Shown here: one piece after another, positions 1 to 43,754 of the stretch | Numbering within the stretch: the stretch's first letter is position 1 | How the letters are laid out: each line of letters starts with the position of its first letter | Source of the DNA: a virus | Strand: one strand, 5' to 3' | DNA length: 43,754 nucleotides | Virus record (IMG/VR): IMGVR_UViG_3300037245_001420 | Location: 1 to 43,754 of that record | Notes under the pieces: generated by a model | Told to the model about the DNA's origin: nothing | Databases searched by the model: none | The model's input: only the letters and a program-made list of their open reading frames with translations | Translations under genes and position numbers: made by a program

Positions 1-73
1 GAATGCTACGAACTATCAGATAACTAAGAAAGTGGGACGGATTATTTCCCAAATATTGGGCATAATTGGTTTT
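1..73. repeat. Direct terminal repeat, left copy
   Basis: These 73 bases are identical to positions 43682-43754, which suggests that the sequence is circular or circularly permuted. The same sequence also occurs inside the window (42283-42355, and with changes at 914-986) as part of the array repeat. The overlap could therefore reflect a true circle or an assembly break inside a multi-copy repeat. Confidence 0.9.
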
Positions 74-131
74 GGTTGTGTGTTAGCCTGGTGAGGGTTT
101 TTGCGGGAAGCGGTGAGCAATTATGCCCAAC
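55..131 (+). repeat. Array H hairpin (type 1)
   Basis: The left box ATTGGGC (55-61) and right box GCCCAAC (125-131) flank a stem in which GGGCATAATTG pairs with CAATTATGCCC. The loop contains the motif TTTTTGCGGGAAGCGGTGAG, shared with other H copies. The outermost base does not pair (A opposite C), as if the two flanking cassettes had been brought together independently. Confidence 0.75.
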
Positions 132-173
132 CCTTCACGTGTATGCTTTGTTGGGCGAGAGCGATAGCGGTAA

Positions 174-241
174 GCTCAACGGAGCATCGTTTGAAAGCTC
201 AATGAAGTATGACACGTTAGTTAGAAAACGTTCCGTTGAGA
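174..241 (+). repeat. attC-like hairpin in classical box order
   Basis: GCTCAACGGA at 174-183 pairs with TCCGTTGAG at 232-240, and a smaller inner stem, CGTTT with AAACG, sits inside. The boxes read GCTCAAC (an RYYYAAC match) at the left and GTTGAGA (one mismatch to GTTRRRY) at the right. That is the R''...R' order and roughly 70-base size of integron attC sites. It lies directly upstream of the cassette gene at 282. Confidence 0.5.
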
Positions 242-281
242 TAAGATGAAACTAAATTGAAAAATTAATAAAATATTCATT

Positions 282-569
282 ATGAAAAGAGATGAAATTA
301 AAAGACAAGTAAAATCTTCTATTCCTATTGCAGTTACAAGTAGGACCGGGAAATTAATGTTCCCTTATAGAAATTTAAAAACTCACAAATTAATTATAGA
401 AAATATAGTTGATTTAATTGAAAATATTTTATCAAACGAACGTGAAGGGTTAGGAAAACATGAGTGTGAAAGTAAATTCTGCATGTGTCCTATCCCTAAC
501 TTAAGTATGATAGATACAAATAACGAAGGATATTGTATTAAATGTGATAAGCCTTGGAAAGCAGAATGA
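282..569 (+). CDS. Cassette protein with zinc-ribbon-like cysteines
   Basis: A 95-residue protein of unknown function. The C-terminal third has two paired cysteine motifs (CESKFCMC and CIKC), which suggests a small zinc-binding fold. The N-terminal half is basic and amphipathic, with no membrane segment or signal peptide. The start codon follows an A-rich leader. It lies inside an H-type array unit and is followed by the boundary heptamer TCCTAAT, so it is annotated as array cargo. No family was recognised; an antitoxin-like or regulatory role would be speculation. Confidence 0.7.
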   Translation: MKRDEIKRQVKSSIPIAVTSRTGKLMFPYRNLKTHKLIIENIVDLIENILSNEREGLGKHECESKFCMCPIPNLSMIDTNNEGYCIKCDKPWKAE

Positions 570-603
570 TTTCACACGCCCGTTCGAAACGGCATGTTTT
601 CCT

Positions 604-970
604 AATATTTGGGAAATATGGGACGGAATTTGAGGGATCCGAAATCATCCTTAATTGAAATATAGAATTTAATATTAACTAATATATAACAAAATTATGA
701 AAACAATTATCGCAATTTGCGCAATTATAATAGCAACAGCTATTAATCAAGACTATGTAGTTAGTAAATCGACGCCTATATGTATAGTAGGCGTTGTCGC
801 TTTTCTGTGGGATATGGTAGATTATTATATAAACTCAGATAAATAATTTTATGAACTATTCGCACGTCTCTCAAATTCTGTTCTATGATTTCTTAGTTGG
901 GAATACGTTGCAGGAATGCTACGAAGTTTCAGATAACTAAGAAAGTGGGACGGATTATTTCCCAAATATT
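604..970 (+). repeat. Array X unit around the gene at 697-846
   Basis: The outer arm AATATTTGGGAAAT (604-617) pairs perfectly with ATTTCCCAAATATT (957-970) across the gene. Inside it, GAATTTGAG (626-634) pairs with CTCAAATTC (870-878), and AAATCAT (642-648) pairs with ATGATTT (885-891). The last two helices cross, giving a pseudoknot. TTCTTAGTT and AACTAAGAA form a local hairpin in the right half. Confidence 0.75.
697..846 (+). CDS. Small membrane protein, array cargo
   Basis: A 49-residue hydrophobic protein with two probable membrane segments (about residues 3-16 and 27-40) and a short polar C-terminus ending in NSDK. The start is the ATG in the leader AAAATTATG, a leader sequence also present before the cassette gene at 43474. 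It is enclosed by a complete X stem and is the last cassette before the recombinase. Function unknown. Its size is compatible with a holin-like or toxin-like peptide, but nothing in the sequence decides this. Confidence 0.6.
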   Translation: MKTIIAICAIIIATAINQDYVVSKSTPICIVGVVAFLWDMVDYYINSDK

Positions 971-1045
971 GGGCATAATTGGTTTTGGTTGTGTGTTAGC
1001 CTGTTGAGGGTTTTTGCGTTGAGGCAGCGAGCAATTATGCCCAAC
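968..1045 (+). repeat. Array H hairpin adjoining the recombinase
   Basis: ATTGGGC (968-974) and GCCCAAC (1039-1045) bound a stem of GGGCATAATTG with CAATTATGCCC. Its loop differs from the copy at 55-131 (TTTTTGCGTTGAGGCAGCGAG). It is the terminal site of the array, immediately upstream of the recombinase promoter. Confidence 0.75.
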
Positions 1046-1064
1046 AATTATATATAAATAAGTA

Positions 1065-1095
1065 TTTGGTAATTGTTTAATTTTTATTATCTTAG
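1065..1095 (+). promoter_or_regulatory. Promoter of the recombinase gene
   Basis: TTTG at 1065-1068, a 19-base spacer, then TATCTTAG at 1088-1095, close to the Bacteroidota consensus TTTG-N19/20-TAnnTTTG. Transcription would start almost at the ATG at 1100, giving a leaderless or near-leaderless message. This argues against a start upstream of 1100. Confidence 0.55.
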
Positions 1096-1099
1096 CACT

Positions 1100-1900
1100 A
1101 TGAAAAACGGCAAAATTATAAAGATTTGTGAACAAAAGTTTATATATCTTAATTATTCTTTAAGAACAAAAGAAATATACACACATTATATTAAACAATT
1201 TATTAACACTTTGAATAAACAAATAATACACTGTAATTATAATGATTTTCAAGATTATTTGGACAATTATAATTTTAGTTCGGTATCTCAGCAAAATCAA
1301 GTTATAAATTCAATTAGGTTTTTATATAAATATGGACTTAACAGAAAGTATAAAAAGGTATCTTTCATGCGACCAATAAATGAAAAGCATTTACCTAGAA
1401 TTATTGATAAAGAATTTTTATTGTCTTCTATAGACAATATAAAAAATATAAAACACAAGTGTTTAATTGGCATATCTTATTCTATAGGTTTGCGAGTGTC
1501 TGATGTAATTAACTTAAAAATAGAAGACATAGACTCAAAAAGAATGATTGTTAATATAAGACAATCTAAAGGAAGAAAAGACAGGATACTTCCTTTAAGT
1601 GATAAAATATTAGAATTACTTAAAGAATATTACAAGAAATATAGACCTAAAATATATTTATTTAATGGACAAAACTCATTAAAATACTCTGCTACTAGTT
1701 GTAATAAAATAGTTAAGAAATATACGAGTAACGAATATCATTTTCATTTATTAAGGCACGCCTGCTTTACTCACCTATTAGAATCTGGAACCGATTTAAG
1801 GATTATACAAAAAATGGCAGGACATAAATCAATTAAAACGACCGAAATTTATACACACGTAAGTACTAATTTATTACAAACCGTAAATTTACCAATATGA
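1100..1900 (+). CDS. Tyrosine recombinase (XerC/XerD-like) at the end of the cassette array
   Basis: A 266-residue site-specific recombinase. The N-terminal part (about 1-95) is a SAM-like core-binding domain, and the C-terminal part is the catalytic domain. Visible active-site residues are R132 (GLRVSD), K157 (SKGRK), H216 and R219 (HLLRH), H242 (GHKS) and the nucleophile Y251 (IYTH). Length and motifs match Xer and phage integrases. The extra segment that integron integrases carry between the catalytic boxes is absent, and those enzymes are usually 320-340 residues. The gene follows the terminal H site of the array and overlaps the GIY-YIG gene by ATGA, so the two are translationally coupled. 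It may move cassettes, integrate the phage, or do both. Confidence 0.9.
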   Translation: MKNGKIIKICEQKFIYLNYSLRTKEIYTHYIKQFINTLNKQIIHCNYNDFQDYLDNYNFSSVSQQNQVINSIRFLYKYGLNRKYKKVSFMRPINEKHLPRIIDKEFLLSSIDNIKNIKHKCLIGISYSIGLRVSDVINLKIEDIDSKRMIVNIRQSKGRKDRILPLSDKILELLKEYYKKYRPKIYLFNGQNSLKYSATSCNKIVKKYTSNEYHFHLLRHACFTHLLESGTDLRIIQKMAGHKSIKTTEIYTHVSTNLLQTVNLPI

Positions 1901-2289
1901 AATTCAATATAGACGAATCAATTAAACATGAATCCGGTATTTATATTATTAAAAATACATTAGATTTTAAATGTTACATCGGAAGCACGAAGGATTTTTA
2001 TCAAAGACATAAAGATCACATATCTAAATTAAATAACAAAAGACATACTAATCCTAGATTGCAAAACTTTGTTAATAAATACGGTATCGAAATACTTAGT
2101 TTTAATATTTTGTGCTTTTGTAGTATAAAATTATTGAGATATAATGAAAAGTTACTAATAGATGAATTAAGCCCAACATTTAATATTAAGCCAATTGAAA
2201 TAGATGATTTGGATTTGTACGATAAGAATTATGAAGCAGAAAAAGCAAGAGAAATAGTTAATGAAATATTGGGCGTATTAAAGATTTAA
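1897..2289 (+). CDS. GIY-YIG endonuclease
   Basis: A 130-residue single-domain nuclease. GIY is at residues 14-16, YIG at 27-29 and the catalytic arginine at R37 (FYQRHKDH), followed by the NPRLQNFVNKYG helix typical of the family and a glutamate in NEKLLIDE. It lacks a recognisable DNA-binding extension, so targeting must come from the domain itself or a partner. The start overlaps the recombinase stop (ATGA). Such enzymes act as homing or DNA-repair nucleases. Its coupling to a recombinase beside a hairpin array suggests a role in array DNA cleavage or spread, which is inference. Confidence 0.85.
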   Translation: MKFNIDESIKHESGIYIIKNTLDFKCYIGSTKDFYQRHKDHISKLNNKRHTNPRLQNFVNKYGIEILSFNILCFCSIKLLRYNEKLLIDELSPTFNIKPIEIDDLDLYDKNYEAEKAREIVNEILGVLKI

Positions 2290-2316
2290 TTAAACCATTT
2301 ATTAAAGATTAAAGCT

Positions 2317-2766
2317 ATGAAAACAATTTATAGTATAAAGCTACATGAAACAATTATCATAAATGATAACTTGAAAGTAATGAGAGTTCCGAACGGATGG
2401 AATTATATGTATGATGATAAACAACCGTTTTTTGTCGAATACAATTCTGAATATTTATTTGAAAAAACACAATTGAATTTAGATCCTGAAGTAGTTATAA
2501 GATCGGTTAGGGAATATTATAACTTACGAAAAGGATTTATAGAGAGTAAGTCAAGATTTGGTAACATTCCTTTGGCAAAAAAGGTAATAGTAAAAATATT
2601 AATGGAGTATGGTAATAGGAATTATAATAAAGTAACTAAGTTATTAAAGTACAAAAACGTGTCAGCCATACCTTATGCAATAAGAACATTAGATTATTAT
2701 ATATCTAATGATAAGTTTATTAGAAAGCAGTATAAAGAAATACTAAAATCATTACAATTGAAATAA
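2317..2766 (+). CDS. Protein with DnaA domain IV-like C-terminus
   Basis: 149 residues. The C-terminal half (about 85-149) has the arrangement of the DNA-binding domain of DnaA: a helix (PLAKKVIVKILMEYGN), a second helix (YNKVTKLLKYKN), then the turn VSAIPYAIRTLDYYI in the place of the DHSTV signature helix, and a closing helix. The N-terminal half begins like other Bacteroidota phage proteins (MKTIYSIKLHE) and has no ATPase motifs. It is probably an origin- or site-binding protein. A structured non-coding stretch 700 bases downstream is a possible target. The assignment rests on pattern only. Confidence 0.5.
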   Translation: MKTIYSIKLHETIIINDNLKVMRVPNGWNYMYDDKQPFFVEYNSEYLFEKTQLNLDPEVVIRSVREYYNLRKGFIESKSRFGNIPLAKKVIVKILMEYGNRNYNKVTKLLKYKNVSAIPYAIRTLDYYISNDKFIRKQYKEILKSLQLK

Positions 2767-2768
2767 AT

Positions 2769-3161
2769 TTGCTTATATCATTAATTTTAACGAAACTTTA
2801 CACTTTGCTATTATTCACGAAAACATACATTTTCAAGAATTTAATAACAATAACACTCTTTTTCATATTCGTTTTAGCGCTTTCAAGCAGCTTTAACGAA
2901 CCTTACCATGAGTCTTTATGGATAACGTTTCATACAGAATCAGATGGAACTACACACAAATGCCATAGATCGAATTATATTGAAATGATGGAGTTTATGG
3001 ATACCAATACAGAAACTATCGAGATGAATAATAAGGGTTATGATTATAATTTTTATGATTACCATATTTGGGAGCGATTTATTAAAGTTGAAAACAGAAC
3101 TTTCTGGATTGACCACCCGAACTTTAAGCCGACACTTGATAAGTATTGTTTAATTCATTGA
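2769..3161 (+). CDS. Membrane-anchored protein of unknown function
   Basis: 130 residues with a very hydrophobic N-terminus (about residues 1-42) forming one or two membrane segments, then a soluble tail with acidic and aromatic residues (GYDYNFYDYHIWERF). The only usable start is TTG at 2769, two bases after the preceding stop, because no in-frame ATG precedes the conserved-looking part. No family recognised. A role at the host envelope is likely from topology alone. Confidence 0.5.
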   Translation: MLISLILTKLYTLLLFTKTYIFKNLITITLFFIFVLALSSSFNEPYHESLWITFHTESDGTTHKCHRSNYIEMMEFMDTNTETIEMNNKGYDYNFYDYHIWERFIKVENRTFWIDHPNFKPTLDKYCLIH

Positions 3162-3171
3162 TATATATCAA
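3158..3171. promoter_or_regulatory. Perfect 14-base palindrome, possible operator
   Basis: TTGATATATATCAA overlaps the end of the preceding gene and lies 60-70 bases upstream of the start at 3230. No good promoter with correct spacing was found beside it, so its role is open. AT-rich palindromes of this length also arise by chance. Confidence 0.3.
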
Positions 3172-3229
3172 CTGTTATTTGGAATATTATTTGTATATTT
3201 ACATCAGTATTAATTAAAACCTTGCAATC

Positions 3230-3439
3230 ATGAAAAACAAATTTAAAAAAGTAGTATTAAATTTTGGCAATGAATATGTTGAAATTTTAAAAAAAGCAAT
3301 GAGTAAAACCATTGAGCAAACTCACATTTCTAACACATCTATTAATTTTACTGAAAATGGATTTGAAATAACAGAGGCAATAGATGAAAAGTTTCTGTTT
3401 TCATTTGCTATGAATTATGGTAAATTACTAAAATCTTAA
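3230..3439 (+). CDS. Small unknown protein
   Basis: 69 residues: a basic N-terminus, a central amphipathic stretch and no cysteines. The ATG follows the leader CTTGCAATCATG. It is the last gene before a non-coding stretch with many hairpins. No family or motif recognised. Confidence 0.6.
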   Translation: MKNKFKKVVLNFGNEYVEILKKAMSKTIEQTHISNTSINFTENGFEITEAIDEKFLFSFAMNYGKLLKS

Positions 3440-3777
3440 TCTCGCAGATGTCTCGCAAGGACTGCGGGCTTACTCCGGACAGTTTAATACCTGTCATGCC
3501 CCCTTATAAAATAGGGGGTTTCGAGGTAAGAGATAGAAAGTTCTTTGAAATAGTCTGATGAAGCTAAACAATAGTAAGCAGGAGATAGTTACCTGTCATT
3601 CAAGGAAAATTAAAAACTTATTACTATTTCACAAACCGAAGTGATAGTTTAGACGGATTAATGAGCGAATGTTGAAAACCGTGTTTTAAATCGGGATATA
3701 AACAGCTTAGACTTGGCAAACCAAGCAACAGTAATCATTCTTTGGTAAAGCAGGCTATTTCAATTTTAAATAAAACT
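3440..3777 (+). ncRNA. Candidate structured RNA or origin region
   Basis: A 338-base stretch with no credible gene and an unusual density of stems for AT-rich DNA. CGCA pairs with TGCG near 3444-3468. GACAG pairs with CTGTC (3478-3497), and CCCCCT with AGGGGG (about 3501-3520). A nested set follows: CTAAAC with GTTTAG, enclosing AATAGTAA with TTACTATT, enclosing CAGG with CCTG. Near 3712-3726, CTTGG pairs with CCAAG. It could be a structured non-coding RNA, an origin or a packaging region. No known RNA family was recognised. Confidence 0.4.
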
Positions 3778-3900
3778 ATGGAAGAGTTAGTATTTGATTT
3801 CGTAGAAGAAGGAAGCTTAACACCTATAGATATTGTAAGCGACATAACAGGACTTACTTACGAAGAAATTAGAAGTTGTTCTGAATGTATTAATGTTTAA
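3778..3900 (+). CDS. Very small acidic protein
   Basis: 40 residues, acidic, with the pattern SLTPIDIVSDITGLTYEEIR, which resembles a short helix-turn-helix. The ATG follows an A-rich leader, and its stop overlaps the next start by eight bases, which supports real translation. Function unknown. Confidence 0.45.
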   Translation: MEELVFDFVEEGSLTPIDIVSDITGLTYEEIRSCSECINV

Positions 3901-4168
3901 AACTAAGAAGATGAAAGCAAAAGAAGTAATACAATTTCCAGAATTCTACTTTGAAAGTAATTTATATTTTGGTAAAGTAAAAAGCAAAGAGGATTTAAAA
4001 GCTGTATTTGATGCATATAAAGGACATTTAACTAGAGATGAAATTCTTGATGTGTCAAAAAATATTGGTTCAGATGACACTAGTGAATTTGGAATGAGGA
4101 TTGAGCATATAGGAAATATAAATTTAAGAAAGTTTTTGTCAAATCATAAAATCAGATTTAGAAGATAA
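3893..4168 (+). CDS. Unknown small protein
   Basis: 91 residues, or 85 if translation starts at the ATG at 3911. Mixed charge, no membrane segment, no cysteine motifs. The overlap with the upstream stop favours the first ATG. No family recognised. Confidence 0.6.
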   Translation: MFKTKKMKAKEVIQFPEFYFESNLYFGKVKSKEDLKAVFDAYKGHLTRDEILDVSKNIGSDDTSEFGMRIEHIGNINLRKFLSNHKIRFRR

Positions 4169-4170
4169 TA

Positions 4171-4473
4171 ATGCACACCTTTAAAAGAAAGCTAAGAACA
4201 TTACAGAAGATAATGAATACTCAGGTTAAATACTTAAAAACCTGCAAGAAAATAGAGTGTAGATTGGAAGGGTTTTTTATAATAATTGAAAAGTTTAGCG
4301 TACATGGGGAAAACAAAAATGCTTGGATTAAAGTAAATAAAAAAGACATTGATTCAGTAATAGTAAGGGAAAGAGCTAAAATACAAGTTTATAATAATTA
4401 CGAACCAAAAGGACTAAGTGAATCAATTCAAGAAATAGAATACATTGATAAAATAAAGGAGATAACTATTTGA
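4171..4473 (+). CDS. Unknown basic protein
   Basis: 100 residues, rich in lysine and isoleucine, with a predicted beta-rich centre (GFFIIIEKFSVHGENKNAWI). It begins two bases after the preceding stop, so it shares its transcript. No motif allows a functional call. Confidence 0.6.
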   Translation: MHTFKRKLRTLQKIMNTQVKYLKTCKKIECRLEGFFIIIEKFSVHGENKNAWIKVNKKDIDSVIVRERAKIQVYNNYEPKGLSESIQEIEYIDKIKEITI

Positions 4474-4500
4474 CTCCTATTATTAAAATGATTAACTTTA
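4469..4500 (+). promoter_or_regulatory. Promoter before the gene at 4528
   Basis: TTTG at 4469-4472, a 20-base spacer and TAACTTTA at 4493-4500, one mismatch from the Bacteroidota -7 consensus. A leader of about 20 bases then precedes the ATG. Confidence 0.5.
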
Positions 4501-4527
4501 TATAGTATTAACTAAAAACTTAACAAA

Positions 4528-4758
4528 ATGGCAAACAGAAAAGCAACAACTAGATTTGCAATATTCGCAATGCTAGCAACAGTATTTTTAGGTAAAGGAT
4601 TAGATGAAAAAACATCGAATAAAAGAGCTTATCATCAAGCGATGTTGGGTGGTGGTAATCCAGAATATTTACCGAGCAAACATCCTAAAATGACTTACGG
4701 TCAACAAAACAGACTTGCTAAACAGAGAAAAAAATCAAGAGCTAAAGCACCTAAATAA
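4528..4758 (+). CDS. Small basic protein with a hydrophobic N-terminal segment
   Basis: 76 residues. Residues 9-23 (FAIFAMLATVFLGKG) are hydrophobic, and the C-terminus is strongly basic (RLAKQRKKSRAKAPK). It has its own promoter and is followed by a terminator, so it is a single-gene unit. The basic tail could bind nucleic acid or the inner membrane face. No family recognised. Confidence 0.55.
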   Translation: MANRKATTRFAIFAMLATVFLGKGLDEKTSNKRAYHQAMLGGGNPEYLPSKHPKMTYGQQNRLAKQRKKSRAKAPK

Positions 4759-4795
4759 TCTCGGTGTTTCCCGTTAAGTTCATCGGGGCTATTTT

Positions 4796-4822
4796 GAACC
4801 TCTGTAATGGAGGTTCTTTTTA
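4796..4822 (+). terminator. Intrinsic terminator
   Basis: GAACCTC and GAGGTTC form a seven-base stem with a short loop, followed by a run of five T. It ends the transcript of the gene at 4528. Confidence 0.75.
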
Positions 4823-4850
4823 CATCGATTAATAACGAACAATCAGAGAT

Positions 4851-5096
4851 ATGAACAAAGAACAAATAGATCAAATAGTAAAAGACATCATTACAGAAGA
4901 AAACGAAATTGAATCAAATCTTATTAATGATGATTCAAGTCTTGAAGATGACTTAGGAATAGACTCCCAGGACTTAATGTTTATAATAATGGAGATCGAG
5001 CAGGAGTTTAACATAAGAATTGAGCTTAACGAAATTGATGAGATCAAAACATTCAAATATTTGGTTGACTTAGTACAAGAAAAATTAATGTTATGA
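4851..5096 (+). CDS. Acyl carrier protein
   Basis: 81 residues, acidic, with the full fold pattern of an acyl carrier protein: helix I (about 3-16), the long loop, DDLGIDSQDL at residues 33-42 and helix II (MFIIMEIEQEF). S39 in the DSQDL motif is the expected attachment site for 4'-phosphopantetheine. Family length is 75-85 residues, so it is complete. No fatty acid or polyketide enzyme is encoded nearby; it must work with host enzymes or serve another carrier role. It overlaps the following small membrane gene by ATGA. Confidence 0.85.
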   Translation: MNKEQIDQIVKDIITEENEIESNLINDDSSLEDDLGIDSQDLMFIIMEIEQEFNIRIELNEIDEIKTFKYLVDLVQEKLML

Positions 5097-5173
5097 AAAG
5101 AATCTGGTATGAATACAGTTTAGAAATAATAATAGTAATCTGTGCTATGCTTTTAATTTTGATATTACGTTGA
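5093..5173 (+). CDS. 26-residue membrane peptide
   Basis: A single hydrophobic helix (about residues 8-25) after a short charged head (MKRIWYEYS). It overlaps the acyl carrier protein stop by ATGA, so it is probably translated by coupling. A promoter for the next gene lies in its 3' end. Function unknown; the coupling may place it with the carrier protein at the membrane. Confidence 0.4.
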   Translation: MKRIWYEYSLEIIIVICAMLLILILR

Positions 5174-5188
5174 TAATAGTTAAATTTG
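5158..5188 (+). promoter_or_regulatory. Promoter before the gene at 5193
   Basis: TTTG at 5158-5161, a 19-base spacer and a perfect TAAATTTG at 5181-5188. The -7 element ends four bases before the ATG, so the transcript would be leaderless or nearly so. Confidence 0.6.
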
Positions 5189-5192
5189 CATA

Positions 5193-5360
5193 ATGAACCA
5201 AGTCAAAGAACATAATAAAATTAACTGGATTACTGTTCAAAAAAGCAAGAATGAACTAATCTACAATTTTATACTTAATGATGATCGTCCTATTTATATG
5301 CAATTTTACATAGAAATTGGTCCCGTAATTATATTTGATTTAAACTTTAGCATGAACTAA
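5193..5360 (+). CDS. Small unknown protein
   Basis: 55 residues, beta-rich pattern, no membrane segment. Its stop TAA shares its last base with the next ATG. A well-formed promoter lies just upstream. No family recognised. Confidence 0.5.
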   Translation: MNQVKEHNKINWITVQKSKNELIYNFILNDDRPIYMQFYIEIGPVIIFDLNFSMN

Positions 5361-5491
5361 TGTTAAAAAAACATATACATAAACACCCAGACTCAACAGA
5401 TGTGAGTAAATTCATATTTGTATGCTTATCTATACTCGCAGTAATATTCGCAATAGCATGTAATATTGATAAAATAAAGGAGTGGTTTTAA
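5360..5491 (+). CDS. Small single-pass membrane protein
   Basis: 43 residues with one membrane helix (about 17-34, FIFVCLSILAVIFAIAC) between charged ends. The cysteine at the end of the helix is not in a lipobox. It is coupled to the preceding gene by a TAATG overlap. Confidence 0.5.
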   Translation: MLKKHIHKHPDSTDVSKFIFVCLSILAVIFAIACNIDKIKEWF

Positions 5492-5521
5492 GGGATGTGA
5501 TAGAGGTGGTCATCCCTTTTT
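5491..5521 (+). terminator. Probable intrinsic terminator
   Basis: AAGGGATG and CATCCCTT form an eight-base stem with a 13-base loop, followed by a T run. It separates the small-gene unit from the gene at 5533. Confidence 0.6.
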
Positions 5522-5532
5522 AATTTAATCAA

Positions 5533-5787
5533 ATGGCGAAGAAAATAGTAGACATAACAAAAATGAATTATACTGAGTTAGTAAGCTTATTACATCTCAA
5601 TCCTGAACTTGAAATAAAAGCGGGAACTTTATTTATTATACTCAGAGAATTTCATAAACATTTAGAAAAACAGTATATTCTAGTTCCTAAATTAAAACAT
5701 TTAATAAATGAGATTAAGGGATATTTTAACAGTATTAAAAGCACAAAAAAAATCAAAGAACAGTCCAACAGTTCTAAAGATCAATGA
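5533..5787 (+). CDS. Unknown protein
   Basis: 84 residues, largely helical, with a lysine- and serine-rich C-terminus. Its last 80 bases overlap the next gene in another frame, so either that overlap is real or the next gene starts later. No family recognised. Confidence 0.6.
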   Translation: MAKKIVDITKMNYTELVSLLHLNPELEIKAGTLFIILREFHKHLEKQYILVPKLKHLINEIKGYFNSIKSTKKIKEQSNSSKDQ

Positions 5788-6034
5788 ATTTTGTACAGAG
5801 TGTAAAACACTTACTTACAAAATACACTATAGAAGATGGATAAATTTCTACGATATAGAAACAGTATTCCAGTATATGTTAATGGATAGCACTATGACTG
5901 ATTTTACCATTGAAATAATGATCAGATTAAAACAAGCGATAGAAGAATATCAAAAGAACGTTAAATCAAATAGAACGCCCTGGATAGCGTTAAAAATCAT
6001 AATTGATGTTGCACGTAAAAGTAGAGTGATATGA
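5708..6034 (+). CDS. Unknown protein
   Basis: 108 residues from the first ATG; the convincing part begins around residue 18. It has a CTEC pair and a long helical C-terminus (about 68-108). No other start codon in frame lies between the overlap and residue 56, so the long overlap with the preceding gene is accepted. The stop overlaps the next start by ATGA. Confidence 0.55.
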   Translation: MRLRDILTVLKAQKKSKNSPTVLKINEFCTECKTLTYKIHYRRWINFYDIETVFQYMLMDSTMTDFTIEIMIRLKQAIEEYQKNVKSNRTPWIALKIIIDVARKSRVI

Positions 6035-6354
6035 TAAAAGGAAATAATTATAAAGAAAGAAGAAGCTATCAGTTGAATGAATGGGTGAAAGGAAATGCTA
6101 TTCATAATACAGTTGATGATGAGTGTTGTCCTGATTTTGGATGTTGTAATCCCAGTAATTTGCAACCAAAAGAAATCAGAGAAACTTTTGCTGAAGTATC
6201 AAAAAAAGCAGACAGTGAAGAGTACAACCCAAAACATCACCCTTTTGATGACGCTAAAATGGGTATGTTAATGTCCTTTTTGGGTTCTGCAATGGCTGGA
6301 TATACTAAAAAGAAAATACATATAGTAAACGAAGTTAACGCAGAGTTGAATTAG
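6031..6354 (+). CDS. Conserved phage protein with DECCPDFGCCN motif
   Basis: 107 residues. The N-terminal part NEWVKGNAIHNTVDDECCPDF followed by GCCN is a pattern I associate with hypothetical proteins of Bacteroides phages. The two CC pairs could bind metal. The middle contains a glycine-rich hydrophobic stretch (MGMLMSFLGSAMAGY). Function unknown. Confidence 0.65.
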   Translation: MIKGNNYKERRSYQLNEWVKGNAIHNTVDDECCPDFGCCNPSNLQPKEIRETFAEVSKKADSEEYNPKHHPFDDAKMGMLMSFLGSAMAGYTKKKIHIVNEVNAELN

Positions 6355-6411
6355 TTTGTCTTAACGCAGTGTAACAATTAGAATAAGTATATAATAATTA
6401 AATATTTGAAA

Positions 6412-6636
6412 ATGGCGAAAAATATTAAAATAGGGAATATTCCTGAGCTAAAACCAAGAGAAAGCAGATTTACACTTGATAAATTAATAATTACTATTTC
6501 AGGAATAGATAATAAAGTTCATGGTGGTATGAATACTGTTTCTGATGAAGCAGAAGCAATATTATGTTTAGCTAATGAAATAGCAGAAATAAAGAAATTC
6601 TTAAGAAGAGATGTAGAAACTAGAGTTCAAGATTAG
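6412..6636 (+). CDS. Unknown small protein
   Basis: 74 residues starting at MAKN. An in-frame TTG lies six bases upstream, but the ATG after the A-rich leader is preferred. The C-terminal half is helical and acidic. It is followed two bases later by the next gene. Confidence 0.6.
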   Translation: MAKNIKIGNIPELKPRESRFTLDKLIITISGIDNKVHGGMNTVSDEAEAILCLANEIAEIKKFLRRDVETRVQD

Positions 6637-6638
6637 TT

Positions 6639-7142
6639 ATGAGAAGAATATACGAATTACCAGAACAGGAATTTTCAGGAACTATTATAAATAATTGTTT
6701 CTATGTAGAATTTGAGGATCAAGAAAGATTTTTGGATCCGATTAAAAGAGTAAGGCTTAATAGCATATTGGATTGGATTAAAGAACAAGCTAAAGAAAGC
6801 GGATTAACTGTAAAGCTTATTAAGGATAATGAGAACGAACAAATTGTTTTTATAAAAGAAAAAGAAATAAGAAAGTATAAAGAACTTGAAAAACTGCCTA
6901 TAAAAAGACTAATTGAGTTAGCTAAAAAAGGAGTTGATTATGAAGTAACTGCAAACGAGAATATGCATGTATTAAAAGACAATATTAAGTTAAAAACATT
7001 CATTTCTGACATGTTAGGTAAAGATATAAATGAATTTATTAAGAATAATACATGCAAATTTAAACCGTTTTGTAGTGATAAAATACATGGATCATGTTTT
7101 CCTAAAACAGGGATGTTTTGCGATTATTGTGATTTAAATTAA
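6639..7142 (+). CDS. Unknown protein with C-terminal cysteine cluster
   Basis: 167 residues. The C-terminus carries CKFKPFC, then GSC, then CDYC within about 28 residues, a likely zinc-binding or iron-sulfur cluster site. The rest is charged and helical. It lies just upstream of the packaging genes on the same strand. No family recognised. Confidence 0.6.
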   Translation: MRRIYELPEQEFSGTIINNCFYVEFEDQERFLDPIKRVRLNSILDWIKEQAKESGLTVKLIKDNENEQIVFIKEKEIRKYKELEKLPIKRLIELAKKGVDYEVTANENMHVLKDNIKLKTFISDMLGKDINEFIKNNTCKFKPFCSDKIHGSCFPKTGMFCDYCDLN

Positions 7143-7151
7143 AGAGACTGT

Positions 7152-7262
7152 ATGAGAACAATATACAGTATAATCAAATGTTCAATTATTGCATTAATAA
7201 ATAGCTTTAAATTAGCAAATGAATATATTAGAGCACTAAAGGCGGTTCAATCAATTTTATAA
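7152..7262 (+). CDS. Very small helical protein
   Basis: 36 residues, MRTIYSIIKCS at the start, then an amphipathic helix. The next ATG overlaps its stop (TAATG). It may be expressed together with the short frame that follows. Function unknown. Confidence 0.35.
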   Translation: MRTIYSIIKCSIIALINSFKLANEYIRALKAVQSIL

Positions 7263-7318
7263 TGGCATATAAGAAAGAAGAAATAAGTTTTGGAGTTTTT
7301 GAATTTATATTAGAATAA
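7262..7318 (+). CDS. Possible 18-residue peptide before the terminase
   Basis: MAYKKEEISFGVFEFILE, coupled to the preceding frame by TAATG and overlapping another eight-codon frame at its own stop. The chain of stop-start overlaps suggests translational relay to the small terminase gene at 7344, but the peptide may be incidental. Confidence 0.2.
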   Translation: MAYKKEEISFGVFEFILE

Positions 7319-7343
7319 TGTCTGAAGAAAAACAATATACATA

Positions 7344-7829
7344 ATGGCAGCACCTAAAGGAAATAATTATTGGGAATTTAGAAGTAAGGACGGTACAGAA
7401 CCTAAATATACTACTGAAACATTGTGGGCTAAAGCCGTTGAATATTTTCAGTGGGTAAAAGAAAACCCATTATGGGAATCTGTTCTAGTTGCAAAAGGTA
7501 TTGTGATAAATAAAGGTAAAAAAAACGAAAAAACAATATATTCTACAGCATTGCCAAAGATGAGAGCAATGACACAAAAGGCATTTCAAATATTTGCAGA
7601 CATTAGCCATACAACATGGGATAATTATTGTGCCAAAGATGATTACGTTGCAATCACTACACGCATAGGGGATATTATTTACTCTCAAAAATTCGAGGGA
7701 GCGGCAGCAACACTACTAAATCCTAACTTAATAGCACGAGAATTAGGGCTAAAAGAATATACTGATAATACTAATAAACAGACAATAGAATTTGTAAATG
7801 TTTCAAAACAATTTAAAGATAAAGAATAA
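7344..7829 (+). CDS. terS: Terminase small subunit
   Basis: 161 residues. The start MAAPKGNNYWEFRS, the central ALPKMRAMTQKAFQIFADIS helix and KFEGAAATLLNPNLIARELGL near the C-terminus match the small terminase proteins of Bacteroides phages as I know them. It recognises the packaging site and delivers DNA to the large subunit. The large terminase follows after one small gene. Family assignment is from recall of the pattern. Confidence 0.8.
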   Translation: MAAPKGNNYWEFRSKDGTEPKYTTETLWAKAVEYFQWVKENPLWESVLVAKGIVINKGKKNEKTIYSTALPKMRAMTQKAFQIFADISHTTWDNYCAKDDYVAITTRIGDIIYSQKFEGAAATLLNPNLIARELGLKEYTDNTNKQTIEFVNVSKQFKDKE

Positions 7830-7830
7830 A

Positions 7831-8073
7831 ATGGATACAATAAACGATATAATAAGCGGTTTAAAGTGGGGCGATTTAGATCCAATAGAGGCACATGCTA
7901 GAATTTGTTTATTATATAATTTTGATTATTGTATAGAACAAACAGTAAGTAGAATTAGTCTAGAATTTGTAGAGGTTGCAAAAAAGAATGATGGTAAATT
8001 AATAAATGAAATTCCAGAGGCTTTAAAAATGCTAGAACTAATAGAATCATTAGATAAATATCGAACCAATTGA
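7831..8073 (+). CDS. Small protein between the terminase subunits
   Basis: 80 residues from MDTIND, the ATG right after the small terminase stop. Helical and acidic, ending near LLYNFDYC and a long C-terminal helix. Its stop TGA overlaps the TTG start of the large terminase, so the two are coupled. It may be an accessory packaging factor, which is inference from position. Confidence 0.6.
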   Translation: MDTINDIISGLKWGDLDPIEAHARICLLYNFDYCIEQTVSRISLEFVEVAKKNDGKLINEIPEALKMLELIESLDKYRTN

Positions 8074-9251
8074 TCTATCACGTATCTACATACTACAAAA
8101 TAAAACAAATAAAGTCCAAGATTAAAGTAATCCAAGGGGGTCAATCATCCAGTAAGAACATATCAATAACTCAAATACTAATGGAAAAGGCTATTGAAAA
8201 GAAGCGAGTTATCACTGTAATGACCGATACATACGATAACTTAAAAGATGGTGCAATAAAAGACTTCAAAGATTTGTTTTATGAGTCGGGTTTAGATTGG
8301 GATGGATCATACAATAAAACCGACAAAGACTTAAAGCTCGGTCAATCCATTATACAATTCAGATATATTTCGGATACAAAAAAATCAGCCGGTAAATCTA
8401 AAAGGCGTGATATTCTTTATATAAATGAAGCGAATAAAATAGGTTGGGAGGTTGCGAGTACTTATATAGGGCGAACACACGAAGAAGTTTATATTGATTA
8501 CAATCCAGACTTTGAATTTTGGGCACATACTGAGGTCCCGAAACTATCAGATAAAGACGGTAATTCAATCAGTGAACAGATCATTGTTACCTATCTTGAT
8601 AATGAGATGTGTCCTGAGAGTGAAAGTGATTTCATTGAATCCAGAAGAGGAAATATTGAATGGTTCCGGGTGTATGGATTAGGTGAAACAGGTTTCTATT
8701 CTGAACGTCAAATCTACAGGTATAAGTTTTGTAAGTCAATACCGGACACAGCAATTAGAATACCTTCAGGAATGGACTTTGGAGTTTCTCCTGATCCTAC
8801 TATTTTAATTGATGTTTGGCTTAAGGATAATGCTCTATATGTAGATGAACGGTTCTGTATGAATAATCTAATGCCCGAAAAGATAAGAGGTGCTGAACGT
8901 ATGGCAATAGTGGACCAGATGGAGTTAATCAAACACACACGAGGTCAAGAAATAGTAGCGGATTCTGCAGGACGCACAGAAATAGATGATCTTAAAAAGT
9001 ATGGTTATAATGTAAAGGGTGTTAAAAAAGTTACAGGCGGTCAGATATTAGGAATAAAAAAATTAAAAGGTTATGATTTATACATAACAGAACGTTCCAA
9101 AAATATGAAGAAAGGTTTTGAAAAATGGTTTTTTAAAGTTGATCGAAACGGAAAAATAATACCAGAACCTGAAGGTCATGAGCCTGATGGATTAGCAGCT
9201 TTAAGGTATGTTATAATGGAACACACTCATAAAAGGGCTGGCATGTATTAA
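8070..9251 (+). CDS. terL: Terminase large subunit
   Basis: 393 residues. ATPase part: Walker A-like QGGQSSSK (residues 22-29) and Walker B RRDILYINE with E120. Nuclease part: GMDFGVSPDP with D236, VADSAGR with D298 and EPDGLAALRY with D373, the three acidic residues of the RNase H-like fold. This is the packaging motor and headful or cos nuclease. Translation begins at TTG 8070 overlapping the previous stop (TTGA); no ATG precedes the ATPase motif in frame. The gene is followed by a separate promoter for the structural genes. Confidence 0.93.
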   Translation: MIYHVSTYYKIKQIKSKIKVIQGGQSSSKNISITQILMEKAIEKKRVITVMTDTYDNLKDGAIKDFKDLFYESGLDWDGSYNKTDKDLKLGQSIIQFRYISDTKKSAGKSKRRDILYINEANKIGWEVASTYIGRTHEEVYIDYNPDFEFWAHTEVPKLSDKDGNSISEQIIVTYLDNEMCPESESDFIESRRGNIEWFRVYGLGETGFYSERQIYRYKFCKSIPDTAIRIPSGMDFGVSPDPTILIDVWLKDNALYVDERFCMNNLMPEKIRGAERMAIVDQMELIKHTRGQEIVADSAGRTEIDDLKKYGYNVKGVKKVTGGQILGIKKLKGYDLYITERSKNMKKGFEKWFFKVDRNGKIIPEPEGHEPDGLAALRYVIMEHTHKRAGMY

Positions 9252-9278
9252 TAAGTGTCCAAAATATTTACACTATTA

Positions 9279-9310
9279 TTTGATATGTCAAAAAATTAGA
9301 CATATCTTTG
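9279..9310 (+). promoter_or_regulatory. Structural operon promoter with palindromic spacer
   Basis: TTTG (9279-9282), 20 bases, then TATCTTTG (9303-9310): a perfect Bacteroidota promoter. GATATGTC and GACATATC form a palindrome covering the spacer and part of the -7 element, a natural operator for a dimeric regulator. A wider inverted repeat, TTTACAC and GTGTAAA, flanks the whole promoter. This suggests controlled late expression of portal and downstream genes. Confidence 0.75.
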
Positions 9311-9332
9311 CAAGGTGTAAAAGATTTTGACA

Positions 9333-10925
9333 ATGGCTATAAAAACTTTTCCTGAGATAGTAGATATAATAAAAGAGGGCAGACCTGATTGGGTTAAAGA
9401 AGCAATATTAGAGCATGGAAGACTTAATGTTCATATTAACGGAAAACACACAGCAGCATATCTCCAAGCAATAGACAGTATTGAAAATGCAAAACAATTA
9501 AAGCTACGAAAAGAATTTTTAACTACCAATAGACACGTATTTGCTAATCTTAGCAGACCTATAGATAAGGTTTTTAGTGCTAAAGGTGGTGGTAATATCT
9601 ATAATCTAAATACTGATTCTAAAGAAAAAAAACTTACCGATAGATTAAGTAATGTAAGACATGGCAAAACTATTCGTAATTGGATAAAAGATATCCAAGC
9701 AAATAAATATTATACTGATCCCTCTGGATTGGTATTTTTTGAATGGAATTTAGAGTCTACATTCCCTACAATAAAATCTATTAAAGCTTTACAAAATTAT
9801 GAAAGCGATGGTCGCGCTTTAGAATGGGTGTTATTCGAACCTATTGAGGATACCAAAACCCAAACAAAAACATATAGATTTGTTGATGATCAGTTCGATT
9901 ATACTATAAGTAAAAAAGGTGAGGTATTCACTGTAATAGAAGATGAGACATTTAACAATCCATTCAAAGAAGTACCTGCCATTATCAATTCCGATATTAT
10001 CAATTCTAATTTAACACATAGCGAAAGTCCGTTTGAGTTAGTTATTAGTTTAGCAGATCACTATTTAAGAACAGGAACAATTAAAAACATTAATGAATTT
10101 TTACACGGGTATCCTATATTTTGGAGATATGCAACCGATTGTCAGGCATGTAATGGCACTAGATATATTGACGGTAAAGAATGCAAGGTTTGTAGTGGAT
10201 CAGGTAAGAACTTAAATAAAGATGTTACAGATGTAATTCAAGTTGAGAGACCAAGGGCTGGTGATCCTGTACTAACTCCTGATTTAGCCGGATATGTAAC
10301 TCCACCTATTGAGACTATTCAAGAAATGAGAGTAGAACAAGATAGCCTACAGTCACTAATGGAGCTTACAGTGTGGGGATCAAAGATGGTAAAGGATGCT
10401 GCAAACGAAACAGCTACAGCAGCGTTTCTGAATGTTCAGCCAGTTAATGAACGATTGAATGGGTTTTCTGATGCTTACGAGGATATGGAAAAGAAGATGA
10501 CCGATTTTATAGGTACATTTTATCTTAAGACTTATTCTGGATCAAGTATTAGTTATGGTCGCAGATATTTGATTGAATCTCCTGATATTATATGGGGCAA
10601 ATACGAAAAAGCACGAAAAGAAGGTGTTAGTAAAGTAGCTTTAGATTATTTGTTATTACAATTCTATCAATCAGAATACAATAACGATATAGAAAACTTA
10701 ACTATAATACAAAAAAGCATAAAGCTGGAACCGTTCATACATAAAACTGATGAAGAGTTAATAAAATTACCTGTTGCCGAGCCTGATAAAAAGGCAAAAA
10801 TATATTTTAATGAATGGTTTAAGCTATTAGATACATTTGATTTATTAACTATGGATGTAAAAGCATTACAAACAGAATACGAAACATATTTAAAAACACG
10901 AGAAGATGGTACAAACGTACAATGA
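9333..10925 (+). CDS. Portal protein
   Basis: 530 residues from MAIKTF, with the ATG at 9333 preferred over the TTG six bases upstream. Position directly after the large terminase, size and overall pattern fit a portal of Bacteroidota siphoviruses. About residues 266-290 contain two CxxCxG units (CQACNG and CKVCSGSG), a DnaJ-like zinc module that I associate with portal proteins of these phages. A long helical C-terminus follows. The portal forms the ring through which DNA enters the head and joins the tail. Confidence 0.8.
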   Translation: MAIKTFPEIVDIIKEGRPDWVKEAILEHGRLNVHINGKHTAAYLQAIDSIENAKQLKLRKEFLTTNRHVFANLSRPIDKVFSAKGGGNIYNLNTDSKEKKLTDRLSNVRHGKTIRNWIKDIQANKYYTDPSGLVFFEWNLESTFPTIKSIKALQNYESDGRALEWVLFEPIEDTKTQTKTYRFVDDQFDYTISKKGEVFTVIEDETFNNPFKEVPAIINSDIINSNLTHSESPFELVISLADHYLRTGTIKNINEFLHGYPIFWRYATDCQACNGTRYIDGKECKVCSGSGKNLNKDVTDVIQVERPRAGDPVLTPDLAGYVTPPIETIQEMRVEQDSLQSLMELTVWGSKMVKDAANETATAAFLNVQPVNERLNGFSDAYEDMEKKMTDFIGTFYLKTYSGSSISYGRRYLIESPDIIWGKYEKARKEGVSKVALDYLLLQFYQSEYNNDIENLTIIQKSIKLEPFIHKTDEELIKLPVAEPDKKAKIYFNEWFKLLDTFDLLTMDVKALQTEYETYLKTREDGTNVQ

Positions 10926-11223
10926 GTTTAAAGTAACTTTTGATGATAAAGGAAAGATCATTGAAAAGAATCTAACAAAAAGGGGAACTGTTAGGATTAG
11001 CGAATTTACGGCTAATGTAAATAACAGCTATACTGACTCAACTAAATTGCTATATGAATTAGCAAAAAAAGAAGAACCTCCAAAAGAAAAAACAGATCAA
11101 AGAAAAGCTTTAGAAGCTAAAGCAAAAGAGCTTAAGGTTAAGTTTAATCCTAAATTAGGAGATGTAAAATTACTAGAAAGGATTGTTAAAATAGATCCTG
11201 AATTTAAAGTTGAAAACAAATAA
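10906..11223 (+). CDS. Small protein after the portal
   Basis: 105 residues overlapping the portal end by 20 bases. Mostly charged, with a lysine-rich helical centre (about 52-80) and a SAP- or HeH-like ending (ALEAKAKELKVKFNPKLGDVKLLERI). That short motif often binds DNA or serves as a linker in phage head proteins. Role not established. Confidence 0.6.
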   Translation: MVQTYNEFKVTFDDKGKIIEKNLTKRGTVRISEFTANVNNSYTDSTKLLYELAKKEEPPKEKTDQRKALEAKAKELKVKFNPKLGDVKLLERIVKIDPEFKVENK

Positions 11224-11235
11224 CGTAAAAGAATA

Positions 11236-12033
11236 ATGATTAAAAATATTGATGAGTTGGCGAAGTTCGTCAAAGGTGATGCAGATGTTCTGCAAAAAGC
11301 AATTGATTCTGAAGAAGAAATATCTGTAGAGTTAGTTGATGGTAGCTTTGTAAGCGATACTGAATTAGATACACTTAAGGAAAGTAGATTTAATGACGGT
11401 AAAAAAGAAGGTAATACAATTGGGTACGATCATGCGATGAAAGATATTAAAAAAGATTTTGAAATTGAATTAGAAGGTAAAGATCGGAAGAAAATTACTG
11501 AAGCAATTCAGACTAAAATCATTACAGATGCAAAGATCGAACCTGACAAGAAAGTGACTGAATTGAATACATCGCTTTCTAATCTTCAACTGAAGTATGA
11601 AACCGATCTAGGTTTAAAAGCAAAAGAAATAGGTGATCTCAATGTAAAATTAGGAGGTTATCGAATTAACGGAGATTTAACTAAACATATACCTGAAGGA
11701 TTAAATGGTATTGATGTAAATGATTTCATTACAGTAGCAAAAACTACAGCAAAATTTGAATATGATAATGATATTTTGGTAGTTAAAAAAGGTGATACTA
11801 TTTTAAAGGATAAGATGGAAAAGCCTATAAGCCCAAAAGATTATTTAACAGAATTAGCTGTTAGTAAAAAATGGTTACAAAGTGAAGGTCGTGGAGGTGG
11901 AGATGATACCGGAGGTTCCGGCACTTACAAAAACATCAATGAAGTGTATAAACATATGGAAGAAAACAAAATTAATCCATTATCCGCGGAAGGTAAAAAG
12001 TTAGTTGACGATTTTAATAAACTAAAACAATAA
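11236..12033 (+). CDS. Capsid scaffold-like protein
   Basis: 265 residues, highly charged and helical, with a coiled-coil centre (about 90-140), a glycine-rich linker (GRGGGDDTGGSGT) and a short C-terminal helical segment. Such architecture just before the major capsid gene is typical of scaffolding proteins that guide head assembly and are then removed. No protease gene was identified beside it, so it may not be cleaved by a phage enzyme. Confidence 0.7.
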   Translation: MIKNIDELAKFVKGDADVLQKAIDSEEEISVELVDGSFVSDTELDTLKESRFNDGKKEGNTIGYDHAMKDIKKDFEIELEGKDRKKITEAIQTKIITDAKIEPDKKVTELNTSLSNLQLKYETDLGLKAKEIGDLNVKLGGYRINGDLTKHIPEGLNGIDVNDFITVAKTTAKFEYDNDILVVKKGDTILKDKMEKPISPKDYLTELAVSKKWLQSEGRGGGDDTGGSGTYKNINEVYKHMEENKINPLSAEGKKLVDDFNKLKQ

Positions 12034-12037
12034 ACAA

Positions 12038-13075
12038 ATGGCAAATTACACAGATAGTGTTGAAGCCGCTGCTAATTATAAATTAAATGAAATGATGCTA
12101 AAACCTGAATTTAAGGTTAAGCCATCAGCAGCGTTATCAGTCTTCACGAAAAACACTAATTTTTTAATCCCTGCATCAGAAAGGGAACGACAATGGAACC
12201 AAAAACCATCTGATAGCACAACAGTAACAGTTAAGACTCTTAATAAGCAATCTACTACAAACGCATCTGCAAGAGCAGCAGCTCATACAGGTAGTATAAA
12301 TGATTCAAGTACTGTAAATGCTACCTATACTATTTATGCACAAAAATTCAAGTATTCAATCAAACAAGCCGATAAAGACATATTTATGTTAGGCGAAATG
12401 ATTGCGGCTCAGTTTAGAAGTGCTTTTATCGATTGGCACGAGAGAGTAGAAACTGCTTTGATTAGTTCGTTAGATACTAATAGAAGTCAGGCAGTAGTAT
12501 CAGTAACACCACAATCAGGTACGTGGGATAATTCTAATTTCTGGTTTGGAGTATCAAATTCAGAAAGGGATTTTTATTTTCAGCATATACAATCGTTTAT
12601 GCGGGAACAATATTATAATCCTACCTATGATGTAATAAATAATGTAGGTGCTGATATTGTAATGGCACAAATTGCACAACAAGGGGGCGGTAACTCTACT
12701 AATCTAGGTTGGCAACTTCCGGGTATTGATGGTGTTGTTTCAACTGGATTTGCAAACGAAACAGGATATGACTTTATGAGTTATATTTTAAAGCAAGGAA
12801 CTATAGGAATTTTACCTTGGATACCAACATTAAACCGTCAAGGTTTTGGAGATATATTCCAAGAGGGTGGTAAATATTCTACTATGCCAGATCCTTTAGG
12901 GTCCGGACTTACTTTTGCAGTACACCAATATGCTACTGCTGCTGATAATGCTACACCAGCAGAGACTCAGGATATAGACATTCAAGTTGAAATTTCATGT
13001 GATTTAGCACCATTTTATGCACCTGAAACTACATCTAATGCAAACCCAGTATTTAAAGTTGGACTTTTAACATAG
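12038..13075 (+). CDS. Major capsid protein
   Basis: 345 residues, starting MANYTDSVEAAANYKLNEMM four bases after the scaffold gene. Size, position and the pattern of long beta stretches with a conserved helix (DWHERVETALISSLD) support a capsid shell protein, probably HK97-like. No signal peptide. It is the only candidate of the right size between scaffold and connector genes. Confidence 0.8.
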   Translation: MANYTDSVEAAANYKLNEMMLKPEFKVKPSAALSVFTKNTNFLIPASERERQWNQKPSDSTTVTVKTLNKQSTTNASARAAAHTGSINDSSTVNATYTIYAQKFKYSIKQADKDIFMLGEMIAAQFRSAFIDWHERVETALISSLDTNRSQAVVSVTPQSGTWDNSNFWFGVSNSERDFYFQHIQSFMREQYYNPTYDVINNVGADIVMAQIAQQGGGNSTNLGWQLPGIDGVVSTGFANETGYDFMSYILKQGTIGILPWIPTLNRQGFGDIFQEGGKYSTMPDPLGSGLTFAVHQYATAADNATPAETQDIDIQVEISCDLAPFYAPETTSNANPVFKVGLLT

Positions 13076-13079
13076 GATT

Positions 13080-13508
13080 ATGAAAAGGATAATTATAATT
13101 TTCGCAATTTTGTTGATGGGAGTATCAACATTTGCACAAAGTAGAGGAAGAATAAAAACGGTTGCAACAGATAGCTTAAAAGGTAATAATAGCTCAATAC
13201 TTGCTACAATTCCAATTACAGGAACATACGAAAGTATGTTTATAAAAATAACTGCAACTAGGGTATCTACAGCGGCAGGAGGTGTATTTTTTCTTAAAGC
13301 CGGATTAGATGAGGCTTCTGCACAAGAAGTTAATTCAGACAATTCAAGTGTTGAGTTTATGGTAAACGACACCATGACAACTACAGATGTGGCAACACAA
13401 TATTTTAATATATTAATTGCAGAACCCGGATCCTCAAAATATTTTATATTTGGCGATGGAGATGCGAATGATACATTAAAGGTAGGGACAGAGTATTTAT
13501 TAAAATAG
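13080..13508 (+). CDS. Structural-region protein with signal peptide
   Basis: 142 residues. The first 20 form a clear Sec signal peptide (MKRIIIIFAILLMGVSTFAQ) of Bacteroidota type. The mature part is beta-rich and threonine- and glycine-rich. It lies between the capsid and connector genes, where a head decoration protein would be expected. Export and incorporation into virions seem to conflict. It may be captured from a host surface protein, or be a released factor. Confidence 0.6.
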   Translation: MKRIIIIFAILLMGVSTFAQSRGRIKTVATDSLKGNNSSILATIPITGTYESMFIKITATRVSTAAGGVFFLKAGLDEASAQEVNSDNSSVEFMVNDTMTTTDVATQYFNILIAEPGSSKYFIFGDGDANDTLKVGTEYLLK

Positions 13509-14564
13509 ATGCTTAATATAAACGAAATAAGGACAAATTTATTTGGAGTTGTAGGGCTTCGACAGCCTTACAATCCCGAATATGCAATATTGACTGCTGC
13601 TAATATAGCGAGCAGTTCAGGAATGTTCTTTGATCAATTTTCGAGTTATATAACTGTTGAGAACATTAAAGAAACGCAGCCTTATGCTGATATAACAGAT
13701 GAGAATTTTAATCTTTGGTTAACAGATAAGATTAAAGATAGTATAAGTCGTGGATTAAATCAGTGTTTTAATGAAGAAGATTTAATTGAAAATAGGTTGC
13801 TATTTGATAATAGTATTCGAAAAGTATCATCTGATGAAATTGATAATGATGGTGATTTTGTAGGATATGAAATTGAAGTATGTAAACTGAAAGATGTTAA
13901 AGCAGTAATCAATAAAATCATTGCTGAGTTTTCGGGTGCAGGAGATGTTAAGATATTATTATTTAATGATAATTTAGACGCTACTTTGCAAGATGAAACA
14001 ATAACAATCAATGCAACAAATGTACAATCTGTTGTAGATTGGGATTTGGTATATGCGAATTCTGTTGCTGGTGGTAGGTTTTACATTGGTTATTTGACCA
14101 ATGGATTAACTCCTAAGGCATACAACAGAAATTTTAATTCAGCAAACAGTCAAAACTCATTTAACATGATGGGTATACAACCTATTAAGGTGAGTGGATG
14201 GAATGCTGAGACATTATTTGATATTAACGACATTGAATATGTGCCTGAAACGTTTGGATTAAACTTTGATTTATCGAGTTATAGAGACTGGACATCAATT
14301 GCGGTTAATGATAAAAACAAATTTAAGGATGTTATAGGTTATCAGTTTGCAGTAGATATTATTGGGATGATGTATGCGAGTACTCGAACTAATGGAATTG
14401 AACGACTACAAAAAGGGAATCTTTTAATTGAATTACAGGGAGGCTTCGTTAATGATGAACTACCTGTTGTTATAGGTGTCCAGACTAAACTAAAAAATGC
14501 AATTGAAGAGGTCAAAAAAACCTTAGTAAATCCACCAGAATTACAAACATTAACATTACAATGA
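13509..14564 (+). CDS. Head or connector-region protein, unknown
   Basis: 351 residues, starting directly after the preceding stop. Mixed alpha/beta with many aromatic residues and no cysteine motif. Its place between capsid and tail genes suggests a structural component in the neck or adaptor region. It overlaps the next gene by ATGA. No family assigned. Confidence 0.6.
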   Translation: MLNINEIRTNLFGVVGLRQPYNPEYAILTAANIASSSGMFFDQFSSYITVENIKETQPYADITDENFNLWLTDKIKDSISRGLNQCFNEEDLIENRLLFDNSIRKVSSDEIDNDGDFVGYEIEVCKLKDVKAVINKIIAEFSGAGDVKILLFNDNLDATLQDETITINATNVQSVVDWDLVYANSVAGGRFYIGYLTNGLTPKAYNRNFNSANSQNSFNMMGIQPIKVSGWNAETLFDINDIEYVPETFGLNFDLSSYRDWTSIAVNDKNKFKDVIGYQFAVDIIGMMYASTRTNGIERLQKGNLLIELQGGFVNDELPVVIGVQTKLKNAIEEVKKTLVNPPELQTLTLQ

Positions 14565-15070
14565 CATTAACAGGGCTTCCATATTATATTAATGATGCTA
14601 ATACAAGGTTTACAAACCTATTATTTGAGGGTGAAGGTAAGACTATGCGCTTTGCAGGATTAGCAAATATTAATATAAGAACTGGATTACCTTATGTAAG
14701 ACAATCTAATGGTGATTATTTCGATGCTCTATTCAATGATAAGTATTATTTAACGTCATTCTTTATTGAATCAGGAGATCGAAAAGATGTACCTGCAGGA
14801 TTTACTGCACAAGTTGATTTAGTTGTTTGTGCTAATATGAAAAAGTTTGTAGCTGTTCCGGCTCAAAATATTCCTGCTTATCAGGAAGAAGATATTATTG
14901 ATAAAGTGTGGGGTGTTATGAAATTAACGTCATTCATGAGAACGGCAATAGTAACAGATTTTAACGCATTGGCAGGATTTACATATACTGAAAAAATAAA
15001 AGAAACGATACATCCTTATTTCGTATTTAGAATAAAAACAAATTTAACAGGAATTTTAAAAATAAATTAA
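14561..15070 (+). CDS. Neck or head-tail joining protein, tentative
   Basis: 169 residues, overlapping the previous stop. Beta-rich N-terminus and a helical middle (EEDIIDKVWGVMKLTSF). Order relative to the capsid and major tail genes suggests a head completion or tail terminator role. No motif confirms it. Confidence 0.5.
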   Translation: MTLTGLPYYINDANTRFTNLLFEGEGKTMRFAGLANINIRTGLPYVRQSNGDYFDALFNDKYYLTSFFIESGDRKDVPAGFTAQVDLVVCANMKKFVAVPAQNIPAYQEEDIIDKVWGVMKLTSFMRTAIVTDFNALAGFTYTEKIKETIHPYFVFRIKTNLTGILKIN

Positions 15071-15071
15071 T

Positions 15072-15959
15072 ATGGCATATAATGCATTATTAGGACAAGA
15101 AAACGCAAGCAATGTAGGACAAAAATACGCTCCTAAAGAAGACTTAGCGAGAACACTAAAAGTCATTCTGACACCTAAAGACTTTCAATTTGCAACACAA
15201 TCAGATGCAGAAACTGAAAGTAATTGGCAGGATGCGTTTGAACAAATATCTAGTAGATGTTTTGTTTTACCTTATGTATATGAAAACGAGGATAATTCAG
15301 AAGAAGCAGTAAGGCAAGATTTTCCTGGTGGAGATACTTTGGAAATCAGACCCGGTAGATATGCATCAAGAGATAAGTTTCATCTAAGTGTTTCTGACAT
15401 GAAAAAGATGGCTTCATTCAACAATAAAGAATGGAGAATGTTTAAAATTGATGCAAACGGAAACATACAAGGAACATCTTCTGATGAAGTAGTATTTAAG
15501 GGATTTGAACTTACAGAGTTTAATGTTGAAAAAATGAATCAGACCATAGGTGATGTAAAACGATTGGTTCCGGTTTATTATAAAGAACGTGAGCCTTCAG
15601 AATGGACAGATCAGCCAGTTGTGATACAGCCTCTTAAATTAAGTGCATCACCTTGGGATCCAAGAGACTTAGACGGACTTACAGATGTTGAAATAACTGT
15701 TAATTCTTCAATAGCTACATTAATAGTAGTAACAGTAACAGCACACTTAAAGGGTGTTTTAATTTCTGGATTTGACGAGGTTGCTGATTGGATATTAACA
15801 GATGCTCAAACTATAACAGGAGTGACAGATAATAATGATGGTACTTACGATCTTGCGGGATCTGGACTTGTTACAGGAACTATCAACTTATCTGCATCGG
15901 CTGATTTATCTCAGGATGGTTATGAATCAACAGGAGCACAAATTGTAACAGTAGCATAA
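15072..15959 (+). CDS. Probable major tail protein with Ig-like C-terminal domain
   Basis: 295 residues. The first 210 or so look like a tail tube protein, and the last 85 (VEITVNSS..LIVVTVTA..GVTDNNDGTYDLAGSG..) have the repeated beta-strand pattern of an Ig-like domain. Such add-ons are common at the C-terminus of siphovirus tail tube proteins and decorate the tail surface. Position before the chaperone and tape measure genes supports this. Confidence 0.65.
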   Translation: MAYNALLGQENASNVGQKYAPKEDLARTLKVILTPKDFQFATQSDAETESNWQDAFEQISSRCFVLPYVYENEDNSEEAVRQDFPGGDTLEIRPGRYASRDKFHLSVSDMKKMASFNNKEWRMFKIDANGNIQGTSSDEVVFKGFELTEFNVEKMNQTIGDVKRLVPVYYKEREPSEWTDQPVVIQPLKLSASPWDPRDLDGLTDVEITVNSSIATLIVVTVTAHLKGVLISGFDEVADWILTDAQTITGVTDNNDGTYDLAGSGLVTGTINLSASADLSQDGYESTGAQIVTVA

Positions 15960-15960
15960 C

Positions 15961-16308
15961 ATGAAGATACGAGGCAGCAAACACACGTTTGGTGATGGTG
16001 TAAAGTCTTTAAAGTTTAATGAGTTTAAAGAACATTGTGAGGGCTTAAGGATATTTGCACAATTACCAATTAAGGAGCGTAACGATAAAATAAAAGAAGC
16101 TTATGGCAACCTTACAGGAAATGTCAAACAGGTTTCAAAGCCTGAATCTGGATCTGATTTACACAGCGACAATGTCGAATCAAACACAGGAGATATTGGA
16201 GCAGAATCGGGAACAAATGTTGGAAGGGAAAACATCAGAGGGAAAGAAGATAACGCCAAAGTACAAAAACAAACGTTACGCAAACCGAAAAAAGAAACAA
16301 AATCCTAA
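15961..16308 (+). CDS. Small protein overprinted by the next gene
   Basis: 115 residues. The first 47 look ordered (KHTFGDGVKSLKFNEFKEHC). The rest is low-complexity and rich in serine, glycine, asparagine and lysine, as expected where reading is constrained by the other frame. The last 206 bases are shared with the gene at 16103. It begins two bases after the tail protein stop. Function unknown. Confidence 0.6.
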   Translation: MKIRGSKHTFGDGVKSLKFNEFKEHCEGLRIFAQLPIKERNDKIKEAYGNLTGNVKQVSKPESGSDLHSDNVESNTGDIGAESGTNVGRENIRGKEDNAKVQKQTLRKPKKETKS

Positions 16309-16543
16309 ACCGGGGATTGGAACTCCTGATCTTTTTAAGTCAGGAGGTTTCCACGCCGACATTAAGATAGTTAAAAAAGGTACTGACTATTTATTTAAAA
16401 CCGATTTAGGATACGCTAAAAAATATGTGGTTCCAAAATACGATGATATATTTGGGCTTGAACCAAAACGAAATAAGATATTTATAAATGAGGTTTTTCT
16501 CAAAGAATATACAGAAAAAATCAGGAAACACTTGCAAGTATGA
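16103..16543 (+). CDS. Tail completion-like protein
   Basis: 146 residues in a different frame from the preceding gene. N-terminal helices are followed by a basic stretch (PKYKNKRYANRKKKQNPKPG) and a folded C-terminus (IGTPDLFKSGGFHADI, then FGLEPKRNKIFINEVFLKEYTEKI). The arrangement resembles HK97 gp10-type tail-completion proteins. It sits in the right place upstream of the chaperone and tape measure genes. Confidence 0.6.
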   Translation: MATLQEMSNRFQSLNLDLIYTATMSNQTQEILEQNREQMLEGKTSEGKKITPKYKNKRYANRKKKQNPKPGIGTPDLFKSGGFHADIKIVKKGTDYLFKTDLGYAKKYVVPKYDDIFGLEPKRNKIFINEVFLKEYTEKIRKHLQV

Positions 16544-17129
16544 AGAATATGATCACTATGGATCACTAGACTTTATTACTGTGTTTTGTTTCTTTATGGT
16601 AGCATCTACAGGAGACTATCGTTATATACTTAAATTGGATGACTACGAAAAGTTACCAGAAGATGCAGACTTGGCTAAATTGGAAAAGGTTTGGACAAAT
16701 ATCAATACAGAATTTGAAGCAACAGACGGAACTAATGAAACGATAATATATTTCACAAGAAGCAAGAGCGTTCATAATATGGAATTAGAATATCTAATGT
16801 TATGGAACTTACATACTTTACTATGTGTAGCTCCCAATCATGAGATAACAAAAGAATCATTTGAATATGCAGGAATCAAACCAGACGCAAAGAAGATTCA
16901 TAAAAGGTTAAAAGCATTATCAAATAGGATTGAATTAAAAAGAAGTGATTTAAAAGAGGTTTCCGAGCCAACTGAAAAATTAGATGTTTGGGAAATAATA
17001 GCAATGATTGAAGATTTTAAAGGTCGCAATATAGATGTTCATACAAAAACAATGAGACAATATGTTGCAATGAAAAAGACAATTAAGAATGGCAGAAAAA
17101 GACAAGATAACGCAGAAGGACGTAATTGA
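16488..17129 (+). CDS. Probable tail assembly chaperone
   Basis: 213 residues from the ATG at 16488. An in-frame ATG at 16596 would give 177 residues and avoid the 56-base overlap with the previous gene; the recognisable part begins there. Helical and acidic, directly upstream of and overlapping the tape measure gene by 41 bases, the usual place of the chaperone that coats the tape measure. No second chaperone frame with a plausible slippery site was found. Confidence 0.6.
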   Translation: MRFFSKNIQKKSGNTCKYEEYDHYGSLDFITVFCFFMVASTGDYRYILKLDDYEKLPEDADLAKLEKVWTNINTEFEATDGTNETIIYFTRSKSVHNMELEYLMLWNLHTLLCVAPNHEITKESFEYAGIKPDAKKIHKRLKALSNRIELKRSDLKEVSEPTEKLDVWEIIAMIEDFKGRNIDVHTKTMRQYVAMKKTIKNGRKRQDNAEGRN

Positions 17130-19836
17130 TAAGTCCGTAGCGGATGAAGTCAATCGGTTAAATGAAAGTTTAAAGGATTCTATTAAGTTAATGGGTGACT
17201 TTGCAAAACTTTCTACTGATGCATTCAAAAGTTCTGACCTTAAGAATATACAAGATATAACAAAAAGTGTTGATGCTAACAATAAGGTACGTGAGCAAAA
17301 TATAGAGGTAAATAAGAAAGCCATAACAACTGCTGAAAAATTACGGCAAAAAACAAAAGAGGTTAGTATTGAAACCGAACGGGGGAAGATAGCTTTACAA
17401 AAAAAGCGTAAAGAGATTAGAGAAACTATTAAAGCAGAAAAAGCACAAGCAGGAAGTATTAACGATTTAAATCGTAAGAATAAAATATTACGTGAGCGAA
17501 TTAAAAACGTATCCAATGAAACGGTATCGGGCAGGAAAAGAATAATTGCATATAATAGAGCAATAGATCGCAATGAAAAGAAAATAGATGCTGCTAGCGA
17601 TGCAATGACCCGACAAAAACGAGGTATAGGAAAATATTCAAGCGCATTAAAAGGGCTTGGTAGTACATTGGGTTTGGTTACAGGTGGTTTAGCACTGGCA
17701 GGGGCTGCAATCCGTAAAGGTATTCAAATAACAAAACAGGCAATCGAAGTAAATAGATTATTCGAAAAATCATTTACAAATGTTTTGACTCTATTAGATG
17801 AAGCAGAGAAAAAAGAATTTAGAGTTAAGTTAGCAGAAGGAGCTGTTGATATAATTGCTAATTATGGACTATCAATAGAAGATACAAATAAAGCTTTATT
17901 TGATGCTATTTCTGCAGGAGTAGACGCAGGAGAATCAATTGAATTTTTAAACAAAGCTGCTAAATTAGCAATTGCAGGTAATGCAGAATTATCAACTGTA
18001 GTTGATGGAGCTACAAATATAATGAATGCCTATGGCGATCAAATCAAAAACGTTGATGATGTATTTAGTGTCTTTTTTGCTGGACAGGTAGAGGGTAAAA
18101 CTGATGTAGCAGCATTGGCGAGTAATATAGGTAAATTAGCACCAATTGCATCTAGTGTAGATTTTAAAATGAATGAACTTTTTGCTACTACAGCATTGTT
18201 AACAAAACAAATTGGATCTACAGAGGAAGCTACTACAGTATTACGACAGGTAATGGCATCTGTAATTAAACCGACAGCAGAGTCAGTAGAAGTTTTTAAA
18301 AAGTTAGGAATATCAACAGGTGCAGCAGCAATAAAAGAAGAAGGATTTTTAAATATATTTAAACAAGTAACTGATGCAGCAAAAGATAATGAAGATGTAT
18401 TAGCCGAATTAATACCTAATATAAGAGCATTAACAGGAGCTTCCGCATTAGGAACAGAACAGTTTGATGAGTTAGAACAGATAATAGCAGAATTAAATGA
18501 TACTGAATTATCTAGTATAAAAGTTCAGAATGCGTTTAATGAGCAGATGAATACAAGTGCAAAACAAGCTGAATTATTAGAGGGTAGATGGAAGCGTTTA
18601 TTGATAACAATAGGCGGAGGCGATAGTATATTTAAAAAAATAGGAACAGGAATAAGATCACAATTATCACAAGAAATAGATAACTTAACTGAAAAAATAG
18701 AAATATTTAGAGCTCAATGGAGTAGATTAACAGGGGAATTATCAAAACAAGAATACAGAGAATCATTAGTAGAAATACATAATAGATTTAACGATATAGG
18801 AACATCTTCAGATGAAGCGAAAGAACAAGTAATATCAGACAATGAAGCAGTAACAAACTCTTTTAAAAATGAATCAAATAAACGTGTAAATATTGAATTA
18901 GGGGAGAAAGAAGAAATTGTAAAAATAAAAGAAAAAGCTAATGAAGATGTATTAGCATTAATTGAGGAGCAAGACGAAAAAGAATTAGAGCTATTAGATG
19001 AAAAACTGACTAATGAAATTGATCTTTTACTTGGTAATGAAGAAGAAAAGTTCATGACTATCGAAGAGCTTAGACAACAAGATATAGCAAATCAAATAGC
19101 AGCAGATATAGAAAAAGGAGAAAGCAATAGAAGGTATATTGATTTTGCTATTGCTGCAGCAAGTCAATTATCAAATAGTATATTTGGTTTTTTAAACGCT
19201 CAATTAAACGCTCAATTAAACGCTGATATAGAAAAGGCTAAATCAAGGGGTGCATCTGAAAAGGAGATTGCAAAAATAGAAAAAGACGCTGCAAAGAAGA
19301 GACAAAGTTTAGCATTGACGCAGGCTATTATTAATACAGCATTAGCGGTTACTAGTGGGTTGTTAACGCAACCGTTTTTTCCTGCAGGAATAATTATGGG
19401 TGTATTAGCAGCAGCCCTAGGAGCTATAGAAATAGCAGCTATTTCAAGTGAATCATTTGCAAAAGGCGTTAAAGACACAGGATCAAAAGGAATGGTTGCA
19501 GAAGTTGGGGAGCGTGGAACAGAACGTATAAATTACGCTGATGGAACAAGCGTGTTGACTCCAAACGGTTCCACTTATACTTATTTACCACCACACTCAG
19601 AAGTAGTGCCAAATCATAGATTACAGCAAGATTTAGCAGATATGCAAATGATAGGCAATAAAAGAGGTTCAAGACAGGAAGATGATCAAAGGCAAAGAGC
19701 GGATCAAAGAGAGCTTATGAAAGCTATTAGGAATAGAGATGAAACAACTATAAATATTACTGAAGGCGGTTTTTATGTAACTGCTAAACGAGGCGAAAAC
19801 AGAATCAAATATATTACACGTAAGTATAGAAGTTAA
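17089..19836 (+). CDS. Tape measure protein
   Basis: 915 residues. An N-terminal coiled coil (about 1-170) is followed by a glycine- and alanine-rich hydrophobic segment near residue 190-205 (LGLVTGGLALAGAAI) and the conserved tape measure core (AELSTVVDGATNIMNAYG, then MNELFATTALLTKQIGSTEE). A second hydrophobic region lies near 730-790. The length predicts a long, non-contractile tail. A 12-base tandem repeat (19194-19224) encodes repeated NAQL. The stop overlaps the next ATG (TTAATGG). Confidence 0.9.
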   Translation: MAEKDKITQKDVIDKSVADEVNRLNESLKDSIKLMGDFAKLSTDAFKSSDLKNIQDITKSVDANNKVREQNIEVNKKAITTAEKLRQKTKEVSIETERGKIALQKKRKEIRETIKAEKAQAGSINDLNRKNKILRERIKNVSNETVSGRKRIIAYNRAIDRNEKKIDAASDAMTRQKRGIGKYSSALKGLGSTLGLVTGGLALAGAAIRKGIQITKQAIEVNRLFEKSFTNVLTLLDEAEKKEFRVKLAEGAVDIIANYGLSIEDTNKALFDAISAGVDAGESIEFLNKAAKLAIAGNAELSTVVDGATNIMNAYGDQIKNVDDVFSVFFAGQVEGKTDVAALASNIGKLAPIASSVDFKMNELFATTALLTKQIGSTEEATTVLRQVMASVIKPTAESVEVFKKLGISTGAAAIKEEGFLNIFKQVTDAAKDNEDVLAELIPNIRALTGASALGTEQFDELEQIIAELNDTELSSIKVQNAFNEQMNTSAKQAELLEGRWKRLLITIGGGDSIFKKIGTGIRSQLSQEIDNLTEKIEIFRAQWSRLTGELSKQEYRESLVEIHNRFNDIGTSSDEAKEQVISDNEAVTNSFKNESNKRVNIELGEKEEIVKIKEKANEDVLALIEEQDEKELELLDEKLTNEIDLLLGNEEEKFMTIEELRQQDIANQIAADIEKGESNRRYIDFAIAAASQLSNSIFGFLNAQLNAQLNADIEKAKSRGASEKEIAKIEKDAAKKRQSLALTQAIINTALAVTSGLLTQPFFPAGIIMGVLAAALGAIEIAAISSESFAKGVKDTGSKGMVAEVGERGTERINYADGTSVLTPNGSTYTYLPPHSEVVPNHRLQQDLADMQMIGNKRGSRQEDDQRQRADQRELMKAIRNRDETTINITEGGFYVTAKRGENRIKYITRKYRS

Positions 19837-21545
19837 TGGCAGCACAGAGATATATATTAAATCATGAATCATTAGGCGAACCGCTTATATTAGAGTTTGC
19901 TCCTGATGGTTGGGATGACTTAAAATATACTATTTCACGTAGTGGTAGTTTTCATGGTTTATTTAGGACTTATTCGGGTCCGCTGCGATTTGTTAAAGAT
20001 GGTAAGATATTTATAGATGGTATTGTTACTACATATGGAACTGAAGCTGAGATAAGTATAGTAATACAAGAATTAAATCAAAGCACAAAAATTTGGGAAA
20101 CAAAGGTTAGTGGTATATTAAATTTTGATCCAGAGACTTATAGTAAATCAGAAATCCATACAGAATTAAACTTTGAAGATAGTGTAGTACATAAGAAATT
20201 TCGAAATAGAGAAAATTTAGAAATAGCGTATAATAGAAAAGAATCAATTAACGGTACTATATTACCGGGATTCGCAAGTGAATCAGAAACAGTTGTACTT
20301 CGTGGTCAAGAGGGTCGTGATGAAGGTGATGCAACAGGAATCTATCCTTTTGAGGCTTTTAATAGAATATTTCAGGTTATTTGTGATTTAGATTACAATC
20401 CTGTTATTAGCTCTGTTTTAGGGCGTCCTTTATACGGATATGCTTCTGATGGTTTAGCAGCTAATGTAATGTTATCTAAAGGGCTTTTAATGCGTGGCGC
20501 AACATTAGCAGGTGATGAAGTTAGGGAGGGTGAAACAAATCTAAACTTCAAGGCTCGTGAATTGTTTGAGAATTTCGATAAACTTTTTAATCTTGGTTTA
20601 GATATTCAATTTGACAGCGTAAATGATAGATACAATTTTGTCATTGAAGAAAAGGGATTCTTTTATCAAACAACTGAGCTTTTCACACTTGACAATATAA
20701 GTGATCTTACTTATGAGTATGAATCAGAGTTAATGATTCAGAAAATAAAATCAGGTTATAGAAAATTTGCAGAAACAAATGATTTTGGATTATCCGAATA
20801 TAATAACAGCATTGAATTTTCAGCGCCGATTTCAATAAGTGATACTGAATTAAATATTGAATCAACATATAGAGCAGATGGAACAGCTTTTCAAATAGCA
20901 ATTGAAAACAGATTTACTGTAAGTGATGAAGAAAATAAAACCGATATAGATGAAGATATATTTTTCATTCATGTATTTGATGATTCAGGAACATTGAAAA
21001 GCGTAAAGAATGAGGGATTTGATTTAATTGGTGGTCTTTATGGGCCTAGGCCAATACAGGCAAATATATTTATATCTCCTGCTCGAAATATGACACGTTG
21101 GGGTGAATTTATACGTGCATCATTAAGTTTTTTTACAGAAGATGGAGTGATACGATTTAATAAAGCAGAAAATCTTAGTGATTTAAGAAGCCAAACAACC
21201 ATAGAAACAGAGACTTTATTTGAAAATAGAGATTTGGATATATCATCTTTAAGGACTCCTAGATTTTCGGGACGCAAAGCTAATTTTAACAACCCATTAA
21301 CACGAGCACAAATAGATATAATAGATGGGAATCCTTATGGGATAGTTAAGTTTTGGGATTACTTTGATAAAGTATGGAATTATGGATGGATAAAAGAAGC
21401 ATCAACAGACAGAGTAGATAGAGATACTACATGGGAACTTTGGGAAGTTGCGAATTTAGAAGAAATAGCTAATAACTTAATCTATATGGATGAAGATGAT
21501 ATATTATTAATGGACGGCTCAACAGCTATTAAAACATTGGCATAA
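19836..21545 (+). CDS. Distal tail or baseplate protein
   Basis: 569 residues, coupled to the tape measure stop. Beta-rich throughout, with no cysteines that form motifs. In siphoviruses the gene after the tape measure encodes the distal tail or tail-associated hub protein, and this fits by size. The family is not identified more closely. Confidence 0.65.
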   Translation: MAAQRYILNHESLGEPLILEFAPDGWDDLKYTISRSGSFHGLFRTYSGPLRFVKDGKIFIDGIVTTYGTEAEISIVIQELNQSTKIWETKVSGILNFDPETYSKSEIHTELNFEDSVVHKKFRNRENLEIAYNRKESINGTILPGFASESETVVLRGQEGRDEGDATGIYPFEAFNRIFQVICDLDYNPVISSVLGRPLYGYASDGLAANVMLSKGLLMRGATLAGDEVREGETNLNFKARELFENFDKLFNLGLDIQFDSVNDRYNFVIEEKGFFYQTTELFTLDNISDLTYEYESELMIQKIKSGYRKFAETNDFGLSEYNNSIEFSAPISISDTELNIESTYRADGTAFQIAIENRFTVSDEENKTDIDEDIFFIHVFDDSGTLKSVKNEGFDLIGGLYGPRPIQANIFISPARNMTRWGEFIRASLSFFTEDGVIRFNKAENLSDLRSQTTIETETLFENRDLDISSLRTPRFSGRKANFNNPLTRAQIDIIDGNPYGIVKFWDYFDKVWNYGWIKEASTDRVDRDTTWELWEVANLEEIANNLIYMDEDDILLMDGSTAIKTLA

Positions 21546-22027
21546 TGGCAGGTAAGAATATAAAACAATTAACCAACGTAACAACTCCGGTATTAGAGGC
21601 TATTTTATACATGGTTCAAAATGATACAGACTTTAATATCACGTTACAACAAATTAAAGATTCATTTGGGATTGGAGATGTAGAACAATGGCAAACGCAA
21701 AGCATAGCAAACGGAACAACAGTATTTATAAATCTGGGAAGCGGAACAACATACGGAGCAATTGAAATAAAATATTTAATAAAAAGATCAGGACGTGGAT
21801 ATAGAACAGGTATAATTACTTTGTTAGTTGATGATAGCCATGCTAATGGATTAATTGTAACAGACAATTATCTAAGTCGTGATGATGGTGATGATTTAGG
21901 TTTGAATATGGATGAAGGATTTGATTCATCCGGAACAATACAATTAAAAGCAATAGCAGATTCGAGCGATGCAAATCCAGTTGTATTTAATTATAAAATA
22001 GTAAGTAAACGACCAATAACAGTATGA
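21545..22027 (+). CDS. Small tail-region protein
   Basis: 160 residues starting inside the previous stop codon context (CATAATGG). The N-terminus (MAGKNIKQLTN) resembles fibre attachment segments. The rest is beta-rich with several DD/GD turns. Probably a baseplate or fibre accessory component, by position. Confidence 0.5.
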   Translation: MAGKNIKQLTNVTTPVLEAILYMVQNDTDFNITLQQIKDSFGIGDVEQWQTQSIANGTTVFINLGSGTTYGAIEIKYLIKRSGRGYRTGIITLLVDDSHANGLIVTDNYLSRDDGDDLGLNMDEGFDSSGTIQLKAIADSSDANPVVFNYKIVSKRPITV

Positions 22028-22314
22028 TAAAAAAATTCACATTAGGAGCAGTTGAATGGACTGTAAAAGTCGATAATGATAAATTAGATGATAGAGAATG
22101 TTATGGATTAACCATATTTGATGAATCTAAAATTTTTATACAAGATGAAACATTAAAAATCAAGCGTTCTGATGGTGGTATAGAGTTAACTTTGTATCAT
22201 GAGGTTGTACACGCAATATTAGATACATTAGGAGAAAAAGATTTATCACATGATGAAAAATTTGTAAAAAAGTTTAGTATGTTATTACATCAATTTGAAA
22301 AGACAAAAGAATAA
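22024..22314 (+). CDS. Small zinc metallopeptidase-like protein
   Basis: 96 residues with an HExxH motif (H59-E60-V-V-H63 in TLYHEVVHAILDTLG) and acidic candidates for the third ligand at E71 or E78. The fold pattern, strands followed by the active-site helix and a final helix, resembles minimal SprT- or ImmA-like metalloproteases. It is coupled on both sides (ATGA upstream, TAATGG downstream) within tail genes. A role in processing virion or host surface proteins is inference. Confidence 0.7.
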   Translation: MIKKFTLGAVEWTVKVDNDKLDDRECYGLTIFDESKIFIQDETLKIKRSDGGIELTLYHEVVHAILDTLGEKDLSHDEKFVKKFSMLLHQFEKTKE

Positions 22315-23222
22315 TGGCATTTATACAGATACCTTTAAGTAATACCCTAAGAATGGTTAGAACCGATAACCAAGGCTCTAACTTACAGAATTTTGACAAT
22401 AGACTTTTACAGCAAGAGGACTATGTTGATTATAACGACCGTGTTTATTTTCAAAAGATAAGCGGTTCAGATACGATATTGATTCAATTTGCTACAGATG
22501 TAGCTTTAGGAGATATTACAGCAGGTATTTATGACTTAGAAGATGTATTAATATCAAATGAAACAAGTAATATATCATTAATCTTAACATCGACATCATT
22601 TAGTGTTTATAATTTAAGTATCACAATTGCAGCAGAAGGGTTTTATTATTTAAAAATAAACTTCGACTCTCCAGACACATATCAATCAGAATATTTTCAA
22701 ATTGATGGATTTGAAACTGATAAAATGGTAAAAATGGAGTATAGCGAAAGCGAAAACGATGGTATAATATATGATAATAGCGAAACGTTTATAGTAAGAC
22801 TAGAAAGTAGATTAGCAGAATATAAACCGGGACAAGAAAAAGTAGTTTATACAAATTTCAATGAAGCTTTATCAAATCTCAATTCTTTTCCTATACGAAC
22901 ATTCACTTTAGAGTATGGACCACTGCCAAGATACATGGTAGAAAAATTGAATTTAGCATTATCACATCAAATATTTAAGGCAAATGATGTTGAATATCAA
23001 TCACAGGAAGGACCGGAAGCGGATTTATTAAAAGACAGTGTAGTAATTACAAATATGTATCATGGTACTGTGAATTTACAACAAGTAGATTATGAGGATT
23101 ACACAGCAGCAGCAGATGATGTTGCACCTACAACGAATCATATATTAGTAAAGGATGAAGATATAGGTAAATTAATAATTAAAAATTTAGGAACAGAGTA
23201 TTTCACAAGATATAAAGATTAA
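22314..23222 (+). CDS. Tail protein, beta-rich
   Basis: 302 residues starting MAFIQIPLSN. Repeated beta strands, no membrane segment. It lies between the metallopeptidase-like gene and fibre genes, so a baseplate or receptor-binding support role is likely. No family recognised. Confidence 0.6.
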   Translation: MAFIQIPLSNTLRMVRTDNQGSNLQNFDNRLLQQEDYVDYNDRVYFQKISGSDTILIQFATDVALGDITAGIYDLEDVLISNETSNISLILTSTSFSVYNLSITIAAEGFYYLKINFDSPDTYQSEYFQIDGFETDKMVKMEYSESENDGIIYDNSETFIVRLESRLAEYKPGQEKVVYTNFNEALSNLNSFPIRTFTLEYGPLPRYMVEKLNLALSHQIFKANDVEYQSQEGPEADLLKDSVVITNMYHGTVNLQQVDYEDYTAAADDVAPTTNHILVKDEDIGKLIIKNLGTEYFTRYKD

Positions 23223-23226
23223 AATT

Positions 23227-23850
23227 ATGGCAGTAGACGATTTAAGGATATACCAATTAGACGATGAGCAATCAAGTTATGCAAGCATTTTCTTAGTAGT
23301 TGATCATAGCACATTTTCAAATAGCAAAAAAATGCTACTGAGTGTTATTTATCCAAAAACAAATACACTCGATCCAGCAGGTAATTTTAATCCTGTAACA
23401 ACATTGCTAAGAACAGATAATGGTAGTGGTGATGAAACAAAAGTTACTGTATCTGATTTGATAAATGATTCAGATGTTATTACGCTAATTAGGGCTTTAT
23501 TTACTGAAACATCATGGTTAAATGGCACTAGGACTTATACAGAAATAGATGCTAATTCGTTTATATGCAAGGTTAAACAAGTTGGGAAAATGGTAACAGT
23601 TACAGGAACGTTAAAAATAAACACGGGAGAACAGCCTCCATTAAATGAAGTATTAATAACGTTACCTGCATCAATAAAAACAAGTTCACAAAATCAATAT
23701 TTCAGTTCTTCTGATGATGTAAATGATGAAGTAATAGAGATGTATTTAGCAGCAAATACAAGAACCATTAAAGCACATTCAGACGATGCGAGTACAAATA
23801 CAGTTCAGGTTTATAGCTTTACATATCCTGCAGATAATTATTTAGATTAA
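23227..23850 (+). CDS. Tail fibre component
   Basis: 207 residues. The N-terminus (MAVDDLRIYQLDDEQS) is like fibre adaptors. The C-terminal part is beta-rich with no transmembrane helix. It directly precedes the large fibre gene. Probably part of the adsorption apparatus. Confidence 0.55.
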   Translation: MAVDDLRIYQLDDEQSSYASIFLVVDHSTFSNSKKMLLSVIYPKTNTLDPAGNFNPVTTLLRTDNGSGDETKVTVSDLINDSDVITLIRALFTETSWLNGTRTYTEIDANSFICKVKQVGKMVTVTGTLKINTGEQPPLNEVLITLPASIKTSSQNQYFSSSDDVNDEVIEMYLAANTRTIKAHSDDASTNTVQVYSFTYPADNYLD

Positions 23851-23861
23851 AATTATAGATT

Positions 23862-26800
23862 ATGAAAAAAACAATATTATTAATAGCATTTTTATTTGTG
23901 AGTATATTAGGATATTCACAAAACAATGTAAGAGACATAAAAATTAGAAATTCTTTAACACTGCAAGACAGTAATGTAACAAACATAACTACAGGTGATA
24001 CACTTGCGACAAAAGAATGGACTATAGAAAACGCAGCTATCTTAACAGGTAATCCAACCGAAATATTTTTTAATTCGGGTGGTATCTTAGGTTCAAGTCC
24101 ATTATTCACTTACGATCCTTCAGATAGTACTTTAACCGTAGATTCATTACAACTAGCAAATGGTGAAAAAATATCATGGAACTCAGACGATAATACAATA
24201 AATATTCCGACAGGTTTCGGATCAGTTATTCAGGCAGGTCAAGAAATACAAATAAAAGTATATAATAGTACCGGGTCTTTAATTCCCAACGGCTCTGCTG
24301 TTTATCCAAGTGGAATATTCAATGATTTTGGTAGTATAAGTTTAGCACAAAGTAATTCACATGAAAATATTGGTGTTGATTATGGCTTAACGACTATTAG
24401 TATTGATGACAACAACTTTGGATTTGTAGTATGGTTCGGTAAAGCTAGAGACTTAAATACATCAATGTATAATCTTGGTGATACAATTTGGATTTCTGCA
24501 AGCAATGCAGGTGAGTTAACTAATGTTATGCCTTCGTTCCCTAACTACGCAATTCAGATAGGTATAGTAATGAAAGTAGGCGTATCAGATGGAATTATAT
24601 TCGTAACAAGTAGAAGTACGATAGATGATACGTTTATTAACTTTTATAATGGCGTAATACGAGAAAATTTTGATTTTAGAGTAACAGCAACAGGAGGTGT
24701 TATAACTGGAACATTAAGCCCAACAAACGGACATCCTGATTTAACTTTAATATTTAGTGATGGATTTACTACGTTTGATACAAGCCCTTCAGCTACAATA
24801 ACATTGACAGCTGGTACGAATAAGATTCCACAAATGAATTATGTCTATATTCCAAAATCGACAAAAGTATTAACTGTAAGTACATCAAGTTTTCCTACAA
24901 CTGAACATAAAGCAATAGCAAAATTATTACTTAAATCATCTGATTTTGTAGAAAAATATAAAGCAACTATAAATCAAAATATTAATGATCCACTTGCAAA
25001 TACAACAACATTTCAAGGTCAATTATCGGTTATAACCAAAAGAATAAGACGTGATCATGCAAAACATATCTCAGGAACAGAGGGAGTTTCTACTATAGAA
25101 ACCGGTCCAACTCCTGACGATGTTTGGGTATCTGTTACAGAAGGCAGGGTAGCACAATTGAATGATCATACATTTCCTGCATTTGATTCACAAACAGGTG
25201 ATAGTTTATATATTTCTAATCATTTTACTAATCCTGACACTTTAATTGGGAATCTAAATGAGTTATTAAATGATGCTTTAGGAAACTCTATAAATAATAC
25301 TAGTTTAAGTGTAGTTTCGTGGGGTGTTATTAATAAAACAGGCGAGCCATCATTAGTTAAAATAAATTTACCTGTAGGAACTTATGCTTTTGCATCACCT
25401 GATAACGCAGTGTCAGATGCTCTGAATTACTCAGTCTATAGTTTTCCTACTGAATATACAGGTGTAGGATTCTTAATTGCAAGATTTACATATACATATA
25501 AGAATGATGTTTGGGTGTTAATTGATACTGAAGATTTAACAGGATTTACTCCAAATACAGCAGCCGGAGGGGGAGCAGGTGGTGCAGGTGTTACTACATT
25601 TTTAGGATTAACAGATACCGAAAGCTCATATACAGCTTATGAATTTCAGGTTGCAAATGCAGGGGCAACAGCTTTAGAAAGTCCAAGTAATTTAGTGTAT
25701 GATGGCACACATTTAGGAATTGGGACATCTTCGCCTAACTTATTTGTTCCACTTACAATATCGTCAAGCGTACCCGGAATACAGTTTATTGATATAGATG
25801 GGGCAGATTGGCTATATAATGCAGATGCAGGAAGTTTCACAATAAAAGAGGGGGTTGCAGGAAGTGCTCCAATTACACACTTTACAATTGAATCAGGAGG
25901 AGATATATTGTTAGGAGTCGTTGCTAAAACACATGAAAACGTCACAGAACAATTCATAATAAACCCTCAGGGAGATTTGACTGGAACATTAGCAGCTCCA
26001 AATTTAGCTTTTACTAATAGCGATTTAACGACAGATGTAGGTTTGTTTTTAATTTCTGATAATAATTTAGCAATTACTGTTAATTCAATTGAAGCAATGC
26101 GCCTAACAGAAGATGATGTTACAGTTGATAGCTCATTATATGTTGGTGGTAATGTTGGAATTGGAACAATAACTCCATTAAGAAAACTTGAAGTTTTTGA
26201 TGCAACGAACTCGGTGATAGGTTTATTTAAAGGAAATAATGCAACTGCAAATTACATTGATATAAATAATTTGAATGCAGCAGGTGATGTTGGAATTAGA
26301 TTTCAAAGCGAAACGTCTGTGAAATGGGCTGTTGGGAATCACAAAAATAATTCGGATGCATTTACGATAGGATCGGGTGCATTTGGTTCATCTGATAAAT
26401 TTATAATAAATAGAACGTCTGGAAATATCAGTATTAATAACACTAATGATATTTACAAGTTTGATGTAAACGGTACAGGAAGATTCACAGGAATAGTTAA
26501 TTTTGATGTATTCCCTATTACTCCAAGTTCAGCACCTACAACAGATTATCAAGTTGCAAATAAAAAGTATGTTGATGATAATATTAGTGGGTCTGGAACA
26601 TTTTATTACGCTGTAAATCCAAGCTCTTTTATAGCTTCTGCTCCAAATTCAGACCCGGTAGCTCTTACAACAGGACAGATAAGTGCATCATCGTCGACTA
26701 TAAATATATATGCACCAATTAACTTACCACATGGAGCTACTGTTACGTCTGTTATTGTAAGGGGTGACGTAAGTACAAGAACATGGGCTCTAACTAGGTT

Positions 26801-26972
26801 TGCTAATGGAGGTAGTACTGGTAATGGTTTAGCAACTGCGGTACTAAATACAGTAGATACTAGTATATCACTTGAAGTTATAGATAATGAAAATTATAAT
26901 TATGGAATAAGTGTTTCTCAGTTGGAGGTAGGAGAAAAGGTTTATGATGCAACAATAATTTATACTTTGTAA
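23862..26972 (+). CDS. Large tail fibre with N-terminal signal peptide
   Basis: 1036 residues. Residues 1-19 form a Sec signal peptide (MKKTILLIAFLFVSILGYS). The middle is beta-rich. A glycine-rich hinge lies near residue 567 (AAGGGAGGAG). The C-terminal third has fibre repeats of the LGIGTSSPNL and VGIGTITPLRKLEV type, then ANKKYVDDNISGSG and a terminal domain. Such repeats occur in Bacteroidota tail fibres and in host surface proteins. The signal peptide is unexpected for a virion protein and suggests descent from, or exchange with, a host exported protein. Confidence 0.75.
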   Translation: MKKTILLIAFLFVSILGYSQNNVRDIKIRNSLTLQDSNVTNITTGDTLATKEWTIENAAILTGNPTEIFFNSGGILGSSPLFTYDPSDSTLTVDSLQLANGEKISWNSDDNTINIPTGFGSVIQAGQEIQIKVYNSTGSLIPNGSAVYPSGIFNDFGSISLAQSNSHENIGVDYGLTTISIDDNNFGFVVWFGKARDLNTSMYNLGDTIWISASNAGELTNVMPSFPNYAIQIGIVMKVGVSDGIIFVTSRSTIDDTFINFYNGVIRENFDFRVTATGGVITGTLSPTNGHPDLTLIFSDGFTTFDTSPSATITLTAGTNKIPQMNYVYIPKSTKVLTVSTSSFPTTEHKAIAKLLLKSSDFVEKYKATINQNINDPLANTTTFQGQLSVITKRIRRDHAKHISGTEGVSTIETGPTPDDVWVSVTEGRVAQLNDHTFPAFDSQTGDSLYISNHFTNPDTLIGNLNELLNDALGNSINNTSLSVVSWGVINKTGEPSLVKINLPVGTYAFASPDNAVSDALNYSVYSFPTEYTGVGFLIARFTYTYKNDVWVLIDTEDLTGFTPNTAAGGGAGGAGVTTFLGLTDTESSYTAYEFQVANAGATALESPSNLVYDGTHLGIGTSSPNLFVPLTISSSVPGIQFIDIDGADWLYNADAGSFTIKEGVAGSAPITHFTIESGGDILLGVVAKTHENVTEQFIINPQGDLTGTLAAPNLAFTNSDLTTDVGLFLISDNNLAITVNSIEAMRLTEDDVTVDSSLYVGGNVGIGTITPLRKLEVFDATNSVIGLFKGNNATANYIDINNLNAAGDVGIRFQSETSVKWAVGNHKNNSDAFTIGSGAFGSSDKFIINRTSGNISINNTNDIYKFDVNGTGRFTGIVNFDVFPITPSSAPTTDYQVANKKYVDDNISGSGTFYYAVNPSSFIASAPNSDPVALTTGQISASSSTINIYAPINLPHGATVTSVIVRGDVSTRTWALTRFANGGSTGNGLATAVLNTVDTSISLEVIDNENYNYGISVSQLEVGEKVYDATIIYTL

Positions 26973-26983
26973 AATTAAAAACT

Positions 26984-27124
26984 ATGAAAAAACTAGCAAT
27001 TATATTCAGCATTATGTTATTTGGGTTAATTGGATTAGTACAAACAGATACAACAGTATTTTTTGAATCTAAAACTATTGATGTAACAACAGAAAGGACA
27101 ATAACTAACCGAAGTGTAAGATAA
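26984..27124 (+). CDS. Small exported or membrane protein before the lysis genes
   Basis: 46 residues with an N-terminal hydrophobic segment (about 3-19), then a polar threonine-rich tail. It could be cleaved as a secreted peptide or remain anchored. Position between the fibre gene and lysis genes suggests a spanin-like or fibre accessory role, unproven. Confidence 0.45.
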   Translation: MKKLAIIFSIMLFGLIGLVQTDTTVFFESKTIDVTTERTITNRSVR

Positions 27125-27151
27125 TTGATAATAATTTAATAAATTTGTATA

Positions 27152-27409
27152 ATGAAAAAAAATGACATTTTTAAGATAGCAGTTACATCTATTGCAAGCA
27201 TATTTATAACCATCGTTATACTTTCATTTACAGTTATAGGAAGCAAGGCGAATAAAGACTATGTTGATGAACAAGACAAAGAAATAAGGACTGAAATCAA
27301 AACAACTATGTCAGAACATGAAAAGATACATGAAGAAACAAATCGACAATTCACACAAATTCAAACTGATTTAACTATTATAAAGGAATATTTAATCAAT
27401 AAGCCATGA
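27152..27409 (+). CDS. Membrane protein with coiled coil (lysis region)
   Basis: 85 residues: a membrane helix (about 9-29), then a charged coiled coil (35-80). The architecture resembles XhlA-like or inner-membrane spanin proteins. It overlaps the next small membrane gene by ATGA, and both precede the amidase. Confidence 0.6.
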   Translation: MKKNDIFKIAVTSIASIFITIVILSFTVIGSKANKDYVDEQDKEIRTEIKTTMSEHEKIHEETNRQFTQIQTDLTIIKEYLINKP

Positions 27410-27570
27410 TAGAACAATTTGGTCAATATATAGTACAAGCTCCGTTAGCGGTAATAGTATTGGCTTATATTTATTTTGCGGACAGACAAAAAGCAAAGGT
27501 TATTAAAACTTTATCTGAACAAAATACAGAATTATTAAAATTAATAGGTGATTTAACAAAGAAAAGATGA
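27406..27570 (+). CDS. Candidate holin
   Basis: 54 residues with one membrane helix (about 9-25, YIVQAPLAVIVLAYIYFA) and a basic, helical C-terminus. Size and position directly upstream of, and overlapping, the amidase gene are typical of a holin. The sequence family is not recognised. Confidence 0.55.
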   Translation: MIEQFGQYIVQAPLAVIVLAYIYFADRQKAKVIKTLSEQNTELLKLIGDLTKKR

Positions 27571-28145
27571 GCAAATACTTATACATATTAGACAACGGAC
27601 ACGGACTGAACACAACGAAAAAAGAGTCTAAAGTTTGGCAAGATGGAACCCAACTAAAAGAATATCAATTTAATCGTAATGTAGTTAAATATTTATCTTT
27701 TATGCTGCGTGATGCTAAAATTGATTTTGAGATTTTAGTAACTGAGTTGAAAGATATTCCTTTAAAAAGTGGTCGTGCTGTACGTGCTAATGAGTTTTCA
27801 AAGAACAGAGATAGTATTGTAATTTCTATTCACGCAAATAAATTTCCACCAGATGATAGAGTAAATGGATTTGAAACACATTATTTCAAAAGAAGCGGAT
27901 ACGAAAGTAAAAGAGGCAAAGAAATCGCAAAAATATTTCAAAAACATATTGGTACATTAGGAAATAACAGAGGCATAAAGGGATCTCAATTCGCAATACT
28001 CAGATGGCCTAAATCTCCTAGTATTTTAACTGAGAATGGATATTATACAAACGAAAAAGAATGTAAAAAGCTAATGACATCTGATTTTCAGTATGAAATA
28101 GCATTACAACATTATAAAGCAATTCAAGAAATTGAGGCGTCATGA
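27567..28145 (+). CDS. N-acetylmuramoyl-L-alanine amidase (endolysin)
   Basis: 192 residues, a single Amidase_3-type domain. Zinc ligands and catalytic residues are visible: H12 (DNGHG), E32 (LKEYQFN), H89 (SIHAN) and E155 (LTENGY). No signal peptide and no separate wall-binding domain, so release depends on a holin. It cuts the amide bond between the sugar chain and the stem peptide of peptidoglycan. Both neighbours overlap by ATGA. Confidence 0.9.
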   Translation: MSKYLYILDNGHGLNTTKKESKVWQDGTQLKEYQFNRNVVKYLSFMLRDAKIDFEILVTELKDIPLKSGRAVRANEFSKNRDSIVISIHANKFPPDDRVNGFETHYFKRSGYESKRGKEIAKIFQKHIGTLGNNRGIKGSQFAILRWPKSPSILTENGYYTNEKECKKLMTSDFQYEIALQHYKAIQEIEAS

Positions 28146-28309
28146 AAGAGTACTTAATAGTGATAGGTATAACGTGGTTATCTAAGACTTTAATAGATTT
28201 AGGTATAAAGTATTCAAAAACAACTAAAAATACAATAGACGACGTTATTTTCGATAATTTAAAGGGTTTATTAAACAGTATTACTAACATAAAAAAGAAA
28301 AAGAAATGA
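28142..28309 (+). CDS. Small membrane protein after the endolysin
   Basis: 55 residues with one N-terminal membrane helix (about 4-22) and a basic C-terminus ending in KKKKK. Coupled to both neighbours by ATGA. It could be a second holin-type or antiholin protein. Confidence 0.5.
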   Translation: MKEYLIVIGITWLSKTLIDLGIKYSKTTKNTIDDVIFDNLKGLLNSITNIKKKKK

Positions 28310-28656
28310 TTTTAACAAAAGAATTAAGAAAAGCATTTGCAAAAAAACTTGATGATTTAATTAAGTTGCCAGTTTGGGCAGAACCATTCGATCGAATGTT
28401 ATTTAAAATAGCATTAGAATATCTTGATGAAAATTATGGTGAAAAAATTCCTGAAAAGTTTGTTGATGATATTCAAAAGACAGTTCAGTTGTTTGTTGAT
28501 GACGATTATATTGGAATATTAGAAGTGATTCCTAATGTAATTAATGATGTTGTTGACATTCCTGGACTAGATGAAGATTTAGAAGGTAAGTTTTTTGCTA
28601 TAAATCTTAAAGCTATATTTGAGTTTATTAAATATTATGCTGAAAAGAATAAATAG
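28306..28656 (+). CDS. Unknown acidic protein at the end of the lysis operon
   Basis: 116 residues, helical, acidic, no membrane segment. It overlaps the preceding stop and is the last gene before a strong terminator. No family recognised. Confidence 0.6.
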   Translation: MILTKELRKAFAKKLDDLIKLPVWAEPFDRMLFKIALEYLDENYGEKIPEKFVDDIQKTVQLFVDDDYIGILEVIPNVINDVVDIPGLDEDLEGKFFAINLKAIFEFIKYYAEKNK

Positions 28657-28674
28657 CCGAGATTTGCGGAATAA

Positions 28675-28706
28675 AAAAAGACCATCATTCCAGTGATGGT
28701 CTTTTT
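28675..28706. terminator. Bidirectional intrinsic terminator
   Basis: A 13-base perfect stem, AAAAAGACCATCA with TGATGGTCTTTTT, around a six-base loop. It provides a T run on both strands and ends the late operon from the left and the reverse-strand genes from the right. Positions 28707-28823 hold no gene. Confidence 0.92.
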
Positions 28707-28823
28707 AATTAAACCTAAAATTGAATTAGTGATTAGAACATATTACTAAATATATGCGACTTCAAAATTACGAATAAATAAAATGATACGCAAATAATAA
28801 AATATCAGTGATTCTTTGTGTTG

Positions 28824-29066
28824 TTAATTATTATCGCTTTCGTAATGATCATAACTATCATTATCTCTACAACCGTGGCAAGGTTCTACATATTTACTAA
28901 TTGCATTATGCTTACAGGTGCCACAGTCAATAATAGGCACAGTTAACAATTTGATTAACTTTTGTTCAAGCCATTCTACGTAATCAATGTCTGGTTCATT
29001 TTGTGTGTTTTCCCAGTTATATCCTGACTCATTTTTAAATTCGCGTCTTAATTTTAATTTATCCAT
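28824..29066 (-). CDS. Small protein with cysteine pairs, reverse strand
   Basis: 80 residues. CGTC and CHGC suggest a zinc knuckle in the C-terminal half. The N-terminal half is acidic. It lies five bases after the helix-turn-helix gene at 29071, on the same strand, and probably shares its promoter. Function unknown. Confidence 0.6.
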   Translation of the reverse strand: MDKLKLRREFKNESGYNWENTQNEPDIDYVEWLEQKLIKLLTVPIIDCGTCKHNAISKYVEPCHGCRDNDSYDHYESDNN

Positions 29067-29070
29067 ATTC

Positions 29071-29280
29071 CTATTTTAGTTTCTCATGATGAAACAGTTC
29101 TTCTTCAGAACATGCTACGTATTTATCAAGATGTTTATAATAACCTTTATTTTTAATATTCCAAACGGTTTGCCTAGAACAATTGTATTTTTCGCATATA
29201 TAAAATGTCTTAACTTTACCCTCGTTTAGCAATTGCTTAATCTCAATTACTTGCTTTTCTGTTAGTTTTCTGTTTGCCAT
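29071..29280 (-). CDS. Small helix-turn-helix regulator, candidate switch repressor
   Basis: 69 residues from MANRKLTEKQ. Helices at about 7-17 and 21-30 are followed by a recognition helix NCSRQTVWNIKNKGYY, a resolvase- or Trp-repressor-like helix-turn-helix. A TTG start 21 bases upstream would lie inside the -7 element, so the ATG is used. The gene is divergent from the early operon, and both promoters contain ATTGACAAA-type elements. Autoregulation and repression of early genes is an inference from this layout. Confidence 0.65.
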   Translation of the reverse strand: MANRKLTEKQVIEIKQLLNEGKVKTFYICEKYNCSRQTVWNIKNKGYYKHLDKYVACSEEELFHHEKLK

Positions 29281-29298
29281 ATCAATAATATTTATTGA

Positions 29299-29330
29299 CA
29301 AATGTAATTATATAAAATCGCAATAACAAA
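29299..29330 (-). promoter_or_regulatory. Promoter of the reverse-strand regulator
   Basis: Read on the reverse strand: TTTG (29330-29327), 20 bases, TACATTTG (29306-29299), a full consensus match. The sequence ATTGACAAATGTAAT at 29294-29308 overlaps the -7 element and resembles the operator of the divergent promoter. Confidence 0.75.
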
Positions 29331-29384
29331 TAATAAGGTATAAAATGCATTTAATAATATAAATTTAAAATAATTACTAAATAG

Positions 29385-29415
29385 TTTGCATATTGACAAA
29401 AGTCAATGTATCTTG
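29385..29415 (+). promoter_or_regulatory. Early promoter with operator in the spacer
   Basis: TTTG (29385-29388), 20 bases, TATCTTG (29409-29415). The spacer holds the palindrome ATTGAC-AAAA-GTCAAT (29392-29407). Binding there would block RNA polymerase directly. It starts the early gene block at 29438. Confidence 0.78.
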
Positions 29416-29437
29416 CAATCGAATTAAACTTAAAATT

Positions 29438-29569
29438 ATGAAAACCGAAGAAAAAAAGCAAGTGCAAGAACTACGTGAAAAATTGATAAAAGAAGCTAAA
29501 TGGTCAATCGCTTATCATACTCAAAAATTAAGAGAAGCAAAAATTACACTTCAATTATTAATAAAATAA
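29438..29569 (+). CDS. First early gene, small helical protein
   Basis: 43 residues, one long charged helix (KKQVQELREKLIKEAKW). It is the first reading frame after the early promoter, with a leader of about 20 bases. Function unknown. Confidence 0.5.
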   Translation: MKTEEKKQVQELREKLIKEAKWSIAYHTQKLREAKITLQLLIK

Positions 29570-29573
29570 GGAT

Positions 29574-29717
29574 ATGAAAGCTTGGTTTGAAACATCAGAA
29601 TTAAGATGTAGGATAGGAATTATTACAGATCACTATCTAAATTACATTGAATTACAAGATATGGAAACATTAGAATTTCATATTGTACACGAAAGTAAAG
29701 TTGAATTAATAAAATAG
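29574..29717 (+). CDS. Small unknown protein
   Basis: 47 residues, acidic and aromatic, beginning MKAWFETSELR. It starts four bases after the preceding stop, in the same transcript. No motif. Confidence 0.5.
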   Translation: MKAWFETSELRCRIGIITDHYLNYIELQDMETLEFHIVHESKVELIK

Positions 29718-29719
29718 GT

Positions 29720-29980
29720 ATGGTAAATTTAAGATTTAGAATAAAAAAAATGACAGATCAATTAATTGAATGGTCTGAGGACAATACAGCAGGGTTAATA
29801 ATGTCAAGACCTATGATTTGGAAACTCACTTATTATTTATGGAATCATAGACTTATTATAAGTGATATTGATATAGATGAGTTGATGGGAGATTTAGAAA
29901 GCGAGAGAGGATTTTTAATGAAAGCATCAGATTTTAAAGGATTAATTGAAATAGAAATGAATAAATATAAAATAAAATAA
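29720..29980 (+). CDS. Unknown early protein
   Basis: 86 residues. Mixed helices, tryptophans at three positions, acidic C-terminal half. An internal ATG (29750) would give a shorter form. No family recognised. Confidence 0.6.
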   Translation: MVNLRFRIKKMTDQLIEWSEDNTAGLIMSRPMIWKLTYYLWNHRLIISDIDIDELMGDLESERGFLMKASDFKGLIEIEMNKYKIK

Positions 29981-29982
29981 TC

Positions 29983-30168
29983 ATGACATCCAGAGAAAAG
30001 GCAATGCAATGGTGGTATAAAATGAACTTAGAACAAAAGTTTTTTAAAACCATAGAACACAATAATCTAATAATAGGTGATTGCGCTCGACATCCTGATA
30101 CATTAACAGGTAGTGAAATTGAGTTAATTTACAATGAAGAAAGCAAGAATCAAAAGAAACTTTTTTAA
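29983..30168 (+). CDS. Unknown early protein
   Basis: 61 residues beginning MTSREKAMQWWYKMN, a start that I associate with small hypothetical proteins of Bacteroides phages. The C-terminus (LTGSEIELIYNEE) is also typical. Function unknown. Confidence 0.6.
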   Translation: MTSREKAMQWWYKMNLEQKFFKTIEHNNLIIGDCARHPDTLTGSEIELIYNEESKNQKKLF

Positions 30169-30179
30169 TAAAATAAGAT

Positions 30180-30677
30180 ATGAAAACACATTGGTTACAA
30201 AATCCGAATAAAAATTATCTTGGTCATTGGGATTTGCCTGATGGTAAGGATATGATATTAACAATTAAATCTGCAAATTGGGAGGATGTTACAAATCCGG
30301 TCATAAACAAAACTGAATCAAAAAGAGTTGTAAGATTCGAAGAAAAAGTAAAGCCTTTTATTTGCAATCAAATTAATGCCGTTTCCATTACAAAATCAAC
30401 AGGTGTTAAATTTATGCAAGATAGTCTAGGATTTAAAATACAGCTTTACGTATCTACGATTATAGATAACAGAACGAAGGAAACTATAGACTGTATTAGA
30501 ATTAGAAAAGAATCTGTTGTTAAGAAGGAATTACCAAGTTTGATACCATCTGATAAAACAAATTGGGATAAGGTAGTATTAGGGTTAAAAAACGGATTCA
30601 CTATTGATCAAGTAAAAACTAGATGGTCGTTATCGAAAGCTGCACAAGAAAGTTTAGTAATGGAGGCAGCGAAATGA
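30180..30677 (+). CDS. Conserved early phage protein (MKTHWLQNPNKNYLGHWDLP type)
   Basis: 165 residues. The N-terminal pattern and the later KPFICNQINAVSITKSTG stretch match a widespread hypothetical family of Bacteroidota phages. A DNA-metabolism role is suggested by its place before a recombination-type nuclease, with which it overlaps by ATGA. No catalytic motif is visible. Confidence 0.65.
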   Translation: MKTHWLQNPNKNYLGHWDLPDGKDMILTIKSANWEDVTNPVINKTESKRVVRFEEKVKPFICNQINAVSITKSTGVKFMQDSLGFKIQLYVSTIIDNRTKETIDCIRIRKESVVKKELPSLIPSDKTNWDKVVLGLKNGFTIDQVKTRWSLSKAAQESLVMEAAK

Positions 30678-31492
30678 GAGAATTTAAAGCAAGATGTTCA
30701 AAACTTAATCATATTAAGATAACATCAATAACTGATAAGCAATTAATAACATTAGATGATTTGTCAAAAAAAGAAAAATTAACTGTTAAGCAAAATGAAA
30801 CTTTAATTGACCTTAAATACAAAAGAGATAATCCGGAAATTTCACAAGGTACTAAAACCTATTGTAAGAAATGGTTAAAAGAGCAGACATTTAAAAGACG
30901 AAAAGAATTTACATCTAAATATACTGAAAAGGGAAATATTACAGAAGATAATAGTATAGATTTCATTGCAGATCAACTAGGATTTGGTATGTTAATTAAA
31001 AATGAAACCTTTTTTAGTAATGAATATTTTGATGGAACACCCGATGTAGTTATTTCAATTCTTGTTATTGATGCTAAAAATAGTTGGGATCAAGATACGT
31101 TTCCTTTGTATGAAACCGAAATTCCAGAAGATGATTATTATGGTCAATTGCAAGGATATATGAATTTAACAGGCAAAAGGAAATCTTTATTAGTTTATAT
31201 ATTATCGGATACACCAATAAATATAATTGAACGTGAAGCGTATTTCTGGTGTAGGGATAACGGATATGAAGAGTTAGACATTGAAGTTCATAAAGAATTT
31301 ATCCGTAAAATGACTTACAATGATATTCCTAATGAAGATAAAATAAAAGTTTTTGAAGTTGAATACGATGAAGCTTATATTAAAGAAAAAGAATTAGGTG
31401 TTAAATTGTGTCGGGAATACATCAAAGAATTAATAGATCAAAGAGAATCAGAAAAGAAAAGGATCAAAAAAACTTATAATGAAAAAGGATAA
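30674..31492 (+). CDS. PD-(D/E)XK nuclease
   Basis: 272 residues from MREFKARCSK. An earlier in-frame start lies within the upstream gene and is not preferred. Motifs of the RecB/YqaJ-like fold are visible: a glutamate in the first helix (about E86-E91), D124 in GTPD, D133-A-K135 (IDAK), and QLQGY with Q158. Probably an exonuclease or Cas4-like nuclease in replication or recombination. It overlaps the next gene by 14 bases. Confidence 0.75.
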   Translation: MREFKARCSKLNHIKITSITDKQLITLDDLSKKEKLTVKQNETLIDLKYKRDNPEISQGTKTYCKKWLKEQTFKRRKEFTSKYTEKGNITEDNSIDFIADQLGFGMLIKNETFFSNEYFDGTPDVVISILVIDAKNSWDQDTFPLYETEIPEDDYYGQLQGYMNLTGKRKSLLVYILSDTPINIIEREAYFWCRDNGYEELDIEVHKEFIRKMTYNDIPNEDKIKVFEVEYDEAYIKEKELGVKLCREYIKELIDQRESEKKRIKKTYNEKG

Positions 31493-31955
31493 TCTATTAA
31501 TATTCAAAGACGGTAAACCACAACCATACGAACAAGAAGATCGTATCGAATATGCTAAACTAAAAGAAGGTGATTTTATCAAATGGTCAACTTACGATGT
31601 AAGATCAATACTTTATCACAGGCGGTTTTTTAAATTACTTGCTACGGTATTGGAACACATCCCAGAGAAAGTTAATTCATACGTAGATAAAGAAACCGGA
31701 TTAACAGGTGATAGATATGTAACAGTTGACTCATTATTGATTGAATTAAAGCTTCAAATGCACCTTTATGACCTTCATGTTACTTTAGGCGGTAAACAGA
31801 TTTATGTTCCCAGGTCAATAAATTTTAAGGGAATGGGTCAAAAGAAGTTTCAGAAGTTTGTAAAAGATGCACAGCCGATAATATTAAAGAGGTTTTTACC
31901 GGACATTTCAGTTGAAACGTTTGATAAGGAATTTATGAATTTAATGTTTGATTAA
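31479..31955 (+). CDS. DUF1367-like protein
   Basis: 158 residues. The stretch FKLLATVLEHIPEKV, later YVPRSINFKGMGQKKF and the C-terminal DKEFMNLM resemble the phage DUF1367 family, a group of unknown function usually encoded near recombination genes. It begins inside the nuclease gene and probably acts with it. Confidence 0.6.
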   Translation: MKKDNLLIFKDGKPQPYEQEDRIEYAKLKEGDFIKWSTYDVRSILYHRRFFKLLATVLEHIPEKVNSYVDKETGLTGDRYVTVDSLLIELKLQMHLYDLHVTLGGKQIYVPRSINFKGMGQKKFQKFVKDAQPIILKRFLPDISVETFDKEFMNLMFD

Positions 31956-31966
31956 TAACTAAAATT

Positions 31967-32167
31967 ATGGAAATAGATATTAAAAAAGTAATGGGGGATA
32001 CTCCAAAAGATCAATATGAAGCAGTTAGGAAAATGAATAAAGCTCAACAGGAAGTTATAGAAGCTTTACATATTATGCAATCAGCTATAGATTTTCCAGA
32101 AATAGAAATGATTGAGATAAATCAGAAAAGGATGAAAGATTATTTATCTAAATTTTGCAAAGATTAA
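31967..32167 (+). CDS. Small helical protein
   Basis: 66 residues, almost fully helical, with regularly spaced hydrophobics, possibly a dimerising coiled coil. No recognised family. Confidence 0.55.
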   Translation: MEIDIKKVMGDTPKDQYEAVRKMNKAQQEVIEALHIMQSAIDFPEIEMIEINQKRMKDYLSKFCKD

Positions 32168-32181
32168 CTAAAAACAATATT

Positions 32182-32361
32182 ATGAAAACAGTATTTAAAA
32201 CAGTAAACGAATTGATTGAAAAAGATGAAAAATGTCCACTTCCATTAGAAGTAATTCCTAATTACATGGGTATTAATTTATGTTCTGTTGATGCAATTAG
32301 TTGGCAAAAGCAAGATGATGGACAATTAACTAATTTGACAATTCATTTTTTACCAGAATAA
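32182..32361 (+). CDS. Small unknown protein
   Basis: 59 residues from the ATG at 32182, chosen over an in-frame start at 32155 that overlaps the previous gene and has no leader. Ends in a beta-rich stretch (LTNLTIHFLPE). Function unknown. Confidence 0.5.
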   Translation: MKTVFKTVNELIEKDEKCPLPLEVIPNYMGINLCSVDAISWQKQDDGQLTNLTIHFLPE

Positions 32362-32374
32362 ATAGTTAATTATG

Positions 32375-32406
32375 TTTGATATTGTCGATAAAATTCACTT
32401 ACTTTG
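32375..32406 (+). promoter_or_regulatory. Possible promoter before the gene at 32411
   Basis: TTTG (32375-32378), 21 bases and TACTTTG (32400-32406), slightly off consensus length. It leaves only four bases before the ATG at 32411 and makes the upstream ATG at 32372 unlikely. Confidence 0.4.
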
Positions 32407-32410
32407 TACT

Positions 32411-32680
32411 ATGAAAACCGTGTATGTAAATGTTTATAATGCTTTAGGGCAACTATATAATACCGAACTAGGAGTTAAGCGGTTTTCTTCCTTGTTCGGT
32501 TATTTTTTACATATCGGTTTCAAAATGGTCAACCGAGTGAGTGATTTTATCGACTCTATCCAAAAAGACATCAAGTTAACTACATCGAAAAACCGCAAAT
32601 CCAATCAATGTTCCACAAGCCAACAAATTGGTCAAGTCATGAATTATATTATTAGCGGAAATACTGCTGACAGTCAGTAG
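32411..32680 (+). CDS. Unknown protein with atypical base composition
   Basis: 89 residues beginning MKTVYVNVYNALGQ. Codons such as CGG, CTA, CCG and TCC are more frequent here than in neighbouring genes, and the C-terminus is rich in serine, glutamine and threonine. A separate promoter precedes it. It looks like a single-gene insert into the early block. No family recognised. Confidence 0.5.
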   Translation: MKTVYVNVYNALGQLYNTELGVKRFSSLFGYFLHIGFKMVNRVSDFIDSIQKDIKLTTSKNRKSNQCSTSQQIGQVMNYIISGNTADSQ

Positions 32681-32776
32681 ATGTATATTTGCTTTGGATT
32701 AGTTTTAAATAATTAATCAAACTCTCTTTAAATAAAATGACAGTATAAGGCTTGTTGTATCTAATAAATAGAAATT

Positions 32777-33073
32777 ATGATTAAAGAATTAACTGAAATT
32801 AGAAACGAATTATTACTAGGGTTAGAGTCTAAGGATTTGCTTTATATTAAAATGCAAGTTAATAAATTAGATACGCTTATATATAAACATAGCTCAAATA
32901 GCATTAAGAAAAAGGTTGACAAAAAGAAAAAAGGAACTTGTGGAGGCACAAATTTAGGCCCTTGGTGTATAGGATGTCAAAATGATATAAATAAGTGTCC
33001 AATATATAAATGTGATTGTTCTAATTCAAAGAAAATGGAAGGCATAAGTAAGAATTGTAAAGTACACAATTAA
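32777..33073 (+). CDS. Unknown protein with cysteine-rich C-terminus
   Basis: 98 residues. The second half has CGGTN, CIGC, CPIYKCDC and a final CKVHN, enough ligands for one or two zinc sites. The first half is helical. The 96 bases upstream contain TATATTTG (32684-32691) with a nearby CTGACAGTCAG palindrome, a possible but incomplete promoter. Confidence 0.6.
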   Translation: MIKELTEIRNELLLGLESKDLLYIKMQVNKLDTLIYKHSSNSIKKKVDKKKKGTCGGTNLGPWCIGCQNDINKCPIYKCDCSNSKKMEGISKNCKVHN

Positions 33074-33102
33074 TGAATCTAATAACTATTAAATAAGAAG
33101 TC

Positions 33103-33336
33103 ATGAGTAAAAGACAAAATCAAGAAAGGCAAAAAGAATTAGAGCCTAAAAGACTTGAACGTGCAAAAGCAAAGATTAGGGAATTAGATTTACCGATAAT
33201 TCATGAATCCGATAGAATGTTTAAGTTTGTTTATGATGAAGAAATAATTACATTTTATCCGTATTCAGGTTGGGCTACAGGTATAGGCATAAATGATGGT
33301 CGTGGATTAGATAATTTATTGAAGCAATTGGTATGA
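33103..33336 (+). CDS. Conserved small phage protein
   Basis: 77 residues. A charged N-terminal helix (QERQKELEPKRLERAKAKI) is followed by a compact beta part ending in FYPYSGWATGIGINDGRG. This ending is familiar from hypothetical Bacteroides phage proteins. It overlaps the next gene by ATGA. Confidence 0.6.
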   Translation: MSKRQNQERQKELEPKRLERAKAKIRELDLPIIHESDRMFKFVYDEEIITFYPYSGWATGIGINDGRGLDNLLKQLV

Positions 33337-33635
33337 GTAATAATGTACATCTATCTAATGGCAAAAGCATAAGCAGATCGGTATTTGAGCGAAGGATAAC
33401 TTTAGCTAAAGCTATGGTGTTAAATAGGCAAATAGAGGCTTACGGATATAATTTTTGTGTAAAATGTAAGCAAAATGATTGCATCCCTGTACAATGCAGC
33501 CATAATGTAAGCGTAAAGGAATGTGTCGAATCCGGAAAAGCTGAATTAGCTTATGATATTAATAATATAGAACCAGTTGGGCATTATTGCCATCGCAAAA
33601 AGGATGGTTTAGATTTGAAATTTAAAAACAATTAA
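33333..33635 (+). CDS. HNH-like nuclease or zinc protein
   Basis: 100 residues with CVKC, then PVQCSHNVSVKECVESGKAE, then EPVGHYCHRKKDGL. The arrangement CxxC..CSH..CHRKKD is like phage HNH proteins of the recombination-endonuclease type. If catalytic, the SH and CHRK histidines would be the key residues. Coupled to the preceding gene. Confidence 0.6.
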   Translation: MSNNVHLSNGKSISRSVFERRITLAKAMVLNRQIEAYGYNFCVKCKQNDCIPVQCSHNVSVKECVESGKAELAYDINNIEPVGHYCHRKKDGLDLKFKNN

Positions 33636-33646
33636 AATATAGAGAT

Positions 33647-33919
33647 ATGAGTAAAGAACATGAATTAACCGAAAAATTAAAAGTAATAGAAACTGAAATC
33701 CATGATAATAAGATAGATTTAAATTCTATTAGTGCAAAACTAGATATTGCGTATAAGTATGAAGATGATTTAATACAAAGACTTCAAAGCGCAAGAGAAA
33801 ACACAACCAAATTAAGGAATGATTTTTTCAAAACGGCGGGCGAAATTTCTGAGCAATACGATAAAATAAAAAATATTGTAGATATATTCACAGGTAACTT
33901 TTACAATCATAATATCTAA
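33647..33919 (+). CDS. Coiled-coil protein
   Basis: 90 residues; nearly the whole length is a heptad-like coiled coil (LTEKLKVIETEIHDNKIDL onward). Probably oligomeric. Role unknown. Confidence 0.6.
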   Translation: MSKEHELTEKLKVIETEIHDNKIDLNSISAKLDIAYKYEDDLIQRLQSARENTTKLRNDFFKTAGEISEQYDKIKNIVDIFTGNFYNHNI

Positions 33920-33925
33920 AATATG

Positions 33926-33956
33926 TTGTATAATTCATTAATATTTTGTACATTTA
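33926..33956 (+). promoter_or_regulatory. Promoter before the gene at 33982
   Basis: TTG (33926-33928), 20 bases, TACATTTA (33949-33956). The same -7 sequence occurs in the promoter at 37948. Confidence 0.55.
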
Positions 33957-33981
33957 ATTGCATTAAATAAAACCTAAAAAT

Positions 33982-34413
33982 ATGAAAAAGACATTAATAA
34001 TTTTAAAAAGCTTAATCGATCCTAGAATAATTGATTACTTTGAAGATGAATTTGATATTACGGATAAGGAAACAGAATATGAGTTTAAATTCAAGTTCAA
34101 TAATCAAGGTGAAGAGTTCGAAATATTCATTGCGTTTAAAGTAAATGAGCGTGGAGAATATAATATTGACTTTATAAATGATATTCAGGTAATTGACAAA
34201 AATGGTTTAAAATATAGTGTAGGAAACGATAAAAAACGTCAAGAATTTAATCAATTGATCATCTTAAATAAGAGTATCAATCCTAATAAAAAGACTGTTC
34301 ATGAAGAAATAACAGCTATAATAGATAAGGAAAAACAGAAACTTAAAGAACGCAAGAAAGAATCTGAAGCAATAGACCAGCATAATGAATATTTAGACTT
34401 AAACGAAAGATAA
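33982..34413 (+). CDS. Unknown protein
   Basis: 143 residues. A beta-rich N-terminal half (YEFKFKFNNQGEEFEIFIAF) and a charged helical C-terminus (about 105-143). Stop and next start overlap (TAATG). No family recognised. Confidence 0.55.
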   Translation: MKKTLIILKSLIDPRIIDYFEDEFDITDKETEYEFKFKFNNQGEEFEIFIAFKVNERGEYNIDFINDIQVIDKNGLKYSVGNDKKRQEFNQLIILNKSINPNKKTVHEEITAIIDKEKQKLKERKKESEAIDQHNEYLDLNER

Positions 34414-34577
34414 TGCCCACTAACAGCCATCCGGATAACAGACGTGAAAGAATAACCGAACGTCAGAAAGCATTAAATTTGCTTAAGGAGATGAAGAAAC
34501 GTGAAAAGGGTTATATTGCTGTTAAAGTTAAAGATGGCATACAGGATTTACATAAATATATTAAACCTAAAAAATAA
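34413..34577 (+). CDS. Small basic protein
   Basis: 54 residues, strongly basic and helical (RRERITERQKALNLLKEMKKR). Coupled to the preceding gene. It could bind nucleic acid. No family recognised. Confidence 0.5.
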   Translation: MPTNSHPDNRRERITERQKALNLLKEMKKREKGYIAVKVKDGIQDLHKYIKPKK

Positions 34578-34580
34578 GAT

Positions 34581-34823
34581 ATGACATTTAAAGAAAGAAT
34601 GATTTACAGGCAAATAAAAGCTGCAATACTATCTAAAAAAGACCTTAATCATTTCAGAGGTCAAAAGAGATATGTATTAGATTTGCTCGAGGGATTTTTA
34701 TTTTACTATCCTGAGACCGGTAAAATATTACATTCTGACAAAGGATTAATATTCAGAGATCGTAACACTTGTTGGTCTTTATTGCCGGAACTAAAAGAAT
34801 TGTTAAATCAAATAATAGGATGA
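34581..34823 (+). CDS. Small unknown protein
   Basis: 80 residues, helices at both ends around a short beta hairpin (FYYPETGKILHSDKGLIF). It precedes the radical SAM gene by seven bases. No family recognised. Confidence 0.5.
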   Translation: MTFKERMIYRQIKAAILSKKDLNHFRGQKRYVLDLLEGFLFYYPETGKILHSDKGLIFRDRNTCWSLLPELKELLNQIIG

Positions 34824-34830
34824 ATATATT

Positions 34831-35727
34831 GTGAAGATAGGATTAATAGATGTAGACGGGCATAATTTCCCTAACTTAGCTTTAATGAAGATTTCAGCTT
34901 ATCATAAGAATAGTGGAGATGATGTTGAATGGTATTTTCCTTTTAATACATATGATAAAGTTTATAAATCAAAAGTGTTTACATTTACACCAGATCATTA
35001 TGGATTTATTAATAATACTATCGAAACAATACAAGGCGGTACTGGATATAATATTAATACTAAATTACATATAGAAATTGATAATTGCACTCCTGATTAT
35101 GATTTATATCCTATTTCTAATTGGTACGATAAAGAAACTGCATACGGATTTATTACAAGAGGGTGTCCAAATAAATGCGATTGGTGTGTAGTTCCTGAAA
35201 AAGAGGGTAAAATAAAGCCCTATATGGACATAGAAGATATTGCACAGGAATTCAAGAAAGTAATTTTATTAGATAATAGTATACTCGCATCTAAATACGG
35301 TTTACAACAAATAGAAAATATCATAAAATTAAAATTAAAGGTAGATTTCAATCAAGGATTAGACGCACGAATTATTGCTAATGATAAAGATATTGCAAAA
35401 CTATTATCAAAAGTAAAATGGCTAAAACCTTTACGGATGGCTTGTGATACCAGAAGCCAAATGAAATACATTAAAAAAGCTACTGAATTATTACGTAAAT
35501 ATAATACAACTCCACAAAGATATTTTATATATTTATTAGTCCAAGATATAAAAGATGCATTATACAGAGCGGAATTTTTAAAGACTCTTAATTTAGATGT
35601 GTTTGCACAACCATATAGAGATTTTAGAATAAATATAGAACCAGATAAAGAATTAAAACAATTTGCTCGTTGGGTAAACCATAAAGCAATATTTAAAAGT
35701 GTAAAATTTGAAAATTACAAACCTTAA
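34831..35727 (+). CDS. Radical SAM protein
   Basis: 298 residues with the cluster motif RGCPNKCDWC (C112, C116, C119) that binds a 4Fe-4S cluster and S-adenosylmethionine. The N-terminal 100 residues resemble a cobalamin-binding-type or accessory segment (MKIGLIDVDGHNFPN). Start is GTG. It stands first in a block with two DNA methyltransferases and a second radical SAM protein, so a nucleic-acid modification role is plausible but unproven. Confidence 0.85.
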   Translation: MKIGLIDVDGHNFPNLALMKISAYHKNSGDDVEWYFPFNTYDKVYKSKVFTFTPDHYGFINNTIETIQGGTGYNINTKLHIEIDNCTPDYDLYPISNWYDKETAYGFITRGCPNKCDWCVVPEKEGKIKPYMDIEDIAQEFKKVILLDNSILASKYGLQQIENIIKLKLKVDFNQGLDARIIANDKDIAKLLSKVKWLKPLRMACDTRSQMKYIKKATELLRKYNTTPQRYFIYLLVQDIKDALYRAEFLKTLNLDVFAQPYRDFRINIEPDKELKQFARWVNHKAIFKSVKFENYKP

Positions 35728-36519
35728 ATGAATATAATGATATTACGAAGATTAGGAAATAAATCTAAAATAGCAAAGGAAATTCAACAGTATTTCCCAC
35801 CTCACAAGATTTATATCGAGCCGTTTTTCGGAGCCGGGGGAATGTTTTTTAATAAGCCGAAAGCAAAATATAATATTGTTAATGATTTAGATTCTGATGT
35901 TTTTAATTTATTTCAAGTTGTAATAAACCAAAAAGAAGAATTAGAGAAAGCATTTTATATGATGCCTATTCATTCAGATTTATTGGAGTACTGGAAAGAA
36001 AAATTAGAATCAGATCCCCTTAAAAAGGCTGTAAGATTTTTAATGTTAAGTAATATGACTTTTTTAGGTAAAGGTAACAATATTGTATTTAGTGCTACTG
36101 GGAAAATGAAAGCATTAAAAGATAAATTTAAAGAAAGATTAAATTTAACATTCAATTTATTGTATGATGTTTCTTTTAATTGCAATAACTTTAAAACATT
36201 TATAGATTCAATAGAATTTCAAAAAGATGGCAGGAATGATGAAGCAAAAACATTTATTTATGCAGATCCTCCATATATTTCAACAGATAATAATTATTCA
36301 AATTCATTTACCAAAAAAGATAGCAATGATTTATTTGAATGTCTACAACAAACAGGATGTAAATTTGCAATGTCTGAGTTTAATAATCCGTTTATATTAG
36401 AACAAGCAAAAGAACGCAATTTAAACGTTATAACAATAGGAGAACGCCAAAATTTAAAGAACCGTAGGATTGAGATATTAGTTACTAATTATGAAAGTCA
36501 TCCAACACTATTCCAATGA
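35728..36519 (+). CDS. DNA adenine-N6 methyltransferase (D12 class)
   Basis: 263 residues. Motif I EPFFGAGG (31-38) binds S-adenosylmethionine, and catalytic motif IV is ADPPY (179-183). The N-terminus LRRLGNKSKIAKEI is characteristic of the Dam or D12 class. It transfers a methyl group to adenine in a short DNA site and may protect phage DNA from host restriction. It starts directly after the radical SAM stop. No partner restriction gene is present. Confidence 0.9.
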   Translation: MNIMILRRLGNKSKIAKEIQQYFPPHKIYIEPFFGAGGMFFNKPKAKYNIVNDLDSDVFNLFQVVINQKEELEKAFYMMPIHSDLLEYWKEKLESDPLKKAVRFLMLSNMTFLGKGNNIVFSATGKMKALKDKFKERLNLTFNLLYDVSFNCNNFKTFIDSIEFQKDGRNDEAKTFIYADPPYISTDNNYSNSFTKKDSNDLFECLQQTGCKFAMSEFNNPFILEQAKERNLNVITIGERQNLKNRRIEILVTNYESHPTLFQ

Positions 36520-36562
36520 AAAAACTAAAAACCTGCAAAGGATTTAACTTAAATTATAGAAA

Positions 36563-37210
36563 ATGTTAAATAAATCAAAAGGGAATATGTATCCATGGAT
36601 AAATTACACGTGGAATACAATTAAAGGTCAGTGTTACCATGATTGCAGTTATTGTTATATGAAAGATTGGGGCAAATTAAACCCTGTTAGATTCGATGAA
36701 AAAGAGCTTAAAACAGATTTAGGCAGAGATAATTTTATTTTTGTTGGTTCGAGTTGTGATATGTTTGCTAAAGATATTCCGGATGAGTGGATAATAAGGA
36801 CATTAAATCATTGTTCAATGTTTGACAATGATTATCTATTTCAAACAAAAAACCCTAAAAACATAAGGAGAATTTTACCACCCAAATCAAATGTATGTGT
36901 AACTATTGAATCAGATAAATATTATCCTGAAATAATGAGAAACAGCCCACATCCATTAAGAAGGTATGAACATTCATTATTAATAAGACATCCGTTTTTT
37001 TTAACAATAGAACCAATATTGGATTTTGATTTTAAATTATTCTTAACAATGATAACAGAATTAGATCCAATTCAAATAAATATTGGAGCAGATTCAAAAG
37101 GGCATAAATTACCGGAACCACCTAAAGAAAAGATTTTGGAATTAATTAATGAGTTAGAAAAATTCACGAAGGTAAAATTAAAGAAAAACTTAAATAGATT
37201 GATAAAATAA
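36563..37210 (+). CDS. DUF5131-type radical SAM protein
   Basis: 215 residues. TWNTIKGQCYHDCSYCY near the N-terminus gives C24, C28 and C31 as cluster ligands; later FVGSSCDMFAKDIPDEWI and TIEPILDF match the phage Gp37/DUF5131 group. The biochemical reaction of the family is not known to me. It is the second radical SAM enzyme in this block and is followed by a conserved small hairpin. Confidence 0.8.
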   Translation: MLNKSKGNMYPWINYTWNTIKGQCYHDCSYCYMKDWGKLNPVRFDEKELKTDLGRDNFIFVGSSCDMFAKDIPDEWIIRTLNHCSMFDNDYLFQTKNPKNIRRILPPKSNVCVTIESDKYYPEIMRNSPHPLRRYEHSLLIRHPFFLTIEPILDFDFKLFLTMITELDPIQINIGADSKGHKLPEPPKEKILELINELEKFTKVKLKKNLNRLIK

Positions 37211-37213
37211 TCC

Positions 37214-37238
37214 AACTAGTCGAAAAATTCGATAAGTT
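37214..37238 (+). promoter_or_regulatory. Conserved 3' hairpin, copy 1
   Basis: Just after the stop codon: AACT, AG, TCGAA, loop AAA, TTCGA, T, AAGTT form a nested stem. Copy 2 at 37886 keeps the outer AACT and AGTT arms and the CAAAATA that follows, but has a different inner stem with matched changes. It lacks a T run, so it is not a usual terminator. Confidence 0.5.
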
Positions 37239-37254
37239 CAAAATAGATAAAAGT

Positions 37255-37881
37255 ATGAAGATATTGATAGCATGTGAAGAAAGCCAGGCGGTTACAATTG
37301 AGTTTAGAAAACTAGGTATCGAGGCTTATTCATGTGATATGCTTGATTGCTCAGGAGGTCATCCAGAGTGGCATATAAAAGGCGATGCTATAAAAGAAGC
37401 CTATTCAGGAAAATATAAAATAATGATTGGGTTTCCACCATGTACCTTTTTAAGTTATGCCGGTACAAGGCATTGGAATAATCCAGGAAGATTAGAAAAA
37501 AGATTAAAAGCATTAGATTTTTTCGCAAAATTATGGTTAGCTCCAATTGATATGATTTGTTTAGAAAATCCGAAAGGTTGTGCATCCCCAACAATAGCAA
37601 AATATAGTCAGGAAATACAACCGTATTATTTTGGTGACAATGAAATGAAAACAACTTGGTTGTGGCTTAAAAATTTACCATCACTATTGCATTATGAATT
37701 AGATAACTTATTTGAACAAAGAACGCACACCAATAAACCAGAACCTCACAGTATATTAAAAACAACAGGTAAACCAACATATTTTGCAGATGGTAAAACC
37801 AGAGACCCAAAATTAAGAAGTAAAACGTTTCATGGAATTGCAAAAGCAATGGCAACTCAATGGAGTGAATATTTAAAATAA
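37255..37881 (+). CDS. DNA cytosine-C5 methyltransferase-like protein
   Basis: 208 residues. MKILIACEESQAVTIEF is a motif I-like start, GFPPCTFLSYAG holds the catalytic C63, and LENPKG (about 103-108) is the ENV/ENP motif. The short length and motif spacing match compact phage cytosine methyltransferases. It probably modifies phage DNA, with the adenine methyltransferase upstream. Confidence 0.8.
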   Translation: MKILIACEESQAVTIEFRKLGIEAYSCDMLDCSGGHPEWHIKGDAIKEAYSGKYKIMIGFPPCTFLSYAGTRHWNNPGRLEKRLKALDFFAKLWLAPIDMICLENPKGCASPTIAKYSQEIQPYYFGDNEMKTTWLWLKNLPSLLHYELDNLFEQRTHTNKPEPHSILKTTGKPTYFADGKTRDPKLRSKTFHGIAKAMATQWSEYLK

Positions 37882-37885
37882 TCCC

Positions 37886-37910
37886 AACTAGTGCAAAAAT
37901 TGCACAAGTT
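37886..37910 (+). promoter_or_regulatory. Conserved 3' hairpin, copy 2
   Basis: AACT, A, GTGCAA, loop AAA, TTGCAC, A, AGTT, directly after the methyltransferase stop and followed by CAAAATA as in copy 1. The inner stem differs at several pairs from copy 1 while remaining fully paired. Confidence 0.5.
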
Positions 37911-37925
37911 CAAAATAAACCGTAA

Positions 37926-37955
37926 TTGATGTTCGGTAAAAACATCATACATTTA
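37926..37955 (+). promoter_or_regulatory. Promoter with palindromic spacer before the gene at 37967
   Basis: TTG (37926-37928), 19 bases, TACATTTA (37948-37955). TGATGTT and AACATCA form a seven-base inverted repeat filling the spacer, the same design as the promoters at 9279 and 29385 with a different operator sequence. Confidence 0.6.
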
Positions 37956-37966
37956 TATATACATAT

Positions 37967-38239
37967 ATGTTTATACTAAGAAGGATTACATCAGAAAACA
38001 AACAAGTGAATGACTGTTTAGGAGATCGTTATCACCTTGTTTTGAAAGAAACCAACAAAGATGACTATGTAGATGCATTAACAGAAGTGAAATGGAAGGG
38101 TGATGACGATGAATTGTACGGATTTGTCATTTATTCAAGTGGAAATGAAATGATACACAGTCCATTGTATAAGGAATCAATTTACTTTATTATGACTGAA
38201 AGTGGTAAAACTTTTGCAAATATCACTTTTAAAGTTTGA
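37967..38239 (+). CDS. Unknown conserved phage protein
   Basis: 90 residues beginning MFILRRITSEN. The middle GDRYHLVL and the end SIYFIMTESGKTFANITF follow a pattern I associate with hypothetical proteins of Bacteroides phages. It has its own regulated promoter, and its last bases contain the -33 element of the following RNA gene. Confidence 0.65.
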   Translation: MFILRRITSENKQVNDCLGDRYHLVLKETNKDDYVDALTEVKWKGDDDELYGFVIYSSGNEMIHSPLYKESIYFIMTESGKTFANITFKV

Positions 38240-38265
38240 TATTAAATTAATTATTTGTAATTTAG
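38235..38265 (+). promoter_or_regulatory. Promoter of the small RNA candidate
   Basis: TTTG (38235-38238), 19 bases, TAATTTAG (38258-38265). A start about six bases downstream coincides with the first base of the RNA stem at 38273. Confidence 0.6.
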
Positions 38266-38270
38266 CAGAT

Positions 38271-38398
38271 AATTAACAGCTACGATATGGTAATAAAATT
38301 TAATACATTTATAAATATAGCCCTTTCTGGGATAAGTGATCACAAGGTTTACGTAGCTGTTAACTTGTGGTTTTCTTGTTTTAGGAAGGGTTTTTTTT
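38271..38398 (+). ncRNA. Pseudoknotted small RNA candidate with own promoter and terminator
   Basis: About 128 bases. Helix 1: TTAACAGCTACG (38273-38284) with CGTAGCTGTTAA (38352-38363), 12 perfect pairs. Helix 2: CCCTTTCT (38321-38328) with AGGAAGGG (38383-38390), followed by a run of T. Helix 3: CACAAG (38341-38346) with CTTGTG (38364-38369). Helix 1 crosses helices 2 and 3. No reading frame of note is inside. Not recognised as a known family. Confidence 0.6.
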
Positions 38399-38411
38399 AA
38401 TACTTAAAATT

Positions 38412-38582
38412 ATGGATAGATTTAATTGCCCTATGGCAAATTGTTTTGAAGATGAAATATATTGCGGTTATTATGATGTATTTTATATGAAATGCTTTGA
38501 AAATAAAGATTGTCCTGAAGAAAATGGAGATCATGAAGATGATCAAGAATATGAGTATGAAGATGGATTACCAAACTGGTAA
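38412..38582 (+). CDS. Small acidic protein with N-terminal cysteines
   Basis: 56 residues: CPMANC and YCGYY in the first 20 positions, then a very acidic tail (EENGDHEDDQEYEYEDG). It may bind metal. It begins just after the small RNA terminator, so the RNA could also act as its leader if termination is partial. No family recognised. Confidence 0.5.
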   Translation: MDRFNCPMANCFEDEIYCGYYDVFYMKCFENKDCPEENGDHEDDQEYEYEDGLPNW

Positions 38583-38602
38583 TTAAAACGAATAGTTATA
38601 TT

Positions 38603-38827
38603 ATGAAAACACTATCAGAAAACGAAAACAAAGTATTAAATTACCTTTATAGTCATTCCGGATTAACAACTAGAAAGGCTGTAAATGAATTAAATATAAT
38701 GAACGTGCAAGATGTGATTTTCCGACTTCGTAGGCTTGGTTATTATATTCAAAAAGAATGGATAAAAACATCTAATAATAAGAGATATGCTACTTATAGT
38801 TTAGAAACAATTAGTTATGAGAAATGA
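38603..38827 (+). CDS. Winged-helix DNA-binding protein
   Basis: 74 residues in a winged helix-turn-helix pattern: helix ENENKVLNYLYSH, turn GLTTRKAVNELN, recognition helix VQDVIFRLRRLGYYI and a wing (NNKRYATYSL). It is a candidate transcription regulator of the replication block. The stop region overlaps the HNH gene by 11 bases. Confidence 0.7.
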   Translation: MKTLSENENKVLNYLYSHSGLTTRKAVNELNIMNVQDVIFRLRRLGYYIQKEWIKTSNNKRYATYSLETISYEK

Positions 38828-39161
38828 AAGCATAAAAATATTGTATGATAAGATCAAAAAAATTAAAGCCATGCCGTATAAATATATGCCATATAAAAAG
38901 CAATTAGGTACAAAAGAATGGCAATATTTTAGATTATATGTAATATTAGCAAAAGGTACTAAATGCGAATTATGCGATTATAATAACATTAAATACTTGC
39001 AGCCACATCATATAGAATATAAAAAAGGTTTGATGGCTTGGCAATATGAATTAATCGACATGATGGTTTTATGTAGAACACATCATAAAAAAATACATAT
39101 GCCTATGTTAAGAGAAAAATACAATAGAACTAAATCTTTAAAAAAAATAATCAATGGCTAA
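38817..39161 (+). CDS. HNH endonuclease
   Basis: 114 residues. CELC (50-53), QPHHIEY (H64, H65), then VLCRTHHKKIH (C86, H89, H90) form an HNH fold with four zinc ligands. The usual central asparagine is aspartate here (D81), which occurs in some active members. It may be a homing or packaging-related nuclease. It overlaps the next gene by eight bases. Confidence 0.75.
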   Translation: MRNESIKILYDKIKKIKAMPYKYMPYKKQLGTKEWQYFRLYVILAKGTKCELCDYNNIKYLQPHHIEYKKGLMAWQYELIDMMVLCRTHHKKIHMPMLREKYNRTKSLKKIING

Positions 39162-39909
39162 GGAACTTCCATACTTCAGATTTTATCCTAGTGAATGGTT
39201 AGAGGGTGATATTACACTCGAAAATGAAAAAACTCAGGGCTTTTTTATTAAACTTTGTGCATGGTATTGGAAAAAAGATTGTAAAATTGATTTAGAATTC
39301 ATAAATAAAAGGTTAATCAACGGTAAAGCGATGCTTAAGCAGTGCTTAAATACATTAATTGAGTCTGAAGTAATAAAAGTGAATGAAGATAAGACAGTTA
39401 GTATATATTTTCTCGATGAACAATTTGATATCTTAAGTGAAAATAGACAAAAAAAGGTTGATTCTGGACGTAAAGGAGGTCAAGCATCGGTTAAGCAACG
39501 CTCAAGCTATAAGTATAAAGATAAGTATAAAAATAATAATAAAATAAATATAGATAATAAGCAAACACTAAACTCAGCAACAGAAATTTTTAAATTTTTA
39601 AATGAAATAAAAGAAGAAAAAATGCAAGGAATGATAGAACTTGCTCAATTTAGTGGAAATTTAAAAGAGCTTAAACAAAAATTTTCAGTTGAGTTCATCG
39701 GTCGTTATGGTTTAAATAAAACAAAAGAAGAAGTTTTATCAACTTTTCAAAGTTGGATGAATAGAGATAAAAACATTAAAAAGCCTATGACAGATCACGA
39801 AAAAGTAAAAGAAGATAGTAGAAAAAGTAAAATATATCCAGGTACAATCAAAGATAAAATTTATGGGGGCATGGATAATATAGGTAGTATATTGAAAAAT
39901 GATGATTAA
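39154..39909 (+). CDS. Replisome organiser-like protein (DnaD/DUF1376 type)
   Basis: 251 residues. The N-terminus MAKELPYFRFYPSEWLEGDI and GFFIKLCAWYW are characteristic of phage replication initiators with a winged-helix domain. The middle has a basic linker (RKGGQASVKQRSSYKYKDK), and the C-terminus is helical with a conserved-type FQSWMNRD. Such proteins bind the origin and recruit the host helicase loader. Since no phage polymerase or helicase is seen, this is the main replication candidate. Confidence 0.7.
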   Translation: MAKELPYFRFYPSEWLEGDITLENEKTQGFFIKLCAWYWKKDCKIDLEFINKRLINGKAMLKQCLNTLIESEVIKVNEDKTVSIYFLDEQFDILSENRQKKVDSGRKGGQASVKQRSSYKYKDKYKNNNKINIDNKQTLNSATEIFKFLNEIKEEKMQGMIELAQFSGNLKELKQKFSVEFIGRYGLNKTKEEVLSTFQSWMNRDKNIKKPMTDHEKVKEDSRKSKIYPGTIKDKIYGGMDNIGSILKNDD

Positions 39910-40063
39910 ATAAACTGATTTAACTAAAATAAAATTGTAACTTGTATAAGTATATTAAATCAGTAAAATAGTGAAGCGGATGAAGTCTAACATTTTGGAG
40001 AATAAGGGAAGGTTTTAAGATACCTTCCCGGAAAAAGTTAATTATTAACGAACAATAAATATT
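39910..40063 (+). other. Non-coding head of the cassette array
   Basis: CTGATTTA and TAAATCAG form a long-loop hairpin (about 39917-39964). GAAGCGGATGAAGTCTAAC then resembles the end of an H hairpin and carries the first boundary heptamer, GTCTAAC (39985-39991). GGGAAGG (40006-40012) pairs with CCTTCCC (40023-40029) locally, an alternative to the long-range pairing of 40011-40024 across the next gene. Confidence 0.5.
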
Positions 40064-40416
40064 ATGAAATTATTTAAAGTGATGACGCAAGGAATGAAGT
40101 CTAATTGTACTGGTGTCGCTTATGGAACTGCTTACGTAGTGGCTAGCGATCCAACTGAAGCTTATAAGAAATTAAGAAGATTCTTAGATAATGAAGATTT
40201 AGGCTTTAGATCAGAAAGAGAGCTAGACACAATCGAAGTGATTGCAGATGAAGAGCAGTATAACGATGTAGGATTTATATTATACACCTAATAATATTTA
40301 TCTTTACTCTGGTATCTTAAAACTTGCCCTTGATTCATAGTTATACACTGTGAGTTTAGGGAAAAACTTCAATTGTTGTACAAGTTTTAAGGTGTGATGG
40401 AATATTCTCGGCTGTT
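39989..40416 (+). repeat. Array X unit around the gene at 40064
   Basis: Outer arms AACA..GAGAATA (39989-40004) and TATTCTC..TGTT (40403-40416) pair with a central mismatch. An inner arm, GTTTTAAGATACC (40012-40024), pairs perfectly with GGTATCTTAAAAC (40311-40323) across the gene. The right half has its own hairpin, AAAACTTG with CAAGTTTT (about 40319-40387). This is the most divergent unit. Confidence 0.55.
40064..40291 (+). CDS. Cassette gene, conserved small phage-type protein
   Basis: 75 residues beginning MKLFKVMTQGMKSNC. The middle GTAYVVASDPTEAYKKLRRFLD is a pattern I associate with small phage proteins. No catalytic motif. It is the first cargo gene of the array and has perfect inverted arms on both sides. 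Confidence 0.65.
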   Translation: MKLFKVMTQGMKSNCTGVAYGTAYVVASDPTEAYKKLRRFLDNEDLGFRSERELDTIEVIADEEQYNDVGFILYT

Positions 40417-40695
40417 ATAGCACAATGGCTTTTGGTTTTTGCGCTTTGGAGCGAGGGGAATTTTAAAATTTATTTCAATTATGGAAAAAGATTTAACAGA
40501 AGCTAACGGAATTGATCTACTTGATGAATTCGAAAAACTTATTCAAGAACAAGCGAGAAAACCTAAAACATTTGATAAAATTAAATACAAAAAGGAGAGA
40601 TTAAATATTGTCTACGAAGAAGTTTTTAGAAGAATGTTTAATTATGTTAACTAATTTTTAAATTAGGGAAGGACAGTGAGTCATTGTGCTATAAT
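40414..40695 (+). repeat. Array H-type unit carrying the gene at 40481
   Basis: TTATAGCACAATG (40415-40427) pairs perfectly with CATTGTGCTATAA (40682-40694) across the gene. Boundary boxes are GTTATAG (40414-40420) and CTATAAT (40689-40695). The left part contains GGTTTTTGCGCTTTGGAGCG, which matches the loop motif of H hairpins, so this is an H hairpin with a gene in its loop. Confidence 0.6.
40481..40654 (+). CDS. Cassette gene, small helical protein
   Basis: 57 residues from the ATG after CAATT; an in-frame start 42 bases earlier would lie inside the H-loop motif and is not used. Acidic and helical (GIDLLDEFEKLIQEQARK). Function unknown. Confidence 0.55.
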   Translation: MEKDLTEANGIDLLDEFEKLIQEQARKPKTFDKIKYKKERLNIVYEEVFRRMFNYVN

Positions 40696-41040
40696 ATTTC
40701 AAGTTATATGTGACGGAAATTTTTAACACTTTTTATATGGGATGTAAAGACAAATCAATATTTAGACAGAACATAACCTTCAATGAAGGTATGAAGATAA
40801 TTAATTCAATACCGAGAGGGAAGGATATTTTCGTGTTTAGAATAAGCCTAACGTCTAGTAGTTGTAGGTACGGCAAAGAAAAGTATATACTTTCAATAGC
40901 GTATAGAAAATGTGGGAATAAAAAGTGTTAGGAATTTATGGCTTATGATAATCTAGTTGTGAGTAGTCATCTTTGGTTAAGAGATGATCTTAATCGAAGT
41001 ATCATAAGCCTGTGCGGAAGGACATATAACTTGAAATATT
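40693..41040 (+). repeat. Array X unit around the gene at 40737
   Basis: AATATTTCAAGTTATATGT (40693-40711) pairs with ACATATAACTTGAAATATT (41022-41040) without mismatch. A second pair of arms, 18 bases each (40717-40734 and 40920-40937), is complementary with two G-U pairs and covers the stretch before the ATG and the stop codon of the gene. GGCTTATGATA and TATCATAAGCC form a local stem in the right half. Confidence 0.75.
40737..40931 (+). CDS. Cassette gene, small basic protein
   Basis: 64 residues from ATG 40737 (MGCKDKSIFRQN). A GTG at 40710 is in frame, but it lies in the repeat arm. Beta-rich with several serines and cysteines (SLTSSSCRYGKEK). Both the ribosome entry region and the stop codon lie in a long complementary stem, so its translation may depend on that stem opening. 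Function unknown. Confidence 0.5.
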   Translation: MGCKDKSIFRQNITFNEGMKIINSIPRGKDIFVFRISLTSSSCRYGKEKYILSIAYRKCGNKKC

Positions 41041-41120
41041 GTGAGTAATGATCCTTGCCTTTTTGAGCGTTTGAAGGGAAGGGTTTTGTGCGGAATGCCG
41101 AGCTGTCAATTAATCACAAC
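41038..41120 (+). repeat. Array H hairpin (type 2)
   Basis: Boxes ATTGTGA (41038-41044) and TCACAAC (41114-41120). The loop has TTTTTGAGCGTTTGAAGGG and TTTTGTGCGGAATGCCGAGC, almost identical to the hairpin at 42823-42904, but the left arm (GTAATGATC) pairs poorly with CAATTAA on the right. This may be a hybrid of two different half-sites. Confidence 0.65.
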
Positions 41121-41438
41121 ACCAAGGAAAATATGGGACGGTTTAATTTAAAACATTAAGATTATGAAAAAACCAAAGGAAATTAGAATTAGTATAATTA
41201 GCTTACAGCTAAAAGAGAATGAAATTTTAATTAAAATAAATGAAACAAATCTTACTTATACAGAAAAGATTAAATATTACACACAGCTTTCAAGTATATC
41301 TATTAAAATTTCAGAATTAGAAAGAGTTTTGAATTGAAATGTACTATGATTTTTTAGTTATGAGTAGAAATATTAGGAATATAAACTTGCAGATACTGAA
41401 GGACGTCTCCTGCGGGACGGCATATTTTCCTTGGTGTT
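41118..41438 (+). repeat. Array X unit around the gene at 41164
   Basis: AACACCAAGGAAAATATG (41118-41135) pairs with CATATTTTCCTTGGTGTT (41421-41438), 18 perfect pairs. TTTAATTTAAAAC before the gene pairs with GTTTTGAATTGAAA at its end with one bulge. The AAATCATAG helix is missing here, although CTATGATTT is present on the right. Confidence 0.75.
41164..41337 (+). CDS. Cassette gene, coiled-coil peptide
   Basis: 57 residues, helical, isoleucine- and leucine-rich heptads (ISIISLQLKENEILI, then SSISIKISELERVL), suggesting self-association. The stop codon lies within the right inner arm. No family recognised. Confidence 0.55.
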   Translation: MKKPKEIRISIISLQLKENEILIKINETNLTYTEKIKYYTQLSSISIKISELERVLN

Positions 41439-41597
41439 ATGCGTAAAAATATTTGGAATGGAAACTAAACTTGAAGATTGTAGATTTTGGACTTGCTATA
41501 ACTGTCCTTTTATAGATATGTGTTACAAATATCAAGAGGGTAGGCGAGGATGGAACGACCGCAGGGAGTTAGCGAAGCGGGAATTTTTACGCCTAAT
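41436..41597 (+). repeat. Array H hairpin holding a gene start
   Basis: Boxes GTTATGC (41436-41442) and GCCTAAT (41591-41597). GCGTAAAAAT (41441-41450) pairs with ATTTTTACGC (41583-41592). Instead of a short loop, the interior carries most of the gene at 41458, showing that H positions can also hold coding DNA. Confidence 0.65.
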
Positions 41598-41649
41598 ATT
41601 TGGGAAATATGGGACGGAATTTGAGGGTGTAAAATCATCAACACTATGA
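41458..41649 (+). CDS. Cassette gene in an H hairpin, cysteine-rich protein
   Basis: 63 residues from METKLEDCRFW. CRFWTCYNCPFIDMC suggests a zinc- or cluster-binding site in the first 22 residues. The later part (RRELAKREFLRLIFGKYG) reads through the H right arm and X left arm, so its C-terminus is made of repeat sequence and may be non-essential. It could have been longer before insertion into the array. Confidence 0.5.
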   Translation: METKLEDCRFWTCYNCPFIDMCYKYQEGRRGWNDRRELAKREFLRLIFGKYGTEFEGVKSSTL

Positions 41650-41681
41650 AAGTAAAGAGTTTATTATTAAATATTTTTTAA
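41646..41681 (+). CDS. Possible leader peptide
   Basis: An 11-codon frame (MKVKSLLLNIF) whose stop codon touches a strong Shine-Dalgarno sequence, AGGAGG at 41681-41686. Such an arrangement could couple its translation to the next gene. Expression is unproven. Confidence 0.25.
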   Translation: MKVKSLLLNIF

Positions 41682-41693
41682 GGAGGGAATTTT

Positions 41694-41870
41694 ATGAAAT
41701 TTAAAAAAGGAGACCAGGCAATAATAACTGATGATAGTAATTTACGTCATCTTAGAATAATGGATAAAGTTACAATCAAGATAGTTGATCCTTTATCTAC
41801 AATCTTAACATATTACGTAGAAGATATTAATGGTATAGGACAATGGGTATCTGAAAATCAGATAGCATAA
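41694..41870 (+). CDS. Cassette gene, small SH3-like protein
   Basis: 58 residues. FKKGDQAIITDD at the start and YYVEDINGIGQWVSENQI at the end are typical of small SH3-like barrels found in phage and mobile-element proteins. It is preceded by AGGAGG seven bases before the ATG, a signal that is rare in Bacteroidota and in the rest of this window, so the gene may come from another kind of host. Function unknown. Confidence 0.6.
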   Translation: MKFKKGDQAIITDDSNLRHLRIMDKVTIKIVDPLSTILTYYVEDINGIGQWVSENQIA

Positions 41871-41883
41871 AAATTTAGAAACT

Positions 41884-42159
41884 ATGAAAAAAAAGTACGA
41901 CATGAAACCAATAGTTGATTTAATGGATAACTCTATTAATAAACTGAAAAAATTAGTACCAAAAGAACATCAATTAATTTGCAGCGATTGTGGACAAATC
42001 ATAGACATGAGAGATTTAAGCCAAGTTTTCGCACATGAGCCTTGTGATGGCATTCAGAAAAATTACAATGATGTTGAACAAATACCATACTCATCTAGTC
42101 AGAAAATAGGAGAACCTATAATTTGGACAAAAGACAAGAGAGCTATACACTTAAATTAA
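41884..42159 (+). CDS. Cassette gene with zinc-ribbon-like motif
   Basis: 91 residues. LICSDCGQIIDMRDLSQVFAHEPC gives CxxC plus a later histidine and cysteine, a plausible zinc site (residues 48-69). The N-terminus is helical and basic. It is second in a two-gene cassette, 13 bases after the SH3-like gene. No function assigned. Confidence 0.6.
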   Translation: MKKKYDMKPIVDLMDNSINKLKKLVPKEHQLICSDCGQIIDMRDLSQVFAHEPCDGIQKNYNDVEQIPYSSSQKIGEPIIWTKDKRAIHLN

Positions 42160-42505
42160 ACAGTTTAGAATAAACTGAAAAAGCGTAGGCAAAAAAATAT
42201 TTAATATTAAGATAAACCAATACTATGAAAAAAGACTCTCAAATTCTGTTCTATGATTTCTTAGTTGTGCATATGTTGCAGGAATGCTACGAACTATCAG
42301 ATAACTAAGAAAGTGGGACGGATTATTTCCCAAATATTGGGCATAATTGGTTTTGGTTGTGTGTTAGCCTGGTGAGGGTTTTTGCGGGAAGCGGTGAGCA
42401 ATTATGCCTAATGTTTCAGTAAATATGGGACGGGTTTTTAAGGGTAGAATCATAGTGATGATTATATATAATAAATTAAATGTTTAATTAAAAAGTAATA
42501 AAATT
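42160..42505 (+). other. Non-coding array junction
   Basis: 346 bases without a credible gene. A short frame beginning MKKDSQILFYDF at 42224 runs into the repeat and is probably an extended form of the repeat frame noted elsewhere. The rest consists of the right half of the X unit that ends at 42338, the H hairpin at 42336-42412 and the left half of the next unit. Confidence 0.6.
42336..42412 (+). repeat. Array H hairpin (type 1)
   Basis: Boxes ATTGGGC (42336-42342) and GCCTAAT (42406-42412). The loop is identical to the copy at 55-131. Only the last bases of the right box differ (TAAT here, CAAC there), matching the cassette that follows. Confidence 0.75.
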
Positions 42506-42825
42506 ATGACAGTTAAAGAATTGAAAGAGAAACTGAATAAATTTCCAGACAATACAGATGTATTTGTAGATGAAAGATACACTGAATTTACTTATGGAAT
42601 CGTAAACTCAGTACACATGATGGAAATTGATTTAGTTGAAGAACCAGGAGGTGATTCACTTGCTCAGCAAGATGTAGTTATAATTAGTGAAGAATAATTT
42701 TATGGGTTCAAGGCTTCTGCCCTTAAAAACATGTCCTATGATTTATTAGTTGTGAGTCGTTGACAGTTATGGCAGGAACTGTCAGACACGTACAGAGGTG
42801 CGGAAGCCTTATTTACTGAAACATT
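42410..42825 (+). repeat. Array X unit around the gene at 42506
   Basis: AATGTTTCAGTAAATA (42410-42425) pairs with TATTTACTGAAACATT (42810-42825). GTTTTTAAGGG (42434-42444) pairs with CCCTTAAAAAC (42720-42730), and AATCATAG (42448-42455) with CTATGATT (42736-42743). GACAGTT and AACTGTC form a local hairpin in the right half. Confidence 0.8.
42506..42697 (+). CDS. Cassette gene, small conserved phage-type protein
   Basis: 63 residues beginning MTVKELKEKLNKFPDNTDVFV, a start shared by many small phage proteins of unknown role. The middle is beta-rich and the end acidic. The ATG follows AATAAAATT. Enclosed by fully matched arms. Confidence 0.65.
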   Translation: MTVKELKEKLNKFPDNTDVFVDERYTEFTYGIVNSVHMMEIDLVEEPGGDSLAQQDVVIISEE

Positions 42826-42904
42826 GTGATTAATTGTGTTGCCTTTTTGAGCGTTTGAAGGGAAGGGTTTTGTGCGGAATGCCGAGCTGTCAATTAATCA
42901 CAAC
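42823..42904 (+). repeat. Array H hairpin (type 2)
   Basis: Boxes ATTGTGA (42823-42829) and TCACAAC (42898-42904); TGTGATTAATTG pairs with CAATTAATCACA. The loop matches that of 41038-41120 closely. Confidence 0.75.
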
Positions 42905-43300
42905 GCTTCAGGAAATATGGGATGGCTTTTTAAGGGCAAATCATAGCCCTATCTATTATATATAAATTTAATATTAATCACTAAAGAAAGAAAATTATGA
43001 AAACTAAATTTGTTGAAGAAAAGACAAAAAAGAGTTTAGCTGTCAAGGACGGCATAATTCCTGTTGTAAAATGGGATAAAGTTACTATTAACGAGATAAA
43101 TTATAGTGTAATATCATGGCGTTTCGATATTGATATGGAATTATATTATGTTTATTTAGAAGTCTAATAATTTTATGGAGATCATTGGGAAGGCCCTTGA
43201 AAAGCTTTCCTATGATTTACTTGTTAGGTTTAGTTGACTTAGGTAGGTAGTCCGTTTCGGATAGCTGAGATTGTGCGTAAGCCTTATTTTCTGAAGCGTT
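42902..43300 (+). repeat. Array X unit around the gene at 42997
   Basis: AACGCTTCAGGAAATA (42902-42917) pairs with TATTTTCTGAAGCGTT (43285-43300) with one G-T pair. GCTTTTTAAGGGC (42925-42937) pairs with GCCCTTGAAAAGC (43193-43205) with one G-T pair. AAATCATAG (42938-42946) pairs with CTATGATTT (43210-43218). Confidence 0.8.
42997..43167 (+). CDS. Cassette gene, small unknown protein
   Basis: 56 residues, basic N-terminus (MKTKFVEEKTKKS) and a beta-rich end (INYSVISWRFDIDMELYYVY). No motif. The ATG follows a purine-rich leader (AAAGAAAGAAAATTATG). The flanks on both sides, about 300 bases, hold only array repeats. Confidence 0.55.
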   Translation: MKTKFVEEKTKKSLAVKDGIIPVVKWDKVTINEINYSVISWRFDIDMELYYVYLEV

Positions 43301-43382
43301 AAGGTTCAATTGAACTGGTTTTTGTGGGCTGTTGTAGGGTGGATATTTTGTGTGGAAGCCGTGCGGTCAATTGAACCTTAAT
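43298..43382 (+). repeat. Array H hairpin (type 3)
   Basis: Boxes GTTAAGG (43298-43304) and CCTTAAT (43376-43382). AAGGTTCAATTGA pairs with TCAATTGAACCTT. The loop is related to but distinct from types 1 and 2 (TTTTGTGTGGAAGCCGTGCGG). Confidence 0.75.
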
Positions 43383-43738
43383 ATTTGGGAAATATGGGAC
43401 GGAATTTGAGGGTACTCAAAATCATAGTCTCACAAAGAAATGAATTTAATATTAACTAATATATAATAAAATTATGACACTTGAAATTAGAGAGTATGAA
43501 TATGATGATTCAGATGCAATGAAAAGATTTGTATCTTGCTTGCGTAAAGATAACTTAATAAATATACACTATTGTTCCAATATAGATAAATATTTTGTGT
43601 ATTACTGGGTATAATTTTATGAACTATACACACGACTCTCAAATTCTGTTCTATGATTTCTTAGTTGTGCATATGTTGCAGGAATGCTACGAACTATCAG
43701 ATAACTAAGAAAGTGGGACGGATTATTTCCCAAATATT
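43380..43738 (+). repeat. Array X unit around the gene at 43474
   Basis: AATATTTGGGAAAT (43380-43393) pairs with ATTTCCCAAATATT (43725-43738). GAATTTGAG (43402-43410) pairs with CTCAAATTC (43638-43646). AAATCATAG (43419-43427) pairs with CTATGATTT (43651-43659). Its repeat sequences are almost identical to those of the unit at 604-970. Confidence 0.8.
43474..43614 (+). CDS. Cassette gene, very small protein
   Basis: 46 residues, acidic start (MTLEIREYEYDDSDAM), two cysteines, an aromatic end (KYFVYYWV). The leader AACTAATATATAATAAAATT before its ATG is nearly the same as that of the gene at 697, so the two cassettes share a recent origin for their flanks, though the genes differ. Function unknown. 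Confidence 0.5.
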   Translation: MTLEIREYEYDDSDAMKRFVSCLRKDNLINIHYCSNIDKYFVYYWV

Positions 43739-43754
43739 GGGCATAATTGGTTTT
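43682..43754. repeat. Direct terminal repeat, right copy
   Basis: Identical to positions 1-73. It covers the right arm of an ORF-spanning stem and the beginning of an inter-gene hairpin that continues at position 74. Array features in this region should be read across the junction. Confidence 0.9.

Follow-up and report, generated by a model that had tools for sequence, protein, structure and literature searches.

A phage tyrosine recombinase with an attI-like site and an array of hairpin-separated small genes: evidence for an integron-like cassette system

We describe phage sequences that very probably (roughly 85%, in our estimate) encode an integron-like cassette system, in which a tyrosine recombinase would join an attI-like site with cassette sites of paired arms at AAC|, the array would grow at the recombinase end, and a GIY-YIG nuclease gene following the recombinase would be a separate element. 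The starting point is a virus contig of 43,754 nt (IMG/VR record IMGVR_UViG_3300037245_001420), which was analysed over its whole length and is called the window here. Across the sequences compared, the conserved unit is the recombinase, the attI-like site just upstream of it and a hairpin-separated cassette array. Integrons are known as gene-capture platforms of bacteria and, recently, of archaea; the hairpin array on the recombinase side, together with whole-gene differences at one site in cultured relatives, suggests that viruses run their own version of an integron.

The window phage is of the flavobacterial type, and the two ends of its record are identical over 73 nt (43682-43754 equals 1-73). 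The record is therefore most likely a closed circle of ∼43,681 bp (or is terminally redundant), and the array at 39.9-43.68 kb continues through this overlap into positions 1-1045, directly upstream of the recombinase. When joined, the array contains 24 long inverted-repeat pairs, whereas 40 dinucleotide shuffles average 1.05 (maximum 3) and other regions of the phage hold 0-3 over the same length. The arms are of two types that alternate along the array: R-type arms (e.g. ATTGGGCATAATTG..CAATTATGCCCAAC) mostly close a hairpin of 75-85 nt, and L-type arms (e.g. AATATTTGGGAAATA..) mostly flank a small ORF, with an ORF inside R-type arms at two places. The features are given below in order towards and past the recombinase; array modules were found by inverted-repeat analysis unless another basis is given.

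40010..40325, + strand: outermost inverted-arm module with ORF 40064-40291; arms 40010-40024 / 40311-40325
40413..40696, + strand: R-type module with a small ORF ending at 40654; arms 40413-40430 / 40679-40696
40691..41042, + strand: L-type module with ORF 40710-40931; arms of 21 nt, 40691-40711 / 41022-41042, the inner 19 nt fully complementary
41041..41122, + strand: R-type hairpin, H2-like, its right part recurring at 42839-42905 (sequence reading)
41115..41441, + strand: L-type module with ORF 41164-41337; arms 41115-41135 / 41421-41441
41434..41597, + strand: R-type module with a gene inside, ATG near 41458 and stop at 41649; arms GTTATGCGTAAAAAT / ATTTTTACGCCTAAT (sequence reading)
41591..42342, + strand: L-type module with ORFs 41694-41870 and 41884-42159; arms 41591-41609 / 42324-42342
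42336..42412, + strand: R-type hairpin H1; arms 42336-42351 / 42397-42412
42410..42825, + strand: L-type module with ORF 42506-42697; arms 42410-42428 / 42807-42825
42822..42905, + strand: R-type hairpin H2; arms 42822-42836 / 42891-42905
42902..43300, + strand: L-type module with ORF 42997-43167; arms 42902-42917 / 43285-43300
43299..43381, + strand: R-type hairpin H3; arms 43299-43315 / 43365-43381
43380..43738, + strand: L-type module with a small ORF starting near 43474; arms 43380-43394 / 43724-43738 (the latter equals 43-57)
56..131, + strand: H1 copy spanning the contig ends, 43736-43754 being equal to 55-73 (inverted repeats and end overlap)
282..569, + strand: cassette ORF of 95 aa, between H1 (56-131) and an H-less junction at ∼570-610 (ORF list)
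601..973, + strand: L-type module around a small ORF near 697-846; arms 601-618 / 956-973
967..1046, + strand: R-type hairpin H1, the copy adjoining attI; arms 967-983 / 1030-1046
1039..1066, + strand: attI-like site GCCCAAC|AATTATATATAAATAAGTATT (comparison of the regions upstream of recombinases; break at TAAC| in relatives)
1100..1900, + strand: tyrosine recombinase, Xer/IntI-like fold without the IntI additional domain, the proposed cassette recombinase (PF00589, invariant residues, tree, model)
1897..2289, + strand: GIY-YIG endonuclease, a probable homing-type passenger (PF01541/TIGR01453; directly 3′ of the recombinase only here and in locus L001)

The three copies of H1 share a common left flank and diverge immediately past GCCYAA, and the last of them abuts AATTATATATAAATAAGTATT, the block preceding the recombinase. 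Forward and inverse core sites alternate along the window array, with a similar spacing at both cores (7-8 nt, read by eye). The ORF at 41458-41649 reads through the right-hand recombination site of its R-type module, so that exchange there would alter its C-terminus, and the 95-aa cassette ORF has no match in Pfam or PHROG. The window sites are laid out differently from those of most relatives, in that window genes lie mostly within L-type arms and those of most relatives in the reverse compartment. Apart from scattered weak matches, a blastn comparison of the window array with the other loci found shared sequence only right before the recombinase, in L001 and L039. By analogy with its relatives, the window's own array is probably still mobile.

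The recombinase ORF (266 aa) matches the Pfam profiles PF00589 (E=3e-37) and PF13495 (E=6e-10). A preliminary description of this DNA had claimed that all catalytic residues are present, and R132, K157/K160, H216, R219, H242 and Y251 are indeed there and invariant across 27 relatives. It was also right that the extra segment of integron integrases is missing: the distance from the K motif to HxxRH is 53 aa, compared with 100 aa in IntI1 and 66 aa in one XerD, and from this short stretch we conclude that the IntI additional domain is absent. Alignment to IntI4 (2a3v) leaves a gap at the additional-domain segment. Among NCBIfam models the best score is that of XerA (156 bits, below its cut-off of 220 bits), and the integron-integrase model scores 140 bits, below its 265-bit cut-off. 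An AlphaFold model (mean pLDDT 86, pTM 0.64) has XerA and IntI4 as its best Foldseek matches. In a tree of 54 recombinases that holds few IntI rows and has moderate support at its deep forks, 24 phage-family rows group together (moderate support, 85/89), the recombinases of the phages Freya and Ingeline branch elsewhere, and a group with 100/100 support unites the three IntI rows and contains no phage recombinases.

A scan of viral sequences gave 78 loci, about 75-76 of which encode close relatives of this recombinase, nearly all with 45-76% identity. In most loci with enough upstream sequence, the right half of the attI-like site recurs before the recombinase as TAAC|TATNATATATAAACAAG or in a closely similar form, and where TATAAC|TATNATATATAAACAAG directly precedes the recombinase, sequences differ beyond TAAC. 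Loci L017/L021, L020 and L025 agree completely over the 600 nt that follow attI and show no relation upstream of it, with the break at TAAC|. As in integrons, a conserved attI-like block lies beside the recombinase, and it is here that the breaks between contigs, and between the cultured isolates described below, fall.

Upstream of this block, L035 and L013 carry plain arrays in which GTGCTAAC - hairpin - GTTAGCAC, gene, GTGCTAAC - hairpin repeats. When 54 sites were aligned, chosen by a common loop TCGTTTTAATG and a stem of at least 6 bp (a choice that inflates pairing), 10 of the 12 pairs in the 12-bp stem had changed on both sides, with a covariation of 0.436 compared with 0.110 after shuffling. 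Since these sites had been picked by loop and stem, a second count was made from geometry alone, using one geometry only and counting near-duplicate loci and identical sites once. It gave, upstream of the recombinase, 172 hairpins on the recombinase's own strand, 39 when the sequence was reversed and 17 on the opposite strand; the corresponding downstream counts are 37, 34 and 21. At least two hairpins lie upstream in 37 of the 45 loci having at least 2 kb of upstream sequence. The half-sites of the relatives are asymmetric, with 15-17 nt from AAC to the loop and 13-14 nt from the loop to GTT. In 129 cassettes, some of them false because they were delimited by geometry matches, the start arm agrees with its own end arm at a mean of 3.83 of 6 variable positions, compared with 2.35 (sd 0.10) when shuffled, and this pairing spans whole cassettes of about 500 nt. 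Start arms that pair with their own end arms, as in integron cassettes, are likewise found in Freya and in the L arms of the window. The relatives also keep the fold while the sequence varies, as attC-type sites do; the window arms pair too, in another layout. In both the stem and the own-cassette arm pairing, the hairpins resemble folded sites. Near attI (L006, L014, L028, L029), short R-type hairpins without a gene are likewise closed by the loop TCGTTTTAATG, so one loop serves both hairpin types. Directly before some hairpins (L014, L028 and others) there is a TATATTTG-like sequence, which we take to resemble the Bacteroidota -7 promoter element.

The earlier claim that the recombinase goes with the adjoining array also stands. 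The window array runs to 1045, and a covariance model finds sites in 41 of the 50 recombinase records. Conversely, a recombinase match is present in 16 of the 50 records retrieved with the commonest hairpin and absent from the other 34, many of which are fragments. Cassette genes read towards the recombinase and not away from it as in integrons: among relatives, in 115 of the 121 cassettes with an ORF of at least 40 aa, the longest ORF is on the recombinase strand. Pfam matches are few among 99 cassette ORFs and are mainly to DNA methyltransferases. The large-terminase family phrog_2, which matches bacterial control genomes too, was matched in 19 of the 50 recombinase records. A bacterial origin of the system was considered and rejected: among the 17 best bacterial loci inspected, the attI-like block and sites occur only in L080 and L081, both from metagenome-assembled genomes, and searching 11 bacterial genomes with R1 turned up three weak matches, which score 36-41 bits where good phage sites reach 60-84 bits. 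The L080 and L081 contigs are binned as Methylophaga and Cytophagales and are possibly misbinned phage contigs or prophages. Some large phage contigs carry a further cluster of sites far from the recombinase array, at about 245 kb in G068 (∼48 kb away from the recombinase gene) and at about 171 kb in G003 (∼16 kb away), and no second recombinase of the same family was reported at these distant clusters.

Cultured phages allow the array to be compared between nearly identical genomes. The closest cultured matches to the window's terminase are those of the Polaribacter phage Freya and of Danklef, with a similar gene order. Since the Freya recombinase is 35% identical to that of the window and lies on a separate branch, we infer from the one phage to the other. 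The Freya records represent complete circular genomes, distinguished from one another by blocks inserted at the site, and the array ranges from 886 to 5,828 nt among seven isolates. Outside the array, the 43,113-bp core of Freya_1, 2, 6, 8 and 10 differs by 0-4 nt; this comparison covers the five whole genomes, and Freya_5 and Freya_9 entered with their array ends and recombinase gene start only. In all 21 pairs that the seven isolates form, the agreement breaks at ..AAC. The Freya counterpart of the attI-like site is ..AAC|ACCCCTATAACAACAATAAGTA, and in every pair except Freya_8 and Freya_10 the sequences agree again from the attI half ACCCCTATAACAACAATAAGTA onwards. In that pair the sole large difference is an internal block of ∼902 nt between two cassette junctions, absent from Freya_8. 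The arrays are largely nested (Freya_1 in 2, 2 in 5, and 5 in 6 or 9; Freya_9 in 10), and gain and loss are indistinguishable from such a nested series. Freya cassettes follow the same own-arm pairing rule. The paper that describes Freya reads the integrase as a sign of temperate potential, and its main text mentions neither integron nor cassette (PMC8776804). Danklef isolates vary upstream of an integrase annotated as a 132-nt fragment (L313 4861-4992; also Danklef_2, 3 and 5), and they differ by whole genes, such as a DNA methylase that is in Danklef_1 and 5 and absent from Danklef_2 and 3.

The nuclease gene behaves differently from the conserved unit. The ORF at 1897-2289 (130 aa) matches PF01541 (E=3e-9) and overlaps the recombinase ORF by ATGA, just as had been reported. 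Like the GIY-YIG homing endonucleases of phages and group I introns, its product matches TIGR01453, the group I intron endonuclease model, above the cut-off (67 bits against 56) and also matches PHROG homing endonucleases. It differs from them in that no recognised group I intron lies inside or beside the gene, an Rfam scan of the whole window up to E=1 having given no match, and the gene is not kept with the array. The preliminary description had suggested that the nuclease could cleave array sites and so take part in the mechanism, which the comparison of loci does not support: GIY-YIG directly follows the recombinase in 2 of the 49 IMG/VR loci (the window and L001), unrelated genes take that place in the others, and an HNH gene does so in Freya (L305 872-1495). 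Nor do the gene pair and the repeats always occur together, as that description had proposed to check, because sites and recombinase are found without GIY-YIG, and the hairpin-bearing contigs in which no recombinase was found, many of them fragments, carry sites as well. The GIY-YIG gene was therefore rejected as a component of the module and is best read, from its distribution, as a separate homing-type passenger. In Danklef too (L313-L316), an HNH endonuclease, that is, another nuclease family, follows the recombinase in the place of GIY-YIG. Beyond the nuclease gene, the ORF at 2317-2766 weakly matches the C-terminal helix-turn-helix of DnaA (PF08299, E=2e-5), with a score under the gathering threshold.

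These data lead us to propose that the recombinase would recombine the double-stranded attI-like site at 1039-1066 with cassette sites formed by paired arms. A cassette would run from one direct core site to the next and hold one small gene and one hairpin. Because the arms at its two ends are complementary, one strand could fold into a recombination-ready site, like the attC of integrons. Use of folded single strands is suggested by the covariation, the arm pairing, the half-site asymmetry in relatives and the uniform gene strand; that the window recombinase itself catalyses the exchange we infer from its position and its co-occurrence with the sites. Cassettes would enter and leave at the ..AAC| junction beside the recombinase, so the array would grow at the recombinase end. 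The cassette genes face the recombinase, opposite to their direction in classical integrons.

The alternating cores could instead reflect double-stranded dif-type modules, on which the recombinase would act as XerC/XerD do on the C and D modules of Acinetobacter pdif sites, the pairing of arms being incidental. The window does have alternating forward and inverse cores of similar 7-8 nt spacing (by eye), R or L arms inside the modules, and module pairs between direct sites, as in pdif C/D (PMC13141974). However, its arms are specific to each cassette and complementary within it, stems covary, and the half-sites of relatives (15-17 nt versus 13-14 nt) are asymmetric. Inverted sites also predict inversion, and pdif modules occur in both orientations, whereas nearly all cassette ORFs here (115/121) lie on one strand. 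For these reasons we consider a dif-type mechanism unlikely.

An ordinary lysogeny integrase is a still weaker candidate. Phage tyrosine recombinases usually serve lysogeny, and the authors of the Freya study read the integrase in this way (PMC8776804); the conserved block would then be attP or attL, and the variable upstream sequence would be host chromosome or assembly joins. Yet the window closes on itself through its 73-nt overlap with the array inside, complete circular Freya genomes differ by inserted blocks at the site, and the upstream sequence consists of small hairpin-separated cassettes with paired arms. Lysogeny as the whole explanation is thus very improbable, and it may be an additional role beside cassette exchange. 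Hardly any credence is left for hairpins that are structured RNAs or terminators and have no role in recombination: they are strong inverted repeats between co-oriented genes, but isolate breakpoints fall exactly at the sites, arms pair across entire ∼500-nt cassettes, and Rfam gave no match up to E=1.

Returning to the integron-like reading, the new element is a distinct recombinase family that comes with an attI-like site and hairpin cassettes of its own and is found mainly on phage contigs. In the literature covered, to which preprints (bioRxiv) and most subscription journals did not belong, we found no description of this family with its array; with bioRxiv outside that coverage, novelty is not proven. 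The system would explain the gain and loss of small accessory genes in these phages and would show whether the use of folded sites needs the IntI additional domain, and the available Polaribacter phages make it testable now. We regard it as an even call whether this is a virus-specific integron class, that is, a Xer-like lineage apart from IntI that independently gained the ability to recombine hairpins of folded single strands and with which Bacteroidota phages, some of them very large, swap small accessory genes.

Among known systems, the Xer recombinases (archaeal XerA, XerC/XerD and XerH) resemble the window recombinase in fold and length, with XerA giving the best NCBIfam score and XerA and IntI4 the best structural matches. 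They differ in that the window group is separate in the tree, has its own cassette array and scores below the XerA cut-off. The Acinetobacter plasmid dif modules share the core sites that alternate in inverse orientation, the one or other arm type inside modules and the units between direct sites (PMC13141974). In contrast to host XerC and XerD, a single phage-encoded recombinase is present here; the spacing reads by eye as ∼7-8 nt, compared with 6 in dif modules, the arms are cassette-specific and self-complementary, and the gene strand is nearly uniform. Phage integrons have been described with canonical IntI or its sites, including CALINs (Qi et al. 2023, PMC9892861), and the IntI-specific additional domain has been named as defining for IntI (PMC9668308). 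The window recombinase lacks this domain, falls outside the three IntI rows and scores below the integron-integrase cut-off. Further differences from integrons are that cassette genes face the recombinase, that window genes lie mostly in the other compartment, and that the close relatives of the recombinase come mostly from viral contigs. By both additional domain and clade, the recombinase falls outside the IntI family, and for this reason we do not name the sites attC outright. The system nonetheless probably works like an integron: an array of small-gene cassettes adjoins a tyrosine recombinase, an attI-like site lies at the recombinase start, the hairpin sites have GTT/AAC cores and keep structure more than sequence, and the first arm of each cassette is complementary to its last, with insertion proposed to occur beside the recombinase.

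Follow-up and report, generated by a model that had tools for sequence, protein, structure and literature searches.

A predicted pseudoknotted RNA family with a terminator-like hairpin ahead of replication genes in Flavobacteriia phages

The question raised by this locus is what lies between a gene for a 90-aa protein (37967-38239) and an operon (38412-39909) in a virus record. This record, 43,754 bases long and carrying a terminal repeat of 73 nt, was analysed over its full length and is called the window below. A preliminary description had proposed a new pseudoknotted RNA with a predicted promoter and terminator of its own. Our analysis supports this proposal, which was correct and indeed understated; Rfam 15 matched neither the window nor any of 13 segments holding related elements. 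The window is placed by its terminase and replication protein as a phage of Flavobacteriia, and its relatives are Polaribacter, Flavobacterium and Cellulophaga phages plus environmental contigs. We consider it very probable that a structured RNA family exists in these phages and that the window element belongs to it.

Predicted structure of the window RNA

A Bacteroidota-type promoter (38235-38265; this and all features below are on the plus strand) comprises a -33 TTTG (38235-38238), a 19-nt spacer, and the -7 element TAATTTAG (38258-38265). It agrees with the consensus at 9 of 10 letters and predicts a start at 38272, one base ahead of the first helix, H1, which begins at 38273; the promoter had already been described as placing the start at this stem. 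Matches to the consensus are no commoner on the whole strand than chance would give (12 vs 11.7), half of them fall in the 13% of the DNA that is non-coding, and several sit -2 to 21 nt ahead of real start codons. Taken alone, the promoter match is weak evidence.

The 5' strand of H1 (S1a; TTAACAGCTACG, 38273-38284) is followed by a 34-nt A/U-rich linker (38285-38318) and then by the 5' strand of helix 2 (S2, 38319-38336), the basal stem of a terminator-like hairpin. Helix 3 (S3, 5' strand 38338-38346) closes the apical loop, which holds the 3' strand of H1 (S1b, 38352-38363); the 3' strand of S3 (38364-38372) directly abuts S1b, and that of S2 (38375-38392) leads directly into a T8 run (38391-38398), the tail of a predicted intrinsic terminator and the end of a predicted 127-nt RNA. 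H1 has 12 Watson-Crick pairs, H2 18 pairs (six of them G.U), and H3 nine. H2 and H3 are mutually nested and both cross H1, with no base common to any two helices. The three helices and the terminal T run are all as first described.

H2 and H3 together make a single hairpin (-33.8 kcal/mol); its loop of 17 nt includes the 3' strand of H1, S1b being separated from S3 by 5 nt at its 5' end and by 0 nt at its 3' end. The fold has z scores of -4.6 and -5.9 and ranks third among 1362 folding windows of this phage. In dinucleotide shuffles, a Watson-Crick helix of at least 12 pairs arose in 9/2000 and a helix of at least 18 in 5/2000. The reverse strand folds far more weakly (-21 vs -35 kcal/mol), i.e., the structure is strand-specific. 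Explaining the site at the DNA level, as a palindrome, an att site, or the inverted repeat of a mobile element, was rejected: on the plus strand G.U pairs make up 8 of the hairpin's 27, and the reverse strand folds much worse.

Several other folded elements occur in the window. A further very strong fold (28607-28800; z -6.4 and -5.8) between convergent genes is probably a two-way terminator. Two copies of a CCAACTAGT-stem-AAGTTCAAAATA element (37212-37245 and 37884-37917) follow stop codons ahead of the next gene; their stems differ yet are self-complementary (CGAA/TTCG vs GTGCAA/TTGCAC), making this a small covarying hairpin. An array of small ORFs, each followed by a strongly folded repeat of ~200 nt, occupies 40064-43754 and 1-1060, crossing the contig ends up to a gene for a tyrosine recombinase resembling XerA or integron integrases (1073-1900; model matches below the curated cut-offs). 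The repeats have shared blocks up to 97-100% identical and minimum free energies of -57 to -97 kcal/mol, and gave no match in annotated phages or relatives. The arrangement resembles a cassette array of the integron type carried by a phage; integrons in phages have already been reported (PMC9892861).

Recurrence of the architecture in related phages

No sequence homologue of the RNA was found in viral contigs, whether by pattern or via neighbouring genes, in annotated phages and plasmids, or in relatives that have the terminase or the 90-aa protein in common with the window. The 397 genomes of the family of Tenacibaculum likewise held no homologue and gave only short A/T-rich chance matches, and a covariance model built from the window sequence alone found nothing credible. 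Matches to an H1-arm pattern in 11 contigs were rejected as homologues, being chance or coding. The family is invisible to such searches because only shape is kept.

When phages whose replication protein is related to that of the window were inspected at the corresponding position, the same design did emerge, in the Cellulophaga phages Nekkels_1 and phi10:1/phi19:1. Here the gene order runs from a DNA methyltransferase or endonuclease through a gap and a small gene to the replication protein and primase, and the gap of ~180-240 nt contains a promoter and a terminator hairpin whose apical loop is complementary to the 5' part. The promoters of phi19:1 and Nekkels_1 are identical at 43/43 positions, and the RNA bodies are 50% identical, against a baseline from shuffled sequence of 43% (maximum 48.5%). 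The Nekkels_1 member (L114 3317-3500) has a second loop-leader helix, GTCTAAC/GTTAGAC, besides TTGGAA/TTCCAA.

The common architecture is a 5' strand, usually in a small hairpin, that pairs with the apical loop of the terminator hairpin, giving a kissing loop or pseudoknot. In most members a small 5' hairpin, S0, presents S1a in its loop (e.g., CTGTAG[AACTTCCAC]CTACAG), and S1b fills an apical loop closed by S3 (e.g., CCAAA[TCTGACCG]TTTGG). This loop is usually 6-10 nt long, most often 8, and reaches 13 in the Flavobacterium members and 17 in the window. Apical loops this small suggest that the two hairpins coexist with the loop contact. Of the elements that define the family, the window has a TAnnTTTG-type promoter shortly 5' of S1a (TAATTTAG, with S1a at +1; the -7 element is mostly TATATTTG in relatives), at least six Watson-Crick pairs between the 5' strand and the apical loop (12 in the window), and an S3 stem flanking S1b inside S2 plus a U-run (nine pairs and T8).

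We scanned about 1 Mb of relatives for this architecture; the criteria were a -7 element of the promoter, an S1 no more than 25 nt from the start, S2, the loop, S3 flanking S1b, and a T-rich tail. With strict geometry, applied to 958 kb, the scan gave 16 hits vs 0.6 in shuffled sets, a few of the hits being duplicates from overlapping or near-identical records. With ten shuffled sets, there were 12 hits vs 0.1 at a score of at least 34, 10 vs 0.0 at 39, and 7 vs 0 at 42; the window element had the highest score. The thresholds were set after several members had been seen, and therefore the later finds, the S0 test, and the covariation test carry most weight. As to later finds, the phi46:3 member came from a scan of a second set outside the discovery set, and members in phi18:3, P12002L, and Harreka_1, also outside that set, were reached at the same place via flanking sequence. 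As to S0, which was not among the scan criteria, its summed score was 138, whereas scores in 2000 shuffles averaged 56 and never exceeded 94.5 (0/2000).

Neither 132 kb of non-Bacteroidota contigs nor two further phages yielded a site in the scan. The family is not universal, since no member was found in FPSV-S2, Ingeline_6, B124-14, or the first 50 kb each of phi40:1 and Colly_1.

The Flavobacterium phages morran, lillamy/hattifnatt, and snusmum/mumin are alignable by sequence, although they give only three distinct sequences. In this alignment 98.9% of cells are paired, and six pairs changed on both sides vs 2.0 in shuffles (0/500) and 0-1 in slid-partner controls. Three of the six double changes lie in the kissing helix, which reads GTGAGAAG, GTGAGACG, and GTGGAACG, with matching partners. 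As read from the alignment, the double changes are unambiguous. The preliminary description would have been undermined by homologous regions lacking compensatory changes; the Flavobacterium members do show them. The covariation result covers these members, and the window element, which has no alignable homologue, is assigned to the family by its architecture and place. The same fold at the same place with wholly different letters in many phages nonetheless indicates that the RNA family is real.

Rather than forming a kissing loop, the window element itself may represent a simple pseudoknot variant, because its own S0 is not significant (p 0.55 for the window alone) and its S1 is longer than those of relatives, with 12 bp where the family has a strand of 6-12 nt.

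Two further RNA features were met. A second small conserved leader motif, GGTAATCTTAAAACC-like with a covarying closing stem, lies in several phages between the terminator RNA (or a small gene) and the next ATG (L117 about 3755-3800, L120 about 10455-10500, L185 about 320-350, L187 about 525-560), and an environmental phage contig (L126 8158-8387) has a match to permuted tmRNA (RF04321) above the gathering score.

Neighbouring genes and possible function

The upstream 90-aa protein (window 37967-38239; L002-L025) belongs to a Bacteroidota phage family with an invariant C-terminal MTESGKTF motif, has relatives in Tenacibaculum and a Methylophaga MAG, and has no Pfam or PHROG match. Just 5' of several relatives of its gene lies a GCCGAAAANCTAAAGAGTAGGC motif, which is the known Rfam DUF805b RNA (L007 298-329, L012 2136-2167, L014 4949-4980; L117 2300-2334). 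A link between this gene and the window RNA was considered and rejected, the two not being linked.

Downstream, the first gene (38412-38582) begins 14 nt past the T-run and encodes a 56-aa acidic, Cys-containing protein for which no family match was found in Pfam or PHROG. It is followed by genes for a winged HTH protein (HTH_39; 38603-38827; PF14090, 2.8e-10), an HNH endonuclease (38817-39161; protein family match), and a replication-initiation (replisome organizer or primosomal) protein (39154-39909; phrog_29280, 1e-18, and phrog_9327), homologues of which sit ahead of primase/helicase in Cellulophaga phages. The window RNA thus lies just ahead of a replication-protein operon, a position typical of the family, and no promoter fits between its T-run and the next ATG. 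In most members a start codon follows the T-run by about 10-50 nt, and the genes 3' of members mostly serve DNA replication or recombination: besides replication organizer/primase operons and two helicases there are a RecT-like protein, a RecA/Sak4-like ATPase, and HNH endonucleases (names of environmental genes are our reading of translated motifs). This position favours a leader function; a sensor or an attenuator had been named in the preliminary description as a possible role.

The simplest working model, because the T-run adjoins replication or recombination genes and no promoter intervenes in the window, is that the element acts in cis as a conditional terminator (attenuator) of the early replication operon; our computational analysis gives us moderate confidence in this. 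Transcription would start shortly ahead of the 6-12-nt S1a strand, which usually sits within the loop of a small 5' hairpin, and proceed through an A/U-rich linker into the terminator hairpin (S2 plus S3) with S1b in its apical loop; the two loops would kiss, and the U-run would follow. By default most transcripts would end at the hairpin, each as a compact RNA about 100-130 nt long, and the replication genes further down would depend on read-through. Most likely the kissing helix sets the strength of the terminator, or is melted or bound by some factor, for which a phage protein, the ribosome, or an RNA polymerase factor would be candidates.

The suggestion in the preliminary description that H2 might compete with H1 is unsupported, because the two share no bases and a strand able to compete for the 3' arm of the terminator is clearly significant only in phi19:1; in relatives, moreover, S1b sits in a loop of kissing-complex size. 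Among 14 members, such a strand had p 0.006 in phi19:1 and a borderline p 0.048 in G020a; it was not significant in the others, including the window (p 0.56). The antiterminator strand is therefore not conserved, and a classical attenuator switch is not evident. Attenuators of the plasmid or leader type (pT181, pIP501, amino-acid operons) consist of a promoter, a short leader, and a terminator just before a gene, a layout common to them and the window family. Unlike these systems, the window family has no conserved antiterminator and no identified antisense RNA, and its loop-loop contact lies within one RNA.

Distinct from the conditional terminator, and rather unlikely in our view, is a stand-alone trans-acting small RNA, in which the terminated RNA of 100-130 nt would pair with or sequester another RNA or a protein. 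The complete predicted transcription unit, from promoter to terminator, is what such an RNA would have, the compact kissing fold would make it stable, and two differing members can occur in one genome (G008 and G020). However, the letters of every helix and loop differ among phages, so that a common base-pairing target is improbable; members lie nearly always directly 5' of a gene in the same orientation, leaving hardly any space, or none, for another promoter; and the seed TTAACAGCTACG has no other match beyond chance in this phage. Type III toxin-antitoxin RNAs (ToxI/CptI) are H-type pseudoknot RNAs with a terminator, and the window RNA is similar in both respects; unlike them it has no tandem repeats, and no ToxN-like gene was identified adjoining it by protein family matches.

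More doubtful is a nascent-RNA element of the lambdoid put/nut type, which would bind RNA polymerase or a phage protein and change later elongation. It would fit a promoter-proximal element with two hairpins ahead of early operons, kept in structure and free in sequence, but the terminator-like hairpin of each member would have to be overcome first, and no conserved protein partner was found adjoining. The HK022 put RNA (structure reported in PMC9378689) is, like the members, a nascent, promoter-proximal phage RNA ahead of early genes. It differs in that it suppresses termination and is itself no terminator, whereas here the second hairpin is terminator-like, with a loop whose pairing partner is the first hairpin or the 5' end.

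That the hairpin is an ordinary terminator of the upstream operon, crossed by H1 by chance, has very little probability left. The upstream gene does end 80 nt before, and the single long hairpin accounts for the minimum free energy, but a family with the same crossing helix and with compensatory changes already makes this unlikely at the family level. A function as replication origin was thought less likely, since contig G008 carries its two members 1.8 kb apart.

Translation-coupled control is marginally less probable again. It would involve a 37-codon ATG ORF (38287-38400) that overlaps the RNA, the start of which H1 would block; a translating ribosome would melt the hairpin and allow read-through. 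The ATG lies 15 nt from the predicted transcription start in a context equal to the median of true genes, the stop falls just past the T-run, and in some relatives the annotation places a short ORF over the element (e.g., morran gp042, phi46:3 gp054). On the other hand, codon usage is neutral, no credible peptide homologue was found, and most relatives, judged by eye, have no comparable ORF. The ORF is probably incidental, because its codon usage is neutral and it is not general in relatives. The earlier statement that the element has no coding potential was too strong in view of the ordinary start context, while its neutral codons and missing homologue agree with it.

Least probable is intermolecular loop-loop pairing (dimers, rings, phage-specific copy counting, or superinfection control), which the self-complementary loops and a hypervariable RNA adjoining an identical promoter would suit and which would explain why every phage has its own loop pair, but a cis element conserved only in structure would vary likewise. 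In phi29 pRNA, an RNA of about 120 nt with a role in packaging, mutually complementary loops do pair between molecules; the window family is of similar size and also has complementary loops, but differs in genomic place.

Novelty and biological meaning

The RNA family appears to be new. Skipping-rope RNA (RF02924) is, like the window element, a pseudoknotted phage RNA, and is said to end in a terminator; its covariance model found no match in the window record plus 14 member records at E<=1 (0/15), nor did a cmscan of the window and member segments. Papers on North Sea and Baltic phages (PMC8776804, PMC7077304) make no mention of RNA elements, promoters, or terminators, and we found no description of such an RNA element in the literature searched, which covered few subscription journals.

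An improbable but far-reaching reading is a widespread class of phage RNA with an intrinsic terminator built into an intramolecular kissing loop whose letters are private to each phage, giving a self-specific read-out before the replication genes. If true, the phage's own released RNA could read out termination, for instance as a copy counter or a superinfection switch.

Early gene control in Bacteroidota phages has been little studied at the RNA level. The recurrence of this RNA ahead of replication genes in many cultured flavobacterial phages provides a concrete, testable regulatory element, and the member phages that can be grown have hosts in Cellulophaga, Flavobacterium, Polaribacter, and Olleya. 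More generally, discovery of the Rfam type can miss entire classes of RNA if all of their helices turn over.

Follow-up and report, generated by a model that had tools for sequence, protein, structure and literature searches.

An integron-like gene-cassette array beside a XerA-like tyrosine recombinase in a phage genome

The viral record IMGVR_UViG_3300037245_001420, analyzed over its whole length of 43,754 nucleotides (the window), carries a run of small genes and palindromes next to a tyrosine recombinase, which raises the question of whether the region works as a gene-cassette array and which enzyme would move its cassettes. A first-pass annotation had placed ten small genes, all on one strand, between related palindromes at 39985-43754. 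The array itself was confirmed in the window. The H and X repeat units named by that annotation were recovered, with X copies at 42211-42418, 843-1050, and, across the contig junction, 43611-43754 plus 74-137. The 4.9-kb array contained 28 maximal inverted repeats of at least 13 nt against a mean of 1.4 in dinucleotide shuffles (maximum of five in 20 shuffles), while three control stretches of 5 kb elsewhere in the window contained one to four, against 2.3-2.6 after shuffling. Seventeen hairpins were placed end to end from 40414 across the junction to 1045, where the array actually ends, and AA/TT was common at their borders; the tiling of 39985-40414 was less regular. The small genes and their common strand also held up, and the ORFs of the window read toward the recombinase. 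Their number was revised to 12-13 ORFs, most of which lie inside AAY...RTT hairpins and not between palindromes, and ORF 282-569 crosses a box.

The arms of the 17 hairpins formed Watson-Crick pairs at 198 of 238 positions, compared with 128±10 (maximum of 167 in 5000) when right arms were permuted among hairpins. Judged from this pairing, the compensatory arms fit a folding of the sites. Three tiles scored low, two of them because their hand-set ends were one base out of register, while the hairpin at 41039-41120 is truly imperfect. In the three X cassettes, the common sequence extends from TAAT^ (601, 41592, and 43379) to YAAY^ (~131, 1045, and 42412), and the flanks outside are unrelated. 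The hairpin at 42410-42825 has an inner helix of GTTTTTAAGGG and CCCTTAAAAAC, and GGGACGG and GTGCGGAAG are conserved. All features are listed in Table 1.

Table 1. Coordinates of the array, its putative attI, and the adjacent genes in the window
Feature	Position	Strand	Remarks
Inverted pair AAGGGAAGGTTTTAAGATACC / GGTATCTTAAAACTTGCCCTT around ORF 40064-40291 (75 aa)	40004..40331	+	Probable first cassette; borders less clear
B hairpin, ORF 40481-40654 (57 aa from ATG)	40414..40695	+	13/14 pairs
A hairpin, ORF 40737-40931 (64 aa from ATG)	40693..41040	+	14/14 pairs
B spacer	41039..41120	+	Pairing imperfect
A hairpin, ORF 41164-41337 (57 aa)	41118..41438	+	14/14 pairs
B hairpin with most of ORF 41431-41649 (72 aa)	41436..41597	+	12/14 pairs
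A hairpin, X-type frame, ORFs 41694-41870 (58 aa) and 41884-42159 (91 aa)	41593..42340	+	13/14 pairs
B hairpin, X spacer	42336..42412	+	Inverted-repeat search
A hairpin, ORF 42506-42697 (63 aa)	42410..42825	+	14/14 pairs
B hairpin spacer	42823..42904	+	13/14 pairs
A hairpin, ORF 42997-43167 (56 aa)	42902..43300	+	13/14 pairs and one G.T
B hairpin spacer	43298..43382	+	13/14 pairs
A hairpin, ORF 43474-43614 (46 aa)	43380..43754, or 43380 to 57 across junction	+	14/14 pairs
B hairpin, X spacer, at junction	55..131	+	13/14 pairs
A hairpin AACCCTTCACG...CGTGAAGGGTT, 5' part of ORF 282-569 (95 aa)	129..452	+	Scored 1 base out of register
B hairpin with 3' part of ORF 282-569	449..606	+	13/14 pairs
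A hairpin, X-type frame, loop ORF 697-846 (49 aa)	604..970	+	14/14 pairs
B hairpin (RTT...AAY), gene-less spacer, attI-proximal cassette	968..1045	+	13/14 pairs
Putative attI GCAATTATGCCCAAC^AATTATATATAAATAAG	1030..1065	+	Box AAC 1043-1045, ~55 nt before recombinase start
Tyrosine recombinase, 266 aa, SAM_4 N-domain and Phage_integrase	1100..1900	+	Catalytic R132-K157-H216-R219-H242-Y251
GIY-YIG endonuclease-like ORF directly behind recombinase	1897..2289	+	PF01541, 2.7e-9

The array had been described as leading to the recombinase through a circular junction. The last site does abut the recombinase, while circularity is less secure: positions 1-73 are identical to 43682-43754, and the same 73 bp also occur at 42282-42354, so that the end overlap cannot alone prove closure, which may have arisen in assembly. 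Positions 1-1100 are contiguous without the junction and still include the recombinase, preceded by the last site and about two cassettes.

The six catalytic residues RKHRHY of the recombinase were all invariant in the alignment, and its two domains and Xer-type fold agree with the XerA/XerC-like family. The best structure match of the predicted model was XerA (5hxy; pLDDT 80.5), where a pTM of 0.56 leaves the domain arrangement uncertain. When aligned to IntI1 and a Shewanella phage IntI, the enzyme lacked the IntI-specific insert, and it scored 140 bits with the IntI model TIGR02249, below the cut-off of 265, compared with 394 and 509 for true IntI. In the tree, it fell outside the IntI branch with moderate support, and the array-linked recombinases formed one clade (support 98/96). 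By its sequence, the enzyme is XerA-like and not of the IntI type; without the IntI-specific domain, "integron-like" is the right term and "integron" in the strict sense would be wrong. It resembles the "simple" XerA/XerC-like tyrosine recombinases (NF040815; Smyshlyaev et al., 2021, PMC8138268) in size, domains, and best profile and structure matches. In contrast, the roles described for that family are chromosome dimer resolution or element mobility, not cassette arrays.

Relatives of the system provided a broader view of the site. At 61 viral or near-viral loci, a recombinase of the family to which the window enzyme belongs has a conserved attI-like element beside it, AAC followed by TATTATATATAA and preceded by variable sequence, and the cassette end at attI pairs at 12.0 of 14 positions versus 9.6 at control AACs (p=6e-22). 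Most arrays have cassette-specific inverted ends with a single G opposite T at the 11th base: a mismatch occurs there in 81 of 86 cassettes of relatives, with G opposite T in 78. Site, array, and recombinase were found together in dozens of viral contigs of up to 465 kb. Arrays were also found, unexpectedly, next to chromosomal Bacteroidota recombinases, on the 3' side, by a strand- and signature-aware scan; an earlier view that chromosomal relatives lack arrays was rejected, as a general palindrome count had been misleading. The B arms in the window lack the G/T mark, the position being occupied by A-T, and the signature scan of the window found no G/T site. The window is thus a divergent member, with A-T in place of the G/T mark and with most genes enclosed by the hairpin of the site, in A (AAY...RTT) and not in B (RTT...AAY).

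It is highly improbable that the enzyme is an ordinary lysogeny integrase, with the palindromes acting as terminators or structured intergenic RNAs of accessory genes and the variation arising by chance deletion. Palindromes are common between phage genes; here, however, they pair over whole genes and with cassette-specific sequence, and an Rfam search matched no family at gathering score (only a chance match at E=0.99). Integrases of Polaribacter phages are taken as a sign of a temperate lifestyle by Bartlau et al. (PMC8776804), whereas the site array is confined to one side of the recombinase, with 114 G/T-signature sites in the 180 kb before viral recombinases versus one in the 180 kb after, and the same system occurs in viral contigs of 265-465 kb with terminase.

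Chance deletion is also at odds with the cassette gain, loss, and reordering found in relatives, a comparison proposed by the first-pass annotation, whose expectation of consistent breakpoints at the boxes was borne out. Such arrays gain and lose genes: otherwise identical cultured phages differ by whole cassettes at a fixed mark. The Polaribacter phages Freya_1 and Freya_10 match exactly over 43,929 bp, and one array block sets them apart, with borders at ...TTTACAAC|GGATATGG and ...TTGCTAAC|ACCCC. Further borders in Freya_5, 6, 8, and 9 were all at AAC^, the G/T ends recur at the Freya borders, and the events took place at the attI-like site next to the recombinase. A DNA-methylase cassette of Danklef_5 is absent from Danklef_4, with AAC^ at both ends. 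Altogether, seven of seven cassette borders in the Freya and Danklef isolates fell at ...YAAC^, while the frequency of AAC is 2.9%. In three near-identical metagenomic contigs (L016, L042, and L043), cassette blocks were reordered, with the mapped borders at AAC^. Danklef has this indel despite a truncated recombinase, which means that the indel is older or that another enzyme acted.

Excision and insertion of cassettes at the core were thus seen in relatives only (Freya, Danklef, and L016/L042), as natural differences between arrays; no excised circle was seen. The Freya and window recombinases share an identity of only 35%. The records searched contained no near relative of the window phage whose array could be read, and no turnover was seen in its own lineage. 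The contig of the nearest relative (L009, 76%) stops 168 bp short of the recombinase, and no array is present at the opposite end. Cassette DNA of the window was absent from the other records searched except for a distant frame in one contig, L097: an exact search with the frame GGAAATATGGGACGG returned 45 contigs, about the chance level, of which L097 is a real relative, and a search with a longer X pattern returned no matches.

If repeated sites exchanged cassettes through general homologous recombination, with the recombinase as a bystander, the process would draw on the shared sequence of sites within one array (as in the L042 copies) and on the recombination genes present in these phages. 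This is exceedingly unlikely, as the recombining Freya sites have little more than AAC in common at the left border and nothing at the right, and the fixed spacing between the G/T signature and AAC would be left unexplained. Alternatively, a host integron integrase or Xer could move the cassettes in trans. According to Qi et al. (2023, PMC9892861), IntI1 can use attC-like sites of the Polaribacter phage P12002L, and both the truncated Danklef recombinase and the L097 contig, which has no recombinase, would need such help. The finding that recombinases of one clade, with a conserved attI, adjoin the array at 61 loci argues for the neighboring enzyme instead, making action in trans very unlikely.

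The phage, whose host is probably a member of the Bacteroidota, very probably carries in this region a gene-cassette platform that functions like an integron. In each cassette, an A hairpin (AAY...RTT) would be coupled to a B hairpin (RTT...AAY), the loop of one of them enclosing a small ORF, and whole cassettes would be excised or inserted at ...YAA^C, mostly at attI just before the recombinase. In an excised circle, the B arms could pair across A, so that the A and B arms would form one long attC-like hairpin; only separate hairpins are possible in the array, and the free circle would therefore offer a better folded site. The predicted gain of circle over array folds was 4-12 kcal/mol at the L042 sites and 9-13 kcal/mol in window cassettes with the ORF removed. 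The adjacent XerA-like recombinase most likely catalyzes the exchange, acting on folded single strands as IntI does; we infer its catalytic role, the single-stranded substrate, and activity in the window phage.

The longest cassette ORFs point toward the recombinase in 76 of 79 cases among relatives, as in the window, and would therefore not be driven by a recombinase-end promoter as in classical integrons. At least 74 of 82 cassette proteins had no match in Pfam. Across Pfam, PADLOC, and PHROGs, two DNA methylases, an exoribonuclease, and an HNH-like protein were identified, and the rest have no known function. ORF 41884-42159 gave a hint of AcrIC5 at E=0.02, below the cut-off.

The system shares with integrons a tandem arrangement of cassettes that each bear a folded palindromic site, a core ending in ...YAAC / GTTR, the insertion at a primary site next to the recombinase, the excision of whole cassettes, and complementary cassette ends whose circle folds better than the array. 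An attI beside the recombinase (AAC and an AT-rich element) and imperfect palindromic sites folding as hairpins were present; of the RTTRRRY and RYYYAAY boxes annotated previously, only AAY / RTT is strict in the window, and relatives retain YAAC / GTTR, so that the full heptamer is matched only loosely. In contrast to integrons, the enzyme has no IntI-type additional domain, no recombinase-end promoter would read into the cassettes, and the site lies 5' of the gene or, in the window, mostly around it. The complementary ends span about 14 nt here (with G opposite T in relatives), but 6-7 nt in classical integron cassettes. A reading of the short spacers in the window as classical attC was dropped because their polarity is opposite. 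"Reverse" integrons, which have the other relative orientation of recombinase and cassettes, are similar in their unusual gene orientation but encode a true IntI.

A cassette array with its own recombinase had been regarded as exceptional for a phage. Phages with integron parts are already known: attC-like sites and cassettes, including those of P12002L, were described as IntI integrons or integrase-less site clusters, with no XerA-like enzyme of their own as far as that account goes (Qi et al., 2023, PMC9892861). What is new is therefore the family of the enzyme, the architecture of the sites, and how widely the system is spread; no description of a XerA-like cassette system was found in the literature searched. 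The integron-like interpretation is supported, with turnover observed in relatives and not in the lineage of the window.

Complete integrons have been reported to be very rare in Bacteroidota (IntegronFinder 2.0, PMC9024848). It appears rather probable that these arrays represent a separate, Bacteroidota-wide lineage of gene capture with a XerA-like enzyme lacking the IntI domain, comprising chromosomal arrays with sites ~120 bp apart and small-gene arrays in phages, very large ones included. If true, the additional IntI domain, which is held necessary for cassette recombination, would be dispensable when cassettes are exchanged at folded sites, and cassettes may travel from host to host in phages. 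The cassettes form a catalogue of small unknown phage genes swapped in and out, a natural place to seek counter-defence genes, and the Freya isolates offer a cultured phage and host in which the system can be tested. If an enzyme of the Xer type has its own attI and cassettes, with visible turnover, it would have solved the same problem either independently or in an ancestral form, which bears on the origin of IntI from Xer.

The window is a virus record of 43,754 bases with a GC content of 30.6% and carries terminase, portal, and tape-measure genes. Its end and start regions form a single array, provided that the 73-base overlap between them is a true junction; this closure is likely, yet unproven because the same 73 bases were also found within the window. 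Maximal inverted repeats of 13 nt or longer numbered 28 in the array against 1.4 expected, with one to four in other parts of the window. Neighboring hairpins of the array have AA or TT in common, and those starting with AAY and ending with RTT were named type A, with the reverse polarity named type B; an A and B pair with a small ORF makes up a cassette. Pairing was cassette-specific, as it fell from 198/238 to 128±10/238 when right arms were permuted among hairpins, which points to compensatory change and selection on folding. The array of small genes bounded by repeats and palindromes, as described in the first-pass annotation, was confirmed.

Features of the window and their coordinates
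Feature	Position	Strand	Description
Tyrosine recombinase, 266 aa	1100-1900	+	SAM_4 domain and catalytic tyrosine-recombinase domain
GIY-YIG endonuclease-like gene	1897-2289		overlaps the end of the recombinase gene
Array	40414 to 1045		tiled by 17 hairpins
Further copy of the 73-base overlap	42282		
X frames	601-1045; 41592-42412; 43379-43754 with 1-131		closely similar frames, unrelated ORFs
A frame	42434-42830		GGGACGG and GTGCGGAAG conserved beside a variable hairpin
Spacer	41039-41120		halves pair imperfectly

Three cassettes, termed X, have a frame of A arms and a B spacer in common and enclose unrelated ORFs, with the common sequence starting and ending at AAY. The occurrence of unrelated ORFs in the same frame suggests gene exchange within it, for which site-specific cutting at AAC is not by itself a sufficient explanation. 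Two of the three X frames also have a common AT-rich leader ending in AAAATTATGA and a common trailer, TAATTTTATG, as if ORFs had been exchanged inside the frame. The conserved GGGACGG region of the A frame also occurs in similar A frames and at positions 41-440 of the virus contig L097; it resembles a structured nucleic acid, and no match was found in Rfam. Recombination between spacers may have produced the imperfectly paired spacer.

A scan of IMG/VR yielded 78 relatives, among them terminase-bearing contigs of 265-465 kb, and repeats and palindromes were abundant upstream of the recombinase, far more than downstream. The clearest array was that of contig L042, in which near-identical short A hairpins (AAC GTCCGATGATAAACAA TCGTTTTAATG TTGTTTATCATTT GTT) alternate with genes that have complementary ends, such as TTAGCACCAGTAC...GTATTGGTGCTAA. 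Short hairpins with the loop TCGTTTTAATG were found in both polarities on different contigs (L042, L022, L037, and L097). At 61 loci, the box nearest upstream of the recombinase reads AAC, with TATTATATATAA after it and a conserved A and T at 9 and 8 bases, respectively, ahead of it; this element is a putative attI. Cassette ends at this site matched their upstream partners at 12.0/14, while AAC words used as controls reached 9.6 (p=6e-22).

Tracing the arrays of relatives outward identified 86 cassettes, of which 81 were mismatched at the 11th base, the mismatch being a G in the left arm opposite a T in the right arm in 78. In equal 180-kb samples around 30 recombinases, 114 such G/T sites were found upstream and one downstream. 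The G/T mark makes the palindrome asymmetric and could indicate strand and direction to the enzyme. All 79 cassettes of relatives that were considered contain an ORF of 40 aa or more, and 76 of these ORFs point toward the recombinase. Pfam matches were found for few of 82 cassette proteins (two DNA methylases, an exoribonuclease, and single hits), a content that fits the usual picture of both integron cassettes and phage accessory genes.

The B arms of the window have A-T where relatives have G/T, and a signature scan detected no G/T site in the window. Several window boxes read AAT; the A loop contains most ORFs, B contains some, and one ORF extends across both. In the 39-kb contig L097, A frames with GGGAAATATGGGACGG and a loop gene stand beside B cassettes with the G/T mark. 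Since both kinds occur side by side there, the window type is a class within the same system and not a separate one.

In the array, A and B would fold only separately, while in an excised circle, the B arms would flank A to form a single hairpin whose two stem parts are separated by an unpaired stretch, a predicted fold much like that of attC. Predicted energies were -15 to -25 kcal/mol in the circle and -8 to -14 kcal/mol in the array for L042 sites, and -43 to -47 and -30 to -38 kcal/mol, respectively, for window cassettes after ORF removal. The better circle fold is predicted to favor the insertion of free circles.

Residues R132, K157, H216, R219, H242, and Y251 of the window recombinase were invariant across 22 relatives. 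Its top profile was NF040815, 'site-specific tyrosine recombinase/integron integrase' (156 bits, cut-off 220), and it scored 140 bits against the integron integrase model TIGR02249 (cut-off 265), compared to 394 and 509 for true IntI proteins. In the alignment, the enzyme lacked the IntI-specific stretch. A Foldseek search with a model of moderate confidence ranked XerA first and IntI4 next. In the phylogeny, where deep branches were weak, the enzyme grouped with other viral recombinases and those of Freya and Ingeline (98/96), apart from IntI. Behind its recombinase, Freya encodes an HNH endonuclease in the position of the GIY-YIG gene.

Recombinase relatives at approximately 40-45% identity in Bacteroidota genomes also adjoin such arrays, for example in Flavobacterium saccharophilum (L153, nine sites) and an Aequorivita (L181, seven sites), where A hairpins of approximately 118 bases are mutually alike. 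A total of 94 G/T sites were detected around the examined loci, 88 of them on the strand opposite to the recombinase, on its 3' side, and 19 loci had at least two such sites. The chromosomal enzymes are likewise short and score under the IntI cut-off. Close relatives of the window enzyme were rare in chromosomes, occurring in three of 300 Flavobacteriaceae genomes (E<=1e-60). The G/T-site arrays of the chromosomal contigs L153, L181, L189, L196, L137, L164, L210, and others, spaced at approximately 120 bp and convergent with the recombinase, look like unrecognized integron-like arrays. A family member with 51% identity and G/T sites was also found in a Methylophaga MAG contig (L133, PAJP01000008.1) labeled Gammaproteobacteria, where the host label or binning may be wrong.

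The system resembles integrons in its mode of working, while it lacks the additional domain that characterizes IntI and is held necessary for activity (PMC9668308; PMC8138268), and it differs in gene orientation and site architecture. Phages carrying IntI integrons or attC-site clusters have been described, and IntI1 can use sites of a Polaribacter phage (PMC9892861). The one complete integron that IntegronFinder 2.0 named for Bacteroidetes proper is that of Salinibacter ruber (PMC9024848). In the open literature searched, no description was found of a XerA-like enzyme combined with attI, cassette arrays, and turnover. The earlier integron-like interpretation was supported, most strongly by relatives; cassette exchange by the recombinase itself, the most important step, is putative.

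Whole-cassette gain, loss, and reordering at the boxes, for which the first-pass annotation proposed comparing relatives, were seen with borders directly after AAC (AAC^) in Freya, Danklef, and the metagenomic contigs L016, L042, and L043, the last three of which share near-identical cassette blocks that are arranged differently. A DNA-methylase cassette flanked by AAC^ at either end distinguishes Danklef_4 and Danklef_5 from each other; the recombinase reading frame of Danklef (L240-L242) is truncated, yet this cassette varies between isolates. A 1,169-base block common to Freya_10 and Danklef_5 (99.6% alike) starts and ends at cassette sites and has different neighbors.

Freya_1 to Freya_10 are cultured Polaribacter phages (Bartlau et al., 2021, PMC8776804) with lengths of 43,978 to 48,920, and the paper apparently mentions neither integrons nor cassettes. 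Zero mismatches were found between Freya_1 and Freya_10 across 43,929 bases, and blocks of Freya_10 were absent from isolates 1, 5, 8, and 9. Isolates 6 and 7 have another 472-base stretch at attI, which was found in no other phage record. The five distinct borders in Freya_10 all have YAAC as their end, attI is reached by the insertion and by three of the four deletions, and the sites carry the same G/T ends as cassettes of other relatives. The ten isolates (L223 and L224; MT732463-MT732472) represent one phage species, and those compared differ in cassette content; they offer a ready natural experiment.

Follow-up and report, generated by a model that had tools for sequence, protein, structure and literature searches.

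A tailed-phage cassette array, probably integron-like, with small genes enclosed in the loops of attC-like sites

Integrons combine a tyrosine recombinase, IntI, with an attI site beside it and an array of small genes associated with attC sites. The bottom strand of attC is cleaved between A and C (PMC2727003), and the catalytic domain of IntI carries a specific insertion (PMC8138268). Qi et al. (2023; PMC9892861) have reported integron parts and clusters of attC sites in phages, virulent ones included, and on that account integrons in phages are already known. Hairpins formed by attC in mRNA are reported to impede ribosomes, and short ORFs in attC to relieve this effect (Jacquier 2009, reviewed in PMC8876359). 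Here we describe a viral stretch of 43,754 nt, referred to as the window, in which a tyrosine recombinase gene is preceded by a series of units. We consider it likely that these units are attC-like sites in an integron-like array borne by a phage, and that the terminal loop of the sites holds cargo genes.

PHROGs profiles matched terminase, portal, virion structural protein (capsid-type), tape measure and endolysin genes in the window, which is therefore taken to be a tailed phage. Its ends (1-73 and 43682-43754) share 73 nt, suggesting a circular genome; this terminal overlap sits in a cassette that is repeated elsewhere (42234-42354, 868-1044), so that closure of the contig and the copy number of the cassettes are uncertain. 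Outside the array, a Radical-SAM-like protein, a D12 adenine methyltransferase, a DUF5131-like protein and a 208-aa protein are encoded in a row (34831-37881), possibly as a nucleic-acid modification cluster. Two 34-nt repeats, 85% identical and each with a small hairpin, lie directly behind two adjacent genes (37212-37245 and 37884-37917), and a perfect 12-nt inverted repeat (TTAACAGCTACG/CGTAGCTGTTAA) with a 67-nt loop at 38273-38363 is possibly another structured element.

The array reads across the window ends, from about 39989 to 43754 and then from 1 to 1044. The limits of its units were set manually, with repeats and inverted repeats as the guide; a first, wide listing of inverted repeats was too noisy in this AT-rich DNA, and a chain finder tuned to short sites failed to trace the array from attI. 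The features are as follows.

39989-40415, + strand: unit A, outermost unit at the far end of the array and a weaker assignment; outer stem degenerate, helix a long and shifted by 5 nt, ORF 40064-40291
40411-40692, + strand: body segment between A and B, paired ends (TTATAGCACAATG/CATTGTGCTATAA), ORF 40481-40654
40693-41040, + strand: unit B, candidate attC-like site and the site cited in the first-pass annotation; 19-nt outer stem, helix a, ORF 40737-40931 (64 aa), no helix b
41118-41438, + strand: unit C; outer stem, helix a with two G-U pairs that reaches the stop codon, ORF 41164-41337
41437-41596, + strand: body segment between C and D, paired ends; holds most of ORF 41458-41649, which continues into unit D
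41595-42338, + strand: unit D; scaffold as in G and I, a loop with two ORFs (41694-41870, 41884-42159), helix b
42410-42825, + strand: unit E; ORF 42506-42697, helix a 42434-42444/42720-42730, helix b 42448-42455/42736-42743
42824-42903, + strand: gene-less body hairpin between E and F, 80 nt (TTGTGATTAATTG/CAATTAATCACAA)
42902-43300, + strand: unit F; ORF 42997-43167, helix a 42926-42937/43193-43204, helix b 42938-42946/43210-43218
43380-43738, + strand: unit G; ends the same as in D (34 and 105 nt), different gene 43474-43614, helix b
128-603, + strand: cassette H, with another type of site; ORF 282-569, approximate boundaries
604-970, + strand: unit I, the final site ahead of attI; scaffold as in D and G, ORF 697-846, helix b
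1041-1062, + strand: attI-like junction CCAA^CAATTATATATAAATAA, a motif kept before the recombinase in most relatives
1100-1900, + strand: tyrosine recombinase, XerA/integron-integrase-like, catalytic residues kept, without the IntI insertion

Bodies resembling the E-F hairpin lie at 41039-41118, 42337-42411, 43299-43381 and 969-1044. These gene-less hairpins carry a purine-rich motif like GTGCGGAATGCCG, which resembles the GTGCGGAAG of the gene-bearing sites. Searches of the cassette genes against PHROGs and Pfam gave only two weak matches, to families of unknown function and both for ORF 42506-42697.

The window yielded eight units (A-G plus I) and the viral contig L089 another two; with D, G and I taken as one lineage, eight distinct units (six from the window, two from L089) entered the covariation counts. 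The outer stem pairs at 83 of 88 positions in register against 28-48 of 88 when slid, and helix a at 58 of 64 against 14-41 of 64 when slid by 1-6 nt. Helix a starts immediately 3' of a GGGACGG-like motif, and its second arm, a', ends exactly 5 nt ahead of CTATGATTT or its counterpart in nine of the ten units, unit A being offset by 5 nt; the GGGACGG motif, CTATGATTTNTTAGTT and GTGCGGAAG are likewise conserved in the scaffold. At the first position of helix a, G-C, C-G, A-T and T-A pairs are all found among the units, and at least two Watson-Crick types occur in most stem columns, which indicates covariation rather than a fixed repeat. The outer stem and helix a are real, covarying helices in the eight distinct units, the exact scaffold being drawn from two records, and the earlier description of helix a as variable yet matched is confirmed.

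The first-pass annotation had further placed a second inner helix, helix b, in most units, in an order that makes a pseudoknot with helix a. Five of the ten units (D, E, F, G and I; shuffle p 0-0.04) contain helix b (AAATCATAG with CTATGATTT) in full or for the most part. A, B, C and both L089 units lack it (p 0.34-0.91), and unit B is the very one on which the description was based. Its sequence is identical wherever it is present and so provides no covariation support for the pseudoknot; the covariance analysis that had been suggested for both helices upholds helix a, leaving helix b invariant and missing from half of the units. The pseudoknot is an optional feature of the units. The AAATCAT motif of helix b often appears to stand between short complements (GGGC/GCCC in F, 42938-42946; ACT/AGT in G, 43419-43427; GTGT/ACAC in D, 41618-41645; GGAT/ATCC in I, 628-650), as if in the loop of a small hairpin.

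In unit B, the outer-stem arms (40693-40711/41022-41040) are 19 nt long and 100% complementary, and enclose ORF 40737-40931 (64 aa). Helix a (40717-40736/40918-40937) spans 20 nt, with 18 Watson-Crick and two G-U pairs, so that it is longer than the 18 bases first given for it while the two G-U pairs stand. These pairs and the reach of helix a to the stop codon were correctly described, and both recur in unit C. The further statement that helix a covers the ribosome entry region holds for units B and C only, as the start codon lies 20-70 nt from helix a in six of the eight window units. The fold of unit B is far stronger than that of dinucleotide shuffles, with z-scores of -8.6 as RNA, -7.6 as the DNA + strand and -6.8 as the DNA - strand. 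None of the units matched Rfam at the gathering score, and a lax threshold gave one chance match (E 4.1); this absence says nothing against an undescribed RNA class.

The recombinase at the end of the array has XerA_Arch/integron integrase as its best NCBIfam match (1.2e-45, below the cut-off of that family), and it scores 140.5 bits against TIGR02249, for which the cut-off is 265. When it was aligned in two pieces to IntI4 (2a3v), residues 201-265 of 2a3v (65 aa) stood opposite query residues 200-214 (15 aa). By this alignment the IntI-specific insertion of the catalytic domain is missing, and on that feature (PMC8138268) the locus falls outside the canonical integrons. A GIY-YIG endonuclease ORF (1897-2289) lies immediately behind the recombinase gene. 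Relatives of the recombinase occur in 78 viral contigs, most of them 46-76% identical and the closest (76%) in contig L008, one end of which carries attC-like sites together with a single long site in which an ORF begins, built on a scaffold other than that of the window. The best match was 58% in bacterial and archaeal species genomes, where matches were mostly from Bacteroidota, and the best-ranked match in cultured phages was 39%. The terminase profile phrog_2 matched ten of 25 contigs (22 recombinase-bearing relatives plus the window, L089 and L008), although this profile is insensitive and misses the window's own terminase. The terminase of the window was sought in 19 related contigs and found in none, and by that gene they are not close phage relatives.

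In most relatives, AACTATNATATATAAA lies directly upstream of the recombinase gene. Its window counterpart is AACAATTATATATAAAT, and the array terminates in CCAA^CAATTATATATAAATAAG, 55 nt upstream of the recombinase start; a putative attI site adjoins the integrase gene, with the crossover point probably between 1044 and 1045. The relatives' cassettes upstream of the attI-like motif consist of a hairpin site, AACG...GTT, followed by a gene segment with pairing ends (TT...AA). TAAC anchors passed the same site finder in 53 of 678 cases upstream of the recombinase and in none of 462 downstream, and the lengths of the sites cluster near 42, 82-84 and 107-125 nt. According to mechanical ORF counts, the + strand ORF is the longer one in 70 of 73 of these cassettes, and thus the genes point toward attI; in 44 of 85 an ORF begins within the site and continues through the 3' arm of that site, frequently giving ..LNISDV.. 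in the protein. In about half of the family's cassettes, different proteins share a site-encoded leader such as ..FNESEENLNISDV.. (L015, L018, L036, L053 and others). A central spacer is discernible by eye between the R and L parts of the relatives' sites, whereas the window outer stems pair through the junction with no clear unpaired central spacer. The pairing AAY...RTT ends and the hairpin predicted on one strand match those of attC sites.

Single mismatches in the relatives' stems are strongly biased on the + strand, with 159 G.T against 2 A.C in the sites and 137 against 7 in the cassette ends, which argues that the + strand is the folding strand. Cleavage of attC between A and C on the bottom strand (PMC2727003) agrees with AA^C junctions on the + strand here. 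The + strand is the sense strand and also, as judged from these junctions and the position of attI, the counterpart of the attC bottom strand. The first-pass annotation had taken the G-U pairs to favour a function in RNA. That step is not supported, because the sense strand is also the folding strand and the relatives' attC-like stems have the same bias, so that such pairs cannot tell an RNA function from a DNA one in this case; what survives of the interpretation is a covarying, folded single strand around genes, with wobbles on one strand.

The contig L089 allows the units to be compared between two records; IMG/VR "viral" contigs may include host DNA, and L089 is one without a confirmed phage hallmark. 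It holds the scaffold of unit C, with 95% identity over 120 nt of the 3' flank, around another gene (116 aa in L089, 57 aa in unit C). Two compensatory changes (from CCAAGG/CCTTGG to CCAGAG/CTCTGG) set its outer stem apart from that of unit C, and its helix a differs in sequence while the pairing is retained. The left neighbour of this unit, C', is H', a relative of cassette H, whereas in the window H is followed by I, and the change falls exactly at AA^C. The body after C keeps its ends in L089 and holds another gene within. Such a pattern would be expected of cassettes with an AA^C junction, and from these two records the cassettes appear to be exchangeable at a single junction. Within the window, D and G share identical scaffold ends of 34 and 105 nt, and the genes between them show no DNA similarity, so that the scaffold persists as its cargo changes, the border lying near helix a. 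Among viral contigs, degenerate scaffold patterns found only L089 as a real case, 20 matches from one search being judged chance; BLAST of the unit flanks against all fetched loci likewise gave only L089 as convincing, and blastn of the array against cultured phages gave no match.

We propose the following mechanism for the array. On the + strand, a cassette would read C-[hairpin site]-GTT-[body]-AA, with AA^C as its junction. Once in single-stranded form, this strand would fold, and a single long helix made of the outer stem and the complementary ends of the cassette would surround the crossover point. The adjoining Xer/integron-type recombinase would then insert cassettes at the attI-like site (about 1044/1045), joining them at AA^C. 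Unusually, a whole small gene would sit in the terminal loop of such a folded site, closed by helix a, with varying cargo in a constant scaffold. The array, the attI-like motif, the recombinase, the junctions, the covariation, the strand bias and the differences in cargo and neighbours are all shown by comparing sequences; that this recombinase acts on these sites, that its substrate is folded single-stranded DNA and that helix a helps a site with a loop of 200-600 nt to fold are what we infer from them. The integron-like reading is supported by the covariation of the outer stem and helix a in a fixed register, by an array that ends at a tyrosine recombinase whose relatives mostly have an attI-like motif and attC-like sites, by the + strand wobble bias, by the exchange at AA^C in L089 and the reuse of the D/G scaffold, by the frequency of ORF starts inside sites in the family (44/85) and by the phage nature of the window. 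Against it stand the recombinase without the IntI insertion, the window sites that, unlike those of the relatives, pair straight across the junction, and GGGACGG, CTATGATTTNTTAGTT and GTGCGGAAG, which exceed what attC recognition should need. The missing insertion places the array outside canonical integrons, hence "integron-like". The assignment of site and body could be reversed, as the gene-less bodies (75-83 nt) have the size of the relatives' sites; the gene-less hairpins were set aside as attC sites because the AAC...GTT polarity and the relatives favour the gene-bearing units.

An unlikely alternative is that the scaffold works chiefly as an mRNA structure in cis, controlling the translation of the enclosed gene or the stability of its transcript, recombination being incidental. 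Strong RNA folding, wobble pairs on the sense strand and a helix a that in B and C lies against the start codon and extends to the stop codon would fit such a role, attC hairpins are reported to affect translation (PMC8876359), and recombination leaves the conserved unpaired motifs and the partial helix b unexplained. However, the start codon lies off helix a in most window units, helix b is invariant and missing in half of the units, Rfam gave no match, and the folding strand is also that of the attC bottom strand, while the recombinase, the junctions and the neighbour changes indicate the DNA level. Gating of translation by helix a could be at most an added effect, and at most in units B and C, where the start codon lies at helix a; an additional RNA effect of the fold is possible.

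Less probable still is another structured mobile element (a degenerate intron, a ribozyme-bearing element or a small transposon) inserted at integron-like junctions with varied cargo. Its elaborate conserved core of three helices and conserved motifs, the recurrence of one scaffold around different genes and the existence of group II introns that target attC sites would suit such an element. The units contain no reverse transcriptase or transposase, though, and match no intron or ribozyme family even at the lax threshold; their removal restores no uninterrupted gene, and in L089 the unit travels together with its body segment. Equally improbable is an origin as phage repeats spread by duplication and homologous recombination, whose stems copying has preserved and which serve no function now. 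D, G and I are near-identical and could recombine homologously, and unit A and cassette H are degenerate. Selection on a folded strand is required, however, by the compensatory changes that distinct units show across 300-750 nt and by the strong bias of the wobble pairs toward one strand.

If the integron-like reading is right, many uncultivated phages bear a form of integron-like gene capture whose recombinase lacks an insertion described as essential. This would challenge the requirements for an integron and point to a source of small phage genes that are exchangeable as cassettes; tools built on the canonical IntI/attC model would be expected to miss many such arrays. It also raises the question of whether a gene-holding loop can leave a recombination site able to fold and recombine. 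More tentatively, and with somewhat more doubt than belief, we suggest a class of viral integrons that fold the sense strand, with their own recombinase clade without the IntI insertion and with genes that start or lie wholly within the site. In such a class, one fold would be used twice, in DNA as the substrate for recombination and in mRNA as a structure, so that the movement of cassettes and their expression would be coupled, and scaffolds would be reused for changing cargo.

Compared with integrons (IntI, attI, attC), the array shares a tyrosine recombinase beside an attI-like site, an array of small genes, R''/R'-like AAC...GTT ends that would fold as one strand and an AA^C junction on the folding strand (PMC2727003). 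It differs in the recombinase without the IntI insertion, in sites with no clear unpaired central spacer, in genes that run toward attI, so that the sense strand folds, and in whole genes placed inside the site. The phage integrons of Qi et al. (PMC9892861) were identified with canonical integron tools and have classical attC sites, and the portions of that paper drawn on here describe no site with cargo in its loop. The chromosomal integrons of Treponema (PMC3607928) have a similarly unusual orientation, intI and the cassette genes being co-directional; there intI is transcribed toward attI, whereas the window array lies upstream of the recombinase with its genes toward attI. The effects of attC on translation (PMC8876359) also involve a site hairpin in mRNA and ORFs within the site, but those are short ORFs that aid reinitiation, whereas in the window the cargo gene itself lies in the loop. 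Finally, the recombinase resembles the Xer/XerA recombinases by its best NCBIfam match, below cut-off as that match is, and differs from them in that it occurs in viral contigs beside cassette arrays and an attI-like motif.
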